A stretch of DNA of 64,000 nucleotides. Source: Thermoguttaceae bacterium. Its GTDB lineage: Bacteria > Planctomycetota > Planctomycetia > Pirellulales > Thermoguttaceae. Under the pieces are notes generated by a model that saw nothing but the letters and a program-made list of their open reading frames with translations, was not told the DNA's origin and ran no database searches. Below are positions 1 through 64,000 of this stretch, in pieces. The stretch covers positions 1 through 64,000 of the forward strand of contig JAFQUP010000005.1 of NCBI GenBank assembly GCA_017408405.1, read 5' to 3'. Each line of letters opens with the position of its first letter. Positions within the stretch are counted from its first letter, which is position 1. The position numbers and the translations under genes were made by a program.

Positions 1-171
1 GGCGGTGTCGTTGAAAATCCGTTTCCGCTCTTCCAGTTCCGCCTGTTTTCCGCGTATCACCCGATACACTGTGGACGGTGAAACATTCCCAACCAGCCGG
101 GAAATGCTCTCATAGCTCAAACCACGCGCCCGGAACTCGATAATTTTTTCAATCGTTTCTGCGTCTTTCAT
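1..171 (-). CDS. HTH DNA-binding protein, C-terminus beyond window edge
   Basis: The reading frame starts at the ATG read from base 171 and runs off the left edge, giving 57 residues. The visible part begins MKDAETIEKIIEFRARGLSY and continues with SISRLVGNVSPSTVYRVIRG. This is a compact helix-turn-helix of the Hin/resolvase or Xre-like kind: a helix with the RGLSYESIS turn, then a recognition helix SPSTVYRVIRG. Its ATG overlaps the TGA of the upstream sigma-like gene as ATGA, so the two are almost certainly co-transcribed and translationally coupled. The full function cannot be seen. It could be a small regulator or the start of a recombinase or terminase-like protein of a phage-type element. 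Confidence 0.7.
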   Translation of the reverse strand, partial: MKDAETIEKIIEFRARGLSYESISRLVGNVSPSTVYRVIRGKQAELEERKRIFNDTA

Positions 172-788
172 CGTGTCATCTCCGTTTCTGCGTTCTCCAA
201 ATAAACCAAATCCGCAAGTGAATATTTTTCACGGAATCCCGGCGGGAGAGGATTGAATCGTATCAGGTCGCGTATCTCTCGCTTGAATCGGTCCAAAATC
301 TGGAAAACCCGCTGTCGACTGATTCCATACGCAACCGTTGCCCCCTCGCTGCTATTCAGAAACGGGCAGGTCGCAATGACGCGCCGGGTATGTTCCGACG
401 TATGAAACAACGCCCACCGTATCAAGTCTTGCGCCTGCTCTCTCCGTTCCCGTTCCTCCGGTCTTTCCTCCGGCTGTGCTATCGTGTCAATGAATCGGAT
501 CCAGTCCTCGGTCTCCCTGTCCATTTCAGAAAAAGCCCACTTCAGCCCACGCTCTTTCCTCTGTTCGCGTTTCCAGTGAATAACACAAAGCAGGACAAAC
601 CGCGTTGCATACGTGACGATTGAGGCCTTTCCAGCGTCAAAATCATCGGGACGCAAGCAACTCTCGCCCAACACGAAAACCCGAAAATCTTCCCAATCCT
701 GATTCGGGATCCGCCCTCGTTTCGCTCCCCAATAAATCAAATCTGGATTTTCCATCAAGAACCGCGTCCGCTCTCTGCGCTCCGTCAT
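168..788 (-). CDS. sigma-70-like (phage-type) transcription factor
   Basis: This 206-residue protein is not a close match to any named family I know, but its layout is that of a small sigma factor. Residues 48-80 (DDFDAGKASIVTYATRFVLL, then IHWKREQRKER) resemble sigma region 2 (FDp.kgsf.tYl...i...r). Residues 145-175 (SEGATVAYGISRQRVFQILD) resemble the region 4 helix-turn-helix (G.SrqrV.Qil.r...lr). It lies in a tight minus-strand operon with 4-base overlaps on both sides, between a possible 33-residue peptide and an HTH protein. That packing is typical of phage or plasmid-derived operons. Promoter specificity is unknown. It might equally be a late-gene regulator that kept only the sigma-like fold. 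Confidence 0.6.
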   Translation of the reverse strand: MTERRERTRFLMENPDLIYWGAKRGRIPNQDWEDFRVFVLGESCLRPDDFDAGKASIVTYATRFVLLCVIHWKREQRKERGLKWAFSEMDRETEDWIRFIDTIAQPEERPEERERREQAQDLIRWALFHTSEHTRRVIATCPFLNSSEGATVAYGISRQRVFQILDRFKREIRDLIRFNPLPPGFREKYSLADLVYLENAETEMTR

Positions 789-886
789 CGTCCACCCTCC
801 GTTTCATAGTTGGCGGTTTCGGTCACGCCCAGAGCTGTTTTCAGACATTCCAAATTAGAAAGAATCGACTCAAGAATTTCACCCAC
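785..886 (-). CDS. possible 33-residue leader peptide of the sigma-like operon
   Basis: A short minus-strand frame starts with GTG at base 886 (VGEILESILSNLECLKTALG) and ends in a TGA that overlaps the ATG of the sigma-like gene by four bases. That is the same coupling seen between the next two genes. The composition is that of an amphipathic helix. There is no ATG and only a G-rich stretch just upstream as a ribosome site. A better GAGGAGG lies 22 bases upstream, so the start is uncertain. It may be a real small protein or part of a translated leader. Confidence 0.35.
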   Translation of the reverse strand: MGEILESILSNLECLKTALGVTETANYETEGGR

Positions 887-952
887 CGGCCCCCAATTTG
901 GCCCCCAGCCTCCTCAAGTGCCGTAAAATACGGAGTCTGCGTGTCCCCTTCC

Positions 953-980
953 GGGCTGCGGAATTGCGCAGCCCTTTTCT
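953..980 (+). terminator. rho-independent-type hairpin
   Basis: GGGCTGCG (953-960) and CGCAGCCC (967-974) form a perfect 8-bp stem with a 6-base loop, followed by TTTTCTATTTCTT on the plus strand. No convincing plus-strand gene precedes it. It sits between the convergently leaving trkA operon and the phage-like operon, so it may mark the edge of an inserted segment or insulate the minus-strand promoter. Confidence 0.55.
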
Positions 981-1059
981 ATTTCTTGAAAGAGGTATTG
1001 GCCTCGTCCTGAATTAATTTTGAAAATTGTTTCTGAATAGAAAATTTTCTCAAAAGACC

Positions 1060-2409
1060 TTAAGCCTCAAAGCGCGCGATAAGTTCATCAAGCTGCGTGT
1101 TTTTAGTCACAATCAGAGCAATGTCACCCGCCTCAAACTGGAAATCTCCACCCGGGACTTCGTTTTTACGGACAGCTTTCCGCGTCATGCCAAGAATAAT
1201 GCACTGGGGAGGAAGTTTCGCTTCGCGAAGTCGGCATTTCGAGATTGGTGAACCAGCCTGAACCTCAATCTCCACCAGCTCAATCTGACTGCTGAAAATA
1301 TTATCGTGAGAGATAATGACTCCCCTTTGGAGAAAGTTCATTACCCGGCGCGCGGCGGCTTCACGCGGACTTACCATGAAGTCAATCTCAAGTTTCTGTC
1401 GAATCACTTCCCCATAATCAATACGATTTGTGACGCAGTAAGTGTTTTTAACCCCCATCTCCCGTGCGGTCACGCACCCAATCAGATTATTTTCATCAGA
1501 GCCGGTACACGCGACAAACGCCTCCGCTTTGCCAATATGTTCCTCTTCAAGATCAACTCGGCTCCGCAAATCAAGGTGGACAACCTCCGCTTTTCTCTTA
1601 AGAATATCCGCCAGTTCCTCACAGCGTTCACGGTCCGCTTCGAGCAGGCGCACTCGATGTCTTTTTCCTAGAATCTGCGCCAAATGCAGTCCCGTTTCTC
1701 CGCCGCCGGCAATCACAATCGTTTTCTTTTGAGGCAGGACGCCGCCCATGCTTCGGCACACCTTAAGCAATGCATCGTGAACACCAAAAACAGCGATTCT
1801 GTCATTTTCCTGAAGCACATCGCTCGCGCGCGGAACAAAGGGTTGGGAATTCCGTGAAATCGCCCCGATTCGAACATCGGACGGAAACCCCAGCTCAAGA
1901 ATCTTCTTTCCGCGGCAACGTGAGGTTTTCCCTATCTCAAAGTCCATCATCTCCAAATCGCCGTAAAGATACGATTCCAGACTAAGCGCTTCAGAGAAAT
2001 TATCGACAGCCTGTGCCAAACGCACAGCGGTAAGCTGCTCAAGGCTGATAATTTTATTGATACCGAAATGGTCACAGTAATCAAAGACTTCAAGATTATT
2101 GACAATCGGCGAGTAAGCGCGCGCCACCGTACGGTTCGCCCCCATCGCCCTTGCCAGACTGGCGGCAATGAGATTCGTTTCATCCGAATCCGTCACGGCC
2201 AAACAGAGATCCGCGTCCATCACTCCGGCCTGAAACAGAACGGAGGCTTCCGCCGCGTTACCGCACAGAACCATAGCGTCCAGCGAATCGCAATGCGCGT
2301 CCAGAACCTCCTGATCCCGGTCAACGAGCGTGACATCATGGCGATGCCTGCTAAGCATCTGCGCAATGGAATATCCAACAGTGCCAGCTCCAAGAATCAC
2401 GATTCGCAT
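1060..2409 (-). CDS. trkA: Trk-system potassium uptake regulatory protein TrkA
   Basis: A 449-residue cytoplasmic NAD-binding subunit of the Trk/Ktr potassium uptake system, which gates a TrkH-type channel. It has the duplicated TrkA architecture. The first RCK_N Rossmann domain opens with MRIVILGAGTVGYSIAQML (GxGxxG) and is followed by an RCK_C domain around residues 140-215 ending in ENDRIAVFG. The second Rossmann domain starts at about 230 (KTIVIAGGGETGLHLAQIL), and its RCK_C domain closes the protein (FEAGDIALIVTKNTQLDELI). The length is normal for the family. No trkH lies in the window. It is the last gene of a minus-strand run behind two membrane proteins with short gaps, so it may be co-transcribed with them. 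Confidence 0.95.
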   Translation of the reverse strand: MRIVILGAGTVGYSIAQMLSRHRHDVTLVDRDQEVLDAHCDSLDAMVLCGNAAEASVLFQAGVMDADLCLAVTDSDETNLIAASLARAMGANRTVARAYSPIVNNLEVFDYCDHFGINKIISLEQLTAVRLAQAVDNFSEALSLESYLYGDLEMMDFEIGKTSRCRGKKILELGFPSDVRIGAISRNSQPFVPRASDVLQENDRIAVFGVHDALLKVCRSMGGVLPQKKTIVIAGGGETGLHLAQILGKRHRVRLLEADRERCEELADILKRKAEVVHLDLRSRVDLEEEHIGKAEAFVACTGSDENNLIGCVTAREMGVKNTYCVTNRIDYGEVIRQKLEIDFMVSPREAAARRVMNFLQRGVIISHDNIFSSQIELVEIEVQAGSPISKCRLREAKLPPQCIILGMTRKAVRKNEVPGGDFQFEAGDIALIVTKNTQLDELIARFEA

Positions 2410-2445
2410 AGTTCGTTCGCCTGTCCGGCCTTTCTCCGAAATTTC

Positions 2446-2712
2446 TCAGAATAAAATCATCATTACCACAAGCACCATGAGCATGAATCCGAAAATCCAT
2501 CCGCTCAAACGCAGTCCACGCCGCAGGACATCGTGAATGTCTTCGTGCCTGGAGGCGGAATAAACCATTCCAGTAGCCAAAATCAGCGGAATCGCGTAAA
2601 GGCAGTCAAATATACGCCAAAAAGCAAAAAGTGTCATGAAAAACCTCAAAATAAGAATAGGAATTGCCTGAGCAGCCGTTTCGCCGGAGGTTCCGACAAT
2701 CACCGGCCCCAA
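2446..2712 (-). CDS. small hypothetical membrane protein
   Basis: An 88-residue protein with three probable membrane segments: residues 14-33 (AIPILILRFFMTLFAFWRIF), about 38-50, and 70-88 at the C-terminus (GWIFGFMLMVLVVMMILF). It lies 12 bases downstream of the 213-residue membrane protein and 36 bases upstream of trkA, all on the minus strand, so the three probably form one operon. I do not recognise a family. The short gaps on both sides and the hydrophobic pattern support it as a real gene. Confidence 0.65.
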   Translation of the reverse strand: MGPVIVGTSGETAAQAIPILILRFFMTLFAFWRIFDCLYAIPLILATGMVYSASRHEDIHDVLRRGLRLSGWIFGFMLMVLVVMMILF

Positions 2713-2724
2713 GGATCATAAAGG

Positions 2725-3366
2725 TTAAACTTCCGCGAAATCGTCACCTTTCCGGCGTTTCGCTTTTCGCCGCAAGCGTTTTTCCTCCAGACGTCTTTGC
2801 CTTTCCTGCTCCTCCTGCTCTTCATTAACGGGACCGTAAAGCGCGTCAAAAATGGCAAAAAGATTCAAAAGCCCCGCCATTGCCGTCATGAGAGTTCCAA
2901 CCTCAAATCGACGATTCAGTTTCTTTCTGATATTGTCGATGGAATTATCATTCTCTGAATAAATCGGTCGTCCCGGCGTAACCTTCAGCGGCGGTGCCAT
3001 CAAACCATTCCAAAGCGGATCTTCTCCGTCAGGATCATGAAAATACTGAATCAGTGCCGGAAAAGCGGGAACTCCAACCCAAACCTGCGCCAGATAGTAA
3101 TAACGCATATCTCGATCCGCCCCGGGACTGTTTCTCATCGCAACGTAAACGCAGCGTGCCAGTCCGCACTTTCCGCTGGACAGCGCGGCTCCGAAAAAGA
3201 AAAGCCCAAGAATGCACACTGCGTAAACAAGCGCTTTTGCTTTTCTCCCCTGGTAAAGATGCCCCAATCCCGGCACAAGCCAGGCCAGCCAGCACGCGAT
3301 ATACGGATCACGCAGCTGAATCTCATCCGTTTTTGTCCTATCTTTTGATTTATCTTTATCTCTCAT
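2725..3366 (-). CDS. DUF6677-like planctomycete membrane protein
   Basis: A 213-residue protein. A charged N-terminus (MRDKDKSKDRTKTDEIQLRD) precedes a PYIACWLAWLVPGLGHLYQG segment typical of small membrane proteins with a P-G-x-G-H-x-Y/F-x-G signature. A second helix follows (AVCILGLFFFGAAL), then a loop with a YYLAQVWVGVPAFPALIQ helix, a third or fourth helix near residue 160 (MTAMAGLLNLFAIFDALYG), and a very basic tail (KRLRRKAKRRKGDD). The whole resembles the family annotated as DUF6677 in Planctomycetes; that assignment is from memory. Function unknown. It is the first gene of the run leading to trkA. Confidence 0.75.
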   Translation of the reverse strand: MRDKDKSKDRTKTDEIQLRDPYIACWLAWLVPGLGHLYQGRKAKALVYAVCILGLFFFGAALSSGKCGLARCVYVAMRNSPGADRDMRYYYLAQVWVGVPAFPALIQYFHDPDGEDPLWNGLMAPPLKVTPGRPIYSENDNSIDNIRKKLNRRFEVGTLMTAMAGLLNLFAIFDALYGPVNEEQEEQERQRRLEEKRLRRKAKRRKGDDFAEV

Positions 3367-3697
3367 GGAATCGTGTCTTTTATGAAAACAGACCTCAAAA
3401 TAAAATGGGCACGTGAAAATATTTCTGTACTTTCCACGTTTTTAAACATTATACCCGATAGAGCCTCAAAATGGAAGGACCACCCCAAAGAAAGATAAGC
3501 CCCTTCACAAAATATTTTCAATCTCCTACTAAAATAAATTACCAAATCCCGACCATTCTGACGATTATCCTTTAATAAAATTTCAAATCAAACGAAATAT
3601 TTTTCCCTTTTTATCTTTTTTTCTCATAAAATTCCAAAAATTTTACCAGATTTTAAAAAAACTGATTCAAAAAAGCTCAGAAAACGCCTGCGGGGGG

Positions 3698-3726
3698 TTG
3701 CATTTTTTCAGGCAAATTGATATAAT
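3698..3726 (+). promoter_or_regulatory. strong sigma-70 promoter for the 3.7 kb RNA
   Basis: TTGCAT (3698-3703), a 17-base spacer and TATAAT (3721-3726). This is the best consensus promoter seen in the window and lies about 350 bases ahead of the next coding start. The expected transcript start is near 3733. Confidence 0.75.
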
Positions 3727-3732
3727 ACTAAA

Positions 3733-3937
3733 TCTGTTATGCTGGATTTTTTCGCGAACTCAAAAATTCCCGAGGTCTCAATCCCGGAATACTTCTGATT
3801 ACGCGAAAAAACAGCTCCCTGAACTCAGGGGACAGTCAGGAACAGGATTTTTCATTCCGGCGCGTGTTTCCCTTAATTTACGTTTCCGTGAAAATGGGCA
3901 TTCCCCATCGCCGGGACAACCCGGATAAATGCCTTTT
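3733..3937 (+). ncRNA. candidate structured small RNA (about 205 nt)
   Basis: A non-coding stretch framed by a consensus promoter and a terminator hairpin. Stem 1 is TTTTTTCGCG (3747-3756) with CGCGAAAAAA (3802-3811), extended after a GA bulge by GCTG (3741-3744) with CAGC (3812-3815). It encloses an inner ATTCC/GGAAT pairing (3766-3770/3786-3790). Stem 2 is CCCTG-AACT-CAGGG (3817-3830). Stem 3 is the terminator. No frame of useful length is open. It does not match the conserved cores of tmRNA, SRP RNA or RNase P RNA that I know, and the stems are sequential rather than the single long rod of 6S RNA. It could be a trans-acting small RNA, or a leader that attenuates the gene at 4074. Confidence 0.55.
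3897..3937 (+). terminator. terminator of the candidate small RNA
   Basis: GGCATT (3897-3902) pairs with AATGCC (3928-3933), and inside it CCGGG (3911-3915) pairs with CCCGG (3920-3924) around ACAA. The stem is followed directly by TTTT. It ends the transcript started at 3733 well before the next gene, although read-through into 4074 is possible. Confidence 0.6.
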
Positions 3938-4073
3938 AACAGACATACGGCGTTTCAAAAAATGTTCGTTTCCTGGGCCTGCTAAAATTTGACAGATCAG
4001 AATTTTGACAGAGAAGACCCTTCATTTCCTCTCTGTCGGGTAATATTTCAGTTTTTAACACCGGAATTTAACT

Positions 4074-6077
4074 ATGTCCACATTCAGCGTTTTTCGTAGA
4101 AACAAGAAAATGTCGCTTGCCGTACTCGGCGTTTTGACGATGCTTTCCTTTGTGTTTATTCCTACTCTTGAGCAGTGCAACCGAAATTTCCTTCCGGGAA
4201 AACAGACCGTTTTTGTTTCCAAAATGTTCGGAAACCTGACTGGAAACGAATTTGATCTCATTCGTATGCAGCAGAGCGCAGTCTACGAAGTCCTGATGCA
4301 GGGGGCTTTCCAGGGACTCGACGCACAGTCCGTCATGTCGACCTGGCTTAAAGCCCGATTCGCCGAAAAAATGGGGTTTGTCGTTGGTGACAGCGAAATT
4401 CGCGAAATGATTCGGAACAATTTCAAATCCGCCGAGGAGTACAAATCGGCTCTGGACACCTACCGTATTGTCGAACTCACTTTTGAAGAAGGCCTGAAAG
4501 AGCTTATTCTCGCAAGCAAATACACCAATTTCTGCCTTGCGGGTATTGGACAGCAGATGAATATGCAGGGAATGCCCTTCGCGATGCCCGCGTTCCCGCC
4601 AACCATTGAACAGCAGTGGAATTACTTCTGCGCTCTCAACCGCAGCGCTACGCTGGAAGTCGCTGCCGTCAAAGCGGAAGATTATCTCACCAAAGTCGCC
4701 AATCCCACCGACCTGGAGATCGCGGATTATTTCGAGGCACACAAAGACAAACTCGCCAACGCGGAAGCAGGTATCATCGGTTTCAAAAAACCGGCCAAAG
4801 TTAAAGTCCATTACTTCGCTTTCGATAAACCGATGAACGCGCCGACTCCGGATACCCTGGAAGCTCCCCTGAACGCTGATGATTTGGCGGACTCCATTAA
4901 TCTCGAAGACGCTCCGGCTCTCGCTCCTGAAGCCGCTCCCGCTCCTGAAGCCGCTCCCGCTCCTGAAGCCGCGCCCGCTCCTGAAGCCGCGCCCGCTCCT
5001 GAAGCCGCTCCCGCTCCTGAAGCCGCGCCCGCTACTGAAGCCGCTCCCGCTCCTGAAGCCGCGCCCGCTCCTGAAGCCGCTCCGGCCCCTGAAGCCGCGC
5101 CCGCTACTGAAGCCGCTCCGGCCCCTGAAGCCGCTCCCGCTGCCGCGTTGAATAACGAAAATCCTTTCCGTCTCGTCGCGGACGAAACTGTCGTGACGGA
5201 ACCCGCCCCGGCAGAAAACACGACTCCGGAAGAACAATTCGACATTAAAGTTTTTGCCAAACTGGTTCAGTCGGATGTTTCTTCGTACAAAACCGCGCTG
5301 AATGAATATCGTTTCAATAAGAAGGAAGGTCAGGAAGAACCCAAACTCACTTTCAGCGACGAAACGAAAGCCTACGCGGATAAATACTCGCTGGATTACG
5401 TCGAGCTGGACATGATGGACGTCAATGCTCTCGCGGAACAGCCGATCGCGCAGGCAATGGGCTTCAATGAAGTCATGATGAAGAAAATCTTCACGTGCGT
5501 CGAGGCGGAAGATCTTCGCGCGAATTATGTGGTGTGGAAATCCGAAGTAGAAGACGCCGCTGTCGCGGAATTAACGGATGAAGTTAAAAAAGTCGTCGCG
5601 GAAACCTGGAAACTTGAAAAAGCCAAGGAACTTGCCGCCTCTGCCGCCGCCGACATGGCCAAAGCCGCTGCCGAGAGCAAAACGCTGACCAATCCAATCA
5701 CGGTTGAAAATTTCGCGCAGTACGCGATGACCGCTCAGGGACCGATGCCGACAGATCTGGCTCTCTACGAAGATCAGCTGAACAATATTACGGAAGAATT
5801 CCGCGCAAACGTCTTCAAGATGGTTCCGGGCGAAGTAAAAGCCATGGGTAACCGTAATCGTTCGATTCAGTATGTCGTTCTTCTCAAGAGTTATGCTCCT
5901 GATGACGCGGAACTTCGCGCGATGTTCCAGAATATCAAAGAAAACCCGCAGTATTCTCAGTCCATGTTCATGATGGGCAACTACGAAACGATCAACGCCA
6001 TTCAGCGTTGGGAAATGAGCGTGTTTGAAGACGCGGGAGCTTCTTTTGTTGAAAGCAGCGATCCCTACGCGGAATGA
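4074..6077 (+). CDS. SurA/PpiD-like secreted or membrane-anchored protein with an Ala-Pro-Glu repeat
   Basis: A 667-residue protein. A short basic N-terminus and a single hydrophobic segment (residues 12-28, MSLAVLGVLTMLSFVFI) look like a signal anchor, as in PpiD. Residues 40-170 resemble the SurA/PpiD N-terminal chaperone domain (helical, with AEKMGFVVGDSEIREMIRNN). Residues 284-355 are twelve copies of a six-residue A-P-E-A-A-P unit. The rest is helical, with a PpiD-like tail. I see no clear parvulin (rotamase) domain, so catalytic isomerase activity is doubtful and a chaperone role is an inference. A terminator follows at 6110. The start has only a weak ribosome site (GGAA), as is common here. 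Confidence 0.75.
   Translation: MSTFSVFRRNKKMSLAVLGVLTMLSFVFIPTLEQCNRNFLPGKQTVFVSKMFGNLTGNEFDLIRMQQSAVYEVLMQGAFQGLDAQSVMSTWLKARFAEKMGFVVGDSEIREMIRNNFKSAEEYKSALDTYRIVELTFEEGLKELILASKYTNFCLAGIGQQMNMQGMPFAMPAFPPTIEQQWNYFCALNRSATLEVAAVKAEDYLTKVANPTDLEIADYFEAHKDKLANAEAGIIGFKKPAKVKVHYFAFDKPMNAPTPDTLEAPLNADDLADSINLEDAPALAPEAAPAPEAAPAPEAAPAPEAAPAPEAAPAPEAAPATEAAPAPEAAPAPEAAPAPEAAPATEAAPAPEAAPAAALNNENPFRLVADETVVTEPAPAENTTPEEQFDIKVFAKLVQSDVSSYKTALNEYRFNKKEGQEEPKLTFSDETKAYADKYSLDYVELDMMDVNALAEQPIAQAMGFNEVMMKKIFTCVEAEDLRANYVVWKSEVEDAAVAELTDEVKKVVAETWKLEKAKELAASAAADMAKAAAESKTLTNPITVENFAQYAMTAQGPMPTDLALYEDQLNNITEEFRANVFKMVPGEVKAMGNRNRSIQYVVLLKSYAPDDAELRAMFQNIKENPQYSQSMFMMGNYETINAIQRWEMSVFEDAGASFVESSDPYAE
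4923..5138 (+). repeat. 12 x 18-bp coding tandem repeat
   Basis: Twelve uninterrupted in-frame units of the type GCTCCTGAAGCCGCTCCC, encoding Ala-Pro-Glu-Ala-Ala-Pro. Two units carry Thr for Pro (GCTACT). Otherwise the differences are silent third-base changes (CTCCC, CGCCC, CTCCG). The near identity at DNA level points to recent expansion, and copy number probably varies between strains. Confidence 0.95.
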
Positions 6078-6109
6078 GCTTTTCCTAAACGCGTTTTCGC
6101 TTGATTCTT

Positions 6110-6140
6110 ACAGCGTCGGAAATTCCGGCGCTGTTTTTTT
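6110..6140 (+). terminator. rho-independent terminator
   Basis: ACAGCGTCGGA (6110-6120) pairs with TCCGGCGCTGT (6124-6134), one G-T wobble, 3-base loop, followed by seven T. It ends transcription of the 4074 gene. Confidence 0.9.
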
Positions 6141-6192
6141 GATTCCCTCCTGTTTTTTCAGTTAATTTTTTCCTGAAATGAAAGTTTTTCTC

Positions 6193-6220
6193 TTGACATT
6201 TCCTCATTTTGTTTTATGAT
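6193..6220 (+). promoter_or_regulatory. sigma-70 promoter of the DUF1559 gene
   Basis: TTGACA (6193-6198), 16-base spacer, TATGAT (6215-6220). It lies 45 bases before the chosen ATG, and its position argues against the in-frame TTG at 6241 as the start. Confidence 0.75.
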
Positions 6221-6264
6221 AAAAAATGGGATATTTTTAGTTGTTTCAAAAAAGGGGAAAACGA

Positions 6265-7275
6265 ATGTGCCAAAATAACATTTTACGAAAGCCGCGGACT
6301 GATTCCCGCTTCGCTTTTACGCTGGTTGAGCTTCTTGTCGTCATCGCGATCATCGGCATGCTGGTTGGTCTCCTGCTTCCAGCTGTTCAGCAGGCCCGGG
6401 AAGCAGCCCGCACAATGCAGTGTTCGAATCATTTAAAGCAAATGGGATTAGCCTCCCTGAATCACGAATCCAGTAACCGCATTCTTCCATCCGGCGGCTG
6501 GCTTTACTCGGTAGACGGTGATCCGGATATGGGTTTCGGCGCCAAACAGCCCGGTTCATGGCATTTCAACCTTCTTCCCTTTCTCGAAGCAAACGCTCTT
6601 TGGCAACTGGGGCTGGACGGCAACAAAGTCGCGGACCAAAATATAAAAAACGCGAATGAAACTCGCTCCAAAATGTCCCTTCCGCTCTTCAACTGCCCTT
6701 CCCGGCGGGCCGCGGTACCATATTACGCGCGCGGTGGTGACGGCATTAACAGCACGACTTATCTGAACAATATGGCAGTCAAAGGAGATTACGGCGGGTG
6801 CACGGGAACACAGTGGCTTTACGTTTCGGTCGGTTCTTACCAGGCGGGTCTTGAATTAAGTCCGACGAAACTCGGATACAAACCGGCAGAATCCGGTGTC
6901 GCTTTCGTTGCCAGTGAAGTCACTATTGGTGAAATTCGTGACGGAACAAGTAATACCTTTCTTTGCGGAGAAAAATATCTTCGTGCCGACAGATATATGC
7001 CGTCTTCCTCAGCCGATTCATATGGCGGGGGAGACGACCGCTGCATTTGGCAGGGGTTCGATAACGATACTCTTCGCCGTGCTGGAAAAGAATATCTTCC
7101 GCAGCAGGACCGCATTGGAGTTGATTTGGACTACTATTTTGGCGGGCCGCACGCCGGAGCACTCGGAATGGGTATGGCAGACGGCTCCATTCAAAGAATC
7201 TCATACTCCATTGACGGTGAAACATGGCAAAATCTCGCCAACCGCGCGGACGGAAACGCGGTCACGATTCCCTAA
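6265..7275 (+). CDS. DUF1559 domain protein with type IV pilin-like N-terminus
   Basis: A 336-residue member of the very large planctomycete DUF1559 family. A prepilin-type N-terminal methylation motif (FTLVELLVVIAIIG, with the conserved Glu five residues after Phe) begins near residue 18 and runs into LLLPAVQQAREAARTMQCSN. Then comes the family's NHLKQMGLASLNHESSN helix and a C-terminal signature (FGGPHAGALGMGMADGSIQR) of the usual H-x-G-x-x-x-x-x-x-x-D-G-S type. It is probably exported and processed by a prepilin peptidase, giving a pseudopilin-like surface or periplasmic protein of unknown role. The ATG at 6265 is preferred because AGGGG lies 9 bases upstream and a promoter sits at 6193. 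It is flanked by its own promoter and terminator, so it is monocistronic. Confidence 0.93.
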   Translation: MCQNNILRKPRTDSRFAFTLVELLVVIAIIGMLVGLLLPAVQQAREAARTMQCSNHLKQMGLASLNHESSNRILPSGGWLYSVDGDPDMGFGAKQPGSWHFNLLPFLEANALWQLGLDGNKVADQNIKNANETRSKMSLPLFNCPSRRAAVPYYARGGDGINSTTYLNNMAVKGDYGGCTGTQWLYVSVGSYQAGLELSPTKLGYKPAESGVAFVASEVTIGEIRDGTSNTFLCGEKYLRADRYMPSSSADSYGGGDDRCIWQGFDNDTLRRAGKEYLPQQDRIGVDLDYYFGGPHAGALGMGMADGSIQRISYSIDGETWQNLANRADGNAVTIP

Positions 7276-7297
7276 TCATTCCCAACAAAATCAGAAA

Positions 7298-7353
7298 CCA
7301 TTCGGCAAGTACTCTTTCCCCCCTTGCCGAATGGAAAGTACGTTTTCTTTTTT
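7298..7353 (+). terminator. rho-independent terminator
   Basis: CCATTCGGCAAG (7298-7309) and CTTGCCGAATGG (7323-7334) form a perfect 12-bp stem. A T-rich tract (TTTTCTTTTTT) begins 8 bases later. It terminates the DUF1559 gene. Confidence 0.8.
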
Positions 7354-7411
7354 CAATAATCTCCAAACCATTTTTCTCTGAACAGATTAAATCCCAAAAA
7401 TCATTGGAACG

Positions 7412-7446
7412 TAAAACACCCCGCGAATTCAACGTCCGCGAGGTGT
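7412..7446 (-). terminator. rho-independent terminator (minus strand)
   Basis: Read on the minus strand, ACACCTCGCG (7446-7437) pairs with CGCGGGGTGT (7425-7416), one mismatch, followed by TTTT. It ends the HzsA-related gene. Confidence 0.75.
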
Positions 7447-7498
7447 CTTCGAAGGTATGTGCCGATCAATGTCGTTTTAATTTAATCTCCTTCCTCCA

Positions 7499-10453
7499 TC
7501 ATGGATGAAGAGAAATCGGAAACGTTTTGCGGACGGAACGCTGAGGAACGGGATTCTCCGGATCGCGCCGATTAAAGAAAGAATCGTAATACGGCGCATT
7601 CGCGTCAACCCAGGTCACCAGCTGAATCCACTCCTCCTCCGTCATCTTTGAACGTACTTTTTCCGCGTGCTGCGGCTCATCCAACAGTTGGCGAATCAGT
7701 CGGCTTTTGCTTGAACCAAACTGCCTCGGCTCGGAAATACTCGCTCCTGAATGTTTATTTGAGACGGAAACCATCAGCATTTCCTCCTCCGTCGAAACCA
7801 TTGAGCCGCTTTTTTTACCGTGCGGGAAAAGACTTGAATAGGAACGCATCATTCCTGTCTCCGGGTCAATTTCACGGCTCAAATCAAACCGCGCGGCAGG
7901 CGCGCCCGGTCCATCAGGATTTTCCGCGCTGTGACAGGCAACGCAATGCCGGTCAAAAATCGGCTGAATATGCGTTTCATACCCTAAAAGATTTTCACTT
8001 CCCCATGCCGGTTCCTCCGGTGTTGACGGCGGCCTGCGAAACGCTTTGGCCAGAGAACCTGGTTTCGGCGCCACGACCCGCGCCCGCGTTTCGTGGCACC
8101 CAATGCAGCCGCGGGATTCTCCCGTCTCAAGCGTGATGTGGCTGCGCATTCGGCGAATTTCAAGATGATCTTTATCCAGTAACTGGAAATAAACCGACAT
8201 ATTGGCCGGCAGATAAAACCAGCACGAACCGTCATCTTCCACCGGAACTGTCCCAATTTCACGTACCGGAGCCCAGGACCAGAAACCAAAGATTTGTTCC
8301 CAGGCATTTCCCGGTGCCCAGCGCATCGCTCCAATCTGGTCGTCCATCGGCCAGCCCACTCGCTGCATAATGCGTAAATACTTCGCTTTTCCCTGTTCCG
8401 ACTTCGGCAAACCCACGTTCACATCCGAAACGTAACAAATCGGATGCGGAAATTCCGTATTTACGGTCAAATTCTCTTTTTCAGAATTACTTCCGCCTGA
8501 CAGAATACGCCCATCCGCGATTTCATACGGTTTTTTACGCGGTTTTACGGGAGTCGCAAAATCACACGAAAGAATTCTGTCACGATGAATCAGCTCTCGA
8601 TTGCCATAAACATCCACAAGATAAATCGCGAACTGCGTATCGCCGCCCATTCGCCCGTCATGTCCTGGAACGCAAGCACTCCATGAAGCCAGAAACGCCG
8701 TTTCGGAAACAGGATACGGCCCGGAATAGCGTCCGACGCTATCGATTAATCCGCCCTGCGGTACCGTATTCTGAACAGAAGGCCCCTCTCCCGTAGTAAT
8801 ACGCGGCGTAAGAGTAAACAGTCTGCTTTGATCATTCGGTCCGCCAAGAAGGTCAAAAAGGACCAGCTGACCGTAAGCCAAGGTATGGTGCCCGGTAGCT
8901 ACCGCGACGTAACGGTTCGAGTTGGGAATATCCCGAACATCACGCAGGCCCCACGGCGTGTTAAAGTGCTGCTTGAAAGCGGCTTCCGCGTACGTACCGT
9001 CCGGCCGAATCGTCCAGAACGCATGAACTTCCGTGAAATGCCTTTCCTGGTACTCCCACCGGGTATACCCAATCAGACCATTGGAAAGCGCGTGCGGATA
9101 GCGGTCAATGTCTTTATTGTCGCTAAGCATCCGAATTCCACTCCCATCCGCTTCGCACCGATAAAGATTAATGACAGAATGGTCCGCGCGAAAATTCCCG
9201 CACTCACTACTGCGAGAAGAACGGTCTGACGCGAAAATGATTGAGCCATCCGAAGCATACGTCGGTTCAAAATCCCCCCAATACGGATCTGACGTAATCT
9301 GACGCAAACCGCTCCCGTCAAGACTCACTTCGTAGAGATGAATTGGGGGAGTCTGCGGACGAAGCTCGAAAAACCAGTGCGCGTCATTCGTATGCGTCGG
9401 TTTCGGTAACGGCCAAACCGGCTGCTGAGCGTATCCGAAAACCACTCGTTTTCCATCCCAATGGAGATCCGTCCCGTGAACGTGTCCTGGCCCAAGCTGG
9501 CCATTCAGGATCCCAGTAACAGGATCTTCCGGATCAAAACCCGTCTTCAGGCAAAGATCTCCTCCCGGTTTATGCGTCCAAGGGTACTGAGACCCAGTAA
9601 TATTTCGCAATCCATGAGCGGAATGACGTTTCGTGAAAAGGATCTGATCAAAATCAAGATCCGGATTCAAAAGAACCACCTTCCGTAACGCGCAGCGAAC
9701 TTTCGTAAAAAGCTGACGCGCTTCAAGCATATCTTCCGTCTTCTGAAGTTCCTCCGTAAGTTTCTCCGCTTCGGCAAAAAGCGTTTTTATTTCCTGCCTC
9801 TTTTCTTCAGTCAGTTTTGGAGACTCAAGAATTTCCTGGTACATTCCGCCCGCGCGCTGCAGAAACTTTTGTCCACTTCCGCGCAGAGAAGCCAAATTAT
9901 GCTGAATTCCATGCGTCCCGGCGATACGCCAATAATCCAATTCCGGAAACCGTTCCGCCGGAAATGAAAGCCACTTTGAAAACCATTGCGGCTTCTCCCG
10001 AAGCTCTTCATTCCAAGGAACAGTTTCTGAGGAATTTTCCCATCCCGTTCGAATGGAAATTGCCCAATCAGCATACGAAACAGCAACCGGGTCAGGACTT
10101 TCAAGAAGCTCTGAAGCCAGCTCACAGAGCGAATCGTTCCACTTCTTAAAAGTAAAAATTTTCCAGAGAATCTCGGCAGCCAGACCTTCCGCAAGCACAT
10201 TTCCGTTTTTTGTTCCCTCCTCTTTCAACGTTCTCAGCGCGCATGCTCCAAAATCATCTTCCTCCGCGCAGCGTTTGGCAAAATCCAAAACCAGCTCTGG
10301 AGAAGTCGGCTCCTCGGCTGCTGAAAGCAGTGCTTTCGCTAAAAGCGAATCAACGCAGGAATCAGCAGCAAAAAGAATTTTTTCTGAAAAAAACAAACAG
10401 ATCGAAAAAATCGTCAAATAGATTAATGCGACTGGTATAGAGCGGATTCTCAT
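7499..10453 (-). CDS. HzsA-related two-haem cytochrome with PD40 beta-propeller
   Basis: A 984-residue secreted protein: signal segment at residues 6-29 (VALIYLTIFSICLFFSEKIL, then FAAD), a helical region to about 280, TolB/PD40-type propeller blades (SDGSIIFASDRSS near 405) and a C-terminal cytochrome c part. There are two CxxCH haem sites, C783-C786-H787 (CIGCH) and C837-C840-H841 (CVACH). This layout matches the planctomycete family named after the hydrazine synthase alpha subunit. Such proteins are widespread in non-anammox planctomycetes, so hydrazine synthesis is not implied. It ends with a helical tail typical of planctomycete cytochromes (KMTEEEWIQLVTWVDANAPY). It is transcribed alone. 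Its redox partner and substrate are unknown. Confidence 0.88.
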   Translation of the reverse strand: MRIRSIPVALIYLTIFSICLFFSEKILFAADSCVDSLLAKALLSAAEEPTSPELVLDFAKRCAEEDDFGACALRTLKEEGTKNGNVLAEGLAAEILWKIFTFKKWNDSLCELASELLESPDPVAVSYADWAISIRTGWENSSETVPWNEELREKPQWFSKWLSFPAERFPELDYWRIAGTHGIQHNLASLRGSGQKFLQRAGGMYQEILESPKLTEEKRQEIKTLFAEAEKLTEELQKTEDMLEARQLFTKVRCALRKVVLLNPDLDFDQILFTKRHSAHGLRNITGSQYPWTHKPGGDLCLKTGFDPEDPVTGILNGQLGPGHVHGTDLHWDGKRVVFGYAQQPVWPLPKPTHTNDAHWFFELRPQTPPIHLYEVSLDGSGLRQITSDPYWGDFEPTYASDGSIIFASDRSSRSSECGNFRADHSVINLYRCEADGSGIRMLSDNKDIDRYPHALSNGLIGYTRWEYQERHFTEVHAFWTIRPDGTYAEAAFKQHFNTPWGLRDVRDIPNSNRYVAVATGHHTLAYGQLVLFDLLGGPNDQSRLFTLTPRITTGEGPSVQNTVPQGGLIDSVGRYSGPYPVSETAFLASWSACVPGHDGRMGGDTQFAIYLVDVYGNRELIHRDRILSCDFATPVKPRKKPYEIADGRILSGGSNSEKENLTVNTEFPHPICYVSDVNVGLPKSEQGKAKYLRIMQRVGWPMDDQIGAMRWAPGNAWEQIFGFWSWAPVREIGTVPVEDDGSCWFYLPANMSVYFQLLDKDHLEIRRMRSHITLETGESRGCIGCHETRARVVAPKPGSLAKAFRRPPSTPEEPAWGSENLLGYETHIQPIFDRHCVACHSAENPDGPGAPAARFDLSREIDPETGMMRSYSSLFPHGKKSGSMVSTEEEMLMVSVSNKHSGASISEPRQFGSSKSRLIRQLLDEPQHAEKVRSKMTEEEWIQLVTWVDANAPYYDSFFNRRDPENPVPQRSVRKTFPISLHP

Positions 10454-10578
10454 ATTAAATTCTCCATAAATAAAAACAGGCGGGAAACCTTTTAATTAAT
10501 TTTATCTTTTAAAAAATATTTTGTCAAGGGGGGAGCGAATCAACGCCATAAAAGATTTGCAAAAACCTTCTCTTTTGA

Positions 10579-10592
10579 TTAGTTTAAACTAA
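10579..10592. promoter_or_regulatory. palindromic operator-like site 1
   Basis: TTAGTTTAAACTAA, a perfect 14-bp palindrome. A near copy lies 53 bp downstream at 10632. The half-site resembles operators of XylR/ROK-type sugar repressors (AGTTTGT...ACAAACT), by recollection only. It lies between the divergent HzsA-related gene and transketolase. Confidence 0.55.
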
Positions 10593-10631
10593 CTAAAAAA
10601 ACACGAAGAAAACTTGAATAAAAAAATTAAA

Positions 10632-10645
10632 TTAGTTGAAACTAA
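10632..10645. promoter_or_regulatory. palindromic operator-like site 2
   Basis: TTAGTTGAAACTAA, one base off perfect symmetry, and extended by A/T on each side to 16 bp (10631-10646). Its centre is 53 bp, close to five helical turns, from site 1, so both would face the same side of the DNA. A further half-site (AGTTTAAG) follows at 10650. Confidence 0.55.
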
Positions 10646-10742
10646 TCCAGTTTAAGATCTCGGAAAGTTCCTTCTTCTTGCGTCTATTCTCAAAATACTC
10701 AAAATACTTCGAAAACTCCCGGAGTTTTTAGGCGGGTCCCTC

Positions 10743-10771
10743 TTGAATTTAGCGGAAAAAACGGGTAAAAT
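10743..10771 (+). promoter_or_regulatory. promoter of transketolase
   Basis: TTGAAT (10743-10748), 17-base spacer, TAAAAT (10766-10771), giving a leader of about 45 bases before the ATG at 10824. The two palindromes lie about 100-165 bp upstream, so a regulator bound there would act from upstream or by looping. Confidence 0.6.
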
Positions 10772-10823
10772 ACAGAAAATCATTTTTTAGTTTTGAATCA
10801 CCATTTTTTGAAAAGGGAATTCC

Positions 10824-12893
10824 ATGACTCTTCCCGTTGAAAACCTTGCGATTAATACGATTCGGACCCTGGTAATGGATTCTGTCCAAGCTGCCAAAAG
10901 CGGTCATCCCGGAACTCCAATGTCCATGGCTCCTGTCGCTTACCTGCTTTTTAATGAACTTTTGAATTTTGACCCGGCCCATCCGCTTTGGACCCAACGT
11001 GACCGTTTTGTTCTTTCCTCTGGACATGGGTCCACTCTGATTTACTCAATCCTTCATCTTGCGGGTGTCGAACAATTTGAAAACGGAAAACCAACCGGTG
11101 AAAAAGCGGTTCGTATTGAGGATTTGAAAAATTTTCGTCAGCTGAATTCCCGTTGCCCTGGACATCCGGAATATGGGCATACCAGTGGAGTTGAAGTCAC
11201 TACTGGTCCTCTCGGTCAGGGACTGGCAATGAGCGTCGGCCAGGCAATCGCGTCCAAATGGTTTAGTGCCAAATACGCGCGTGATGGAAAGGACCTTTTC
11301 GGTTTTAACGTCTATTCTTTGTGCGGTGACGGCTGCATGATGGAAGGCATTTCCTCCGAAGCGGCTTCTTTAGCCGCTCATTTGAAGCTGGACAATCTCT
11401 GCTGGATCTACGACGCGAATCAGATTACGATTGAAGGCAGCACGGAATTGGCTTTTACGGAAGATGTCGGCAAACGTTTTGAATCTTATGGCTGGAACGT
11501 GGTTCGAGTCGAAGAGGATGTGAATGATTTGGATGCGCTGCGCAGCGCGTTTGCTGAATTCAAAGCAGAAAAAACGCGTCCGACGCTCATTATCGTTAAA
11601 TCTGTCATCGGTTACGGGTCACCGAATATGGCCGGTACCGCCAAAGTGCACGGTGCTCCACTTGGAGAAGAAGAGATCAAGTTGACGAAAGAATTCCTCG
11701 GCTGGAATTACGAAAAGTTTACGGTTCCGGAAGAAGTCGCCAAACTTTTTGCTGACGGTATCCAAAGTAATGGCGCGAAAGCCTACGCGGAATGGGAAAA
11801 GGCATACGCGGAATACTGTGTCCGTTATCCCCAGGAAGCCGAGGAACTTCAGAAAATCGCGGCAGGCGAGCTTCCTGAAAACTGGGATGAAGGGATCAGC
11901 AAAATGTGGGAAGCTGACGAGAAGGGAACCGCCAGTCGAAACTCTTCCGGCAAGACACTCAACCAGCTTGCTGCCGGTATTCCCTGGATGCTCGGCGGAT
12001 CCGCGGACCTGGCGCCTTCCAATAAATCGAACCTGACATTCGACGGCGCGGGTGATTTTGGTCCCGAAAACTACGCGGGGAGAAATTTCCATTTTGGCAT
12101 CCGTGAATTTGCCATGGCCGCCATCGCCAACGGCATGGCTACCTGCGGAATTCGAAGCTACTGCGCGACTTTCTTCGTTTTTTGTGACTATCTTCGCGGT
12201 GCTCTTCGTCTGAGCTGCTTAATGAACCTTCCGGTTCTCTATATTCTGTCTCACGATTCCATCGGAGTTGGCGAAGACGGCCCGACACACCAGCCCGTTG
12301 AGCAGCTGGCGGCCCTCCGTTCGATGCCGAACCTGGTCGTCATGCGTCCCTGCGACGCGAATGAAGTTCGTTTTGCCTACCGATGGTACGCGGAAAATAA
12401 AAAATCTCCTGTCTGCATGGTGGTCACGCGTCAAGATCTTCCGACTCTTCCTCGAGCGATCGAACCGTCCGGCGATGTCTGTGCCTGTTCCTGCGGAGTT
12501 CAGAAAGGAGCTTACGTCATTCGAGACGCGAAGAATCCGGCAACAGGCACTTTCGATGTCATTCTCATGGGAACGGGAAGTGAAGTCCATATCTGCCTTT
12601 CCGCGCAGAAAATCCTTGCGGAGCAGGGTATTTTCGCGCGAGTCGTAAGCATGCCGTCCATGGAGCTTTTCGAAACCCAGACCGCGGAATATCGTGAAAG
12701 CATTCTGCCGAGTTCATGCACTCGCCGCGTGGCAGTGGAAGCTGGACTTCGTTTTGGTTGGGATCGTTACCTTGGTCCAAACGGCAAATTCATCGGCATG
12801 ACAGGTTTTGGCGCTTCCGCTCCTTTCAAGCAGCTCTATGAATTCTACGGAATCACTGCTGAAAATGTGGTAAAAGCCGCTTTAGAAAACTGA
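10824..12893 (+). CDS. tkt: transketolase
   Basis: A 689-residue thiamine-diphosphate enzyme that moves two-carbon units between ketose and aldose phosphates in the non-oxidative pentose phosphate pathway. The N-terminal domain has the typical opening (INTIRTLVMDSVQAAKSGHPG, first His ligand region), the SSGHGSTLIYSILHLAG segment, GPLGQG, and the thiamine-binding GDGCMMEG motif near residue 170 with its distal Asn (WIYDANQITIEG). The middle pyrimidine-binding domain has the GIREFAMAAIANGMA catalytic Glu segment and the SHDSIGVGEDGPTHQPVEQL segment. The C-terminal domain follows. The length is normal. It has its own promoter, two upstream palindromes and a likely terminator, so it is probably a single-gene unit regulated by sugar status (the last point is inference). 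Confidence 0.97.
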   Translation: MTLPVENLAINTIRTLVMDSVQAAKSGHPGTPMSMAPVAYLLFNELLNFDPAHPLWTQRDRFVLSSGHGSTLIYSILHLAGVEQFENGKPTGEKAVRIEDLKNFRQLNSRCPGHPEYGHTSGVEVTTGPLGQGLAMSVGQAIASKWFSAKYARDGKDLFGFNVYSLCGDGCMMEGISSEAASLAAHLKLDNLCWIYDANQITIEGSTELAFTEDVGKRFESYGWNVVRVEEDVNDLDALRSAFAEFKAEKTRPTLIIVKSVIGYGSPNMAGTAKVHGAPLGEEEIKLTKEFLGWNYEKFTVPEEVAKLFADGIQSNGAKAYAEWEKAYAEYCVRYPQEAEELQKIAAGELPENWDEGISKMWEADEKGTASRNSSGKTLNQLAAGIPWMLGGSADLAPSNKSNLTFDGAGDFGPENYAGRNFHFGIREFAMAAIANGMATCGIRSYCATFFVFCDYLRGALRLSCLMNLPVLYILSHDSIGVGEDGPTHQPVEQLAALRSMPNLVVMRPCDANEVRFAYRWYAENKKSPVCMVVTRQDLPTLPRAIEPSGDVCACSCGVQKGAYVIRDAKNPATGTFDVILMGTGSEVHICLSAQKILAEQGIFARVVSMPSMELFETQTAEYRESILPSSCTRRVAVEAGLRFGWDRYLGPNGKFIGMTGFGASAPFKQLYEFYGITAENVVKAALEN

Positions 12894-12910
12894 GAAAACA
12901 GAGATAAAAT

Positions 12911-12970
12911 CCGTCGGGAAATCCGATTTACGAAAAGGATGACCCGGCGGCTCTTTGGTAATTTTTCTTT
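12911..12970 (+). terminator. probable terminator after tkt
   Basis: CCGTCGGG (12911-12918) pairs with CCCGGCGG (12943-12950), one wobble, with a 24-base loop and a T-rich tract (ATTTTTCTTT) about ten bases later. The long loop makes it less certain. Confidence 0.45.
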
Positions 12971-13014
12971 AACGCATCCTTTATCAACTACTTTTCCGAC
13001 CAATACTTCATAAA

Positions 13015-13977
13015 ATGTTACTGAATGTTCAAAACCTGAAAACCTATTTTCCCATTCATCGCGGTCTGCTTCAAAATGTCGTGGGGCATGTCCAGGCAGT
13101 CGACGACGTTTCCTTTCAGCTCGAGGCGGGAGAAACTCTTGGCCTGGTTGGAGAAAGTGGTTGCGGCAAAACGACAACGGGCCGTTCCATCCTTCGTTTG
13201 GTGGAACCAACTGGCGGCAGCGTTTTTTTTGACGGCAAAAATGTTTTAAAGGCCAATTCAGCGGAACTGAAAACCCTTCGCCGCGATATGCAGATTGTCT
13301 TCCAGGATCCTTTTGGTTCAATGAACCCGCGAATGACGATTCGCGCCATCATCAATGAAGGGCTGGTCGTTCAGGGGATCGGAACTCCTCAAGAACGTGA
13401 AGAACGCATTCAGGAGGTCATTCGTCAGGTTGGACTTGAACCGTCGTGCCTGAATCGTTACCCGCACGAGTTTTCCGGAGGCCAGCGTCAACGAGTCTGC
13501 ATTGCGCGTGCCCTGATTCTGAAACCAAAATTTATGGTTCTTGATGAACCAATTTCTGCCTTGGACGTTTCCATTCAGTCCCAAATCATCAATCTTTTGG
13601 TTCAGCTTCGTTCCGAATTGAATCTTACGTACCTTTTCATTTCGCACGACCTTTCTGTCGTTCAGTATATTTCGGACCGAGTTGCCGTAATGTACCTAGG
13701 ACAGATCATTGAAATGGCACGCAGCGCGGATCTCTACGCGAAACCAGCTCATCCTTACTCTCAGGCACTTCTGTCCTCCATTCCAACAGTGGATGCCTCA
13801 CGAAGAAAAGAACGAATAGTTCTTTCCGGGGACGTTCCAAGTCCCGTGAATCCCCCGAAATGCTGCCGTTTTTGCCCGCGGTGTCCCAAAGCCCAGGACA
13901 TTTGCCGTAAAGAGATTCCGCCAGTAGTCCAGATTGGAGAAATGCACACGGTCCAATGTTTTTTTCCGGATAGGTAA
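13015..13977 (+). CDS. oligopeptide/dipeptide ABC transporter ATP-binding protein (OppF/DppF type)
   Basis: A 320-residue ATPase that would power peptide (or nickel/sugar) import by an Opp/Dpp-class transporter. Residues 1-30 have the family's opening (LKTYFPIHRGLL...VQAVDDVSF). The Walker A is GESGCGKTT (about 48-56). The Q-loop region is IVFQDPFGSMNPRM, the signature is FSGGQRQRV (about 155-163) and the Walker B is FMVLDEPISALD. The C-terminal oligopeptide-binding extension has four cysteines (CCRFCPRCPKAQDIC), as in OppF/DppF. No permease or binding protein genes lie nearby, so it is an orphan subunit here. A perfect 13-bp inverted repeat follows the stop. Confidence 0.92.
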   Translation: MLLNVQNLKTYFPIHRGLLQNVVGHVQAVDDVSFQLEAGETLGLVGESGCGKTTTGRSILRLVEPTGGSVFFDGKNVLKANSAELKTLRRDMQIVFQDPFGSMNPRMTIRAIINEGLVVQGIGTPQEREERIQEVIRQVGLEPSCLNRYPHEFSGGQRQRVCIARALILKPKFMVLDEPISALDVSIQSQIINLLVQLRSELNLTYLFISHDLSVVQYISDRVAVMYLGQIIEMARSADLYAKPAHPYSQALLSSIPTVDASRRKERIVLSGDVPSPVNPPKCCRFCPRCPKAQDICRKEIPPVVQIGEMHTVQCFFPDR

Positions 13978-14033
13978 AATTTCTGGAAACAGATATTGGA
14001 AACCTTGCGAGAAAATTCACAAAACCAGCGTTT

Positions 14034-14065
14034 CCATTGCTCAAATACTCGAATTTGAGCAATGG
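14034..14065 (+). terminator. perfect 13-bp inverted repeat, possible terminator
   Basis: CCATTGCTCAAAT (14034-14046) and ATTTGAGCAATGG (14053-14065) with a 6-base loop, 57 bases after the OppF-type gene. Only a weak T stretch follows (GCTAATTTAAGG), so it could also be a processing site or an operator. The rest of 13978-14345 shows no gene or other strong structure. Confidence 0.5.
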
Positions 14066-14345
14066 GCTAATTTAAGGAGTTTTCCCCAAACGACTTTCCA
14101 GCAAGAAAAACGAGAGATTTTTGAGATTTCGCAAGAGACAGGGAATTCCGTATCTTCAAGACTATCTGCGATTCCCGGAAGGCGGTCAAAAATTAAAATA
14201 CTCCGTTTCTGGAAAATGTCTTTTAGGAATTTCTCTTAAATTTGTTTCTTTTGCGAATTTTCTTTCTTCGTTTAAAATTTAATTTTTTCGACAGAGTTTC
14301 CAATCCATCTCAAAAATTTCAATTCTTCGAAGTACGGAGCTTTTC

Positions 14346-15182
14346 ATGTTCATTTCCAGCCTTCAAAATCCACGTATTAAAGAAATCGTTCAGCTTCGTC
14401 AGGGAAGAAAACGCCGGCAATCCGGAAAATTTCTTATTGACGGACGTCGTGAGGTTTACCGCGCGTTTGCTTGCGGATTTCCCATTCTGGAGGTTTTCTT
14501 CGCTCCTGACCTGACAGATGAAGAGACTTTTGAATGGATGAAAGAATTTGAAGATGAAAATCAAGCTGAAATCGCCATTCATGAAGTTTCTCCGGCAGTT
14601 TTTGCCAAAATCGCGTATGGAGATCGCGAAGACGGAGTTCTCGCTGTCGCCAAATATCAGGAAAAAACATTAGATGACGCTTTTTTCAAGCTGATTTCCC
14701 AAAAACAAACGCCGCTTATTGGAATCATCGAAGGAGTCGAAAAGCCGGGAAATATCGGCGCGATTCTTCGCAGTGCCGATGGAGCAGGGCTTTCCGCGTT
14801 AATTATCGCCAATCCTCAGACAGATCTTTTCAACCCCAACACGATTCGAGCAAGTCTCGGAACCATTTTTTCTATTCCGATCTGCGCGGATTCAAGCGAA
14901 AACGTCATTGCCTGGTTAAAAAAGTACCAGATTCTCACTTACGCGGCTATCGTGGATGGAGCGATTCACTATACTAAATCAGATTTCACGAAACCATGCG
15001 CGATTGCTTTGGGAAGTGAAGCCTGGGGACTTTCAGAAACATTTCGAGGTGAGGGGATCCAGCCGATTTTTCTTCCAATGCGTGGAATTGCCGACAGTCT
15101 CAACGTCTCAACAACTGCCGCCGTCCTTTTCTACGAAGCTCTTCGGCAGCGAACGATGGAAAAGGATAATTTTCTCTCCTGA
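14346..15182 (+). CDS. SpoU/TrmH-family RNA 2'-O-methyltransferase
   Basis: A 278-residue SAM-dependent enzyme that methylates ribose 2'-OH groups in rRNA or tRNA. The N-terminal substrate-binding domain opens SLQNPRIKEIVQLRQGRKRR and continues with FLIDGRREVYRA. The SPOUT knot domain shows motif 1 (IEGVEKPGNIGAILRSADGA), motif 2 (ALGSEAWGLSE) and motif 3 (FLPMRGIADSLNVSTTAAVL), with the conserved Asn, Glu and SLN residues present. It resembles RlmB/TsnR-like enzymes; the target base cannot be read from the sequence. A clean terminator follows at 15230. A second TrmH-family gene lies at 57897. Confidence 0.93.
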   Translation: MFISSLQNPRIKEIVQLRQGRKRRQSGKFLIDGRREVYRAFACGFPILEVFFAPDLTDEETFEWMKEFEDENQAEIAIHEVSPAVFAKIAYGDREDGVLAVAKYQEKTLDDAFFKLISQKQTPLIGIIEGVEKPGNIGAILRSADGAGLSALIIANPQTDLFNPNTIRASLGTIFSIPICADSSENVIAWLKKYQILTYAAIVDGAIHYTKSDFTKPCAIALGSEAWGLSETFRGEGIQPIFLPMRGIADSLNVSTTAAVLFYEALRQRTMEKDNFLS

Positions 15183-15229
15183 TACGAGCAGGAATTACTT
15201 GATTTTCCTTTTCAGAATTAAGCTTTAGG

Positions 15230-15259
15230 ACTCATGAACTTTTTCGTTCATGAGTTTTT
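15230..15259 (+). terminator. rho-independent terminator
   Basis: ACTCATGAAC (15230-15239) pairs with GTTCATGAGT (15246-15255) around TTTTTC and runs into TTTTT. It ends the RNA methyltransferase gene. Confidence 0.88.
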
Positions 15260-15361
15260 CTCTATTTGAAAAGATTCCGATAAAGCGACAAATTCTACGG
15301 AAGATATTCATCTAAAAGTTAAGTTTCTTGACTTTCTTTCCAAAAAGTATTCAATCAGCTC

Positions 15362-15390
15362 TTGAAAGAAGAAAAAAAATCGGGTATATT
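15362..15390 (+). promoter_or_regulatory. promoter of the RND adaptor gene
   Basis: TTGAAA (15362-15367), 17-base spacer, TATATT (15385-15390). The upstream in-frame TTG at 15362 is part of this promoter rather than a start codon. An ATG at 15398 would be almost leaderless, which favours the ATG at 15494. Confidence 0.7.
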
Positions 15391-15493
15391 GAAAAAAATG
15401 GATATTCCCCCATTCCGGCATAAAAATCGTTTCAATTCCTCCGTTCCATTTCCATCAAAGCCAAACGGATTTTCCGGGTTGGCTATCAAATCA

Positions 15494-16957
15494 ATGAATA
15501 AAAATCTGATTATTTTTGCCCTTTGCCTGACAGTCCTTTTAGCTGGAACGTTTCTCGGCTTTTATGGAACTTCCGTATTTTATCAAAGCAAAATCGACGA
15601 CGAAAAGTTTATTACGAAATGTTACGAAAAAGTTAAACAGGGAAAAGCGGTCAAAGCTGCCCAAAACGCCACGGTCTATAAAGTGCGCGTCGCCAATGCT
15701 CAGGAAGGCGATGCTCAGCAGTTCCGTACTTTAATCGGCCGTCTCGAAGAAATTCGCCGCTCCACGATTTCCGCGGAAGTAAATGGAAAGATCGTCGAGA
15801 TTTATGTTGAAAAAGGTTCCCGGGTAAAGGAACATCAGGTTCGGTACGAGGACCACAAACCAGACGAAGTCTCGCTGGATGCTCTTTTGGAAGATAATGA
15901 AACGGTCGTTTCTGAAGGTACGGTCATCGCCCGAATCGATACGGTCTGGAATGAACTGGCAGTACGTCAAACTATCGCAACGATCGCCTCACTTCAGGCT
16001 CAATATGAATTTCAGGAAAGTGAATTAAAACGCGCCAAACAGCTTAATGAACGCGGAGCAGTGAGCCAGAGTGACCTGGAGTCAATTCTGGCTCAGCGCG
16101 ATGAGCTTTTGGCTACGATCAACGCTAAAAAAGTTCAGCTTCTGGAATTTCAGAAAAAACTGAAGCGTTCAACGATTTACGCTCCTTTTGACGGACAGGT
16201 CATTGCGCGTCACGTAGATTTGGGTACTTACGTTTCACCGGGAACACCTATCGTTGACGTGATTTCCAGCGGACAAATTGATGCCAGAATTTACGTGCCG
16301 GAAAATTTTATTCATCAAATCGAAAAGGGACAAACTATCGGCATTCAGATTGACGCACTCAAAAAAACAGTTTACGGAAAAGTGGTTCAGGTCGTAGCAA
16401 ACGCGGAAACAGCTTCCAGAACTTTCCCGGTTTACGTGCGTTTTGACGATAATGACGGAGAATTAATGGCAGGGTTGAGCGTAACGGCACGAATTCCGGT
16501 GACGGAAAAATTCCGTTCACTGATCGTTCCAGGTGACTCTGTCATCGTTAAACCGGATGGAAATACGATTTGGATCGTGCGAAACCGAACGCCTGAAGAA
16601 GAAGAGGAAGCCAAAATTGAAGCCGAAGAAGAGGGTAAAATCTACCAAGCGGGAGTACCAATCGTAATGCCTATCCCTGTCCGAATCACGGCAGAAATGC
16701 ACGACGGAGACATTTACGATCAGAGTGCGGAAAATCAGGACGGCGAAAAAAGAAAAAATGGATACGTTCCGAAACTTTACGCGGTGGAACCAATCAATGA
16801 AAATGGAAGAAAGTACCTGAAACCAGGAGTTTCAGTGGTGATTGAAGGCGGAGAACGCCTTTCTCCCCAAATGGTCGTTGATGTTCAGGAAAGCCCTTAC
16901 TCGCTGAAACCGCTTCCGGGCCAGTATGATTCCGGACAGCAAAAAATCAATCATTAA
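15494..16957 (+). CDS. HlyD-family RND efflux periplasmic adaptor
   Basis: A 487-residue membrane fusion protein that would link an inner-membrane RND pump to an outer-membrane channel. The N-terminal anchor is MNKNLIIFALCLTVLLAGTF. The biotinyl-lipoyl half-motif (RRSTISAEVNGKIVEIYVEK) follows near residue 95, then an alpha-helical hairpin about 170-220 (QAQYEFQESELKRAKQLNER...SQSDLESILAQRDELL), the second lipoyl half (STIYAPFDGQVIARHVDLGT), a beta-barrel domain and a longer than usual C-terminal part with a Glu-rich insert (EEEEEAKIEAEEEG). The start was chosen because a promoter overlaps the longer frame. No RND pump or TolC gene is adjacent; the only RND pump in the window is at 59370. Confidence 0.88.
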   Translation: MNKNLIIFALCLTVLLAGTFLGFYGTSVFYQSKIDDEKFITKCYEKVKQGKAVKAAQNATVYKVRVANAQEGDAQQFRTLIGRLEEIRRSTISAEVNGKIVEIYVEKGSRVKEHQVRYEDHKPDEVSLDALLEDNETVVSEGTVIARIDTVWNELAVRQTIATIASLQAQYEFQESELKRAKQLNERGAVSQSDLESILAQRDELLATINAKKVQLLEFQKKLKRSTIYAPFDGQVIARHVDLGTYVSPGTPIVDVISSGQIDARIYVPENFIHQIEKGQTIGIQIDALKKTVYGKVVQVVANAETASRTFPVYVRFDDNDGELMAGLSVTARIPVTEKFRSLIVPGDSVIVKPDGNTIWIVRNRTPEEEEEAKIEAEEEGKIYQAGVPIVMPIPVRITAEMHDGDIYDQSAENQDGEKRKNGYVPKLYAVEPINENGRKYLKPGVSVVIEGGERLSPQMVVDVQESPYSLKPLPGQYDSGQQKINH

Positions 16958-17048
16958 CATTTTTTCAAAATTCAGATTTAATTTTAAAACCTGTTTTCCT
17001 TTTAACCAAGTATTTTTTATTATTTAAGTTTTTTTGTTTATTTAAATC

Positions 17049-17112
17049 TTGCTGACGAGTAAAAGGTCCGAAAATCGAAAATTACGGTCGTCGGCAACTT
17101 TACCGTCAGCAA
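17049..17112 (+). promoter_or_regulatory. leader inverted repeat upstream of the pyrophosphorylase gene
   Basis: TTGCTGACG-A-GTAAAAG (17049-17065) pairs with CTTTAC-CGTCAGCAA (17098-17112), a long stem with small bulges enclosing about 30 bases. It ends 39 bases before the ATG at 17152 and is not followed by a T tract. It may be a regulatory leader structure or an operator. Confidence 0.45.
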
Positions 17113-17151
17113 ATGGCCGTTAGAGAAAGATTAAGTATTAAGGAGTAAAAA

Positions 17152-18558
17152 ATGAAAATGCCGTCTGAAAAAAAACAGGAGATGAAACAGGAAATTCTCC
17201 AGATTTTAAAAAAATGGAATCAGCCGGAGCTGAACGAGCAGTGGGGGCTGCTGGATTATTCTGGACGTTTGATTTTTCAAAAAGATTTGAAATCTCTGAA
17301 TCCGGAGATTCTGGCAAAAATTTTCCAGAATTTCCAAAATCAACGGCATTTTTCAGTAGAGAATCGAAAATCACTGCGTAAAATTCAACCACTGGGAAAT
17401 GATTGCCTTCAGTTGGAAACAGACCACATTTTCCATCGTTCACAGCTGGCGGAAAATTTTATTTCTTCCGGAAAAGCAGCTATCGTCATTCTCGCTGGCG
17501 GAATGGGTTCACGCTTGGGCCATCCCGCTCCTAAAGGAACTTTTCCAACGGCTCCCGTTAGCAAAAAATCTCTCTTTCAGCTTCATTTTGAAAAAATTAA
17601 GTGTTTACGGGAACATTATGGCGCGCCAATCCGAATTTATGTCATGACAAACAGTTCATCTCATGATTTAACGTTGGCCTATTTTCAGGAAAATAATTTC
17701 TTTGGAATACCTGAAAACGACATCTTTTTTTTCATTCAGAATGAAATCCCGGTATTAAATCCACTCAATGGCTCTTTTTTCTTCTCACCTAATGGGCAGA
17801 TTTGCTTTGGTCCGGATGGACATGGAGGGCTGATCACGGCCTTGGAAAATTCTGGTGCCGGCGAAGACATGAAAAAACATGGGATTGAAACACTTAATAC
17901 GTTCCATGTTGACAACCCGCTCGTTCCGGTACTTAATGAGCAATTTGTCGATGCGCATCTTACTCAAAAGAGTGAAATGAGCACCATCGCCATTGAAAAA
18001 AAAGATCCTTTGGAACTCGTCGGGCACATCGTCCGGAAATCGGACAATCATCAAACTCTTCAAATCGTGGAGTATCTTGATTTTCCCGCGGATTATGCTC
18101 AAGAAACAGACGAAACCGGTCAACTAAAATTTTGGGCTGGAAGTATCGGTATCCATCTGATCCAATTGGATTTTCTGGAAAAAATGGCCAGGAAACTCCA
18201 TGAGAATCCGGATTTCCTCCCATACCATCTCCCCGTAAAACAAATACGGACTCAAAACGGACTGGAATGGGGAATCAAACCGGAAAGATTCATTTTCGAT
18301 ATTCTCCCTTTTGCTCAAAACGCGCTGATTTGCCGGGCAAAGCGGGATGACATTTTTGCCACACTCAAAACCAATTCAATCCCCGTGCGGCGTCATCTCT
18401 CGGATCTCCATGCTTCCTGGCTGCGTCGAGCCGGAATTCTTTTTCCTGCTAATTCCCAAGTTGAAATCGCACCGAATTTCGCGATGGATTTCAAAACACT
18501 CCAGGAAAAAATTCCGGCTGGAACTACTTTAAATGGTCCAGATATTTTTCTGAACTAG
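17152..18558 (+). CDS. UTP-dependent UDP-sugar pyrophosphorylase (UDPGP type 1 family)
   Basis: A 468-residue nucleotidyltransferase of the eukaryotic-like UDPGP/UAP family. It makes UDP-sugars (UDP-GlcNAc/GalNAc or UDP-glucose) from UTP and the sugar 1-phosphate. The key motif AAIVILAGGMGSRLGHPAPK (about 104-123) carries the UTP-binding L-A-G-G-x-G-T/S-R-L-G and the conserved P-K. Further family blocks are IYVMTNSSSH, the FGPDGHGG loop near 222 (counterpart of PxGNGG), and FHVDNPLVP, the metal and uridine site. The strong ribosome site AAGGAG precedes the ATG. A GT4 glycosyltransferase follows 49 bases later, so the pair probably supplies an envelope polysaccharide. The exact sugar cannot be decided here. 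Confidence 0.9.
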   Translation: MKMPSEKKQEMKQEILQILKKWNQPELNEQWGLLDYSGRLIFQKDLKSLNPEILAKIFQNFQNQRHFSVENRKSLRKIQPLGNDCLQLETDHIFHRSQLAENFISSGKAAIVILAGGMGSRLGHPAPKGTFPTAPVSKKSLFQLHFEKIKCLREHYGAPIRIYVMTNSSSHDLTLAYFQENNFFGIPENDIFFFIQNEIPVLNPLNGSFFFSPNGQICFGPDGHGGLITALENSGAGEDMKKHGIETLNTFHVDNPLVPVLNEQFVDAHLTQKSEMSTIAIEKKDPLELVGHIVRKSDNHQTLQIVEYLDFPADYAQETDETGQLKFWAGSIGIHLIQLDFLEKMARKLHENPDFLPYHLPVKQIRTQNGLEWGIKPERFIFDILPFAQNALICRAKRDDIFATLKTNSIPVRRHLSDLHASWLRRAGILFPANSQVEIAPNFAMDFKTLQEKIPAGTTLNGPDIFLN

Positions 18559-18607
18559 GACAAAGGCGTTTCTTCCCATCAAATTCCAAGCTCCCAATCA
18601 ATATCCA

Positions 18608-19795
18608 ATGAAAGCCATTGCTTCAGCACCTGTTCAAAATTCCGTTTCTGAAACACCGATCACAATCTGCCAGCTCCTTCATTCTCTGAATGTCGGAGGC
18701 GCAGAAATCCTTGCTTCAAGATTGGCTCGAAGATTGTCCGGGAAAAAATGGCGTTTCGTCTTTTTCTGCCTCGATGCTTCCGGAGTTCAGGCAGATGAAA
18801 TGAGAGCTGCCGGCTTTCCGGTGGAAGTTTTGGGAAGAAAACCTGGATTTGACCGAAACTGCATGAAACAGCTGGCTCAGCTCTGGGAAAAGTATCAGGT
18901 CCGATTTGTTCAGGCGCACCAGTACACTCCATTTTTTTACGCACTGGGAGCACGCGGCTTCACCCAAAAAAATCCCCCGATACTTTTCACAGAGCATGGA
19001 CGTTTTTTCCCGGATTTCCCTAATTTTAAACACAAAATTTTTAACCGGATTTTCATGCGTTCCACAGATCGAATTACTGCCGTCAGTCAATCTGTCGCGA
19101 ACGCGGTAATTCAAAACGAAGGAATTCCTGCTGCCCGCGTGGAAGTTATCCGTAATGGAATTGACGAAATTCGTTTTACTCAAAATCGAATGTCAGAGCC
19201 CCAGAAAACGGCCTTAAGAACCTCTTTGGGATTGACAAACGAACGGATCATCCTTTTTACGGCTCGCCTGGACCCCATTAAAGACCATCCCACCGCAATC
19301 CAGGCGATGAAGTACCTTTTGAATTTTCCATCTATTCAGACTTCCGACGAAACTCCCGTTCTGCTTTTGGCCGGCGACGGTCCCGAAAGGAAAACAATCG
19401 AATCATGCGTTCAGGAAAATCACCTTGAAAACAGAATTCGACTTTTGGGAGAACGTACCGACATCTCGGAATTACTGCAGATCTCTGATATTTTCCTCCT
19501 AACCAGCAAAAGCGAGGGAATTCCATTAACGATACTCGAAGCTTTTGCTTCTGGCGTTCCGGTCGTCGCGACGGATGTTGGCGGAATCCCCGAAGTCATC
19601 AATACCGAAAAAAACGGTTTACTGGCTGCCTCTGGAGATTTCCGTCAAATTGCCCTTCACCTGGAAAAAATCCTAAAAAACCCGGATACCGCCGCCCAAA
19701 TCACAGAAAACGCGCGTATTCGCTTTGAAGATGAATTTACCGAAACCCAAATGCTCGCGCAATACGAAAAAATTTTTGAGGAAATCTGTCGCTGA
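18608..19795 (+). CDS. GT4-family glycosyltransferase
   Basis: A 395-residue cytoplasmic or membrane-associated GT-B enzyme. The N-terminal half starts ICQLLHSLNVGGAEILASRL, the acceptor-side glycine-rich loop common to GT4. The C-terminal half has the nucleotide-sugar site with FTARLDPIKDHPTAIQAM, LLAGDGPERKTIE, and the E-x7-E pattern SEGIPLTILEAFASGVPVVA followed by DVGGIPEV. It lies downstream of the UDP-sugar pyrophosphorylase in the same direction and is likely co-transcribed with it. It probably adds a sugar to a lipid-linked or surface glycan; donor and acceptor are unknown. Confidence 0.92.
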   Translation: MKAIASAPVQNSVSETPITICQLLHSLNVGGAEILASRLARRLSGKKWRFVFFCLDASGVQADEMRAAGFPVEVLGRKPGFDRNCMKQLAQLWEKYQVRFVQAHQYTPFFYALGARGFTQKNPPILFTEHGRFFPDFPNFKHKIFNRIFMRSTDRITAVSQSVANAVIQNEGIPAARVEVIRNGIDEIRFTQNRMSEPQKTALRTSLGLTNERIILFTARLDPIKDHPTAIQAMKYLLNFPSIQTSDETPVLLLAGDGPERKTIESCVQENHLENRIRLLGERTDISELLQISDIFLLTSKSEGIPLTILEAFASGVPVVATDVGGIPEVINTEKNGLLAASGDFRQIALHLEKILKNPDTAAQITENARIRFEDEFTETQMLAQYEKIFEEICR

Positions 19796-20071
19796 CTTCC
19801 TGAAATTTCAAAATCAGCCGTATCTTCCCAAAACTCCACTCATCCGAAAACAGATTTCATTAAATTTCTCTATTTCTCTTTTCGGTCGGAGTCTTCTGCG
19901 TATTCCGTATCCCTGAAACAAAATCTGCTTCACTTCCAATTGGCTGGCGGAAAGGTTCCGACGGATGAGTCTATTCTTCCCACAGAGCAAAACCAGATAT
20001 TTCTCTCCCGCCAACCTCCAACACCATTCAACCGCCAAAGTTTTTCAGGCAATTCTCTTACCCGATTCCCT

Positions 20072-21328
20072 TTAAAATTTGATCTCAACTTTTTCCACGA
20101 ATCCAATATCCGATTCATATTCCAGCGGACTATCTTCAAAATAAAGTTCCCGGCAAAAGGAAAATCCTATCTCAAATTTAAAATCAGCTTCTCCAATCTT
20201 CGGGCGATCACGCTCAATCCCAAACATCAGACGTAATTCATGGCAACTCATTAAGTCCTCGTGCCCATTCAGGTCCGCCGCCCAGCTGCTTCCGGCATAT
20301 TCACCCGCCACATAGAGCCAAAAAGGTTTCATCCACGATGAATTTACTTCAAATCTGCGACAAATTCTCGGTTTTGGAAGAGTCATCTCAATTTTCCAAT
20401 CCTCATTCGGCTGCCAAATCGCTCCGCAGACAGGAAGAATTGCCCAGTCTTCAATCCCGGTATAGACGATACCGAATAAAAACTGCCAATGGGGAGTCGG
20501 CGTCCAGATTCCCATGCCTCCGGAGGGAACGCGTACCGCTTTTCCGGAACCGGCCTGAAAATCACTTGAATACGTTGGCGAAGAAAAAAGCATCACTCGC
20601 CAAAATTCATTCAATTCCTTCATCCACGTTACGTTTACTCCCACACGATAAAAATTATCTTCCAGCGGAATGTTCGGCATTTCACAGAAATGATCAAACG
20701 CGAAAAGTGGAGAAAGTAGAAAAATCCCTCCTCCCGGCCCCGGAAGGGCAAACATCGCGGAAAAATCGGTATGAAATACGGAAAAAGCATCCGAACCACC
20801 ACCAGAACCTGAAAAAGACTGCCCAAAGGTCACTTTCTGAAAACAGCTTTTTCTCGTTTGGGGAGGTTCTCGAAGCAAAGTACTCGAAGATTTATTCGTG
20901 TCGGTAAACGATGATCTCTCGTCGAAAAATAACGTATCCGCCTCGTTTGGAGGAGCGGAAAAAAACGTATCGCCGGAAGAATCTCCGGGAATACTGTCGC
21001 CAGCCTCGGAGTCAAAAGATGAATTTGTCTTTGGATTCGTAAACGCTTGATTTACGCTTACCTCCGTACCAACCTGCGGATAATATTCAACCATACGAAA
21101 TGGATTTTGTCCAAACGTTTCATTTTCAGATTTATTCTGCTCCAAAACATCATTTTTTTCATGAAGTGAATCGGCCAAATCCATCCGTTGCCCCCAAACA
21201 GAAGTCTTTGAAAAAAAAGATTCTCCGACAATTATCAGCAATAGAAGCAAAAAATGAAAAGAAATTCGGATTTGAAGCAAAAACATGGATTCTCTCAGTC
21301 TGGATAAACGGATATTCTGTTTTTTCAT
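20072..21328 (-). CDS. DUF6268-like outer-membrane beta-barrel protein
   Basis: A 418-residue exported protein. The signal region at residues 15-45 has a long charged start and the core FHFLLLLLIIVGESFF. Residues 45-160 form a low-complexity Ser/Asn/Asp-rich linker. From about 190 on there are alternating aromatic beta strands with small barrel-like turns (FYRVGVNVTWMKELNEFWRV, FWLYVAGEYAGSSWAADLNG), ending in Phe (VEKVEIKF) as outer-membrane barrels do. The pattern fits the family listed as DUF6268 in planctomycetes; that is recalled, not searched. It is convergent with the glycosyltransferase across a 276-base gap that shows nothing distinctive. Confidence 0.7.
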   Translation of the reverse strand: MKKQNIRLSRLRESMFLLQIRISFHFLLLLLIIVGESFFSKTSVWGQRMDLADSLHEKNDVLEQNKSENETFGQNPFRMVEYYPQVGTEVSVNQAFTNPKTNSSFDSEAGDSIPGDSSGDTFFSAPPNEADTLFFDERSSFTDTNKSSSTLLREPPQTRKSCFQKVTFGQSFSGSGGGSDAFSVFHTDFSAMFALPGPGGGIFLLSPLFAFDHFCEMPNIPLEDNFYRVGVNVTWMKELNEFWRVMLFSSPTYSSDFQAGSGKAVRVPSGGMGIWTPTPHWQFLFGIVYTGIEDWAILPVCGAIWQPNEDWKIEMTLPKPRICRRFEVNSSWMKPFWLYVAGEYAGSSWAADLNGHEDLMSCHELRLMFGIERDRPKIGEADFKFEIGFSFCRELYFEDSPLEYESDIGFVEKVEIKF

Positions 21329-21470
21329 TCATGATCAAACATGACATTTTTCCAGTATTAAATTTAGTAAATATCTCATGAACAGTCAATATGAACTTCT
21401 CGCATCTCCAAATTTCCCCTAAAATTTTTCTTAAAATTTCAATCTCTGCCAGCTTCTTTTTGGCGCCCGC

Positions 21471-21499
21471 TTGAAATTTCACCAATTCTCTGGTAGAAT
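21471..21499 (+). promoter_or_regulatory. promoter of the beta-helix protein gene
   Basis: TTGAAA (21471-21476), 17-base spacer, TAGAAT (21494-21499). It overlaps the longest possible reading frame and so supports the later ATG at 21582. Confidence 0.7.
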
Positions 21500-21581
21500 G
21501 AAAGAAATTTTCCAAAAAATGAAAGATAAAAAAATACTTTCTTCTTTCAGAAAACATTCCTCTTACTTTAAGGAAAATCCA

Positions 21582-23684
21582 ATGAAATTTTCAGCGTTCC
21601 TGCCTGCTTTCTTACTCGGTGTCCTTTCCATACTTTCTGCTGTCGGAAGCTTTGCCCAAAACCCGGCACTGGATGATGCCCGAATCGAAAAAAAAGGAGA
21701 TTTTTTTGTTTCTCCAGACGGTAATGACTCATGGAGCGGCACATCGGCAATTCCAAACGCGAACCAAACAGACGGCCCGTTCGCAACTCTTGAAAAAGCC
21801 CAAAACGCAGTGCGGGATGCGCTCCAGACTTCTCCCGCCGCTTATTCCGTGACTGTCGCTGAGGGAATTTACGAATTACCCAAAACTTTCGCTCTGGAAA
21901 AAAACGACTCAGGGAAAGAATCTGCCAGAATCACTTGGCAGGCAGAGAAAGGAAAAGAAGTTATTTTAAGTGCCGGAACCATCCTGAATAATTGGAAAAC
22001 GGTTGATGATCCAAAAATCCTGAACCAACTTGACGAATCCGTACGCGGAAAAATTGTCATGGTCGATCTGAAAGCCGCTGGAATCACTAATTTTGGCTCT
22101 CCAAAAGGAGGCGGAATCGAACTTTTCTTTGACGGTACTCCGATGCAGCTCTCGCGTTACCCAAACGAAGGATTCGTGAAAATCACCAGCGTAAACGTGA
22201 ATAAACCGGTTGATGTTCGCGGAACAAAAGGGGACAAAGTCGGAATTTTTCAGTTTGAAGATGAACGAATTCTAAAATGGACCAAAGAAAAAGATCCATG
22301 GGTTCACGGATACTGGTTCTGGGATTGGTCCGAAGAACGGCATCCAATTGCCGAAATCATTAAAGAAAGCAAAACGCTCAAAGTAAAACCGCCCTATCAT
22401 TCCTACGGATACAGAAAAAATCAGTGGTTTTACGGTTTCAATCTTCTCTGCGAGATTGACATGCCGGGAGAATACTACGTGGACCGGGAATCAGGGATTC
22501 TTTATTTCTATCCGCCGAAAGAAATCCGCGAAAATTCAATGGCTGTCTCAAGAATCGACACTCTCGTAAAAATCAACGCGGATTACGTCACGTTTCAGGG
22601 ATTCACGCTTGAATTTTCCCGCGGGACAGCCTTAACCATGAACGGCTCTCACGACCTGGTGGTTGGACTAACCGTCCGAAACGTCAGCGGAACCGGAATC
22701 AGTGCCTCCGGAACAAACCAAACTATTTATGGATGCCATCTGTTCAATCTTGGAAAAAGCGGCATAAGCATTCACGGCGGAGACAGAAAAACTCTTACTC
22801 CTTCCGGGAATCTGATCTCAAATAATGAAATTCACGATTACGCCAGAATTCAGAGAGTTTACGCTCCGGGAATCAGCCTGAACGGCGTTGGAAACACCGC
22901 TTCGCATAATAAAATCTACGATGCTCCGCATATGGGAATAGGATTCAGCGGAAACGATAATCTTATCGAATTTAACGAAATCTCCAACGTCTGCTTCGAA
23001 TCCAACGACGCCGGCGCCATCTATACTGGACGAAACTGGACCATGCGCGGAAACGTACTCCGATTTAATCTTCTGAAAGACATTCAGGGATTTGAGAATC
23101 GTGGCTGCGTCGGCATTTATCTTGATGACCAGTTCTCCTCCGCCGAAATGTTCGGAAATATTTTCGTGAACGTAACCCGCGCGGCCATGATCGGCGGCGG
23201 TCGTGACTGCCAAATCGTAAACAATCTGTTTATCAACTGCCAACCCTGCGTCCATCTCGACGCGCGCGGCTTGGGATGGCAAAAAGAATTTACCGCGAAC
23301 TGGATCAAAGAGCTTTCCGAAAACGGCGTTAATTGCGGAATCAAAATCACCGAACCGCCTTACTCAACCCGATACCCGGAACTCCTGACGATTCTCACGA
23401 ACCATCCCGGAACTCCTGTCGGAAACGTCATCACGAAAAACGTTTGCCTGAACAGTAATTTTGGAAACAATCACTCAGGACAGTGGCGCGGAACTTCCAT
23501 CTGGGCAAACGCGGAGGAATTCAACACGATTAAAGATAATTTCACGAAAGGTGACCCCATGATCGAAGATTGGGAAAATGGAAATTTCACTCTGAAAGCG
23601 GAATCACCGGCACTCAAAACCGGATTTCAGCAAATTCCATGGCAAAAAATAGGGTTGAAAAAAGATCAACTTCAGGCAAAGTAA
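21582..23684 (+). CDS. secreted right-handed beta-helix protein (possible polysaccharide-active enzyme)
   Basis: A 700-residue exported protein. The signal peptide is MKFSAFLPAFLLGVLSILSA, cleaved near GSFAQ. After it comes the SPDGNDSWSGT segment with GPFATLEKAQNAVRDAL, typical of bacterial beta-helix hydrolases and lyases (GH141-like proteins share it). Repeating helix rungs run from about 340 to 560 (FQGFTLEFSRGTALTMNGSH, NDNLIEFNEISNVCFESNDA, MRGNVLRFNLLKDI). The start is fixed by AAGGAAAA just upstream and by the promoter at 21471. It likely acts on host or diet glycans outside the cell. The catalytic residues and family are not certain from reading alone. Two hairpins end the transcript. 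Confidence 0.85.
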   Translation: MKFSAFLPAFLLGVLSILSAVGSFAQNPALDDARIEKKGDFFVSPDGNDSWSGTSAIPNANQTDGPFATLEKAQNAVRDALQTSPAAYSVTVAEGIYELPKTFALEKNDSGKESARITWQAEKGKEVILSAGTILNNWKTVDDPKILNQLDESVRGKIVMVDLKAAGITNFGSPKGGGIELFFDGTPMQLSRYPNEGFVKITSVNVNKPVDVRGTKGDKVGIFQFEDERILKWTKEKDPWVHGYWFWDWSEERHPIAEIIKESKTLKVKPPYHSYGYRKNQWFYGFNLLCEIDMPGEYYVDRESGILYFYPPKEIRENSMAVSRIDTLVKINADYVTFQGFTLEFSRGTALTMNGSHDLVVGLTVRNVSGTGISASGTNQTIYGCHLFNLGKSGISIHGGDRKTLTPSGNLISNNEIHDYARIQRVYAPGISLNGVGNTASHNKIYDAPHMGIGFSGNDNLIEFNEISNVCFESNDAGAIYTGRNWTMRGNVLRFNLLKDIQGFENRGCVGIYLDDQFSSAEMFGNIFVNVTRAAMIGGGRDCQIVNNLFINCQPCVHLDARGLGWQKEFTANWIKELSENGVNCGIKITEPPYSTRYPELLTILTNHPGTPVGNVITKNVCLNSNFGNNHSGQWRGTSIWANAEEFNTIKDNFTKGDPMIEDWENGNFTLKAESPALKTGFQQIPWQKIGLKKDQLQAK

Positions 23685-23702
23685 CACGGAAACCTCCATA
23701 AA

Positions 23703-23750
23703 CTCTCAAAACAGCTTTTCGTCTCGCGAAACTGTTTTGGGAGAATTTTC
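23703..23750 (+). terminator. rho-independent terminator
   Basis: CTCTCAAAACAG (23703-23714) pairs with CTGTTTTGGGAG (23732-23743), one wobble, followed by AATTTTC. First of two terminators after the beta-helix gene. Confidence 0.7.
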
Positions 23751-23774
23751 CGTTCCTTTAAAATTCCTGACCTT

Positions 23775-23812
23775 AAAAAATCAGCGGAAGAAAAAACTCC
23801 CGCTGATTTTTT
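23775..23812. terminator. bidirectional terminator
   Basis: AAAAAATCAGCGG (23775-23787) and CCGCTGATTTTTT (23800-23812) form a 13-bp stem with A and T tails on both sides. It lies between the convergent beta-helix and lpxD genes and can serve both. Confidence 0.9.
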
Positions 23813-23823
23813 GAAAAAAAGTT

Positions 23824-24933
23824 TTATTTCGTGCTGGCCGTTTCCGCCTCTTTCGCCAGTTTCTTGAGCGTTTTCCAATACTCTGAAAGCTGCTTCACGG
23901 CAACAAACTGCCGTTTCATCTCATTTATGTTCATGATTGGCGACCCAAGATACGTTCCCGGCTCTGAAATCGAACTGGGAACTCCCGCCTGCGCACCCAA
24001 AATAACATGCGACGCAATTGAAATGTGATCGGCAAGGCCAACCTGTCCCGCGCAAACTACGTAGTCACCGGTTGACGAACTCCCCGCGATACCCACCTGA
24101 GAGCAAAGCAGATTATGCCGGCCAATTTGACAGTTATGCCCAATCATGACCAAATTGTCGATTTTCGTTCCCTCGCCAATTCGCGTAGAACCAAAAGTAC
24201 CGCGGTCAATCGTCGTGTTCGCTCCAAGTTCTACCTCATCCGCCAAAACCACATTTCCCAGCTGCGGTGAAAGAAGATGTTTTCCTGTCGAGGAATCATA
24301 CCCAAAACCATACGCGCCCAGCACAACTCCCGCGTGAAGAATGCACCGTGCGCCAATCACACACTTTTCATAAACCGTGACGTTCGGAAACAGCACCGAA
24401 TCTTCTCCGATTTTCACCCCTTCCATTAAGCAAACATTCGGATGGAGAATAACATTCGCCCCTACTTCCACGTTAGGCCCAATGTGAACATTGGCCATGA
24501 CCGTCACATTTTCTCCAATTTTCGCCGTGGAATCAATGAACGCGCCAGGATGAATACCTGAAGAAGGACGAGAAATCGGAGGATTAAAACACGACACCAG
24601 TTTCGCGAAATCCAGATAGGGATTTTCACTCAAAAGCAGCGCAATACCCTTCGGGTTCAACTTCTTCATCCCTTCTCCCGCCAGTTTTTCCTCCGCCCCT
24701 CTAGGCAAAAGAACCGCTGACGCACCGCATTCGGCAAGCGACGACAGTTTTTTCAGGCTGTCCAGCAAAGTAATGGAACCGGATTTGGCTTCCGCAAAGG
24801 GAACTGCCTCTGAAATTTCCGGGTTTAGTTTGGCAGAAAGCTCCTCTGCGCTTAAATCCGCGTCAAGCCAAAATGCGGTTAAATCCGCGGAAACACACTG
24901 AATCAATTCTGCCAGTTCTGAAAATTTCTTCAC
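23824..24933 (-). CDS. lpxD: UDP-3-O-acylglucosamine N-acyltransferase LpxD
   Basis: A 369-residue enzyme that adds the second acyl chain to UDP-3-O-acyl-glucosamine in lipid A synthesis. It has an N-terminal uridine-binding domain, then a left-handed beta-helix of hexapeptide repeats from about residue 125 (GIHPGAFIDSTAKIGENVTV). The catalytic His is H266 in KIDNLVMIGHNCQIG. The C-terminal helix has the ordinary MKRQFVAVKQL pattern. The size is slightly above the E. coli enzyme. It lies 14 bases behind apt and is likely co-transcribed. Its presence supports a lipopolysaccharide-type outer membrane. Confidence 0.95.
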   Translation of the reverse strand: MKKFSELAELIQCVSADLTAFWLDADLSAEELSAKLNPEISEAVPFAEAKSGSITLLDSLKKLSSLAECGASAVLLPRGAEEKLAGEGMKKLNPKGIALLLSENPYLDFAKLVSCFNPPISRPSSGIHPGAFIDSTAKIGENVTVMANVHIGPNVEVGANVILHPNVCLMEGVKIGEDSVLFPNVTVYEKCVIGARCILHAGVVLGAYGFGYDSSTGKHLLSPQLGNVVLADEVELGANTTIDRGTFGSTRIGEGTKIDNLVMIGHNCQIGRHNLLCSQVGIAGSSSTGDYVVCAGQVGLADHISIASHVILGAQAGVPSSISEPGTYLGSPIMNINEMKRQFVAVKQLSEYWKTLKKLAKEAETASTK

Positions 24934-24947
24934 GCCGCAATCCCTTT

Positions 24948-25481
24948 TTAATACTCAATAACAGAAAAAACTTCAGCGTCACACTGCGATTTAAGGAATT
25001 CTCTTCCTTTGCACTCAGAAGAAAGCTCAAGAACAAAACCAAATCCGATGACTTTTCCGCCTACCTTTTCCACGAGTTTTCGACAGGCGTCTACCGTACC
25101 TCCTGTCGCCAAAAGATCATCAATGACCAAAACCCGCGAACCTGGTTTAAGCGCATCCACGTGCATATTCAGCGTGTTGGATCCATATTCCAGATCATAC
25201 GTTTGAGAAATGACTTTACGCGGCAATTTATTTGGTTTTCGGATAAGAGCCAAGCCGCACTGAAGCTCAATCGCCATAGGCGCCGCAAATAGAAACGCGC
25301 GGGCTTCAGGAGCCGCGATGACATCCGGTTTCAGTTCACGCACGGCTTCCGTCAATTTTCGACAGGCTTCCGTAAATGCTTCCGGTGCCTGAATCAAAGT
25401 AGTGATGTCTCTGAAAATAATACCCGGTTTGGGAAAATCCGGAATACTGGTAACGTATTCTTTGAGATTGATTTCTGACAT
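24948..25481 (-). CDS. apt: adenine phosphoribosyltransferase
   Basis: A 177-residue purine salvage enzyme converting adenine and PRPP to AMP. It starts MSEINLKEYVTSIPDFPKPG, the usual Apt N-terminus. It contains the FRDITTLIQ motif, the PEARAFLFAAPMA loop, the flexible RKPNKLPRKV...YDLEYG segment and the PRPP-binding VLVIDDLLATGGT motif near 120. An in-frame ATG 57 bases upstream would add a hydrophobic extension not seen in the family, so the start at 25481 is preferred. It is followed 14 bases later by lpxD. Confidence 0.95.
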   Translation of the reverse strand: MSEINLKEYVTSIPDFPKPGIIFRDITTLIQAPEAFTEACRKLTEAVRELKPDVIAAPEARAFLFAAPMAIELQCGLALIRKPNKLPRKVISQTYDLEYGSNTLNMHVDALKPGSRVLVIDDLLATGGTVDACRKLVEKVGGKVIGFGFVLELSSECKGREFLKSQCDAEVFSVIEY

Positions 25482-25568
25482 TTTGTGTAATGATAAATAA
25501 AGTAAAAGTAATTTAGGAACAGCCTCCACGACAACCACATATTCTGTCGCGGGCCATTCACTGTCTCA

Positions 25569-25628
25569 AAATTTAAGGCCCTTCCCCAAACTGATTTTCT
25601 TTGGAAAACTCGTTTTGGGAAGCCCTTT
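25569..25628. terminator. terminator after recA, possibly bidirectional
   Basis: GGGCTTCCCAAAA and TTTGGGGAAGGGCC (minus-strand reading) form an imperfect stem of about 10-12 bp. AAATTTT follows on the minus strand and CCCTTTTT on the plus strand. It separates recA from apt. Confidence 0.6.
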
Positions 25629-26759
25629 TTAAAGTTCAATATCGGCGTTTTCGTTTTCCAGTTCATCAAAATCAGGAAGCTCTTCGGAAGTCTCACCTGA
25701 TTCTGAAATTGGCTCCAAATTCACCAAAATTTTTTCCTTGATCTCTTCGCAAACATCCGTATTTTCCTTGAGAAAAAGTCGAGCTTTTTCTCTTCCCTGG
25801 CCCAACGGAGTTTCGCCATATCGGAACCAGGCTCCGCTTCGGATAATAATTTTTTGCGCCAGAGCCAGATCAATAATATCCCCTTCGTAACTGATGCCGG
25901 AATCGTGCATCATATCAAATTCAGCGGTTTGGAAAGGAGGAGCCACTTTATTCTTGACAACCTTCGCCTTGACTCTCTGCCCAATGACATTTTCACCATC
26001 CTTGATCTGCCCAATTCTGCGCACATCCAGACGGCAGGAACAGTAAAATTTAAGAGCGCGTCCACCCGGTGTCGTTTCCGGAGAGCCATACCCCATTGTC
26101 CCGATCTTATCTCGAATCTGATTGATAAAAATGACAATCGCCTTGCTCTTTGAAATGGCCCCGGTCAATTTTCTCAATGACTGACTCATCAATCGCGCCT
26201 GAAGCCCAACATGCTGATCGCCAATCTCACCCTCCAGCTCCTTTTTCGGAACAAGAGCCGCTACGGAGTCAACGACCACGACATCGACCGCGTTGGAACG
26301 AATGAGCATTTCCGCGATATGAAGAGCTTCCTCACCGCAGGAAGGCTGACTAACCAGAAGTGTCTCAAGATCCACGCCCAATTTTTTCGCCCAGCTCGGA
26401 TCAAGCGCGTGTTCCGCGTCGATGAAGGCCGCGATTCCGCCCAGTTTCTGAGCCTGAGCCACTAGATGCAGTGTTAATGTCGTTTTTCCACTGGATTCAG
26501 GTCCAAAAACCTCCACGATTCTTCCGCGCGGCAATCCCTTTCCGCCTAATGCGCGATCCAGAGACAGACAGCCCGTGGAAATTCCCTGAATATTCAGCGA
26601 AGAATTGGCTCCAAGTGCCATAATGGCTCCCGTACCAAATTCTTTCTCAATCTGCGATACGGTGGAACGAAGCATTTCATTCTGTTCAAGCAGAGCGTTA
26701 ATTCTGCTGTTTCCGCCCTTTATGGCATCCTGACTTTCTGTTTCTTTTTTTTTCGCCAT
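25629..26759 (-). CDS. recA: recombinase RecA
   Basis: A 376-residue DNA strand-exchange ATPase for recombination repair and the SOS response. It has the standard RecA core: [13 protein letters not shown], the Walker [12 protein letters not shown] near 88-98, the [10 protein letters not shown] block, [20 protein letters not shown], the L2-region [20 protein letters not shown] and [19 protein letters not shown]. The N-terminus carries a charged extension, and the acidic C-terminal tail ([16 protein letters not shown]) is as usual. It lies 39 bases downstream of the WD40 membrane protein gene on the same strand, so it may be read partly from that gene's promoter. No LexA-like box was recognised. 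Confidence 0.98.
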
Positions 26760-26798
26760 TCCAGTACCCCCTGATTAAACTTTTCTTTCTCTGATTCT

Positions 26799-28997
26799 CT
26801 ATTCATTCCGCGGATGCGGCGGACCGGAACGTTCTTCCTTTTCCATTTCACTGTCCCAGTCATCCTCTTCATCGGAGGAATTCTTTCCTGTTGGGGCTAA
26901 ACTGCCGCCTGCCTTTTCAAAATCTTTCCGAATATCTTCCAACGTTGAAGCCTCTGAAGCTCCATCGCTCTTTTCTTTCTTTTTGCCTGGATGATCCGCC
27001 ATGAAACGAGTCTCCATAGGAAGTTCATCCATGCGCCACATTCGGAGTCGGCAATCGTCTCCGCCGCCGAAAAAGTACTTATTATCCGGAGTGAAAAGCC
27101 CGGAAACCAGAAAATAATCATACGGTTCATTGTCCACTTTCGTCAGCGTTTTGAAAACCCCCAGATAATCATACGGTTTTTTCCCGCTGTAGAACACGAA
27201 ATCATCTCCCAAAAATAAAACATACTTTGAATCCGGGGAGTAAAGTATCTGCCGAATATTCCGCGACGTATTTTCCGAATTTCGGGTTGACCAGAACATC
27301 ACGCATTTGACTCCTTCACGAGGGCGATTTGTCCGCGGCGCGAAATCCCAATACGCGATTCGTCCGTAATTATCCGCGGAAACGACCGTAAATGAATTTT
27401 TATCCGATTTGTCATTAGGGTTTTGGGGAGAAATCGCGAGTGCCACGGAATCCGCGTTAGGAAAATCATGATGGCTGACTCCCTGAACCAGGTTTGGACG
27501 AAATTCCCCGACTGAGGAATTGCGGGGACGCTGCTCGTCAGATTCAAGATCCGCCATGCAGATACCATATGCCGGATTGCTCGTGCGATTGTCAAAATAG
27601 TAAACGCCGGCATTGGATCCAGCTGCCGCGGCTAAAAGATATTTTCCATTCGGCGTATACTTTACGTCACAGAATTTACCAACAGGGTAAAATGTCTGAT
27701 AATACGTATCAACGTTCTCCGACAATCCGCCGGATCCACGACGCCGAATTACCTCCTGCCAATTCTCAATATCCCACAAAATGAGCGCGCCGCACGTTGA
27801 ATAAGGATTTCCGGTCTCATCCAGCGCGTCAACTGTCGCAGCCAAAACAAACTGCCTGCCTGACGGAGTAAAAGTCACCGAATGAATCGAGTGAACTCGG
27901 CCCAATCTCTGTTTTACCCGCATTTTGGGAGTCATTTTATTGACAAAATGCCAAGTCGGAGTCAGAGAACCATTCTCACCAGGAAGATTGTCAAGGCTCC
28001 AGAGAATCGCGTTTCCGCCAGAATCCGCCGACACTACTTTCGTTCCATCTGGAGACATGGCCAGGGAAACTATCGGATACTCATGATTCCAGTAAACCGC
28101 CAATGGCCGCATCGTTTCCATTGACCAAAACGCGATCGGGTAACTTTCCACTGACGGACGCGTCTTTTTCCAAACCATGTTTTCATTCGTCGTGTCCCGA
28201 ACATGAAGTTTTTCCAAATCTGGAGTTTCAGATGAATTCACGACTGAAAGAAGATCATCAAGATTCAAATCCGACAAATCATCCTCTTTTCTTTCTTCTT
28301 CTCCAAGCAGCTCTTTCTGGCGCTGTTCCGTAATCTCGATAACCCGTTTACCATTTTTTCCAAGATTAAGATAATCCATGAAAACGCTATTGGGTAAATC
28401 GGCTGGCCGGCTATCATACGAAAGAAAACGAGGCTGCTGAACCATCTCCTCCTGTGCCTCTCCATAGGAATTAAGGGAACCTTGCTCTTCCTCCTGCTTC
28501 CTTTTGCTGATGACCTGGGATTCAATTTCAGCCAGACGCATTCGGGGACCGCCGCCGGTCACCAGATAACGACCACATGGGGTCAGACAGACCGCGCTGG
28601 GATAATTCCACTTGCAGTCCACAGAAAATGCCTTGACCTCTGCCCTCTTCAGCCCCGTGGATCCAGTATTTGACGCGACAATGACAGCATCGCTCGCTTC
28701 ATGCCTTTTCCCCTCACGATGAACAGTCCAAATCGTATAGGCAAGTACGCAAATTCCCAAAAGAACCCCAAGCGTTGAGAGAATGACTGTCAGACACCCC
28801 ACGATCGTCCATTCTTTAACAATCTGCTCATCCGGAAAACCAAATTCACCGTAGTCAAGAAGAACGTGTTCGCTTTCACCTGACGACATGCCGGGAATAA
28901 ATTGCGATTCTCCATCACGACCTTCATACTTAGGACCTTTTTTTGATCCTGAAGGCATATTTAACAGCGGGTTTTCACGAACAAAAAAATCAACCAT
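26799..28997 (-). CDS. WD40-repeat membrane protein
   Basis: A 732-residue protein. A hydrophilic N-terminus of about 60 residues precedes one membrane helix (WTIVGCLTVILSTLGVLLGI, then CVLAYTIW). After it comes a large region of beta-propeller repeats with typical strands (SAVCLTPCGRYLVTGG; YPIVSLAMSPDGTKVVSADS with GNAILWS; VKYTPNGKYLLAA; LFTPDNKYFFGGGDDCRLRM). The tail is Lys/Glu/Asp-rich. It is probably a scaffold on one side of the cytoplasmic membrane; partners are unknown. The start MVDFFVRENPLLN is preferred over an upstream in-frame ATG because it fits the promoter at 29096 with a leader of about 90 bases. Confidence 0.8.
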   Translation of the reverse strand: MVDFFVRENPLLNMPSGSKKGPKYEGRDGESQFIPGMSSGESEHVLLDYGEFGFPDEQIVKEWTIVGCLTVILSTLGVLLGICVLAYTIWTVHREGKRHEASDAVIVASNTGSTGLKRAEVKAFSVDCKWNYPSAVCLTPCGRYLVTGGGPRMRLAEIESQVISKRKQEEEQGSLNSYGEAQEEMVQQPRFLSYDSRPADLPNSVFMDYLNLGKNGKRVIEITEQRQKELLGEEERKEDDLSDLNLDDLLSVVNSSETPDLEKLHVRDTTNENMVWKKTRPSVESYPIAFWSMETMRPLAVYWNHEYPIVSLAMSPDGTKVVSADSGGNAILWSLDNLPGENGSLTPTWHFVNKMTPKMRVKQRLGRVHSIHSVTFTPSGRQFVLAATVDALDETGNPYSTCGALILWDIENWQEVIRRRGSGGLSENVDTYYQTFYPVGKFCDVKYTPNGKYLLAAAAGSNAGVYYFDNRTSNPAYGICMADLESDEQRPRNSSVGEFRPNLVQGVSHHDFPNADSVALAISPQNPNDKSDKNSFTVVSADNYGRIAYWDFAPRTNRPREGVKCVMFWSTRNSENTSRNIRQILYSPDSKYVLFLGDDFVFYSGKKPYDYLGVFKTLTKVDNEPYDYFLVSGLFTPDNKYFFGGGDDCRLRMWRMDELPMETRFMADHPGKKKEKSDGASEASTLEDIRKDFEKAGGSLAPTGKNSSDEEDDWDSEMEKEERSGPPHPRNE

Positions 28998-29095
28998 GAA
29001 TTGGCCTCTACTGGAATCTGTCTGACAATAAGGGGCTGACTGAAGTAAGTATTTCGGAAACGGCAAGTTTTATCGAAAGCAACTTCTCTGTTTTT

Positions 29096-29124
29096 AATAT
29101 AGCATACTGTTTCAGAAATTTCAA
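29096..29124 (-). promoter_or_regulatory. promoter of the WD40 protein gene
   Basis: On the minus strand TTGAAA (29124-29119), 17-base spacer, TATATT (29101-29096). The rest of 28998-29380 is AT-rich, and I see no gene or strong structure in it. Confidence 0.7.
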
Positions 29125-29380
29125 CATCGATTTTCAATCTTCTCACTAAATTTCAAATAAATTATTTTTTTTATAGAATTCCGAACGACAGATTAAAGAA
29201 AAATTACCTTATTTCCCCCAAATCCTCTTAAAATTCATGTCGTTTTAGAAAAAATCAAGATTACTCAAAAATTTCCAGAGCACTTCAGAAAATAAAAATA
29301 TTCGCGTACCCAGCCAGCCTTTACTTCATAAAATACCAGATCCTCGGAGAATACTCTTTCAGAAAAACGCCTGCCAATCG

Positions 29381-29407
29381 AAAAGGACTCAGGTCTTCCC
29401 TGAGTCC
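29381..29407 (-). terminator. rho-independent terminator (minus strand)
   Basis: On the minus strand GGACTCAGG and CCTGAGTCC (29407-29385) close a small loop and are followed by TTTT. It ends the 192-residue hypothetical gene. Confidence 0.85.
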
Positions 29408-29416
29408 ACTTCAAAT

Positions 29417-29995
29417 TTATTTTTCCTCGTTCGGATCAGAGGGCAGATCCCGTAAATAAGGAGGAACCAGTTTCAAAGGAGCGGATCGGTCATTCATCTC
29501 TTCCCAAATCTCCCGTTCTTCGTCAGACGCGTAGTAAGTCAGCCATATTTCCTGATTTTCTCCTACTGAAGCACAGTCCCAATGAAGATAACCGTCACGT
29601 ACCGCAAGCATCTTTTCTTTTGACGGAAGAATCTCCTGACAAATAAGAAGGTAAAGTTCACGATCAGAAAGATGATCGGTAAAATCCAGAACAATCTGTT
29701 TCTCATAAAGAGCTTCCGCCAGTTTCCGAAGCTCCAGACGTACTTCCTCCTGGGTCATGAACGATGGATGGCGCGGACAAAGCGGAGGATCAAACCATTG
29801 CGAGATGGGAAGAACCGGTGCCATTTCCCACGCCAGCATCATCTCAAGATACTCATTTTCAACATCAAGCGGCAAATGGCGTTCGTCAAGGCTTACGATC
29901 GATTCATCATAGTACGGTTCAAGTTCGCTGCGCAATTCCGCGTTCCGAATCATCGCGTTAATTTCGTCTGCCGGATTTTTTATGATTTCTGCCAT
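29417..29995 (-). CDS. hypothetical protein, planctomycete type
   Basis: A 192-residue soluble, acidic protein that I do not recognise beyond its resemblance to short conserved planctomycete hypotheticals. Visible features are an N-terminal helix (EINAMIRNAELRSELEPYYD), a PPLCPRHPSF segment with one Cys and two His, a helix EEVRLELRKLAEALYEKQIV followed by LDFTDHLSDRELYLLICQEI, and an acidic C-terminus. There is no signal peptide or membrane segment. It stands alone with its own terminator. A role cannot be given. Confidence 0.75.
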   Translation of the reverse strand: MAEIIKNPADEINAMIRNAELRSELEPYYDESIVSLDERHLPLDVENEYLEMMLAWEMAPVLPISQWFDPPLCPRHPSFMTQEEVRLELRKLAEALYEKQIVLDFTDHLSDRELYLLICQEILPSKEKMLAVRDGYLHWDCASVGENQEIWLTYYASDEEREIWEEMNDRSAPLKLVPPYLRDLPSDPNEEK

Positions 29996-30108
29996 TTGTT
30001 AAACCTGCCCTGGTTTTGATCGACTATCTCAAATATCTAAATTTATTTCTGAAAAGCAAAAAATCCATTTTCGCCCAGTGAAACACTTTGTCACAAAAGA
30101 AAAATCTG

Positions 30109-30137
30109 CCTCTATTCATGAAATAGAGGTTATTTTT
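30109..30137 (+). terminator. terminator-like hairpin without an upstream gene
   Basis: CCTCTATT (30109-30116) pairs with AATAGAGG (30122-30129), followed by TTATTTTTC. No plus-strand gene ends nearby. The surrounding 29996-30420 region is AT-rich and holds no other convincing feature except the ribosome site of the next gene. Confidence 0.4.
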
Positions 30138-30420
30138 CTCTTCATCTCTAATTTACTATTTTTTTGGAAAGATTCAAGTTTTTTTTTGCTCTTTCATGAA
30201 AATATTTACAGGCAGTAATTTATTCAATCGTTATCTTTGGAACAAACAGACTTTTTCGTCGTACGGCTGGCACCGTAAAATCCTCCCAAAAGGTCTGTCT
30301 CTCGTAAAATCACGAAAAAAAACCTTTTTTCGAAAAACTTTCTTAAAAAACGCTAAAGATAATCCGACAGCAAGCCGAAAAACAAAATGAAACGCTTTTT
30401 TACGTAATATGAGGCAAGTA

Positions 30421-30648
30421 ATGAGAAAAACTTTTATGCTCGCCCTTGGCACTTTTATTCTTCTGCTCGGATTTCAGTGTGCGTACGTGAAAACGTTCCA
30501 TTTCAAATTCTCATTTGAAAAAAATCCGGAAACAGGAAAACCCATTCCATGTGTCTTCCATTCCAGTCCTCTCGCGAAATACTGCCTGCTGACTATTGGC
30601 GCTCTGACGATAATTCTTCCCTTTACCTATGCCGAACCGAAAAATTAG
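30421..30648 (+). CDS. small hypothetical membrane protein
   Basis: A 75-residue protein with two probable membrane helices: residues 6-20 (MLALGTFILLLGFQC) and about 53-69 (YCLLTIGALTIILPFTY). A loop between them contains FHFKFSFEKNPETGKPIPCV. The ATG at 30421 is preferred because GAGG lies 7 bases upstream, inside the slightly longer frame. No family is recognised. It stands alone, facing the aldo/keto reductase gene. Confidence 0.6.
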   Translation: MRKTFMLALGTFILLLGFQCAYVKTFHFKFSFEKNPETGKPIPCVFHSSPLAKYCLLTIGALTIILPFTYAEPKN

Positions 30649-30721
30649 CGTGTCTTCCCCAATTCATCAGACTCACGCCAGAATGTTCCGCACACGGTAA
30701 AATTCCGCCGTAAACCAACCT

Positions 30722-32029
30722 CTAAACATTCCGCTTCATTTCGTCTTTCACGACCTGCCGATGCGCTTCCGGAATGTTGATCTTTTGCGGGCAGCGGTTC
30801 AGACACTGCTTGCACGAGACGCACGTTTTGGCCTGTTCGAGCATCTTGAGTTCCATTTGGCGGATCCCCGGAAAGCGCGGGCGGATGTCGATGGTCCTTT
30901 TGAACTGATTGTAGATCGTGAAGACGGATGGAATGTCGATCTCCAGCGGACACGGGAGGCAATATTTGCAGTCGGTGCACGGAATGAACCCCGTCGAGCC
31001 GTACGCTTCGAGGGCGGCCGTGATGATTTTTTTCTCTGCGTCGGTGATGGGCTTGAAATTGGAGAACGTCTGAATATTTTCTACCAGATGCTCCATGCAG
31101 TCCATGCCGCTCAGGACGGTAAAGACTCCAGGAAGAGACGCGACATAGCGGAATGCCCAGGACGCAATGGTCGCGTGCGGGTCCGCGTTTTTGAAGACGG
31201 CGTTTCCCTTTTCTCCCAAATTGGCCAGCAGACCGCCGCGAAGCGGTTCCATGACGCAGATCGGAATGTTTCGTTTGCGCAGTACTTCATACTGTTCACC
31301 GCTGCGGTACGGAATCCAGTCGAAATAGTTGAGCTGGATGAGCGCGAAGTCCCACGGATGAAAATCGGCGATCTCGGCCAGAAGCTCCGGCGTGTCGTGG
31401 AACGAGAAACCGAGATTCCGGATCTTTCCTTCCTCTTTTTTCTTCTGAAGGAATTCGACCATGCCGACTCTTTTCGCGTGTGCCCACGAATTGACCTGCA
31501 GATTATGGCAGAGGTAGAAATCGAAGTATTCGACGCGGCTTTTTTGGAGTTGGTCGTCGAAAATGCGCGTAAGGTCTGCCGGCGTGCTTCCGGGGTTCAT
31601 CGGCGGCATTTTCGTGGCGAAAAAGTAGCTTTCCCGCGGATATTTGGCCAGAAGCCGGGCACAGAGATCCTCTGCCTTTCCTCCGAGGTACGTGTATGCC
31701 GTGTCGAAATAGTTGATTCCGGACGCCATCGCGGTGTCGACGAGCTTCTGCGAGATGTTCGTGTCCATCGGCATTCGGAATACGCCGAAACCAAGCGACG
31801 GAAGCGAAAGGCCGCCCTTGAACGGATTCCGAAAGACCTGCGGCGGAGCGTCCTGGGAAGTTCCTGACGGAATCATTGAACCAGCGTTTTCCGGAGTCGC
31901 CAGGGCACCGTCTGCCGGGCCAGCACCTGACGGAGTCGGCACGGGCGCATTTTCGGAGGTCGAGACCAGATTCACGGAAGAGGCGGCAGAAACCGCGGCC
32001 GCTGTCTGCAGAAAGTCACGTCGATTCAT
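30722..32029 (-). CDS. aldo/keto reductase with C-terminal 4Fe-4S domain, probably exported
   Basis: A 435-residue oxidoreductase. The N-terminus MNRRDFLQTAAAVSAASSVN is a twin-arginine-type signal, followed by a Pro/Gly-rich linker and then an AKR barrel (GGLSLPSLGFGVFRMPM; SGINYFDTAYTYLGGKAEDL with catalytic Asp and Tyr; FYLCHNLQVNSW). The C-terminal part carries two ferredoxin-like clusters (CTDCKYCLPCPLEIDIP and CVSCKQCLNRCPQKINIP). Such proteins are predicted NADPH- or ferredoxin-linked reductases with unknown substrates. It overlaps the polyferredoxin gene by ATGA, so the two are one operon and presumably one electron-transfer system. The DNA is visibly more G+C-rich than the neighbouring genes. 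Confidence 0.9.
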   Translation of the reverse strand: MNRRDFLQTAAAVSAASSVNLVSTSENAPVPTPSGAGPADGALATPENAGSMIPSGTSQDAPPQVFRNPFKGGLSLPSLGFGVFRMPMDTNISQKLVDTAMASGINYFDTAYTYLGGKAEDLCARLLAKYPRESYFFATKMPPMNPGSTPADLTRIFDDQLQKSRVEYFDFYLCHNLQVNSWAHAKRVGMVEFLQKKKEEGKIRNLGFSFHDTPELLAEIADFHPWDFALIQLNYFDWIPYRSGEQYEVLRKRNIPICVMEPLRGGLLANLGEKGNAVFKNADPHATIASWAFRYVASLPGVFTVLSGMDCMEHLVENIQTFSNFKPITDAEKKIITAALEAYGSTGFIPCTDCKYCLPCPLEIDIPSVFTIYNQFKRTIDIRPRFPGIRQMELKMLEQAKTCVSCKQCLNRCPQKINIPEAHRQVVKDEMKRNV

Positions 32030-33585
32030 GCGTTTTCTCCTTCTTTTTCTTCTGATTTTGTTTCGGTTTCCGGAATCTCAAGGACCGTCTGTTCGACTGC
32101 CGGGATCACGCGCATGACGTTTTTGGGGCAGACGAGCTGACACGCGCCGCACCCGGTGCAGAGATCGTCGTTGAATTTCGGGATCTTGCGTCCGCGAAAT
32201 TCGACCATCGAGATCGCCTTTTGCGGGCAGGCCTGCTCGCATTTTGCACACGGATGCGTTCCGAGAAACGCACGGCAGCCGAGCGGATCGTAGCTTCCGA
32301 TGCCCAGTCGAAGTTTCTTTTTGGTCTCCAGTCCAATGTCTTCCAGTGCGCCGGTCGGACAGATCTTCATGCAGGCATCGCAGTCGGTCAGGCATTTCCC
32401 CTGATCAAAATTCAGGAACGGCTGAAGCGTGCCGTAGAGTCCGTGCTCTCCCATGGAGAGTGAAATAGCGTTTCCGCGGCAAACGCCGACGCACAGCCCG
32501 CAGCCGACACAGCGAGTCCGGAATTTTTCGTAGGACCACGCACCTGGCGGAAGGACCTGACGCTCAGTGTCGGCTTTTAGTTCATCCGGTTTCCGAATAT
32601 TGTGCAGGTTCAGAAAATGCCCGACTCCCGCTCCTGCCGCCGTCGCTGAAGAAATGAGGATCGCGCGGCGGATCATGTTCGGTCCTTGGGGTGAGCCGGA
32701 TGGAGAGGAAGCGGTTTCGGAGCGTTTCTTTTCCGGGATGTTCACCGATCTTTCCGAAATGCTTTCCGGATCTCCCGAAACGTTTTCCGACGGCATTTCA
32801 TTGGAGTTGGCGGAGATCTGCGGGTTCTCTTTCCCCAGGAACGGCGGTGCGTAGGTGAGGGCGTTGACGCGGCATTCCGTCAGGCATTCCAGACAGACGA
32901 GGCATTCTGAGGCATTCACCCTGCCGGTTTTTGAATCGAGGCAGCCGGCAGGACATTTTTTCTCGCACATTCCGCAGTGGACGCAGTTTTCGCGGACGCG
33001 GACACGAAAGAGCGAAAAACGTGAGATGAGAGAAAGTGCCGCTCCGACCGGGCAGAGCGAATTGCAGTAGATCCGTCCGCGAAGCCTCACCAGAACGATC
33101 AGCAGGATCAGGAATCCCCACGCTGCGAAAAACGCGCCGCTTTCCGGGGTGGCTAAATGGTTCAGCATCATGACATAATTCGACGACGGCAAAAGCCACG
33201 TTGCGGGGAAAAGCGTGCCGGCCAGTACGAGCGTCACGACGAACACCAGAAGCGGATAGCGGAGCCATTTGAAAGAACGTACGGTTCGGAGATCCGTTCG
33301 GGAGGGGCCGAAGACCTCCTGAAGTCCGCGTCCCAGAAGTTCCTGAAGGATCCCGAGCGGGCAGAAGACCGCGCAGTAAAGCCGCCCGAAAAGGAACGTC
33401 AGAAAAAAGACCGTTCCCAGTGCCGTGAAGAGTCCCCACGAAAAAGACGCCAGCAAACGCACGGACATCGGGCCGAGCTGAAGCTGGAGAAGTTCAGAAG
33501 CCGGTTTCCATCCCAGACAGGCAGCGGTAAAGCACGTCAAAAACAAAAGGGCAGCGGCCCAGCGAAAATTTCTCAGTTTTTTCAT
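32026..33585 (-). CDS. polyferredoxin membrane protein (NapH/CcoG-like)
   Basis: A 519-residue protein. The membrane part (residues 7-190) has four or five helices and the family signature FGRLYCAVFCPLGILQELLG, plus RIYCNSLCPVGAALS. Cluster motifs follow: CVHCGMCEKKCPAGC, CLVCLECLTEC, CVGCGLCVGVCRG, CDACMKICPTGAL, CAKCEQACPQKAI and CTGCGACQLVCPKNVM. That gives several [4Fe-4S] centres in the C-terminal half, joined through an acidic linker near 260-290. It would pass electrons across or along the membrane. It overlaps the downstream aldo/keto reductase by 4 bases, so it is probably that enzyme's electron donor. That is inference from operon structure. Confidence 0.9.
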   Translation of the reverse strand: MKKLRNFRWAAALLFLTCFTAACLGWKPASELLQLQLGPMSVRLLASFSWGLFTALGTVFFLTFLFGRLYCAVFCPLGILQELLGRGLQEVFGPSRTDLRTVRSFKWLRYPLLVFVVTLVLAGTLFPATWLLPSSNYVMMLNHLATPESGAFFAAWGFLILLIVLVRLRGRIYCNSLCPVGAALSLISRFSLFRVRVRENCVHCGMCEKKCPAGCLDSKTGRVNASECLVCLECLTECRVNALTYAPPFLGKENPQISANSNEMPSENVSGDPESISERSVNIPEKKRSETASSPSGSPQGPNMIRRAILISSATAAGAGVGHFLNLHNIRKPDELKADTERQVLPPGAWSYEKFRTRCVGCGLCVGVCRGNAISLSMGEHGLYGTLQPFLNFDQGKCLTDCDACMKICPTGALEDIGLETKKKLRLGIGSYDPLGCRAFLGTHPCAKCEQACPQKAISMVEFRGRKIPKFNDDLCTGCGACQLVCPKNVMRVIPAVEQTVLEIPETETKSEEKEGENA

Positions 33586-34390
33586 CTTAATAAATAATGA
33601 GAATATTAACAGTCAAACCGAAACAGCCATTCAAAAACCTAAAAGTTCCGGCTCTGGATTTGAAATGAACAATACTTAAAGGCAGTTATGAAATTCGGCC
33701 GGAAGGAAAGATATTTTCAGACCGTCAAGGATTCTCCGATTCTTCAAGAAAGCCCATCGTTCATTCGGCAACACGCAGCACGCGCCCGTTTCTGGCTCTC
33801 TCTAAAAAATCTGGAAATTCGCCATCCTTAAAACCTCTCCTCAAGATTCATTTTACCATATTCCCGGATTTCGTAAATAGCTGAAAAGAAAAAAAGGCAA
33901 AAAATAAAAATTTTTCCTTCCCACTCCGCCAAAATCATTCAAGAAACCATTCCGTCCGGTTCCTTCGTTTCAATCCTTTGAAAAGAAATCCTAAAGAGTG
34001 TTCAGGAAAGAAATGTCTCCCAAACCGGAAATTCGAATTATGAGAAAAAAAGCAATCAGAAAAACCGACCGTTCAAAGTATGAAAATTTTCAAAAAATCT
34101 GAATAAATTGGGGGTGCCCCCTGTCATGAAACGAAATTTCCGTGTATAATGAGATAAATTTGGGGGACCTTCCTAAAACCGCTTTCCTTGGAGAAAAGTG
34201 AGAGGGATTTGAATTTCCGCAAGCAGCCAGAAGTTTCGCGTGTTCGCGGATATTTGCGTCTTCAGGCAACGCCGGCCAAAATCAAGAGTATCCTTTTCCG
34301 GAAATTGAGTTTTTGGAAGCTCCTTTAATAAAGGAAAACTGGAAAAATAAAAAAATCAAATGAGAATTGACTCATTAAGAGGAAATTTCT
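33586..34390. other. 805-base intergenic region with one promoter
   Basis: No frame in this stretch looks coding. It is AT-rich and holds the divergent control regions of the polyferredoxin operon and the ABC transporter operon. The only clear element is the plus-strand promoter at 34122. The 230-base leader that follows contains a small hairpin (CGCG-TGTT-CGCG, near 34235-34246) and no terminator. Confidence 0.5.
34122..34150 (+). promoter_or_regulatory. promoter of the ABC transporter operon
   Basis: TGTCAT (34122-34127), 17-base spacer, TATAAT (34145-34150). The leader to the ATG at 34391 would be about 235 bases, unusually long for this window. Confidence 0.55.
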
Positions 34391-35284
34391 ATGTCTGAAG
34401 TAGTCGTTGAAACGAGAAACCTGACAAAAATTTATCGTGACTTTTGGGGGCGCCGGAAAGTTCACGCGCTCAAATCGCTTGACCTTGAGATCAACCGCGG
34501 TGAGATTTTCGGTCTTTTGGGACCAAACGGCTCTGGAAAAACCACGACGATTAAACTTTTGCTCGGACTTCTCTTTCCGAGTGAAGGAGATGCTTTAATC
34601 TTCGGTAAAAACGCCAGTGATGTCCGCAGAAATGAACGGATCGGCTATCTGCCCGAAGAATCGTATCTTTATCGTTTCCTGACAGCTGAGGAAATTCTGG
34701 ATTTTTACGGTAAGCTCTTCCATATTCCAGCCGTTGTCCGCCGCCAAAGAGCCAATGACCTTTTGGAAATGGTCGGTTTGACTTACGCTAAAAAACGTCA
34801 GCTGAAAGAATACTCAAAAGGTATGGTTCGTCGTGTCGGCCTGGCTCAGGCCCTGATTAACGATCCGGAAGTCGTCATTCTTGACGAACCAACCTCCGGT
34901 CTCGACCCAATTGGTACCCGAGACATGAAGGATCTGATTCTCGATCTCAAAAAACAGGGAAAAACTGTTTTAATGTGCAGTCACCTCCTGGCAGATGTTC
35001 AGGATGTCTGTGACCGAATTGGCATTCTTTTCCAGGGTGAGCTGAAAGAAATCGGCCGAGTGGACAATCTGCTCACAGTCAAAGACACGACCGACATTCA
35101 GACTTCCCTTCTTCCAGAGGCGGCAATCAATGAAATCAGCGAAATCGTCAGGAAATATGGCGGTGACGTGAAATCCATCGGTAATTCCCGAACGACTCTT
35201 GAGGATCTCTTCCTCCGTATCGTCGAAGAAAGCAAGCAGCATCCAGGCCGTCGTGCCCATGGAGGTGAATCGAATGGTAATTGA
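34391..35284 (+). CDS. ABC transporter ATP-binding protein (ABC-2/NatA type)
   Basis: A 297-residue ATPase. The Walker A is [12 protein letters not shown] near residue 48. The Q-loop region contains [20 protein letters not shown]. The signature is [16 protein letters not shown], the usual form for ABC-2 exporters, and the Walker B is [13 protein letters not shown] followed by the CSHLLADV switch His. The C-terminal tail has the regulatory beta strand region common to NatA/CcmA-like proteins. It overlaps the permease gene by 11 bases. With the permease and the EpsI-like protein it forms an export or membrane-remodelling operon. Confidence 0.94.
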
Positions 35285-37259
35285 GGAAAATGTACCGAGT
35301 ATTTTCAATTGGCTGCCAATGGCGTTCGTGGAATGGATGATCGCGGTACTCATCTTTTTCCTCCTGCTCGGATTCATTGGAATGCTTTTCTCCAGTCTGC
35401 GCCTTGGTCCGGGTCAGGCTTTTCAGCTGATTCTGAAAACAGCCCGTGAATCTCTCGCGGATATTTTCAGTATTTCCCCTTCCAAAGTCGGAGCCTTGGG
35501 AATGCTGACGTTCAAAGAAGCAATCCGAAAAAAAATTGTGATCGTCTTCATCATTTTCGTATTGATCGTCCTCTTTGCCGGCATGTTTCTGGACCCGACC
35601 AGCCCGCATCCGGCTCAGCTCTACGTGAGCTTTATTTTCAGTACGACCGCCTACCTGACGATCCTTTTGATGCTTCTTCTGACCGCGTTCAGTCTGCCGA
35701 CTGATTTTCAGAAAAAGACAATCCACACGATCGTGACCAAACCGGTACGAATTTCCGAAATAGTACTCGGAAGGATTCTCGGTTTCACGCTGCTGGGTAC
35801 GCTTCTTCTGCTCCCAATGGGTTTAATCAGCTATGGTTTCGTTATTCGCGGTCAGGCGCACACGCACACTGTTACTGAAGAATTACGTCAGGATCCTAAA
35901 AATCCGCTTCTGGAAAAAGGTTTAACTGAAAATTCGCGTGAACACAGGCATGAAATCGTTTTCGACAAAGAAAATCAGATTGCTTACCTCACCCCTACTC
36001 GTGACCATACGCACGACATCACGCTTCATGAAGACAAAAACGGAATTCGTCATTTCACGTTGAGCCAGCCGATTGAAATGTTCAATGCCCGGGTCGTCCA
36101 ATATGGCGACATTGGTTATCTTGATCAGCGCGGTATCGTCTCTGAAAAAGGCGTAAACGTCGGCGATGAATGGGAATATCGAAGTTTCATCGCCGGGAAT
36201 ACGGACGCCGCGTTCATCTGGCAGTTCGATAACGTGACTCCCGCAGCCCTGGTCGACGACGCGCTCCAGTTTGAATTCACCCAGGAAGTCTTCCGTACGC
36301 ATAAAGGCCTCATCTCTCGTCAGATTATCGGCGGTTTCTATATTCGCAATCCCGAAACCGGCCTAATGCTTGAAGTCGAGATTTTTCAATCACGCGAAGG
36401 CGGTACTTCCGTTTTTCGTGTCCCACGCACGATCAACATTAGCGCGGACAAAATGAACCTGAAATCAACGCAGCGCAATCCGAACGGAGCCAGTGGTTCC
36501 AAAGCGCAGGCACTGGCAGTAAAAATCGCGCGTCAGGGAGGTGAGCTGACTTCCTATCCGCCTGAAGACCAGTTGGATGTCGGCGGAGCAAACCGGGCGG
36601 AGTTTGACCTTTTCAAGGACTTCGTCGCGTCGGAATCCAGCAAATTTGATGAAAAGGGACGTGAAATCAAACGCCAGAATGTTCTTGAAGTCTGGATTAA
36701 ATGTTTGGAACGCGGTCAGTATTTCGGAGCGGCAAAGCCCGATATGTACTTGCGTCACGCGGATGCTCCGTTTGCCTGGAACTTCCTGAAAGGTTACCTC
36801 GGTATCTGGTTTCAGATGATACTCGTTTCAATTTATGGAGTCGTTTTCAGTACGTTCCTCTCAACTCCGGTAACAGTCCTCGCGACTCTATTTATGACTC
36901 TTGGCGGTTATTTCCACCAGTTCATCGCGACGATGGGAACCGGCAATATGGAAGGCGGCGGCCCGCTGGAAGCGGCCATTCGCCTTTTCAGACAGGAAAA
37001 TATGACGATTGATTTGGATATGAATTCTTACGAAATCATCGTTTCCAAAATGATGGATACGGTTTTTCAGGTTTTCATCCGTTTCCTTTCGTACCTGGTA
37101 CCCGCATTTGACCGCTTCGATACGTCAAATTATGTCGCGCAGGGATTTAATATTTCACTCGATATGGTATTGATGAATTTCTGCATCATGATCGGCTACG
37201 CTATCCCTCTCTATGTTTTGGGTTATCTTTGCCTGAAACTTCGTGAAATTGAACGATAG
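35274..37259 (+). CDS. ABC-2-type permease with a large histidine-rich extracytoplasmic domain
   Basis: A 661-residue membrane protein. The N-terminal helices lie at about 15-36 ([20 protein letters not shown]) and in the block 85-200 ([58 protein letters not shown]). A hydrophilic segment of roughly 300 residues follows, carrying HTHT, HRHE and DHTHD clusters, and the C-terminal helices begin near 500. GGAGG lies 8 bases before the ATG at 35274, which decides the start over an ATG 15 bases earlier. The architecture is a NatB/ABC-2 permease with an inserted outer domain. The substrate is unknown; the His pairs suggest metal binding (inference). Confidence 0.88.
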
Positions 37260-37473
37260 CCGGCACCATAAAATTCAGACCGATCCGACAGACTCCATTA
37301 GGGGTGTCTGTCTTTGGTCATGTTTTGCCTAAAGCGAAATTCTGTCAATACCGATATTCAAAATCAGGATATGTTAAATCAAAAAACGGTTGATTTCTGA
37401 CGAAAGCCAAACCGTAAAACAGAATTTTGATCATCCAAAAATCAATTTCAGAAAAGACCAGGAAAGAAAATTC

Positions 37474-38523
37474 ATGGACTTCATCAAAAAGAACTCACTT
37501 TTTTTGATTTTGGGCATTGGCGTCATCGGCGTTCTTCTGGCGACATACTACGAAGGAAACGCGACCATGCGCTGGGGACAGAAATATGATACCTATCTTC
37601 AATCATTTAAGGACGCGGTAGAAAATGCCGTTCCGACGCATGTCGGTGTCTGGCAGGCAGACCTTAATGAAGATCAGATCGGTATCGATAATGAACTGAT
37701 TCGACGCGTTGCCGGAGCGGAAGGTTCCTTGGCCCGGCATTTTCGCGGTTCTTATGATACGCCGGATGTTCACATTAATATCACGTGCGGTTTTAGTCGT
37801 TCCGTTGGCGCGCACACGCCGGATGTCTGCTTCACGGGAAGTGGAAGTGAACAGAAAACAGAAGTTGAGACGTTTGAGATATTTTATCCGGTAACAATCC
37901 CCAATCCGAAAAATCCCCAGGAATCTATTCAGGAAGAACGTTCGGCAAAATTTAAAACGGCCATTTTCAGTGACCCGTCCGGTCACTATGAACAACGTGT
38001 TTTTTGGGGCTGGAAAGGGATGGGAACAGACTGGATCGCTCCTAAATTCCCGCGGCTGAAATGGAATTCAAGTGAACCAATTTGCAAAATGTACGTAAGT
38101 ATCATCGAAGGCAGTAAAACACTTGAAGGTCAAGCCGACACATTGAAGATCGCGGAAGAATTTCTCAAAAACTTTCTCCCGGAGCTGGATCTCGTTTTGA
38201 CGGGTGAATACGTTCTTCCGGAAGGATTGAAAACTCTCGCGCTGGCACGTGAAGAAGAGAAAAAAATGTCCACGGTTAATTCCGCCTCCCTCGAGGAGGA
38301 ATCCTCAATATCTAAAAACAGCGCGAAATCGGAAACGGAAGAAATCTCTCCTCCGGCACCAAAAGAAGCGCTTCAGGCAGATGAAAATGACCTGTTGGAT
38401 ATTCCAGAAAATGAAAAATCAGCGGGGGAAAAAGGCGATGAACTTTTGAATGTTCCTGAAAAGGCGAAAGAGGACGTGCCCAATAAAAATGAAACCGCCG
38501 ATGAATTTGATCTTGACCTTTAA
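37474..38523 (+). CDS. EpsI/DUF3485-like exosortase-associated protein
   Basis: A 349-residue protein with an N-terminal anchor (FLILGIGVIGVLLATYY, residues 8-24). It has a DUF3485/EpsI-like domain with the family core VGAHTPDVCFTGSG, containing the His and Cys of the h-x-P-x-x-C pattern, and IFSDPSGHYEQRVFWGW further on. EpsI-type proteins accompany exosortases and polysaccharide export, but no exosortase gene is in the window. From about residue 255 the chain is acidic and disordered, with near-repeats (DLLDIPENEK, ELLNVPEKAK), and it ends DEFDLDL. These motifs recur in the next secreted proteins. The start has AGGAAAG nearby, and an upstream TTG was rejected. Confidence 0.75.
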   Translation: MDFIKKNSLFLILGIGVIGVLLATYYEGNATMRWGQKYDTYLQSFKDAVENAVPTHVGVWQADLNEDQIGIDNELIRRVAGAEGSLARHFRGSYDTPDVHINITCGFSRSVGAHTPDVCFTGSGSEQKTEVETFEIFYPVTIPNPKNPQESIQEERSAKFKTAIFSDPSGHYEQRVFWGWKGMGTDWIAPKFPRLKWNSSEPICKMYVSIIEGSKTLEGQADTLKIAEEFLKNFLPELDLVLTGEYVLPEGLKTLALAREEEKKMSTVNSASLEEESSISKNSAKSETEEISPPAPKEALQADENDLLDIPENEKSAGEKGDELLNVPEKAKEDVPNKNETADEFDLDL

Positions 38524-38596
38524 ATTTCATCCGGGAAACCGTACCTGACATGGGAAAAAGAATCCCAATCCTTGGTGAACCAAACTGGAGAAGTAA

Positions 38597-39022
38597 ATGA
38601 GTCCTCCAAAGCCCGAAGATTTCGTAAAAGGGTGGAATCTGGTCAAAGTGTTGCGCCATCTGCCCGAAGCATTAGGTAAAGCACGGAATCTTGGGGCTTT
38701 CGTGGGAGACTTTCAGAATATGATCTCTCTTCTCCAGGATTACGCGGCTGGCCGTTACCGAAATGTTTCCAAAACGACAATCGCGTTAACGACCGCTGCC
38801 ATCGCGTACGTGATTTGCCCCCTGGACGCGGTTCCCGACCTTCTTCCATTTCTCGGTTACGGGGATGATATTGCTTTTTTAAGTGCCACACTTCTTCAAA
38901 TCAAAACGGAATTGGGGCCATACCGTGAATGGCGACGCACTCAAAAATCCGGAAAGCCAAAGAGAGCTGCCCACCCCCACTCTGAACCTCAAGATTCAGA
39001 GCAGGATACCGCTAAAACCTGA
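38597..39022 (+). CDS. DUF1232 (YkvA-like) protein
   Basis: A 141-residue protein with the compact DUF1232 segment TIALTTAAIAYVICPLDAVPDLLPF (about residues 61-85) plus YGDDIAFLSATLLQIKTEL, a helical hairpin thought to sit at the membrane. It has a short N-terminal helix and a basic, hydrophilic tail. It follows the EpsI-like gene by 73 bases in the same direction and is likely part of that operon. The role of the family is unknown. Confidence 0.88.
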   Translation: MSPPKPEDFVKGWNLVKVLRHLPEALGKARNLGAFVGDFQNMISLLQDYAAGRYRNVSKTTIALTTAAIAYVICPLDAVPDLLPFLGYGDDIAFLSATLLQIKTELGPYREWRRTQKSGKPKRAAHPHSEPQDSEQDTAKT

Positions 39023-39057
39023 TTCATTTCAATTAAGGAACCGGTTCTCCAAAACAT

Positions 39058-40941
39058 TTATTTAACTGTCGTCTGCCTGAATCGCCTTTTTTCGTAAATA
39101 GTTAATGCGTGAAGAGCCGTCATGATCCCTTCAATTTCAGTGCCGGACGCGTTTGCCGGATCCCAATAGGCAAGTTGGTATTCAAGAAGTTCATTAATTA
39201 CGGAAACGGCTTTGAAAATTTTGGGATTCGCCAATTCATTTCGAGAGGCAGCAGAGACAAGCCACCGTAAAATGTGCCCGCTGGAAATAAGCATTTCTGT
39301 TGGCTGATCCGGAACCGCTCCTTTTTTGAGAAAAAATTCTGGATGCCAGATTCCAATTTCGTTTTGAAGCTCAAGAACATAATCCTGAAATTGCCGGAGA
39401 TACGTTTCCGCTCGGGCAAATGCTCCACTTAACGGAACGTGCTTTGCCTTCATCTGCTGACACCGAATCGCGCAGAGCAGTCCCAGCAACTGATTGGTTG
39501 AAGCGGCTTCCCCCTTTATCATGGGACGCGCCAATTCATTTTCCACCAAACGCTCCAGACTCCACTTTTCTCCATCGGCGGTTTCCCATTCCGCGTCTTT
39601 TGGAAGATAATACGAAAGGCCGATAAGAGTTAAGGAAAGATCACTTCCCCATCGGCAATTCTTCTGTTCAAATTCAACCAGATTTCGAATTCCAAACCTT
39701 TTCTTTCCTTTCGGTTTGGGAGAAATTCCGTTTGCCGCGTTTCCGTCTGCTTCCAATGTCCTTTTTTCTAAACTCCAGGACTCATTTGAGGAATTTTCCA
39801 CTGGAATTGCCCACCCAGCCGGGAAACGATAATTAACCGAGACCCGCGCAAGGGCCAGAGCGGCAAGCAGCTGACCGGAATACTGCTGGATACCGTATCC
39901 CAAACGCGGCACCAGCTTCTCCCGACTGTTGGTAAATGCGGATTCATCACCCATTGGAACATTCCAGCACAAAGCGCCAATCGCGTTCACTCGAACATTT
40001 CCTTCCCGGCTGCCAAAAAATATTTCCGCATCGCAACCATACGGCATCACATATGAAATGATGTCGATCGGACGATTCTCTTCCGAGCTAAGGCTGATTT
40101 GAGAATAAATCTTAAGCGTTCTCCGGATTTTTTTTCTTAATGCCAACTCCTCAGACGAAAAAGCTGGAATATCCGCCTCGCGAAAAGATTCTTCTGGATT
40201 CAATTTTGGAGACTTTGAATTTTTTTCTGAATCAGAAACAGTCAAAGAAAAGTCGTCATTAATATTTTCTTCTTTACGCTCGCTTAAAATAGGCGAATCT
40301 GTTGAAATTCCAAAATTAAATTCCCCGGAAGAGTTTTCTGCTGAAATTAAATCCGACGGATCGTCCCCGCCGTTCTCTGAAACTAATGAGGGGACATCAA
40401 GGTCAAATTCAGAAGAGGATTTATCCGTGGAGGGCAATTCCAGAGAGGATTTCCCGCCGTCCTCTGAAACCAGATCAAGATCAAGAGAAAAGTCATCATT
40501 TAACGCATCTTCCCGTTTAGTACCGCTGATAGGCGGAAAATTTTTCATCTCGTTTCTGGAAAATTCAACCGACTTTTTTTTCATTTCGGATTCAGCAGCG
40601 TCTTCCCAAGCCTCATTTTCCCGTAAAATTGTCTTCTTTTGGCCTTTTAAAGGAATTTCCCCTTTGGACGGCTCGTTCTTTTTCGTTTCCTGTCCTGCTT
40701 TTTGTTTCTGATCTGTTTCACCAACCGCCTCTGCCTTCTCGGGTAAATCAAGGGTAAACTCATCTTCAGCCCTCACCGTATCCTCTAAAATAGCAAGGAA
40801 CGAAATTCCGGAAAAAACAGGAACTTCTCCCCCAATAAAGAATAAGCCGGCACAAAGAATTCCATACTTCATTCCGGCTCCAGCGATTTGGAACAAGGAG
40901 AAAATTAATCGCGAAAAAATCTGAAATAAATTATTCACCAT
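39058..40941 (-). CDS. secreted acidic-linker protein with alpha/alpha-barrel-like C-terminus
   Basis: A 627-residue exported protein that I cannot place in a named family. The signal core lies near residues 24-45 (MKYGILCAGLFFIGGEVPVF). Residues 55-260 are acidic, low in order and carry repeated motifs: DEFTLDLPEKAE, NDDFSLDLDLVSEDGG, SEFDLDVPSLVSENGG, GEFNFGIS and NDDFSLTV. The C-terminal half is all helical (YGIQQYSGQLLAALALARVS; LLGLLCAIRCQQMKAKHVPL; LISSGHILRWLVSAASRNEL), like prenyltransferase-type helical barrels of planctomycete hypotheticals. There are two possible starts (40941, or 40872 with GGAG ahead). It is downstream of the 41007 gene with a 65-base gap, so probably co-transcribed. 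Confidence 0.75.
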   Translation of the reverse strand: MVNNLFQIFSRLIFSLFQIAGAGMKYGILCAGLFFIGGEVPVFSGISFLAILEDTVRAEDEFTLDLPEKAEAVGETDQKQKAGQETKKNEPSKGEIPLKGQKKTILRENEAWEDAAESEMKKKSVEFSRNEMKNFPPISGTKREDALNDDFSLDLDLVSEDGGKSSLELPSTDKSSSEFDLDVPSLVSENGGDDPSDLISAENSSGEFNFGISTDSPILSERKEENINDDFSLTVSDSEKNSKSPKLNPEESFREADIPAFSSEELALRKKIRRTLKIYSQISLSSEENRPIDIISYVMPYGCDAEIFFGSREGNVRVNAIGALCWNVPMGDESAFTNSREKLVPRLGYGIQQYSGQLLAALALARVSVNYRFPAGWAIPVENSSNESWSLEKRTLEADGNAANGISPKPKGKKRFGIRNLVEFEQKNCRWGSDLSLTLIGLSYYLPKDAEWETADGEKWSLERLVENELARPMIKGEAASTNQLLGLLCAIRCQQMKAKHVPLSGAFARAETYLRQFQDYVLELQNEIGIWHPEFFLKKGAVPDQPTEMLISSGHILRWLVSAASRNELANPKIFKAVSVINELLEYQLAYWDPANASGTEIEGIMTALHALTIYEKRRFRQTTVK

Positions 40942-41006
40942 GGATAATCCTGAGCCAAAGGCAGAAAATTAAATAATGAAAAAATTTGGTTACGTCCAAG
41001 TAAAAA

Positions 41007-43040
41007 TCAGGGTTTGACGTCTGATTCGGTTTCCTCTGAATTTTCCGGCACTTCCATTCCAAAAATTCGGATTTCAGACTCCGATTTTTCTGAATCATCC
41101 TCTTTTTCCTTCGCCTCCTCCAAAATCACGTGCAGAACACTTCCATCCGTAAAGGTAGCGGAAAGGACAGGATTTCCTTCATATTCCTGGAGAAGCAAAG
41201 CTTTATTCTGCGGATGAAAGAGTTTTTCTGCTTCGGCGTGTCTCAAAATTGGCGAAACGGGATAGCCATCGAAATCAAAAAACAATTTCCGATTCATCAA
41301 ATCTCCTGACTTGAACCAGTCATAAACATCTTCCAGCCGCTGAAGATCCTCCGCGGTTACTTTTCGCGGATCCTCCTCATTCTTTTTCTCCAAATCTTCA
41401 GCAGCATTTTTCTGCGAACTTTCTGATATCGAAACAGAAGAAGGGTTTTCTTCAGCTCTCCCGGAAGCAATAGCGGAAAACTTACGCAATTCTTTAGGTT
41501 TTCCAACCTCCTGAATAAGAATTCCATCCTCCGTCTTGCCCTGACGCTGAAAGTTTCCTGAATTTTCTTTCCGATACGTGCCCACGATCTGCAGAAGTAA
41601 GGCCATTTCGCTAAACGCTTCCCTTTGGTCTTCAGAAAGCGGCTGACACGGCAATGGCTGATTCCCGAAAACGACAGCATTCAGAACTGGCACTTCTGAA
41701 ACCTCCCGAACTAAAATCTCTTCAGAATTTGGATCTCGGCACCATTCTCTGAAACTTTGCGGAACAGAATCCGAATAATTCAGAATTGCCATACCTCCCG
41801 AAAGAGGATACGCGCGATCATTCCTGCTTTCGGCCAAATTTTCCAATGAACGCATCCATTCCCAAGTTTCTCTTTGAATCTGCGGAGTAATCACGGAAAT
41901 ACTCTTCTCAAAAGACAAATTCCGTGTCTGTTTCTCTCCTTCCCACAGTTCCCGATGTTCAAATTCCTTTTCCGTAAAAGAACAAATTTGATTTAAAATG
42001 CCCCAAAAACTAAAAAAAGTTTTTCCACTGTTGGCACCTAAAAAGTATCGTACCCAAAGAGCGGAAGAACCTTTAAATAAAAGATCCTCTTCAAGCAAGC
42101 GCGAATCCTGTCCCATTCCCGTTTTCCTCTCGTCTCCATTTCTGAAATCGGAACGATTTAACTCAGAGGCTCTTCGGGAAATTTCAGTCAAATCCGAAAG
42201 CAACAGAGGATTTTTGGAAAACTCATTTTCGCAATCCATTCCTCCAGCAAATACTGAGCTCAAACCCGCCTGAACCCAGACAGGAAAAATTCGATCTTCT
42301 TTTCCTTCGTGAAGAGCCGAACGAAACAAAACTTCACGGACGTTTCTCAAAAATTTCTCTTCCTGAAAATCCTGAATCGAAGAAATCGCTATCGTCAGGC
42401 AAATTTCTCCGCGAACATACTCCAAACGGCATGGAGAGGGAGTCGAATACGCTGAAATTGCCTCAGACAAGGGACTGACGACCCGTAAACGCATCCGTTT
42501 GGCTGGAATTAACGTTTGATACGGTACCTGCTCTTTATTGAGAGTAAGCGAAATTCCCCCCGTTCCCAACTTCGCGATAAAAAAAGGCTGACGCCAAAGA
42601 GAAGCCGTTAAATCCGCTTCATGACGAATTTCCTCCACCTTCTTTAATACCTGAGAGAGCTGAATCGTGTTCTGTCCCCACTGAAAATCAGGTTCGACTT
42701 CAAAATGAAGACTTTCAAAAGCAATTCCTGGAGTGAAACTCTTTTGAATATTCGGCGAAAATTTTTCTTTTCCTGCCTCCAGAATTTTCGGTGGAAGAAT
42801 ACCATTTGAAAAGCTGGCCGCTTTCACAATCTCTTTGCCCGCGATCGCTTCCTTTCTCAACTCCAAATTTTCATCTTTTAAATCATCCGCGGATTCAGAA
42901 ATTTCAGATTCAGAGGAAAATTCCTGAACTTTCGGAACAAAGTCAGCAAAAACGTCGGAAGAACTCCAAAATAGTATCCAAAAAAGAGACCATGAAACCG
43001 CCCCAAATTTACTCACAGACTGAAATTTTCCATGTTTCAT
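41007..43040 (-). CDS. secreted hypothetical protein, degenerate peptidase-like
   Basis: A 677-residue exported protein. The start MKHGKFQSVSKFG leads into a signal core (VSWSLFWILFWSSSDVFA). An acidic linker follows. The central domain includes VREVLFRSALHEGKEDRIFP and VWVQAGLSSVFAG, which is reminiscent of the helix pair of gluzincin (peptidase MA-like) domains but has no HExxH, so it is probably not a protease. The C-terminal part is acidic with many Glu/Ser and ends in SEETESDVKP. An ATG 63 bases upstream was rejected because it precedes the signal by an unlikely leader. First gene of a two-gene minus-strand unit with 39058, divergent from the giant protein gene. Confidence 0.7.
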   Translation of the reverse strand: MKHGKFQSVSKFGAVSWSLFWILFWSSSDVFADFVPKVQEFSSESEISESADDLKDENLELRKEAIAGKEIVKAASFSNGILPPKILEAGKEKFSPNIQKSFTPGIAFESLHFEVEPDFQWGQNTIQLSQVLKKVEEIRHEADLTASLWRQPFFIAKLGTGGISLTLNKEQVPYQTLIPAKRMRLRVVSPLSEAISAYSTPSPCRLEYVRGEICLTIAISSIQDFQEEKFLRNVREVLFRSALHEGKEDRIFPVWVQAGLSSVFAGGMDCENEFSKNPLLLSDLTEISRRASELNRSDFRNGDERKTGMGQDSRLLEEDLLFKGSSALWVRYFLGANSGKTFFSFWGILNQICSFTEKEFEHRELWEGEKQTRNLSFEKSISVITPQIQRETWEWMRSLENLAESRNDRAYPLSGGMAILNYSDSVPQSFREWCRDPNSEEILVREVSEVPVLNAVVFGNQPLPCQPLSEDQREAFSEMALLLQIVGTYRKENSGNFQRQGKTEDGILIQEVGKPKELRKFSAIASGRAEENPSSVSISESSQKNAAEDLEKKNEEDPRKVTAEDLQRLEDVYDWFKSGDLMNRKLFFDFDGYPVSPILRHAEAEKLFHPQNKALLLQEYEGNPVLSATFTDGSVLHVILEEAKEKEDDSEKSESEIRIFGMEVPENSEETESDVKP

Positions 43041-43171
43041 GAAAATGCCCTTTGTTTCCAGTAAAACTGATTTAAAACAGTTACTATTTAAATTATTCTT
43101 CAAGCAGCGAAAAAGCCCTCATCGCTTTTGGGATCCGTTTCGTGCCCGGTTCAGTATTTTGCCTGATTCCA

Positions 43172-43185
43172 CGTGAAATTTCACG
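43172..43185. promoter_or_regulatory. perfect 14-bp palindrome in the divergent control region
   Basis: CGTGAAATTTCACG, perfectly symmetric, lies between the divergent genes at 43040 and 43581, with a related half-site (TTTTTCGTGTGAAA) about 75 bp further at 43255. It could be an operator that controls both units. The rest of 43041-43580 is AT-rich without a gene. Confidence 0.45.
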
Positions 43186-43580
43186 AAAAGAACCTTGGAA
43201 ATTTTCACCTTGAGTACTCATTTCAGTGACAAATCTTTAAATTTTTTCATCTGAAATTTTTCGTGTGAAAAAATCAAGCCCCATTTCCTGATCGTTCCCT
43301 AAAAAACTTTTTTTGGGGAACCATAGAGAAAATTTTATTGATTTTACCAGAAAATAAAAAAAAAGAAAATCCCAATTCTTCCACTAATTACCATCTTCAA
43401 AAAAAACACACCGTTAAATTCCAAAAATCCGAAAAAGTTTATGCATTTTAAGTAATCGTTAGTCTCCTTAATGGACGATAAAAGAAGTAAGTGTGCCCGA
43501 AATATTTTACGGGAGATAGTACGAAAATCAGAAACAGTTTTGGAGTCTGTTGGGCTCAGGGATCTGAACGGAAAATCAAG

Positions 43581-46500
43581 ATGAAAAAATTAGGAAGATC
43601 CATTTTGTTTTTTAGCCGTAAACGTGAAACAAGTCACGCAGGCCAGGAACAGAAATCAATCTGGAATGGTCTGAAATTTTCATGTTTTTCCAAAATTTTC
43701 CCGGATGAGATGCTTTCAACGATCTCTATTCCGATTTTAGTCCTGATTTTTTTCTGGTTTTTATCCGGAACTGCGCACGGACAACAAGGAATTTCACCAA
43801 ATGGGACCGAAAAAAAACGTTTAACCGATTTTTTTGAGATGGAATCAGAAGAGCTTTCAGCCTCATCGCCATCTTCGCAGTCGGTGCCGGCTTCAGGAAA
43901 ATCCCGCTATTTTGAATCCTGTGAAGATTCTTCTGCCGAAGTTCAGACTTCGCGTTTTCCAAATGATTCAAATGCGGGGAAATTGGGGAATTCACGTTCC
44001 GGGCAATATGCTTCCCAGTCCTCGCGAGAATTAGAGTCTCACGTCTCTAGGCCAATTAATCCACCTCAGGACGCTGCCGCTAACTGGGCATCTCCAAGAG
44101 TAAAAACATACCAGGCACCTTCTGGCCATGTCGTTCGCGAATATCAAAATGATGGTGTTCTGGTTCGGGAATACTCGAGGCAAAATACGTCCGTTCCGCA
44201 AGCAGAAACTTTTGAGGAACAAAATTCCAAACCAGTTCCCAATGAACATTCCGCCTCCCCCCTTAACCAAGAGCTGAACACGCTGGAAAATACCGATTCC
44301 GTTTCTAACGCTGATTCGGAGCAGGGGATTTCACTTCAAAATCAAGAACCTGATATTGAAAAGAATCTCGGTGTTTCGGAAGAATTGAATCATTCCCAAA
44401 ACCAGAATCAGACAGAGGAATCGAATCAATTGCCGGACTCCATTAACCTTGAATCAGAACCTTCAGAACACCAGGAATCAGCGCATTCAGCTTTGGAATC
44501 CACAGAGTTGCCAGGTAGTCTGTCGGAAGAAATATCAACGGAACTGCCCAATGAACTGCCGAATTCGGAGTTACCTGCGGAATTACCTGATGGAGTGCTG
44601 GAAGTACCCGCTGGCCAACCTAAAAAATCGGCGGCTTCCCGTCAGTGTCAAATTCCCCAGCGGGCGATGAAACAGTGGGAAGGAAATGGTTTGATTCCCC
44701 AAAACTGGGATGAAGAACCTCTTCTGCCATTATCTCAACCTGAAACCGAACTTTCGAATATCGTATCGTCTGCCGAAAATCTCAAGTCAGCAGAGGCGCT
44801 GAATGATGATTTTTCACTGCCGCAGCCTCCTGAAGGAACGAATTTTGAAATTTCCCAAGATCATGAACATCCTAAAACGTCTTCAAAACCTGAAGACATT
44901 TCAGCACCGTCAAAGGATCCTCTGCTCTCCGCCGCGGCCTCGGAAGATAACGCGGAAACAGATTTGAGTTTGCCGCCGATTCCGGAATCATCGGATGGTC
45001 TCATGACCGCTGACTCGCGGCAAATTCTGCCGGAAAATATCCACGCGCAGGAAAAAGATCCATTTGATTCCGCTTTGGAGGCTATTCAGGAGCCGGTTTC
45101 CCCCATGGAAAATTTCACGGCTGTTCAATGTGTCTCACGTGAAGACATTGAAGCCGGATGGGAAGAGTCCTTTTACGAAAATGTGGTCCAGCAGGTGACT
45201 CATCTCGAAAAGGCCGATACCCAATCCGGGGAAATTTCTTTGGCGGTGGGAAATCAGACACTCCTGTCGCGGGAAAAAAACGGAAAATCCGTTCCCGCTT
45301 CGGCTGAAATGTCTCAAAATATTTTTGGAAAATCCTCAATCAAACGTTTGTCAGCTCCGGGCAAGGCAAAACGCCTCAGTAAAAAACCCGAAAAGAAACA
45401 AAAAAATACCGAAAGTGAAAAACGATTTGATTTCGGAATCTCCGCTGGAAACCTTGAGGAAATGATTACTTCCGGAGAGTTGGCGGATGAAAGTACCGCG
45501 GATAAAATTAATGTGGAAGGAGAAACGCCTCTATTCGCGGATGATTCATTAATTCAAACCATGAACCAGATGCGTTCACCCGATGTCTTACCGGAAAATC
45601 TGCTTCAGGAAAACAAAGACAAGGTTCCGCAGACAACGAAAAAGGAAAAACTTGAACTTTTTAATTTTGGGATTGACGATATGGACATTTTTGAGAGTAA
45701 TGCCCCTAAAAATGAAGCGGAAAACTCTCAAGAACCATTTTCCTCATCAAAAATTCATGAGACACAGAATGAAAAAGTGTTTTCAGAAAGAGGCGAAAAT
45801 GAAAGCGCGGTATCACGTGAAGAAAAGAATCCTTCATCCTGTTCAATGTCCTGTCGAATTTCAAATGACGAAGAAATCGTATCCATCGCGGAATCGGTTT
45901 CAACGATCACTTCTGTCTGCTATGAAAGCGGAATCTGGAAAGAAAACCCAATCTCTCAGGTTCAATTCCTTGAGAGAGAAAATGACAGCATAAAAAAAAC
46001 GTCCAATTATTCCGTAAAACTTCCTGAAAACCAAAAGAAAAACAAACCTGAAACGAATGTTTCCGAAGAGGAAGAAGGAGATGTTGAACTCGATTTTCTC
46101 CTTCTTTCACCAGATGAATTTGATTCCAAAAGTATTCAGGAACAAAAAGTGGAAGCTCAAAATAAGGTTTCCAATAAATTGGAGTTCGCGGGGGAAAATG
46201 AAAAAAATGTTTCCCAAAAGGCTGAAGAAAATCAGGAAATGAACCAGGATAACGCGCCGGCAATCCTGGATTTTGGAGATTCTGACATTAACCTTCAGGA
46301 AAAAGAAAACGACCATTCCGTTAATCTTCTTCCCGGAGAATTCCCTAACGAAGACGAATCCATGAAAGAAATGCCGGAAACTGAAGCAAAGGCTGAACCC
46401 AATGTCGATGCGGAAACTTCCGAACTTCTTCTGGAAGCAGATTTCGCGGATGATTCGGACAATACCCCGCTTTCAAAAACTAATGTGTCAAGCAGGAACG

Positions 46501-48299
46501 ATCTGCTCCTGGAGGATCCTTCCGCAATTCAAAATCAGGAAGAGATGCCCAATGACCATCCTGAAGGCAACTCGCAGGAATTTCAGACGCCAGACTCTTC
46601 TCCAAATCTGAATTCGGAAGAACTAACGCAAGAAACCGCGAATCAGGTCGCAGAGCAGATTGCGGAGCAAATCGCTGAAAAAGTCGTGGAAAAAACAGTA
46701 GACGAAGTCATGCGTCGTCTCAAAAATCAGCTTGACGAAGAAATGAAAAATCGTTCGAATGAATTTGAACGAGAAAAATTAATGGCACAAACGGATACCA
46801 GGCCTCAAAATTTACCTCAGGATCACTCGGAAAATTTATCCAGAAACGAAATTCGTGAAGAAGAGACTTCCGTTCCTGAAACAAAAACGGGCCTTTCATC
46901 CCAGACAATACCTGACGACGAGCATTTTTCCTCCAAAGAGGAAACTTCCGAGTTACCGACCTCGGACGATTCCATTCCGCATCAACTAATTCTGACGGAT
47001 GAATTGGATTCCCCTTCAGCGGAAGTATCCCCTCAATCATCCGCCACTCAGGATGAGGAGAGGAAAATGTCCGATTTCGCGCCCCAAATGGAAATTTCAC
47101 AGGAAATTCATCAAGACGCAAACGTAAATTCCATTCCCCAAACACTAAAAGAAGTTTCATCATTGGATGAACTTTCCACTCCGGAAAATAAGGTAAACAC
47201 CAATAAACTTTCCGTAAACGTGGAGAGTACTGAAAGCTCGAAACCCGAAAATCCCACTGTTCCCGCTCAAATTCAAAGTCAGGACCAGAAAACGAATGCA
47301 CCGGGATTTGTGAAACTTTCAGGAAGAAAAAAGAAGAAAAATCAATCTTCCATTTCCAAACCTGAAATTTCAACTGTTCCGGAAAGCAATCAAATCACGA
47401 AGCAGCCCCCGGCCATTCCGGAAAAAAACGGTATGGTTCAAAACATGCTGCCTATCCGGGAAACACTGCCAACGCATACTCAAAAAATTCCAGGGAACAT
47501 GGATTCGATTCCCGGCAAGAGCCAGGCACAAAATCAATTCCAGGAAACACCGGAAAAACTATCGTTTGAGAATCAGCGTTTATCGGCAACTCAATATCCG
47601 GTCGAAGCTCCTGTTTCAAAAGCCTTTTCCTCACTCGCGGAAGCACCAATCCCCAAAATGAATTTAAGTGCGAATTGGGGTAAAAGTAAAAAAGAGCAGG
47701 ATTCTCCAAAACTTCAAATGAAGCCATATCCTGAAACCAATCCATCGGAACCGAAAAACGAAGCCGAAAGTAAACAGACTTTCACTTCAATGGAAGAAAA
47801 AAAGGGAAAACGAATTTCAGTCTATCCCTGCGAAGGAGTCGTTTTGAACACAAACAGTCAAATCAAGTCTGTTTCCGTCAAAAACCCGCTTTTTTGCGAT
47901 TTTGTGGAATTGAATGAAACTCAATTGGCAATCGTTGGAAAATCCGCTGGAGAAACGGAAGTTCAAATTAATTTCAAATCAACTGAAATCGAACCAATGA
48001 TTTTCATCATCCAGGTCCAGAATGGAAACGAAAGCACGCAGCTTTTGGCGCGTTGGAGTCAGCAGGTGGAGGAAGAACTGGCGCAGGTCCTTAAAGATTC
48101 CGCCATCTCTGTTTTCCAGTTCCAGAACAGAATCTTCGTGAAAGGATACCTTTCGGAGAATGTTGATCCCATGGAAATCATTAACGAAATTCAGAAAAAT
48201 TTCGTGCAGCTCAGAAAGGCCAATCCACAAATGGAAATCCCCGGAATTACCGAGTTTAACCGGAAAATGGTTTTGGTAAATATGCTGGAAAAAAAATAA
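43581..48299 (+). CDS. giant disordered protein with C-terminal pilus-secretin N-domain and BON-like domain
   Basis: A 1,572-residue exported protein. The hydrophobic core IPILVLIFFWFLSG (about residues 51-64) is preceded by a long basic n-region, as in extended planctomycete signals. A later ATG at 43710 is possible. Residues 70-1400 are rich in Glu, Ser, Pro, Asn and Gln with no clear fold: ELPxELPxELP runs, NDDFSL, FNFGIDDMDIF, KRFDFGISAG, and one coiled-coil-like stretch near 1016-1070 (ETANQVAEQIAEQIAEKVVE). The last 165 residues are folded. About 1410-1480 resembles the pilus/secretin N-terminal domain of CpaC/RcpA (VELNETQLAIVGKSAGETEV), and about 1487-1550 resembles a BON domain (ISVFQFQNRIFVKGYLSE). 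No secretin pore is present. The first residues after M1 are MKKLGRSILFF. Confidence 0.75.
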   Translation: MKKLGRSILFFSRKRETSHAGQEQKSIWNGLKFSCFSKIFPDEMLSTISIPILVLIFFWFLSGTAHGQQGISPNGTEKKRLTDFFEMESEELSASSPSSQSVPASGKSRYFESCEDSSAEVQTSRFPNDSNAGKLGNSRSGQYASQSSRELESHVSRPINPPQDAAANWASPRVKTYQAPSGHVVREYQNDGVLVREYSRQNTSVPQAETFEEQNSKPVPNEHSASPLNQELNTLENTDSVSNADSEQGISLQNQEPDIEKNLGVSEELNHSQNQNQTEESNQLPDSINLESEPSEHQESAHSALESTELPGSLSEEISTELPNELPNSELPAELPDGVLEVPAGQPKKSAASRQCQIPQRAMKQWEGNGLIPQNWDEEPLLPLSQPETELSNIVSSAENLKSAEALNDDFSLPQPPEGTNFEISQDHEHPKTSSKPEDISAPSKDPLLSAAASEDNAETDLSLPPIPESSDGLMTADSRQILPENIHAQEKDPFDSALEAIQEPVSPMENFTAVQCVSREDIEAGWEESFYENVVQQVTHLEKADTQSGEISLAVGNQTLLSREKNGKSVPASAEMSQNIFGKSSIKRLSAPGKAKRLSKKPEKKQKNTESEKRFDFGISAGNLEEMITSGELADESTADKINVEGETPLFADDSLIQTMNQMRSPDVLPENLLQENKDKVPQTTKKEKLELFNFGIDDMDIFESNAPKNEAENSQEPFSSSKIHETQNEKVFSERGENESAVSREEKNPSSCSMSCRISNDEEIVSIAESVSTITSVCYESGIWKENPISQVQFLERENDSIKKTSNYSVKLPENQKKNKPETNVSEEEEGDVELDFLLLSPDEFDSKSIQEQKVEAQNKVSNKLEFAGENEKNVSQKAEENQEMNQDNAPAILDFGDSDINLQEKENDHSVNLLPGEFPNEDESMKEMPETEAKAEPNVDAETSELLLEADFADDSDNTPLSKTNVSSRNDLLLEDPSAIQNQEEMPNDHPEGNSQEFQTPDSSPNLNSEELTQETANQVAEQIAEQIAEKVVEKTVDEVMRRLKNQLDEEMKNRSNEFEREKLMAQTDTRPQNLPQDHSENLSRNEIREEETSVPETKTGLSSQTIPDDEHFSSKEETSELPTSDDSIPHQLILTDELDSPSAEVSPQSSATQDEERKMSDFAPQMEISQEIHQDANVNSIPQTLKEVSSLDELSTPENKVNTNKLSVNVESTESSKPENPTVPAQIQSQDQKTNAPGFVKLSGRKKKKNQSSISKPEISTVPESNQITKQPPAIPEKNGMVQNMLPIRETLPTHTQKIPGNMDSIPGKSQAQNQFQETPEKLSFENQRLSATQYPVEAPVSKAFSSLAEAPIPKMNLSANWGKSKKEQDSPKLQMKPYPETNPSEPKNEAESKQTFTSMEEKKGKRISVYPCEGVVLNTNSQIKSVSVKNPLFCDFVELNETQLAIVGKSAGETEVQINFKSTEIEPMIFIIQVQNGNESTQLLARWSQQVEEELAQVLKDSAISVFQFQNRIFVKGYLSENVDPMEIINEIQKNFVQLRKANPQMEIPGITEFNRKMVLVNMLEKK

Positions 48300-48431
48300 A
48301 TTGTTTTTTCCTGAAATTCGGCAGCGCCGGCGGGATAAAAATTCTGCCGAACCACGAAATAAATCATATTTTTAAAACTCGCCGTTCCTTACGGCACGCG
48401 ATTTAATTTTTCACGTTAAATCACTCGCCTT

Positions 48432-48490
48432 CCCGATGATTTCACGAACAGCCAGTTGGCAAATCCGCTAAGAATTTAGCGGCTATCGGG
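48432..48490 (+). other. possible structured leader upstream of the TPR lipoprotein gene
   Basis: CCCGAT (48432-48437) pairs with ATCGGG (48485-48490). Inside lie GCCA-GT-TGGC (about 48451-48460) and CCGCTAA-GAAT-TTAGCGG (48465-48482), which together could form a three-way junction. Earlier in the same 311-base gap TTCGGCAG/CTGCCGAA (48317-48361) may terminate the giant gene. I do not recognise a riboswitch class. Confidence 0.3.
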
Positions 48491-48610
48491 TAAGCCAAAA
48501 TTCATTTTATCTACTCAAACAAACGATCTTTGCCTGAAATATCTTTTCAGACAGAGAAGTTTCAATACGTTTTTCTTCCTGGAAAGCAGGATGAAAAGGA
48601 AAGGAAAAAA

Positions 48611-49516
48611 ATGAGCAGAAAAGATGTTCAATTTCGATGGAGACCATTCCTGAACCTCGGTGGAATTCTCTGTCTCGTTTTTCTGGTGTTATGTTTCGGA
48701 TGTCAGAACGATTCCGGAGGAAAAAACAAAAAAACGAACCCTTTTTCCTCAAAAGAAAAAAAGCTCAGCAAACTGGATAGCGAAATCGCGAAACTTTACG
48801 AAGAAGCAGATAGCGCCAAACGAAACGGTAAAATCCACGACGCGCGGCGCGCCTACGAGAAAGTACTCGTAATTTTCGACGAAAATAAAGAAACGGAAGG
48901 ATTTAAACCGAACATTGAACCATACTGCCAGCTCGGAATGATTTTTGAAGGATTCGGACAATTCGTCAAAGCCGAGGAATACTATCGAAAGGCAATGGAG
49001 ATCGACCCCGAATCCGCTATTCCGATTAACTGTCTCGGTTACTCGTACATTAGTCAGGGAAGATTGGATGAAGCCATTGAGTATCTCCAAAAAGCTGTTG
49101 ACATTGATCCAATGGAACCAAAGTTCAACAATAATCTTGGACTTGCCTATGGAATGAAAAAAGACTATGAAAAAGCCTTTATGTGCTTCCGGCGCGTGAC
49201 CAATGAAGCCAACGCTTACTATAATATGTCATCCATTTACGCCATGAACGGAATGGAAGACGAAGCAAAACGCGCTCTGCAGATCACCGTTGAAATGAAT
49301 CCAAACCACCATGAAGCAAAACGAATGCTTACCGCCTATTCCGAGTATGAACGGAATCCGGAAGAATTCTCTCAGCCGCTCCTTTCCGGTGATTTTCCGG
49401 GGGCTTCCGTCCCGTATCAGGAAAGAACGGCCAGTGACGTTGGCGAAATGAACGGTTCCATGCCGAAAAACTACACAAAACAATACGGATCCATTCACTC
49501 CAATACCACAAATTAA
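48611..49516 (+). CDS. TPR-repeat lipoprotein (TadD-like)
   Basis: A 301-residue protein with a lipoprotein-type N-terminus: basic start, hydrophobic core (GGILCLVFLVLCFGC) and a Cys as candidate lipid site, though the box CFGC is not ideal. Four or more tetratricopeptide repeats follow (EPYCQLGMIFEGFGQFVKAE; AIPINCLGYSYISQGRLDEA; PKFNNNLGLAYGMKKDYEKA; MSSIYAMNGMEDEAKRALQI). The C-terminus is a polar tail. The start is fixed by AAGGA just upstream. The order secretin-N-domain protein then TPR lipoprotein recalls Tad pilus loci (CpaC/RcpA and TadD), but no TadA, TadB or TadC gene is in the window. Confidence 0.85.
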   Translation: MSRKDVQFRWRPFLNLGGILCLVFLVLCFGCQNDSGGKNKKTNPFSSKEKKLSKLDSEIAKLYEEADSAKRNGKIHDARRAYEKVLVIFDENKETEGFKPNIEPYCQLGMIFEGFGQFVKAEEYYRKAMEIDPESAIPINCLGYSYISQGRLDEAIEYLQKAVDIDPMEPKFNNNLGLAYGMKKDYEKAFMCFRRVTNEANAYYNMSSIYAMNGMEDEAKRALQITVEMNPNHHEAKRMLTAYSEYERNPEEFSQPLLSGDFPGASVPYQERTASDVGEMNGSMPKNYTKQYGSIHSNTTN

Positions 49517-49563
49517 ATTTGAGAATTTTCAGAAAATTAATTTATCTCTGATTTTTAATCAAA

Positions 49564-49595
49564 AAACGGCACACATCACTTGATATGTGCCGTTT
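49564..49595. terminator. bidirectional terminator
   Basis: AAACGGCACA (49564-49573) pairs with TGTGCCGTTT (49586-49595), with A-rich and T-rich flanks. It lies between the convergent TPR lipoprotein and hrpA genes. Confidence 0.85.
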
Positions 49596-49626
49596 AAGTT
49601 TTCAACATTCTGAAATGTTTCACTTC

Positions 49627-52600
49627 TCAAAACGCTTCAAGCATCTTCTCCAAACGCTTGGCCGACACACTCATCGACGTTCCCAATTTTTGCGCGAAAA
49701 GGGAAACACGGTATTCTTCAATTGCCCAGCGATATGCTTCAAGCTCTTCACTCTCTACTCCGCGAAGTTCAAAATCACGATGAAGACGTTCGTACTCATC
49801 CTGAAAATGTTTAAGCTCACGAATCTGTTCCATACCGCGGGTCAAAGCGATCCGTGTCCCGGAATTAGTACCGGAAAGTGACTGAACTCTCGCCTCAATC
49901 CCGCGAAAATAACGCGCGAAATGACGAACGTATTTCCATGAAGTCTGAAGCAGAAAATCAGGGGGAGTCAAACGGCGAATCTGCTCATCCAAATCATCCA
50001 CAATCGGTTGGAACGGCTCATAAAGCGCGACTCGAGATGAAATATCCTTTTCCTCACCAGAATTTTTCGGAATTCCATTTGCTGAAAGTCCCCCTTTTGG
50101 GGAAGTCACGTTTCCAAATGATTTAATCTGAAGAGTACCGAATGTCAATCGGGATGCCAAATCATTCGCCGCATGACGCTGCGTTCCCTTTGTGCACAAA
50201 CTGTTAAGCGCTTTAATTGCCGCATGATACGCCTTCCAAAGCTGGGAAAGAGGCTGCGGAAGTTCCTGAACCACGACCGAAATTCGGCCTTTCCCAAGTT
50301 TAACCAACCGCTCATACTCCTGCTGATTGCGGGGAACCCGATTTAAAAGAGATGGCATATCCGCCAACGCGGGAAATCCCTCCGGATTGAGAGCGGTATG
50401 CGCGATCAAATCACAAATTGTCTCGACAAATGGAGTTCTCGTCGTCTTCACAAAATGATCCGCTTGAACTTTCATTTCATTGAATCCCGGCATCCAGCTC
50501 GCCTGATGAAGCAGCTCCCGGTTGACCGAGTGGCGAAAAAGCCGAACGACAGCGCGGCGAATATTCATTTCCGCCTGAAACAAAGATGTCGAAAGACGAA
50601 TCCCCACGCTTTTTCCTTCATCCACCAGCATCGGAAACGCGCTAATCTTTCCCGATCGGGATGCCGCGTCCAAAAGCGTTGATTCAATCTGAACCTGAAC
50701 CGGAAGATCTCCAAAACTCCATGAAGTAAAACCGCTTCGTGTCCAGCGGGAATCCTCAACCAGCGCGAACTTTTCAGAAGCCTGTTCGCCAACATGCTCA
50801 AGAACCTCATGAAGATCGCGGCTTTGAACGAGAAGGTTTCCCTGCACATCACTAACTCGGATATTCATTTGAAGCGATTCTGGAATCTTACTGAGATCCA
50901 AATCCTTTTCGCGAATCAGTTCCCCCGCGATGCGCGTAAATTCCGCTGCCAGAACAGACCGAAAACTCCCAACGCCAAATGGAATCCTGCCGCTGATTGC
51001 CCGTGCGGTATCCGGAGCGGGGATCAGTTTCCGTCTCTGCTCTTTTGGAAGGCTCTTAATCAAATGCGCGATTCGCTCTTCAAGAAATCCTGGTACTCCC
51101 CACTCAAGCGCGTGTTCCTGAAGTTGGTGGACTGTCTCCAATGTCGCGTGAATCGTCACGCCGTCCGCTTCATTTCCCGGCTCAAAACGATATTCCAGCG
51201 GAAATTGGTAAGAAGATGTCATCCTCTTCTCGCCAACAGAGGCCTCTTTAGGTTTACTCGCCTCAGAAGAACGGACTCCCGAAGGTTCATTCAAGGCAGA
51301 ACGCGTTGAATCTTTACTTTCGCCCGTCTTTTTCAATGAAGGTTTCTTTGCTTTTACCGGCTGAACGACCTGACCAAAAAGACGTATCTCCCGAACAGGA
51401 AGTTGCGGTTCATCATTATCCTCTGACTTTTCTGAAACCACTAACGGCTCAGGATTCGCGCCGCCAACTCCTGATTTAGCCGGTTTCTTCATTGGTACCG
51501 ATTTCGCCGCGTAGGTAAATTCACCGCTGAACGTATCCGGAAAACGTTCTGAAAGTGACCGATCTGTCGATTCGCTCACCAGATCTTCCTCTTTCATTTC
51601 CAGCGACCGAAGCGTTTCGGAATCCGCGCTTTTCAGCCATTTTTCCAGCGTCGTGTGGTCAAAAACCGTTTTGGGAATCCGCTGATCGTAAAATTCGTAA
51701 AGTTTCCAGCTGCCGGGAAGATAATCGAATCGGCGAAGTTTGGCCTGAATTTGTTCAAGCTCAAACCACAGCTCTCGATTCCATCGATAAAAATCCGCGT
51801 TTGAACGCCAATTTCCTTCAACCAATCCCTGCTGGATGAACATTTCCCGCGCCTGCTCCTGATTCACCAGACCATATCGAACCCGACGCTTCGGAACGAT
51901 AACCAGTCCAAAAAGTGAAACCTTTTCGTAAATCATCACATCATTATTTTGCTTCGACCAGTGCGGCTCACTGTGCGATTTAGTGACAAGATGCTCTGCC
52001 ATCGGCTCAACCCAATCCACATTAATCACCGCGTTGGTCCGAAGAAAACGTTTTGAGGTTTCCACCATTTCCGCGGCCATCACCCACTCAGGAAATGTTT
52101 TTTTCTTTGCCGCATTCGACTCTTCTGGAGTGCCGCCCCCCTCCGGTCTGCGGGAAGAATTGGTTTCCGGATCAACGTTTCCATGAGTATCAATGATTTT
52201 TCCGTCCGCGTCCAGCGTTCTGCCCCAAAATTTATTTCCAGCTTTCTGGCGATGGTTCTCCCTGCGTTCTTCCACACCGCCTTCCGCCGTCTTCCTCAAT
52301 CCGCCAACGGCAGCTCCTGCTCCGGAAACCGCGCCGGCAGGCAACTGTTTCAATATTCCGCTTCCCGGCCACAAAAAACATTTTCCGCCGCCTCCAACCG
52401 CGTATTCCTGCGTCAAAGGAGTCTTTTGTCCCAAATTCGAGAGCAGGCCGCTCAAAAGTACTCGATGAACCGCTTCGTACTTCGCTTGAGAAATCTCCAT
52501 ACTTTCTGGTTTGTTATCCGTTACCCAATCCTGAATCTCTCCATGGAGAAGTTTTGCCGGTAATTTGGACTCTTTCAGCAATTCCTGAACCATTTCGCGC

Positions 52601-54705
52601 AACTGTTGATAAACATCGAGCCATTCGCGCATTCTGCTCCACGAAATAAAATTTTGCCGACAGGCCTTAATCAACTGATTTCTCGACAATTTCTCCTTCA
52701 GCTGAAAATAAAACATCCAGAGCTTCAAAAACGAAAGAAAATCCGATCTGGCATCCATAAACCGCGCGTGAGCGGTATCCGCCTCTCCCTGCTTCTCAAT
52801 CGGACGGTCCCGCGGATCTCGAATCTCCAATGCTGCCGCGATAACCAGTACCTCCAAGAGAGGATTAACTCGCGGAACAGAATTTTCCTTTCTTTTTTCA
52901 CGTTTTAAATTTCTTTGATTCCGTACTTTTTCCGGACCTTTTGCCTCTCCGTCTCTCTTGCCGTCCAGCCTTTCCCCCGTTCCGCCCGTTTTCGCTTCAT
53001 CGGACTCTTTTGCCAGTTCAACCGCTTCAAGAATCATTCGGCCTATTCTTGGATCAACCGGCAGACGCGCAAGTTTTTGCCCAAGCGGAGTCAACTCTCC
53101 ATCTGGAGATGCTTTCGTCAGTGCTTTCAGCTCAAAAAGTGTTCGGTATCCATCCCGTATCGAAGCAATTTTCGGCATATCCAGGAAAGGAAATGACTCT
53201 ATCCTCCCCAAACGCAGTATTTTCGTCTGGAGAATCACCGAAGCCAGATTCGTCCGCTGAATTTCCGGCTGCGTATACTCTTCACGCGAAAGATAATCTT
53301 CTTCAGAGTAAAGACGAACGCAAATGCCGGGGCCAACACGTCCGCAACGACCTTTCCGCTGATCCGCGGAGGCTCGGGAAATTGGCTCTATCGGCAACCG
53401 CTGCGTCTTGGAACGCGCGGAGTAACGGCTGATTCTCGCTGTCCCGGTATCAATGACACTCCGAATACGCGGAACCGTCACTGACGATTCCGCAACGTTT
53501 GTCGCGATAACAATCCGCCGCCGATTTCCTGACGGATTAAAAATCTTCTGCTGCTGATCTCCAGGAAGTCTTGCGTAAAGAGGAAGAATCTCCACGTTTT
53601 CATTCCGGAAAAGAGAAAGTCTCTGACGCTGAGATTCCCCCTGAAAAAGTTTCACCAATTCATGAATATCCCGCTCTGTCGGCATGAAAACCAGAATATC
53701 CCCCGGCCCCTTCTGTGCCAAAGTTTCAGCCGCCTGAATCACCGCCTGATGAATGTCACCGTCATGAATGACCCGTACTTCCTTCTTGCGGTCCGAATGG
53801 GATTTTCCATGAGAACTTATTTCAAAATGCTCATTTCCATCCTCTTCCCCATCCTCTTCTTCCTCAAAAATCGGCTGGTAAAGAACCTCCACCGGGTACG
53901 TCCGCCCCTCAATCATCAGAATCGGAACTTTTCGATTTCCTGTCTCAAAATGAGCCGCGAAACGCGCCGCGTCAATTGTCGCGGAAGTAATGATAATTTT
54001 CAAATCCGGCCGACGATCGGCCAAACGGCGCAGAATCCCAATGAGAAAATCAATATTCAGTGAACGCTCATGCGCTTCGTCAATTATCAATACTTCATAC
54101 TGATTCAGGAAACGATCGCTCTGCGTCTCCGCCAGCAAAATTCCGTCCGTCATCAGTTTAACACACGTCTCCGATGAAGTATGATCCGTAAAGCGAATTT
54201 TGTACCCGACCAGTTTCTCCGGTGAAATTAATGAAAATCCATCATTTTCTTCTTTTCCTTTACCTGGACCATTTTCATGACTGTCTCCCCGCTCAAAACC
54301 AGCCAAATCTTCTGTTGATATTTTTCTTTGTTTCCCCTGCGAAAGTTCATGCGCTAAACGATTCGCGATCGATATCGCGGCAATTCGACGCGGCTGAGTA
54401 TGCCCAATAAGCCGTTTCACCCCAAAGCCAAGTTCAAGACAAATTTTGGGAAGCTGAGTTGATTTACCCGACCCTGTCTCTCCGCAAAGTACCACGACCT
54501 GATTCTCAAGAATCGCCTGTTTGATCTCCTCCCTGCGCGAAGAAACGGGAAGTTCCTCATCATAAACAAGCCGCGGAATACTCAATTCTCTTCTACGACG
54601 CGCTTTTCTTTCCTGCTGCCGACGTTCATAACGGTGTTTTTCACGCGTATTTCCCGAAACTTCAGTGCGGGATCCGTTCGAGGGGGATTGACTGCTGGAA
54701 TTCAT
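49627..54705 (-). CDS. hrpA: ATP-dependent RNA helicase HrpA (DEAH box)
   Basis: A 1,692-residue DEAH/RHA helicase, longer than the roughly 1,300-residue enterobacterial HrpA. The N-terminus is basic and disordered. Walker A GETGSGKSTQLPK begins near residue 75. The DEAH motif is LIIDEAHERSLNIDFLIGIL, followed by SATIDAARFAAHF. Motif VI is QRKGRCGRVGPGICVRLY. A helicase-associated and OB-type region follows, with a long C-terminal domain as in HrpA (SWSFGDLPVQ). Extra length comes from hydrophilic inserts, for example GKGKEENDG after motif Ia, the Lys/Arg/Glu-rich stretch after PVDPRIGRMILEAVELAKES, and Gly-rich loops (AVGGGGKCF). It may unwind stalled mRNA or ribosomes; this is family knowledge, not shown here. 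Confidence 0.95.
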   Translation of the reverse strand: MNSSSQSPSNGSRTEVSGNTREKHRYERRQQERKARRRRELSIPRLVYDEELPVSSRREEIKQAILENQVVVLCGETGSGKSTQLPKICLELGFGVKRLIGHTQPRRIAAISIANRLAHELSQGKQRKISTEDLAGFERGDSHENGPGKGKEENDGFSLISPEKLVGYKIRFTDHTSSETCVKLMTDGILLAETQSDRFLNQYEVLIIDEAHERSLNIDFLIGILRRLADRRPDLKIIITSATIDAARFAAHFETGNRKVPILMIEGRTYPVEVLYQPIFEEEEDGEEDGNEHFEISSHGKSHSDRKKEVRVIHDGDIHQAVIQAAETLAQKGPGDILVFMPTERDIHELVKLFQGESQRQRLSLFRNENVEILPLYARLPGDQQQKIFNPSGNRRRIVIATNVAESSVTVPRIRSVIDTGTARISRYSARSKTQRLPIEPISRASADQRKGRCGRVGPGICVRLYSEEDYLSREEYTQPEIQRTNLASVILQTKILRLGRIESFPFLDMPKIASIRDGYRTLFELKALTKASPDGELTPLGQKLARLPVDPRIGRMILEAVELAKESDEAKTGGTGERLDGKRDGEAKGPEKVRNQRNLKREKRKENSVPRVNPLLEVLVIAAALEIRDPRDRPIEKQGEADTAHARFMDARSDFLSFLKLWMFYFQLKEKLSRNQLIKACRQNFISWSRMREWLDVYQQLREMVQELLKESKLPAKLLHGEIQDWVTDNKPESMEISQAKYEAVHRVLLSGLLSNLGQKTPLTQEYAVGGGGKCFLWPGSGILKQLPAGAVSGAGAAVGGLRKTAEGGVEERRENHRQKAGNKFWGRTLDADGKIIDTHGNVDPETNSSRRPEGGGTPEESNAAKKKTFPEWVMAAEMVETSKRFLRTNAVINVDWVEPMAEHLVTKSHSEPHWSKQNNDVMIYEKVSLFGLVIVPKRRVRYGLVNQEQAREMFIQQGLVEGNWRSNADFYRWNRELWFELEQIQAKLRRFDYLPGSWKLYEFYDQRIPKTVFDHTTLEKWLKSADSETLRSLEMKEEDLVSESTDRSLSERFPDTFSGEFTYAAKSVPMKKPAKSGVGGANPEPLVVSEKSEDNDEPQLPVREIRLFGQVVQPVKAKKPSLKKTGESKDSTRSALNEPSGVRSSEASKPKEASVGEKRMTSSYQFPLEYRFEPGNEADGVTIHATLETVHQLQEHALEWGVPGFLEERIAHLIKSLPKEQRRKLIPAPDTARAISGRIPFGVGSFRSVLAAEFTRIAGELIREKDLDLSKIPESLQMNIRVSDVQGNLLVQSRDLHEVLEHVGEQASEKFALVEDSRWTRSGFTSWSFGDLPVQVQIESTLLDAASRSGKISAFPMLVDEGKSVGIRLSTSLFQAEMNIRRAVVRLFRHSVNRELLHQASWMPGFNEMKVQADHFVKTTRTPFVETICDLIAHTALNPEGFPALADMPSLLNRVPRNQQEYERLVKLGKGRISVVVQELPQPLSQLWKAYHAAIKALNSLCTKGTQRHAANDLASRLTFGTLQIKSFGNVTSPKGGLSANGIPKNSGEEKDISSRVALYEPFQPIVDDLDEQIRRLTPPDFLLQTSWKYVRHFARYFRGIEARVQSLSGTNSGTRIALTRGMEQIRELKHFQDEYERLHRDFELRGVESEELEAYRWAIEEYRVSLFAQKLGTSMSVSAKRLEKMLEAF

Positions 54706-54825
54706 TTTCTGCTGACCAATATTAATTACCGCGAATACTATTCATTAAATAAAAAAAGAAACAAAAAACTGCGGATCCCAATGGGAAATTTGACGCAGCT
54801 TTCTGTTTCTCCTGCTTCAATTTTG

Positions 54826-54847
54826 AAGAAAATGAGGCAACGCCTCA
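54826..54847 (-). terminator. small terminator (minus strand)
   Basis: On the minus strand TGAGGC-GTT-GCCTCA (54847-54833) is followed by TTTTCTT. It ends the 74-residue gene. Confidence 0.55.
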
Positions 54848-54868
54848 AAATAAAAAAGGGACTGGGTA

Positions 54869-55093
54869 TCAGTCTTCGCTGGTCTCCATAGAGATCCCGC
54901 GGCCAAGACGCTTACGCATACCCGTCTGCGCGGAGGCTTCAATCATATGCGAAGTATCCGCGGATGAATAGGCAAGCAAATGTTCACGAATCTGGTCCTG
55001 CTCCACCGGAGTGCCAAGATGATCTACCGCATCCGCAACACCTTCCAAAACCGAACGTTTGACGCCCTGACGAATCCAATCAAAAAAATTCAT
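54869..55093 (-). CDS. small hypothetical protein, conserved-looking
   Basis: A 74-residue protein: MNFFDWIRQGVKRSVLEGVA, a helical middle, then a basic and acidic tail with RKRLGRGISMETSED. The even helical pattern and its own terminator indicate a real gene. It is reminiscent of short planctomycete proteins that start with an F-x-D-W-I-R segment, but I cannot name a family or a role. It lies upstream of hrpA on the same strand, separated by the terminator. Confidence 0.65.
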   Translation of the reverse strand: MNFFDWIRQGVKRSVLEGVADAVDHLGTPVEQDQIREHLLAYSSADTSHMIEASAQTGMRKRLGRGISMETSED

Positions 55094-55683
55094 GTCTTTT
55101 TCCTTTTCGTCCTTGAAATGACTCTGTTTTCTCGAAACGATCTCCCAAATCGTATCTTTATTTTAACAAACTTTTACCTTTTGTAAAGGGGAAAACGCCA
55201 TTTCAAGACACAAAATACCAAATTTTAGAAAATTTTTTGTTCACTCACGTCAAAATAAAAAAAATAGACAATCCAAAGAAACACAATTTCAAAATAGTTC
55301 ATCTTTTAACTTTAACTTTTTTCCAAAAAAAGTTCAATTTCACCAAAAATTTATTCCACATCCATTTCAAATCACCAACATCCTCTCAAAAAGTCTTTCC
55401 ATTTTTTACTCTGAAATCTCCCAAAACACTTTCCCTGGAAATCAAATTTTTAGAAAGTCCCCGAAAATTCTCCGCGTTTGAAAATATTTTATGTTCAAAT
55501 GATTATTTTGAAAAACCAACTTTCCGCAAGAAATTTTCTTAAATTTTTCTTCCAACTCTCCCCAAACTCCCTATTTTTCTCAACTCTTCTTTTGGCTCGA
55601 CACAATTCAATACCCTGAAACATCATCAAACTCAAAATTTCTGAAAATTTTAAATTTTTCTTCAAAATTTTACTGGGGGGGGC
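55094..55683. other. AT-rich intergenic region, no gene seen
   Basis: About 590 bases of strongly AT-rich sequence with A/T runs and no stop-free frame of convincing composition. No RNA gene, IS end or palindrome was recognised. It ends in a run of eight G (near 55674) just ahead of the tRNA promoter. Confidence 0.5.
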
Positions 55684-55711
55684 TTGCCAAAAAAATACAT
55701 TGTGCTAGAAT
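55684..55711 (+). promoter_or_regulatory. promoter of the tRNA-Asn cluster
   Basis: TTGCCA (55684-55689), 16-base spacer, TAGAAT (55706-55711) with an extended-minus-10 TGC. It lies 10 bases ahead of the first tRNA. Confidence 0.7.
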
Positions 55712-55721
55712 TACCCGCGTT

Positions 55722-55795
55722 GCCCTGATAGCTCAGTTGGTTAGAGCGGTTGACTGTTAATCAATAGGTCCAAGGTTCAAGTCCTTGTTGGGGCG
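55722..55795 (+). tRNA. tRNA-Asn(GTT), copy 1
   Basis: Cloverleaf read by hand: acceptor GCCCTGA/TTGGGGC (with wobbles), D arm GCTC...GAGC, anticodon arm GTTGA-CTGTTAA-TCAAT with anticodon GTT, T arm CAAGG-TTCAAGT-CCTTG, discriminator G. CCA is not encoded. Identical to the next two copies. Confidence 0.95.
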
Positions 55796-55849
55796 TTAGG
55801 GTTCAGAAAGTTGAACCCGCGGCGAAAGCCTTTTTATCATTTTTAATTT
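55796..55849 (+). terminator. tRNA spacer hairpins, copy 1
   Basis: GGGTTCAG-AAAG-TTGAACCC followed by GGC-GAAA-GCC and TTTTT. The second mini-hairpin with its T run is a possible terminator or processing signal. The same pair recurs after copy 2 with a changed but still paired loop-closing base. Confidence 0.5.
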
Positions 55850-55923
55850 GCCCTGATAGCTCAGTTGGTTAGAGCGGTTGACTGTTAATCAATAGGTCCA
55901 AGGTTCAAGTCCTTGTTGGGGCG
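55850..55923 (+). tRNA. tRNA-Asn(GTT), copy 2
   Basis: Same 74-base sequence and fold as copy 1, exactly 128 bases downstream of it. It is followed by a spacer in which the hairpin is GGGTTCAG-GAAA-CTGAACCC, with a G-C pair replacing the G-T of the first spacer. Confidence 0.95.
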
Positions 55924-55977
55924 TTAGGGTTCAGGAAACTGAACCCGTGGCGAAAGCCTTTTTATCATTTTTATTTT

Positions 55978-56051
55978 GCCCTGATAGCTCAGTTGGTTAG
56001 AGCGGTTGACTGTTAATCAATAGGTCCAAGGTTCAAGTCCTTGTTGGGGCG
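55978..56051 (+). tRNA. tRNA-Asn(GTT), copy 3
   Basis: Third identical copy, again 128 bases downstream of the previous one. It is followed by a different, stronger terminator rather than by the spacer hairpin. Confidence 0.95.
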
Positions 56052-56056
56052 TTTTC

Positions 56057-56083
56057 AAGCTGTCGATTTTTGGCAGCTTTTTT
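56057..56083 (+). terminator. terminator of the tRNA cluster
   Basis: AAGCTGTC (56057-56064) pairs with GGCAGCTT (56072-56079), followed by TTTTTT. Confidence 0.85.
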
Positions 56084-56155
56084 CTTTTATGCCGATTTTA
56101 ACAATTACTTTTTTCTTTTTTTCTTTCAAATTTCCAATATTACCTAAAGCCCCCT

Positions 56156-56183
56156 TTGAAAATCTGGTCAGATGTGGTAAAAT
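56156..56183 (+). promoter_or_regulatory. promoter of the DUF1570-like gene
   Basis: TTGAAA (56156-56161), 16-base spacer, TAAAAT (56178-56183), 28 bases before the ATG at 56212. Confidence 0.6.
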
Positions 56184-56211
56184 AAAGAAAATATTTAATG
56201 TGGAGTAGCGT

Positions 56212-57837
56212 ATGATAAGCCGATTCCGATTTTTATTCTTTTTGTTCCTTTGCGCGGTTACGTTTGGCGAAGCTTGGGGTGAAGGTCTGGACCGACGTGA
56301 CCTTCCTGCCTCTGAGAGATACGGGCGTTACCAGGAGCGAGTGGAGTATGTGCGGGACGCATGGGAATCGCTTTCCAAATATGAGCAGGAGCTTGAGAAA
56401 CTCGCGCGTTTCTGCGACGCAAAAGGGTATGGCGAGCTGGCGGAAAAAGCGCGCGCGCTGACTCACTCACCGGAAACAGGTGATAAACTTTTTGCCGTCA
56501 TTTTGCCGTCGGAGGTTCAGGATCCCGAACTCGCGCGAATGGGAATGTCCCCAAAAACCTCCCGTTCCAAAGCGGAATTCGAGGGAAAGTCTGATGGAAA
56601 GCCAAAGGAACGGTCATTAAAGGAAAAGGTCGAGTCGCGGCTTCGAAAAATTCAGTTCACTGCCGCGGAGCACTGTTTTCATCTCGCGCAGGACGCGATG
56701 GAGACCGGTCACACGGCTTTCGCGTTTGACCTTTTGATGAAAGCGCTTTCGCTGAATCCGGATTACCCAACCGCCCGGAAACTGCTGGGGTACGAGCTTC
56801 ACGAGGGACACTGGCTCTCTCCTTTTGAAGTCCGTCAGGCCCGTACGAAGGTCTACCATCCGCGTTACGGCTGGATCCCGCGAAAGGGAGCGGAACGGTA
56901 CGAACAGGGTGAGCGATTCGTGAACGGCCGATGGATCTCCGAGGAAGAAGATGCCCGGATCCACCGCGACATCGAAAGAGGCTGGACGGTCGAGACGCCG
57001 CATTTCACGGTCGTGACGAACCACAGTCTGCCGGCGGCCGTGAAGATCGGTGAGCAGGTGGAGGTTCTTTACCGGGTCTGGAAACAGCTTTTTCTTCGTT
57101 ACTTCGCGACGGACGCGCAAATGAAAGCCCTTTTTGCGGGAAAGTCATCTTCGGGAGGAGCGGCGCAGGGACTGGGTGCTGGAACCGGCGGAAAGCACCG
57201 AATCGTGTTTTTCCGCAATCGAAAGGACTACGTGGACTATCTTTCGCCGCGTTATCCGTCGGTTGCCAATTCGTGCGGATTTTATGTCATTGAGGATCGG
57301 ACGAGCTACTTTTTCGCGGGAGAGGAATTTGACCGCGCGACGATGCTTCACGAGGTGACGCACCAGCTTTTCAGCGAACTGCGCCGGACTTCGCCCCAAA
57401 TCACTGAGCGTCCGAATTTCTGGATGGTCGAGGGAATCGCGATCCACATGGAATCGCTGCACGATGAGGGACGGTATCATGTCGTCGGCGGTTTCGATAC
57501 GCAGAGACTTCTTGCGGCACGGATCCGATTCGTGAAGGATGGATTTTACGTTCCGCTCCGGGAGCTGTGCGCCATGAACACGCAGGAATTCCAGACCCAT
57601 CCGCAGATGGTGCGTCTTTACTCGCAGTCGGCTGGTCTGATGCAGTTTCTTCTGCATTCATCGGACGGACGCTATCGGGACGCGGTCGCCGACATTTTGC
57701 GGGAGATCTACTCCGGGCAGTCCGTAATGGGGACGCTTCCGAAACATCTTGGACGTTCGTTTGAGGAGCTGGATGAGGAGTACCGAGAGTTCATTTCCCG
57801 GAATACGGAAGAGCTTTCGCAGTGGGAGATGGATTAG
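56212..57837 (+). CDS. secreted DUF1570-like HExxH metallopeptidase-type protein
   Basis: A 541-residue exported protein with signal core FLFFLFLCAVTFGEAWG. Residues 20-80 are helical. A TPR-like helix pair follows near 160-195 (TAFAFDLLMKALSLNPDY). After it comes a short domain with YGWIPRKGAERYEQGERFVN, then a gluzincin-like domain with HEVTH at H380-H384 and a downstream FWMVEGIAIHMES that could supply the third ligand Glu. Proteins of this layout are common in planctomycetes. Whether it cuts protein is not known. GGAG lies 8 bases before the ATG. The DNA is visibly G+C-rich. It is followed 59 bases later by the TrmH-family gene. Confidence 0.82.
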   Translation: MISRFRFLFFLFLCAVTFGEAWGEGLDRRDLPASERYGRYQERVEYVRDAWESLSKYEQELEKLARFCDAKGYGELAEKARALTHSPETGDKLFAVILPSEVQDPELARMGMSPKTSRSKAEFEGKSDGKPKERSLKEKVESRLRKIQFTAAEHCFHLAQDAMETGHTAFAFDLLMKALSLNPDYPTARKLLGYELHEGHWLSPFEVRQARTKVYHPRYGWIPRKGAERYEQGERFVNGRWISEEEDARIHRDIERGWTVETPHFTVVTNHSLPAAVKIGEQVEVLYRVWKQLFLRYFATDAQMKALFAGKSSSGGAAQGLGAGTGGKHRIVFFRNRKDYVDYLSPRYPSVANSCGFYVIEDRTSYFFAGEEFDRATMLHEVTHQLFSELRRTSPQITERPNFWMVEGIAIHMESLHDEGRYHVVGGFDTQRLLAARIRFVKDGFYVPLRELCAMNTQEFQTHPQMVRLYSQSAGLMQFLLHSSDGRYRDAVADILREIYSGQSVMGTLPKHLGRSFEELDEEYREFISRNTEELSQWEMD

Positions 57838-57896
57838 AACTTTCCGGTCCGTACCGGAAACGCGGATTTTGGATTTTCGAAAAGGAACTGTTTTTT

Positions 57897-58436
57897 ATGA
57901 GTTCAGAAACACAGAACGACGAAGCGCGGAATGACGGAAAAGATTTCGTTCAGATCCGGCACAAGGAGCCGATGGAGCTGAGTCATCCGCGCGAGCTGGT
58001 CGTAGCAGTGCCTCCGATGCACAGTAACGTGAATCTTTCGCGCATCGTCAGGGCCGCGGGCTGTTGCGGAGTCCGAAAGATCATCTGCTGCGGAAACGCG
58101 AGTGTGAATGCCAAGATCGCGCGAGAGACGGGGATCGATCTTGAGATCGAGCAGCATCGGACGCTTGCGCCGGAGCTTCTGCGGAAATGGAAGGCGAAAG
58201 GCTGGCGTGTCGTGGGTTTGGAACAGACGAACGATTCCTACTGGCTGCACGAGTACGCGTTCCCGGAAAAGACGCTTCTGGTCGTTGGAAACGAACGTCT
58301 CGGCATCGAGCCGGAGATCCTTCGCTGTCTGGATGATGTTGTGGAAATCCCAATGTACGGGCTGCCGTTTTCGCATAACGCGGCAACGGCAACAGCGATC
58401 GCGATGTACGAGTACTGCCGCCAGCATCCGCATTAA
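57897..58436 (+). CDS. TrmH/SpoU-family RNA methyltransferase
   Basis: A 179-residue SPOUT enzyme without the N-terminal substrate-binding domain. Motif 1 is MHSNVNLSRIVRAAGCCGVR, motif 2 is LLVVGNERLGIEPEIL and motif 3 is VEIPMYGLPFSHNAATATAI. The usual SLN of motif 3 reads SHN here, so substrate or activity may differ from typical TrmH/TrmL enzymes. The ATG at 57897 is supported by AAGGA 13 bases upstream. It follows the DUF1570-like gene in the same direction and shares its high G+C. It likely methylates a tRNA or rRNA ribose; the target is unknown. Confidence 0.85.
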   Translation: MSSETQNDEARNDGKDFVQIRHKEPMELSHPRELVVAVPPMHSNVNLSRIVRAAGCCGVRKIICCGNASVNAKIARETGIDLEIEQHRTLAPELLRKWKAKGWRVVGLEQTNDSYWLHEYAFPEKTLLVVGNERLGIEPEILRCLDDVVEIPMYGLPFSHNAATATAIAMYEYCRQHPH

Positions 58437-58520
58437 ATTATGCGTTTTCCCATAAAAAGATTAATGAGAGATTTCAGCGGGGCGTAACCTTTTGATTCCC
58501 TCAGGAACATCTTCTTTATT

Positions 58521-58730
58521 ATGGGCGCGATATTTCCGTTCAAAACAGTCACGCCAATCACGCGGATCATAGGTTTCATTAAGTTTAAATTAGTTGCCAA
58601 GTTTAAATCAGTCATTAAGATTAAGGCAGTCGCAAGCATAAAAAGTGCTTTACCGCTGCTTGGAAATATTTTTCAAAAACCGAAAAAGTCTTCCGATAAA
58701 AGATTTAATCCCGGACTTTTACGATCCTGA
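58521..58730 (+). CDS. possible small basic peptide with KFKxVx repeats
   Basis: A 69-residue frame whose centre is a degenerate 18-bp tandem repeat at 58581-58634, encoding KFKLVA-KFKSVI-KIKAVA. The rest is hydrophobic and basic, with several Pro. There is no good ribosome site (AGGAA 16 bases upstream). An overlapping minus-strand frame (58433-58639) is equally long, so coding status is unclear. If real, it would be a cationic amphipathic peptide. Confidence 0.3.
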   Translation: MGAIFPFKTVTPITRIIGFIKFKLVAKFKSVIKIKAVASIKSALPLLGNIFQKPKKSSDKRFNPGLLRS

Positions 58731-58758
58731 TGAAGTACCCGGAAGATGCTTCGTCAGG
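58726..58758 (+). terminator. hairpin, weak terminator candidate
   Basis: CCTGATGAAG (58726-58735) pairs with CTTCGTCAGG (58749-58758) with one wobble. Only a scattered T tract follows. Confidence 0.35.
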
Positions 58759-58789
58759 CCGTATTCAATTTTAATATTTGGTAATCATC

Positions 58790-59068
58790 ATGGAAAGAGC
58801 AATTTACCGACTAGTGGTCAGTGATTCTCAAGGTCAATTCGTAACCAGGGATTTTGAATCACTTGACGAAATTCGCAGTCAATATCGACAGATAGGTCTC
58901 GATAACTGCAGCACGCATAAAGAGTTGCGTTCATTACCGATGTTCCGCGGTTTGATTGGTCCACTGAAAGAAGGAGCGGTCATTCGGTATGAATCCCCTG
59001 AGGTTTTTGAAAAAATGACTCAGGACTGGTTCCGTCCGATGCCCATTCGCTCCGGAAGACGTGAGTAA
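58790..59068 (+). CDS. hypothetical protein, 92 residues
   Basis: A soluble protein with a beta-alpha pattern (MERAIYRLVVSDSQGQFVTR, then a helix SLDEIRSQYRQIGL) and a basic end (FRPMPIRSGRRE). No family is recognised. A TTG 12 bases upstream is also in frame, but the ATG at 58790 is preferred. It is followed by a perfect terminator, which supports it as a real, separately ended gene. Confidence 0.65.
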   Translation: MERAIYRLVVSDSQGQFVTRDFESLDEIRSQYRQIGLDNCSTHKELRSLPMFRGLIGPLKEGAVIRYESPEVFEKMTQDWFRPMPIRSGRRE

Positions 59069-59095
59069 CGTTAATATTTCATTTTTTCTTTCCAG

Positions 59096-59130
59096 AATCC
59101 CGGGTCTCATTTCCGGGATTTTTTATTTTT
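59096..59130 (+). terminator. rho-independent terminator
   Basis: AATCCCGG (59096-59103) pairs with CCGGGATT (59113-59120), followed by TTTTATTTTT. Confidence 0.9.
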
Positions 59131-59232
59131 CGTCTCATGAATTGATTTTTACTTAAATCTTAAAAATTTTTCGCCAATATCAAAATTTCGCGCGTACTAA
59201 ACTTGAAACTTAAACTTTTTTGAAGAAAGCAC

Positions 59233-59261
59233 TTGACTTTCCTGCTTTTTTTTGTTAAGAT
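59233..59261 (+). promoter_or_regulatory. promoter of the RND pump gene
   Basis: TTGACT (59233-59238), 17-base spacer, TAAGAT (59256-59261), start of transcription expected near 59268. Confidence 0.7.
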
Positions 59262-59277
59262 TAAGAAATTATTAATG

Positions 59278-59311
59278 GTGTTGAGAAATTTCTTCCCCAA
59301 TTTCTTAACAC
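59278..59311. promoter_or_regulatory. 13-bp inverted repeat in the RND pump leader, operator candidate
   Basis: GTGTTGAGAAATT (59278-59290) and AATTTCTTAACAC (59299-59311) with one wobble and an 8-base loop. It sits just past the transcript start and ends 58 bases before the ATG. It could bind a TetR-type repressor or fold as a leader hairpin; no T tract follows, so it is not a terminator. Confidence 0.5.
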
Positions 59312-59369
59312 GGTGGTCCTCAGATTAAGGTCAGGATCAACTGTTTTCCTCCTGCCCCAACACAATACG

Positions 59370-62300
59370 ATGGATTTTATTCGTTTTTCGATTCAAAACC
59401 CGGTAAAAATCGCGGTTTTCATTATCATGATCCTGATTTTTGGGGTCATTGCTCTGGAACAGATCCCCATTCAGCTCACGCCGGACGTAGATCGGCCAAC
59501 CATTACCGTCTCTACTTCATGGACAGGCAGAAGTCCAGAGGAAGTAGAAGAATCCATTATCCTGGAACAGGAAGAAAAGCTCAAGTCCATTCAGGGACTT
59601 TGGAAAATGACATCTACTGCCCGTCTTGGCCGCGGATTCATTAAACTGGAATTTAACGTTGGCACCGACAAACCGCGCGCGCTTCAAGAAGTCGCGAACA
59701 GTCTGGATGAGGTAAAAGAATACCCGGAAAATGTGGACCGGCCTGTTATCCGAATGCAGGATTCTGCCAGTGATGACGCTGTCATCTATATGATGCTCAC
59801 GGCAGAAGACACTTCTTTCGAAGTGGCTGAAATTTACGATTTTGCGGACCGGTACATTAAGCCGCCGTTTGAACGTATTCTTGGCGTCGCGGAAGTTGAA
59901 ATCCGCGGTGGACGCGAACACGAGCTTCATGTCCGTTTTGATCCGTATAAACTGGCGCAGCATGAAATCAGCCCCGTTGAACTGGTCAACGCGCTGCGTT
60001 CGGACAATGTGAATGAATCTGCCGGAGATATGCCGGGAGGGCGTTTGGATTACCGATACCGAATTCTTGGGCAGTATCGTTCCCTGGAGCCTATTTTGAA
60101 AACCGTCATCAAGCGTGATGTCAATGGTGTTCCGATTCTGATCGAGGACGTGGCCATTCCGGAACTTGTGCTTGAAAAAAGTGTCCACTTTAACCAGAGT
60201 AAGGGACAGACTTCAATGTCAGTCTTTATCAAACGCGAAACCGGCTCCAACGTCCTGGACATTGTGGAGCAGGTCAAAAAGCGTGTTAGCGAGATGAACG
60301 CTCCCGGAGGAACACTCAAGCGTTTCCATCATGACCGATACGGGCTGAAACTTCATATCACCTATGAAGATGGGAACTATATTAATCTCGCTATCGCAAA
60401 CGTTTTGAACAGTCTTTACTCTGGTGGTTTTCTCGCGGTTCTCTGCCTTTTGATTTTCCTCCGCAGTTTCCGTCCGACACTGATCATTGCCGTGGCTATT
60501 CCGCTTTCTGTCATTGGCACTTTCGTCATTCTCTGGGCGGCAGGCCGCAACCTAAACGTAATTTCACTTGCCGGTTTGAGTTTCGCGACTGGAATGGTCG
60601 TTGACAACGCGATCGTTGTGCTCGAAAATACGGACCGTCACCTCTCCAACGGAGAACCATTAGGAAAAGCGTGCTATCTTGCCGTTAAAGAGGTCTGGGG
60701 AGCTCTTCTTTCCTCGACGCTCACGACAATTGCCGTATTCGCGCCGATTCTGACGATTCAGGAAGAAGCAGGTCAATTATTCTACGATCTGGCTCTGGCA
60801 ATCTGCTCCTCCGTCGGGCTTTCACTTATCGTTGCCGTCACGATTATTCCGTGTGCCTGCTCGAAATTCATGAAACCGCCCAAAGAAACTCATGGGTTCA
60901 AAAAATTTGCCCTCAACTTCTTTGGAATTGTTCCTTTCTTTGGGAAGATCAGCGACAAATACGCGGATTTCATTTTCATGCTGACGGCGAAAAACCTTTC
61001 CGGCGTTTGGTGCCGAGTTGTTCTGGTCACGAGCATTACCGTCGCTTCCGTGGCACTTAGTATTCTGCTTATGCCGCCGGCAAGTTACCTTCCCAACGGA
61101 AACAAAAACTTTACCTTCGCGCGGCTCATCGTGCCTCCAAGTTACTCCTTAATGCAGAACTACACGGTGGGAATGCGTATTGAGGACTACATACGCCCAT
61201 TCTGGGAAGCTAAAAATACCGAAGAGATGATGGAGTACCTTAAGAAGAACAACATTCAACTCAGAGACCACCAAACGGGTAAGCCCATTGATCGGGTCCC
61301 CAATCTGCGTGATTTCTTCTTTGTCATCGCGAACAATTCGGTCTTCATGATTGGAATGAGCGGCGACAATCAGAATGTGGCTCCCATTGCGACCATTTTC
61401 TCCAACGCGATGAAAGAGATTCCGGGAGCAACAGGAATGACCCGTCAAGCCTCCATTTTTGGAAAAACCGGCGGTGGTTCAAATGCCGTCACTATTGAAA
61501 TGTTTGGTGATGATTTGGAAAAACTCCGTCCAAGCGCAACCGCGGTTCAGGCCAGAATGCAGAAACTCTTCTCAAAATTCTCCGTAACCGCTACGCCACA
61601 AAACTTTGACGAAGCAGGACCGGAAATTCACCTGAACGTAAATCAGGTACGCGCTAAAGACTTGGGGCTGAGCATTAACGACCTGGCAGTCGCGAGCCGT
61701 GCCTTCATTGACGGCGCGTTTGTCGGCGACTTCAACTACGAAGGAATCAATATCGACCTGATCCTCATCCGGGACCCCAGAGTCCATCTGGATCCATCCA
61801 AATTTCGGGATCTTCCACTCTCTGTCGTGGACGAAAATGGGAAACGTGCGATCATTCCAATTGGGCAGATTCTCGAAGAAGAACTTCACGATTCGACCCA
61901 ACAGATTCAGCGTATCGAGCAGCAGCGTTCCATCACTCTCACCGTCACGCCTCCTCCGACCATGGCTTTGGAAGAAGCGGAACAGATTATTACGGAACAG
62001 ATCGAAGAAGCCCGCCGGGCGGGTGAAGTGCTTCCCGGCATCTTTTACCGTTATTCCGGAAGCTCTGACCGCCTGACTCAGGTTCGAACGGCACTCATGG
62101 GAAAATGGACCGGTATGAATCTGGAATCTATCAAAAGCGTTTTCCTAAGCAGATTTTTCATCGCGCTTCTGTTGACCTATCTGCTGATGGCCGCTCTGTT
62201 TGAGAATTTCATTTATCCGTTGGTCATTCTTTTCAGTGTGCCGCTGGCCGCGGTTGGCGGATTCATTGGACTTTACTGGCTAAAGCAGGTTGACCCAATG

Positions 62301-62834
62301 CAGACGCTCGACGTTTTGACGATGCTTGGTTTCGTCATTCTCATCGGAATCGTGGTGAATAACGCGATCCTGCTCGTCTGCCAGGCTCTCAACTATATGC
62401 GGGGATTTGGCGAGTCTGAAGAAGACCGAATCCAGCCAATGGAGCCGCGTGAAGCAATTCGCGAATCGGTAAGGACCCGAATGCGTCCGATTTTCATGAC
62501 CACTGGAACAAGCGTTTTTGGAATGCTTCCGCTCGTTCTCGGAAGCGACTCCGGAAGTGAACTTTACCGTGGACTGGGGTCTGTCGTTCTCGGCGGTCTC
62601 TCCTTCGCGACTATTTTCACTCTTCTTGTCGTTCCTCTCCTCTTTAGCCTCGTAATCGACGTATTCGGCGCACCGCCGCCAATGGTCTTCGACTTTGAAG
62701 AAGGTGAAAAGAAATCGGAGGAACCCTCAGAAACGGAGTCAGATCCAAAATCGGAGGCGGTTTCTGAAGAAAAAATTCAGGAAAATCCCGAAGATAATCC
62801 GCCCAATGAATCGATTCTGTCTCCCGTGGTCTGA
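59370..62834 (+). CDS. RND-family efflux pump, inner-membrane permease (AcrB/MexB-like)
   Basis: A 1,154-residue proton-driven exporter. It starts MDFIRFSIQNPVKIAVFIIM with the usual first helix, followed by PTITVSTSWTGRSPEEVEES of the porter domain. The central membrane block has IFLRSFRPTLIIAVAIPLSV and the key segment GLSFATGMVVDNAIVVLENT with paired acidic residues. The second half repeats the pattern (RFFIALLLTYLLMAALFENF; PLVILFSVPLAAVGGFIGLY; MLGFVILIGIVVNNAILLVC). It ends in a hydrophilic acidic tail of about 50 residues (EEPSETESDPKSEAVSEEKI), which is unusual. The start at 59370 rather than the upstream GTG is chosen by homology to family starts. No adaptor or outer-membrane gene is adjacent. 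Confidence 0.94.
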   Translation: MDFIRFSIQNPVKIAVFIIMILIFGVIALEQIPIQLTPDVDRPTITVSTSWTGRSPEEVEESIILEQEEKLKSIQGLWKMTSTARLGRGFIKLEFNVGTDKPRALQEVANSLDEVKEYPENVDRPVIRMQDSASDDAVIYMMLTAEDTSFEVAEIYDFADRYIKPPFERILGVAEVEIRGGREHELHVRFDPYKLAQHEISPVELVNALRSDNVNESAGDMPGGRLDYRYRILGQYRSLEPILKTVIKRDVNGVPILIEDVAIPELVLEKSVHFNQSKGQTSMSVFIKRETGSNVLDIVEQVKKRVSEMNAPGGTLKRFHHDRYGLKLHITYEDGNYINLAIANVLNSLYSGGFLAVLCLLIFLRSFRPTLIIAVAIPLSVIGTFVILWAAGRNLNVISLAGLSFATGMVVDNAIVVLENTDRHLSNGEPLGKACYLAVKEVWGALLSSTLTTIAVFAPILTIQEEAGQLFYDLALAICSSVGLSLIVAVTIIPCACSKFMKPPKETHGFKKFALNFFGIVPFFGKISDKYADFIFMLTAKNLSGVWCRVVLVTSITVASVALSILLMPPASYLPNGNKNFTFARLIVPPSYSLMQNYTVGMRIEDYIRPFWEAKNTEEMMEYLKKNNIQLRDHQTGKPIDRVPNLRDFFFVIANNSVFMIGMSGDNQNVAPIATIFSNAMKEIPGATGMTRQASIFGKTGGGSNAVTIEMFGDDLEKLRPSATAVQARMQKLFSKFSVTATPQNFDEAGPEIHLNVNQVRAKDLGLSINDLAVASRAFIDGAFVGDFNYEGINIDLILIRDPRVHLDPSKFRDLPLSVVDENGKRAIIPIGQILEEELHDSTQQIQRIEQQRSITLTVTPPPTMALEEAEQIITEQIEEARRAGEVLPGIFYRYSGSSDRLTQVRTALMGKWTGMNLESIKSVFLSRFFIALLLTYLLMAALFENFIYPLVILFSVPLAAVGGFIGLYWLKQVDPMQTLDVLTMLGFVILIGIVVNNAILLVCQALNYMRGFGESEEDRIQPMEPREAIRESVRTRMRPIFMTTGTSVFGMLPLVLGSDSGSELYRGLGSVVLGGLSFATIFTLLVVPLLFSLVIDVFGAPPPMVFDFEEGEKKSEEPSETESDPKSEAVSEEKIQENPEDNPPNESILSPVV

Positions 62835-62842
62835 CCACCATA

Positions 62843-62878
62843 AAAAACGGCGTCTGGTTTCCCCCAAACGCCGTTTTT
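62843..62878. terminator. bidirectional terminator
   Basis: AAAAACGGCGT (62843-62853) pairs with ACGCCGTTTTT (62868-62878), 14-base loop, between the convergent RND pump gene and the LamG-like gene. Confidence 0.9.
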
Positions 62879-62891
62879 CGTAAAAAAAGAT

Positions 62892-63971
62892 TCACTCCGA
62901 ATAAATCGCGAGCCGTCTCATCTTTCCTTCAAAAAAATGTTGCTTTTCTGAATCACAGCCGACAAAAGGCACTGAATTAATCAAGCTCCGAATAGAAGAG
63001 GCAGGACATTCCGCAACCTGCCGCGAGTCCACTGAAAGTACCAGACGCTGCCCATCATATCGCGCGGTAATGAGAATCCACTTCCCGAAAGTTACGGGCA
63101 ATTGGCTGCGAAGAGTCTGTTTTCGATTTGAAAACGTAATTAATCCTTCCCCATCCAGCGCGATTTTCACGCCCCCCGTATCATGAAAAAGCACCATCTC
63201 TCTTCCCGTTTTCTTTGGCATAATTTCCAGATTGATCCGAAATGGCCCCACTGGAAACGTGCGGCTCTGAAATCTTCCAAATGTCTTTCCGCTAAATTCC
63301 AGAACATTCGCTCCGCTTTCCTCATCCCATATCCATTTTTCCTCTGAAATCAGCATCGGCAAACGCCATCCAGAGGCCGAAAAGATGATATTTTTCTCCG
63401 AATTTTGAGGTTCTTTCAAAGAAAAATCCAACCTGAAATCAGCCCAGGCAGGAATCTCACGTTCTTCCCAAACCGGTGTTTTCATTCGTGAAATCGCGCG
63501 GATCCAGATTCCCCATTCCTCATCAAAATCCGCTCCAGTACGGAGAATCTTTCGCTTCACCATCTCATCGGACGGGCCTGAAATACGACTGACCGGATTA
63601 CTCCATGAAACCCCGTCAGAAACATTCGTAAATCGCGCGTAGTAAACGTCCCATGGAGCTCTTTCCGCCGGAAGCGTCACCTCCCGCCGAAAAACCGGTG
63701 CCTTAATATGGCTGATCTCCTCCTCCCAAACAGGCCATCCGTTACGCACCAGTTCCAGGCGGCCGGCAGCGGTCCAGGTTTTCAGAAGAATAACTGCTTT
63801 TTCTCCTTCCAGACGTAACTCCGCCGGACAGCACGAAAGCTCACTCCAGACGGTACGTACCGTTCTCGGTGTCTCAATATGTCCGCAACGGCGAACCATA
63901 GGCGGAAGTTCCCGAAACACGCTATCCCATTCTTGACCATTCCTTTTTTCAGCCGCCTCTTTTTCTGTCAT
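62892..63971 (-). CDS. LamG-like hypothetical protein, N-terminus possibly beyond the window
   Basis: A 359-residue protein if it starts at the ATG read from 63971, which has GGGAG six bases upstream. The frame stays open to the window edge, so it may be longer. The C-terminal 130 residues look like a concanavalin-type/LamG jelly-roll (FRINLEIMPKKTGREMVLFH; GEGLITFSNRKQTLRSQLPV; TARYDGQRLVLSVDSRQV; FEGKMRRLAIYSE). Residues 75-130 resemble an accessory beta-sandwich domain (WDVYYARFTNVSDGVSWSNP, like the tail strands of PHP/DUF3604 proteins; inference). There is no signal peptide at the visible start, which favours an upstream continuation. Confidence 0.65.
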   Translation of the reverse strand: MTEKEAAEKRNGQEWDSVFRELPPMVRRCGHIETPRTVRTVWSELSCCPAELRLEGEKAVILLKTWTAAGRLELVRNGWPVWEEEISHIKAPVFRREVTLPAERAPWDVYYARFTNVSDGVSWSNPVSRISGPSDEMVKRKILRTGADFDEEWGIWIRAISRMKTPVWEEREIPAWADFRLDFSLKEPQNSEKNIIFSASGWRLPMLISEEKWIWDEESGANVLEFSGKTFGRFQSRTFPVGPFRINLEIMPKKTGREMVLFHDTGGVKIALDGEGLITFSNRKQTLRSQLPVTFGKWILITARYDGQRLVLSVDSRQVAECPASSIRSLINSVPFVGCDSEKQHFFEGKMRRLAIYSE

Positions 63972-64000
63972 CTTCGCTCCCTGAATACGTACCAGACGCC

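Follow-up and report, generated by a model that had tools for sequence, protein, structure and literature searches.

Long structured 5′ untranslated regions of bacterial mRNAs (the leader/attenuator class) and intergenic small RNAs that possess their own promoter and intrinsic terminator are the described systems closest to the locus analyzed here. The locus resembles the former in its position between a promoter and a start codon, its predicted fold, and a hairpin close to the start codon that is conserved, whereas it lacks a terminator/antiterminator pair and any ligand-binding core known to Rfam, and its large hairpins are not conserved. With the small RNAs it shares a promoter and compact hairpins; in contrast to them, its promoter is shared with an mRNA, its terminator is unconvincing, and it is not conserved. 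Planctomycete promoters are poorly mapped, and literature searches turned up neither this promoter nor this leader. The promoter is comparable to housekeeping sigma-70/SigA-type promoters in possessing two hexamers, a spacing of 16–17 nt, and TATAAT or TAGAAT as the −10 element, but its −35 element is TTGCAT and its conservation reaches past the hexamers at one gene per genome. Based on comparison with related genomes, the region very probably comprises the promoter of a PpiD/SurA-like envelope chaperone gene and the long 5′ untranslated leader of its mRNA.

The window, a stretch of 64,000 nt, comes from a draft assembly of 4.16 Mb split over 217 contigs, and the region under study is the intergenic segment between the divergent genes for a DUF6677 protein and the PpiD/SurA-like protein (Table 1). 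Elsewhere in the window, three tandem tRNA-Asn(gtt) genes of equal score lie exactly 128 bases apart (55721–56052), and a 984-aa protein encoded on the minus strand (7499–10453) matches the middle domain of the hydrazine synthase alpha subunit (E = 3e-20) and, weakly, cytochrome c. Three same-genus relatives are metagenome-assembled planctomycete genomes, two of which are Thermoguttaceae from ruminants (goat reticulum and water deer rectum). A four-protein alignment search of named genomes recovered three of the genus relatives; the single window protein as query found nothing in the named genomes. The downstream protein of the nearest relatives is only about 50% identical to that of the window. 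Many of the comparison genomes are incomplete, and absences among them are weak evidence.

Table 1. Features of the PpiD/SurA-like locus in window coordinates.
Feature	Position	Strand	Basis
DUF6677 protein gene, divergent neighbor	2725..3366	-	Same neighbor in three genus relatives
Promoter conserved ahead of the PpiD/SurA-like gene: G-run, TTGCAT, 17 nt, TATAAT	3690..3726	+	Comparison within genus and order
Lineage-specific portion of the 5′ leader, with the stems described in the first-pass annotation	3733..3985	+	Leader lengths; no homologue elsewhere
Main hairpin of the first-pass annotation	3741..3816	+	Predicted fold; not conserved
Small hairpin CCCTG-AACT-CAGGG, CCCTGAACTCAGGG	3817..3830	+	Predicted fold; not conserved
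Proposed terminator, weak, probably not one	3896..3937	+	Absent from scans; z = −1.55
Conserved leader hairpin TTGACAGAG...CTCTGTCGG	4005..4038	+	Leader alignment and predicted folds, four orthologues
Conserved stretch GGTAATATTTCAGTTTTTAAC...ACCGGAA...ATG, linking the hairpin to the start codon	4039..4076	+	Alignments
PpiD/SurA-like envelope folding-factor gene, 667 aa, Ala-Pro-Glu repeat mid-protein	4074..6077	+	SurA_N_3

The product of the downstream gene shares with PpiD/SurA envelope folding factors a short N-terminal cytoplasmic stretch, a membrane anchor, and a SurA-like N-terminal domain, and differs from them in the large Ala-Pro-Glu repeat in its middle and in family matches that stay under curated cut-offs. 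Every one of the four orthologues gave a SurA_N_3 match (best E = 4e-6), that of the window protein being under the gathering score, and a more distant orthologue matched the NCBIfam peptidylprolyl isomerase model PRK10788 (E = 3e-10), also under its cut-off. The repeat is encoded at 4917–5150, and the orthologous proteins range from 599 to 711 aa in length.

The first-pass annotation had read the region as a structured small RNA with its own strong promoter and terminator, either free or acting as an attenuating leader. The letters are as it described, with TTGCAT at 3698–3703, a gap of 17 nt, and TATAAT at 3721–3726. This promoter is missing from the list of a generic sigma-70 scan because TTGCAT agrees with TTGACA at only three of six positions; judged on comparative evidence, it is far beyond chance. 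In the intergenic alignment of the window with three genus relatives, the same promoter (GGGGGG-TTGCA-N-TATAAT) occurs with identical spacing in 4/4 sequences, and the GGGGGG-TTGCA-N16/17-TATAAT layout lies ahead of the PpiD/SurA-like gene in seven of the eight genus genomes. A genome-wide search with GGGG-TTGCA-N17-19-TATAAT returned one site per genome in G000, G002, G006, and G007 (the window's own among the four), each preceding the orthologous gene, and the reversed control pattern gave zero matches in these four genomes. The promoter is also present ahead of the orthologue in G003, the fifth and more distant genus genome, and before the orthologous gene in G001 and G004 in a TACAAT form. 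No such promoter was found in the eighth genus genome, G005, which counts against the leader reading. The transcript would be expected to start near 3733. The promoter itself is therefore retained, being kept across relatives, whereas its assignment to a stand-alone small RNA is not, because it is shared with the downstream gene.

Outside the genus, a close variant, TTGG(G/C)ATTGCATTT-N14-TAGAAT, was found to be near-invariant, with a single site per genome, across three of the order's families, and the TTGG(G/C)ATTGCATTT part extends the conservation at these loci outside the hexamers. When 22 orthologues from outside the genus, each with upstream DNA that could be read, were tested for a promoter of the TTGCAT/TAGAAT type, nine matched all 12 hexamer positions, compared with typically 8–9 positions in shuffles. 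Among 119 family genomes, 12 carry TGGNATTGCATTT-N14-TAGAAT in exact form, at one site each (reversed control, 0), and with up to two mismatches allowed it was still the sole site in 8/8 such genomes that were searched again. A slightly looser pattern was found in 37 of 296 order genomes, again at one site each (control, 0), and 28 of these genomes belong to two other families; most order genomes do not carry the exact pattern, which is uninformative about looser forms of the promoter. At all 41 inspected loci (L106–L117 and L119–L147; 40 checked by script and L146 by eye), the start codon of the PpiD-like gene lies just downstream of the site. The patterns were drawn up after the first alignments had been inspected, and the matches in other families are the independent part of this evidence. 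On these genome comparisons, the depth of conservation of one promoter at a single gene is the unexpected part of the analysis.

The promoter is conserved before the same gene while the other neighbors change. The divergent pair of DUF6677 and PpiD-like genes is retained in three genus relatives, and the neighbor on the opposite side in 15 inspected order loci resembles the topoisomerase I gene (topA), not DUF6677, its identity having been checked in one locus. Because the neighbor on the other side differs in this way, the promoter travels with the PpiD-like gene. In L111, L115, L128, and similar loci, the leaders between the promoter and the PpiD-like ATG share CATTACT-N-GGCTTGTCAAG, the opposite strand of which reads TTGACA-N17/18-TAATG. 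This is plausibly the divergent topA promoter in the order relatives, and the topA and PpiD-like transcripts would thus overlap at their 5′ ends.

The distance from the −10 element to the ATG is 347 nt in the window, compared with 180, 139, 120, 98, approximately 93, and 91 nt in relatives, and the stems and terminator of the first-pass annotation sit inside this extra length. Searching 118 other family genomes for the insert gave only short matches at the level of chance, and no homologue. A mobile element or repeat was rejected as its origin, since the insert occurs only once in the genome that carries it and matches nothing in phage and plasmid records. A decayed gene was likewise rejected: the best outside match, in G016 (insert 3739–3776; E = 0.006 per genome), is about what chance would give over 119 genomes, and it falls in the 3′ end of a gene read by eye as alcohol-dehydrogenase-like. 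A 76-aa open reading frame (3698–3928) was also discarded; it has no NCBIfam match and overlaps the promoter.

Both described stems form in the predicted fold, the larger one by pairing of GCTGGATTTTTTCGCG (3741–3756) with CGCGAAAAAACAGC (3802–3815). Folded alone and compared with shuffles, the main hairpin, which was chosen because it looked good, gave z = −3.2 (p = 0.005). The whole claimed RNA (3733–3937) exhibited a modest excess of folding (z = −1.96, p = 0.035; z = −1.90 for 3731–3940), its second half was no better than shuffles (z = −1.0), and the whole leader folded better than shuffles (z = −3.0). The stems have no counterpart in the aligned leaders of the relatives and, homologues of the 3733–3937 stems being absent, there was no covariation to score. 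In a search of Rfam 15 at curated gathering and relaxed thresholds, nothing credible was obtained for the window region, in agreement with the earlier statement that it is not tmRNA, SRP RNA, or RNase P RNA, nor did the leaders of the relatives give a match; 6S RNA was rejected, as the whole genome contains no match to it. Of the structured RNA that had been proposed, the main hairpin is predicted to form, the full length is only slightly more folded than expected, and the stems are not conserved in relatives.

The proposed terminator (3897–3937) consists of a 6–7-bp stem, a 27-nt loop that contains a second hairpin, and the tail UUUUAAC. It is not listed by a terminator scan, it failed a test for a stem of seven followed by TTTT, and its folding scored z = −1.55 against shuffles. 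With this large loop and no proper U-tract, it is probably not a terminator, and that part of the first-pass annotation was dropped.

In contrast to the insert, the end of the leader is conserved. The stem of the hairpin at 4005–4038 is kept in three relatives despite differing letters, reading TTGACAG...CTGTCGG in three species and TTGGCGG...CCGTCAG in G006, where pairing is retained via one change on both sides. The following stretch (4039–4076), together with the first codons, shows 87–88% identity to G007 and G002. In the four sequences available, this pattern is suggestive of a structured element at the leader end.

The probable course of events is that RNA polymerase starts near 3733 at the conserved promoter and reads a leader of approximately 340 nt into the gene at 4074, continuing past 3937. 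The first ~250 nt of the leader, including the described hairpins, would have been gained recently in this lineage and probably fold as a spacer, and the last ~70 nt, composed of the conserved hairpin and the sequence up to the ATG, may have a role in setting translation or message stability. As far as sequence comparison can tell, promoter and gene belong together, and the leader is conserved at its end but not in its middle. A conserved promoter followed by a leader that lengthened in this lineage is the simplest account. For a free small RNA, both a terminator and an independent promoter driving the gene would be required, and neither is evident (3937–4073 contains no conserved separate promoter for the PpiD-like gene). 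The folding of the whole leader and the individually strong main hairpin suggest that the insert may not be inert. Given the distance of the relatives, as judged from their downstream proteins, a fast-evolving small RNA could look absent from them, and a young species-specific regulatory hairpin or a processed leader RNA is possible.

A further proposal, which is tentative, is that TTGG(G/C)ATTGCATTT-N14-TAGAAT (GGGGGGTTGCA-N16/17-TATAAT in the genus) could be a dedicated order-wide control site present at a single gene in each genome; a specific activator, repressor, or sigma factor would recognize it and set the level of the PpiD-like chaperone, with the lineage-specific insert adding a layer here. 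It is improbable that the insert is a cis-acting attenuator or riboswitch-like leader, the hairpins of which control read-through into the chaperone gene. Its position in the leader and the folding of the leader as a whole would suit such a role, as would a 19-codon open reading frame (3739–3798, MLDFFANSKIPEVSIPEYF) that begins directly after the expected transcription start, but the hairpins and the small frame are missing from the leaders of the relatives, which manage without them, and there is neither a proper U-tract nor an Rfam match nor a mutually exclusive terminator/antiterminator pair. The frame was likewise rejected as a conserved leader peptide. Less probable again is co-transcription of the leader with the gene, followed by cleavage or premature termination that would give a stable 5′UTR-derived small RNA; the stable 5′ hairpin is in keeping with this and all comparative data are accommodated, but the RNA is not conserved. 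Least probable is a free, terminated small RNA (3733–3937) acting in trans from its own promoter, for which the strong −10 element, the stable main hairpin, the terminator-like end stem, and the lack of a long conserved open reading frame speak, and against which stand the weak terminator, the absence of any homologue or Rfam match, the unconserved stems, and a promoter that belongs to the downstream gene in relatives and reaches it there within 91–180 nt. Of the two alternatives offered by the first-pass annotation, the leader is supported and the free small RNA is not.

Taken as a small RNA, the region would have been one more orphan candidate; comparison instead points to the 5′ end of a chaperone mRNA as its most likely identity, and the promoter is the part worth keeping. 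A near-invariant site at one gene per genome in several planctomycete families would offer a clean handle on the control of envelope protein folding.
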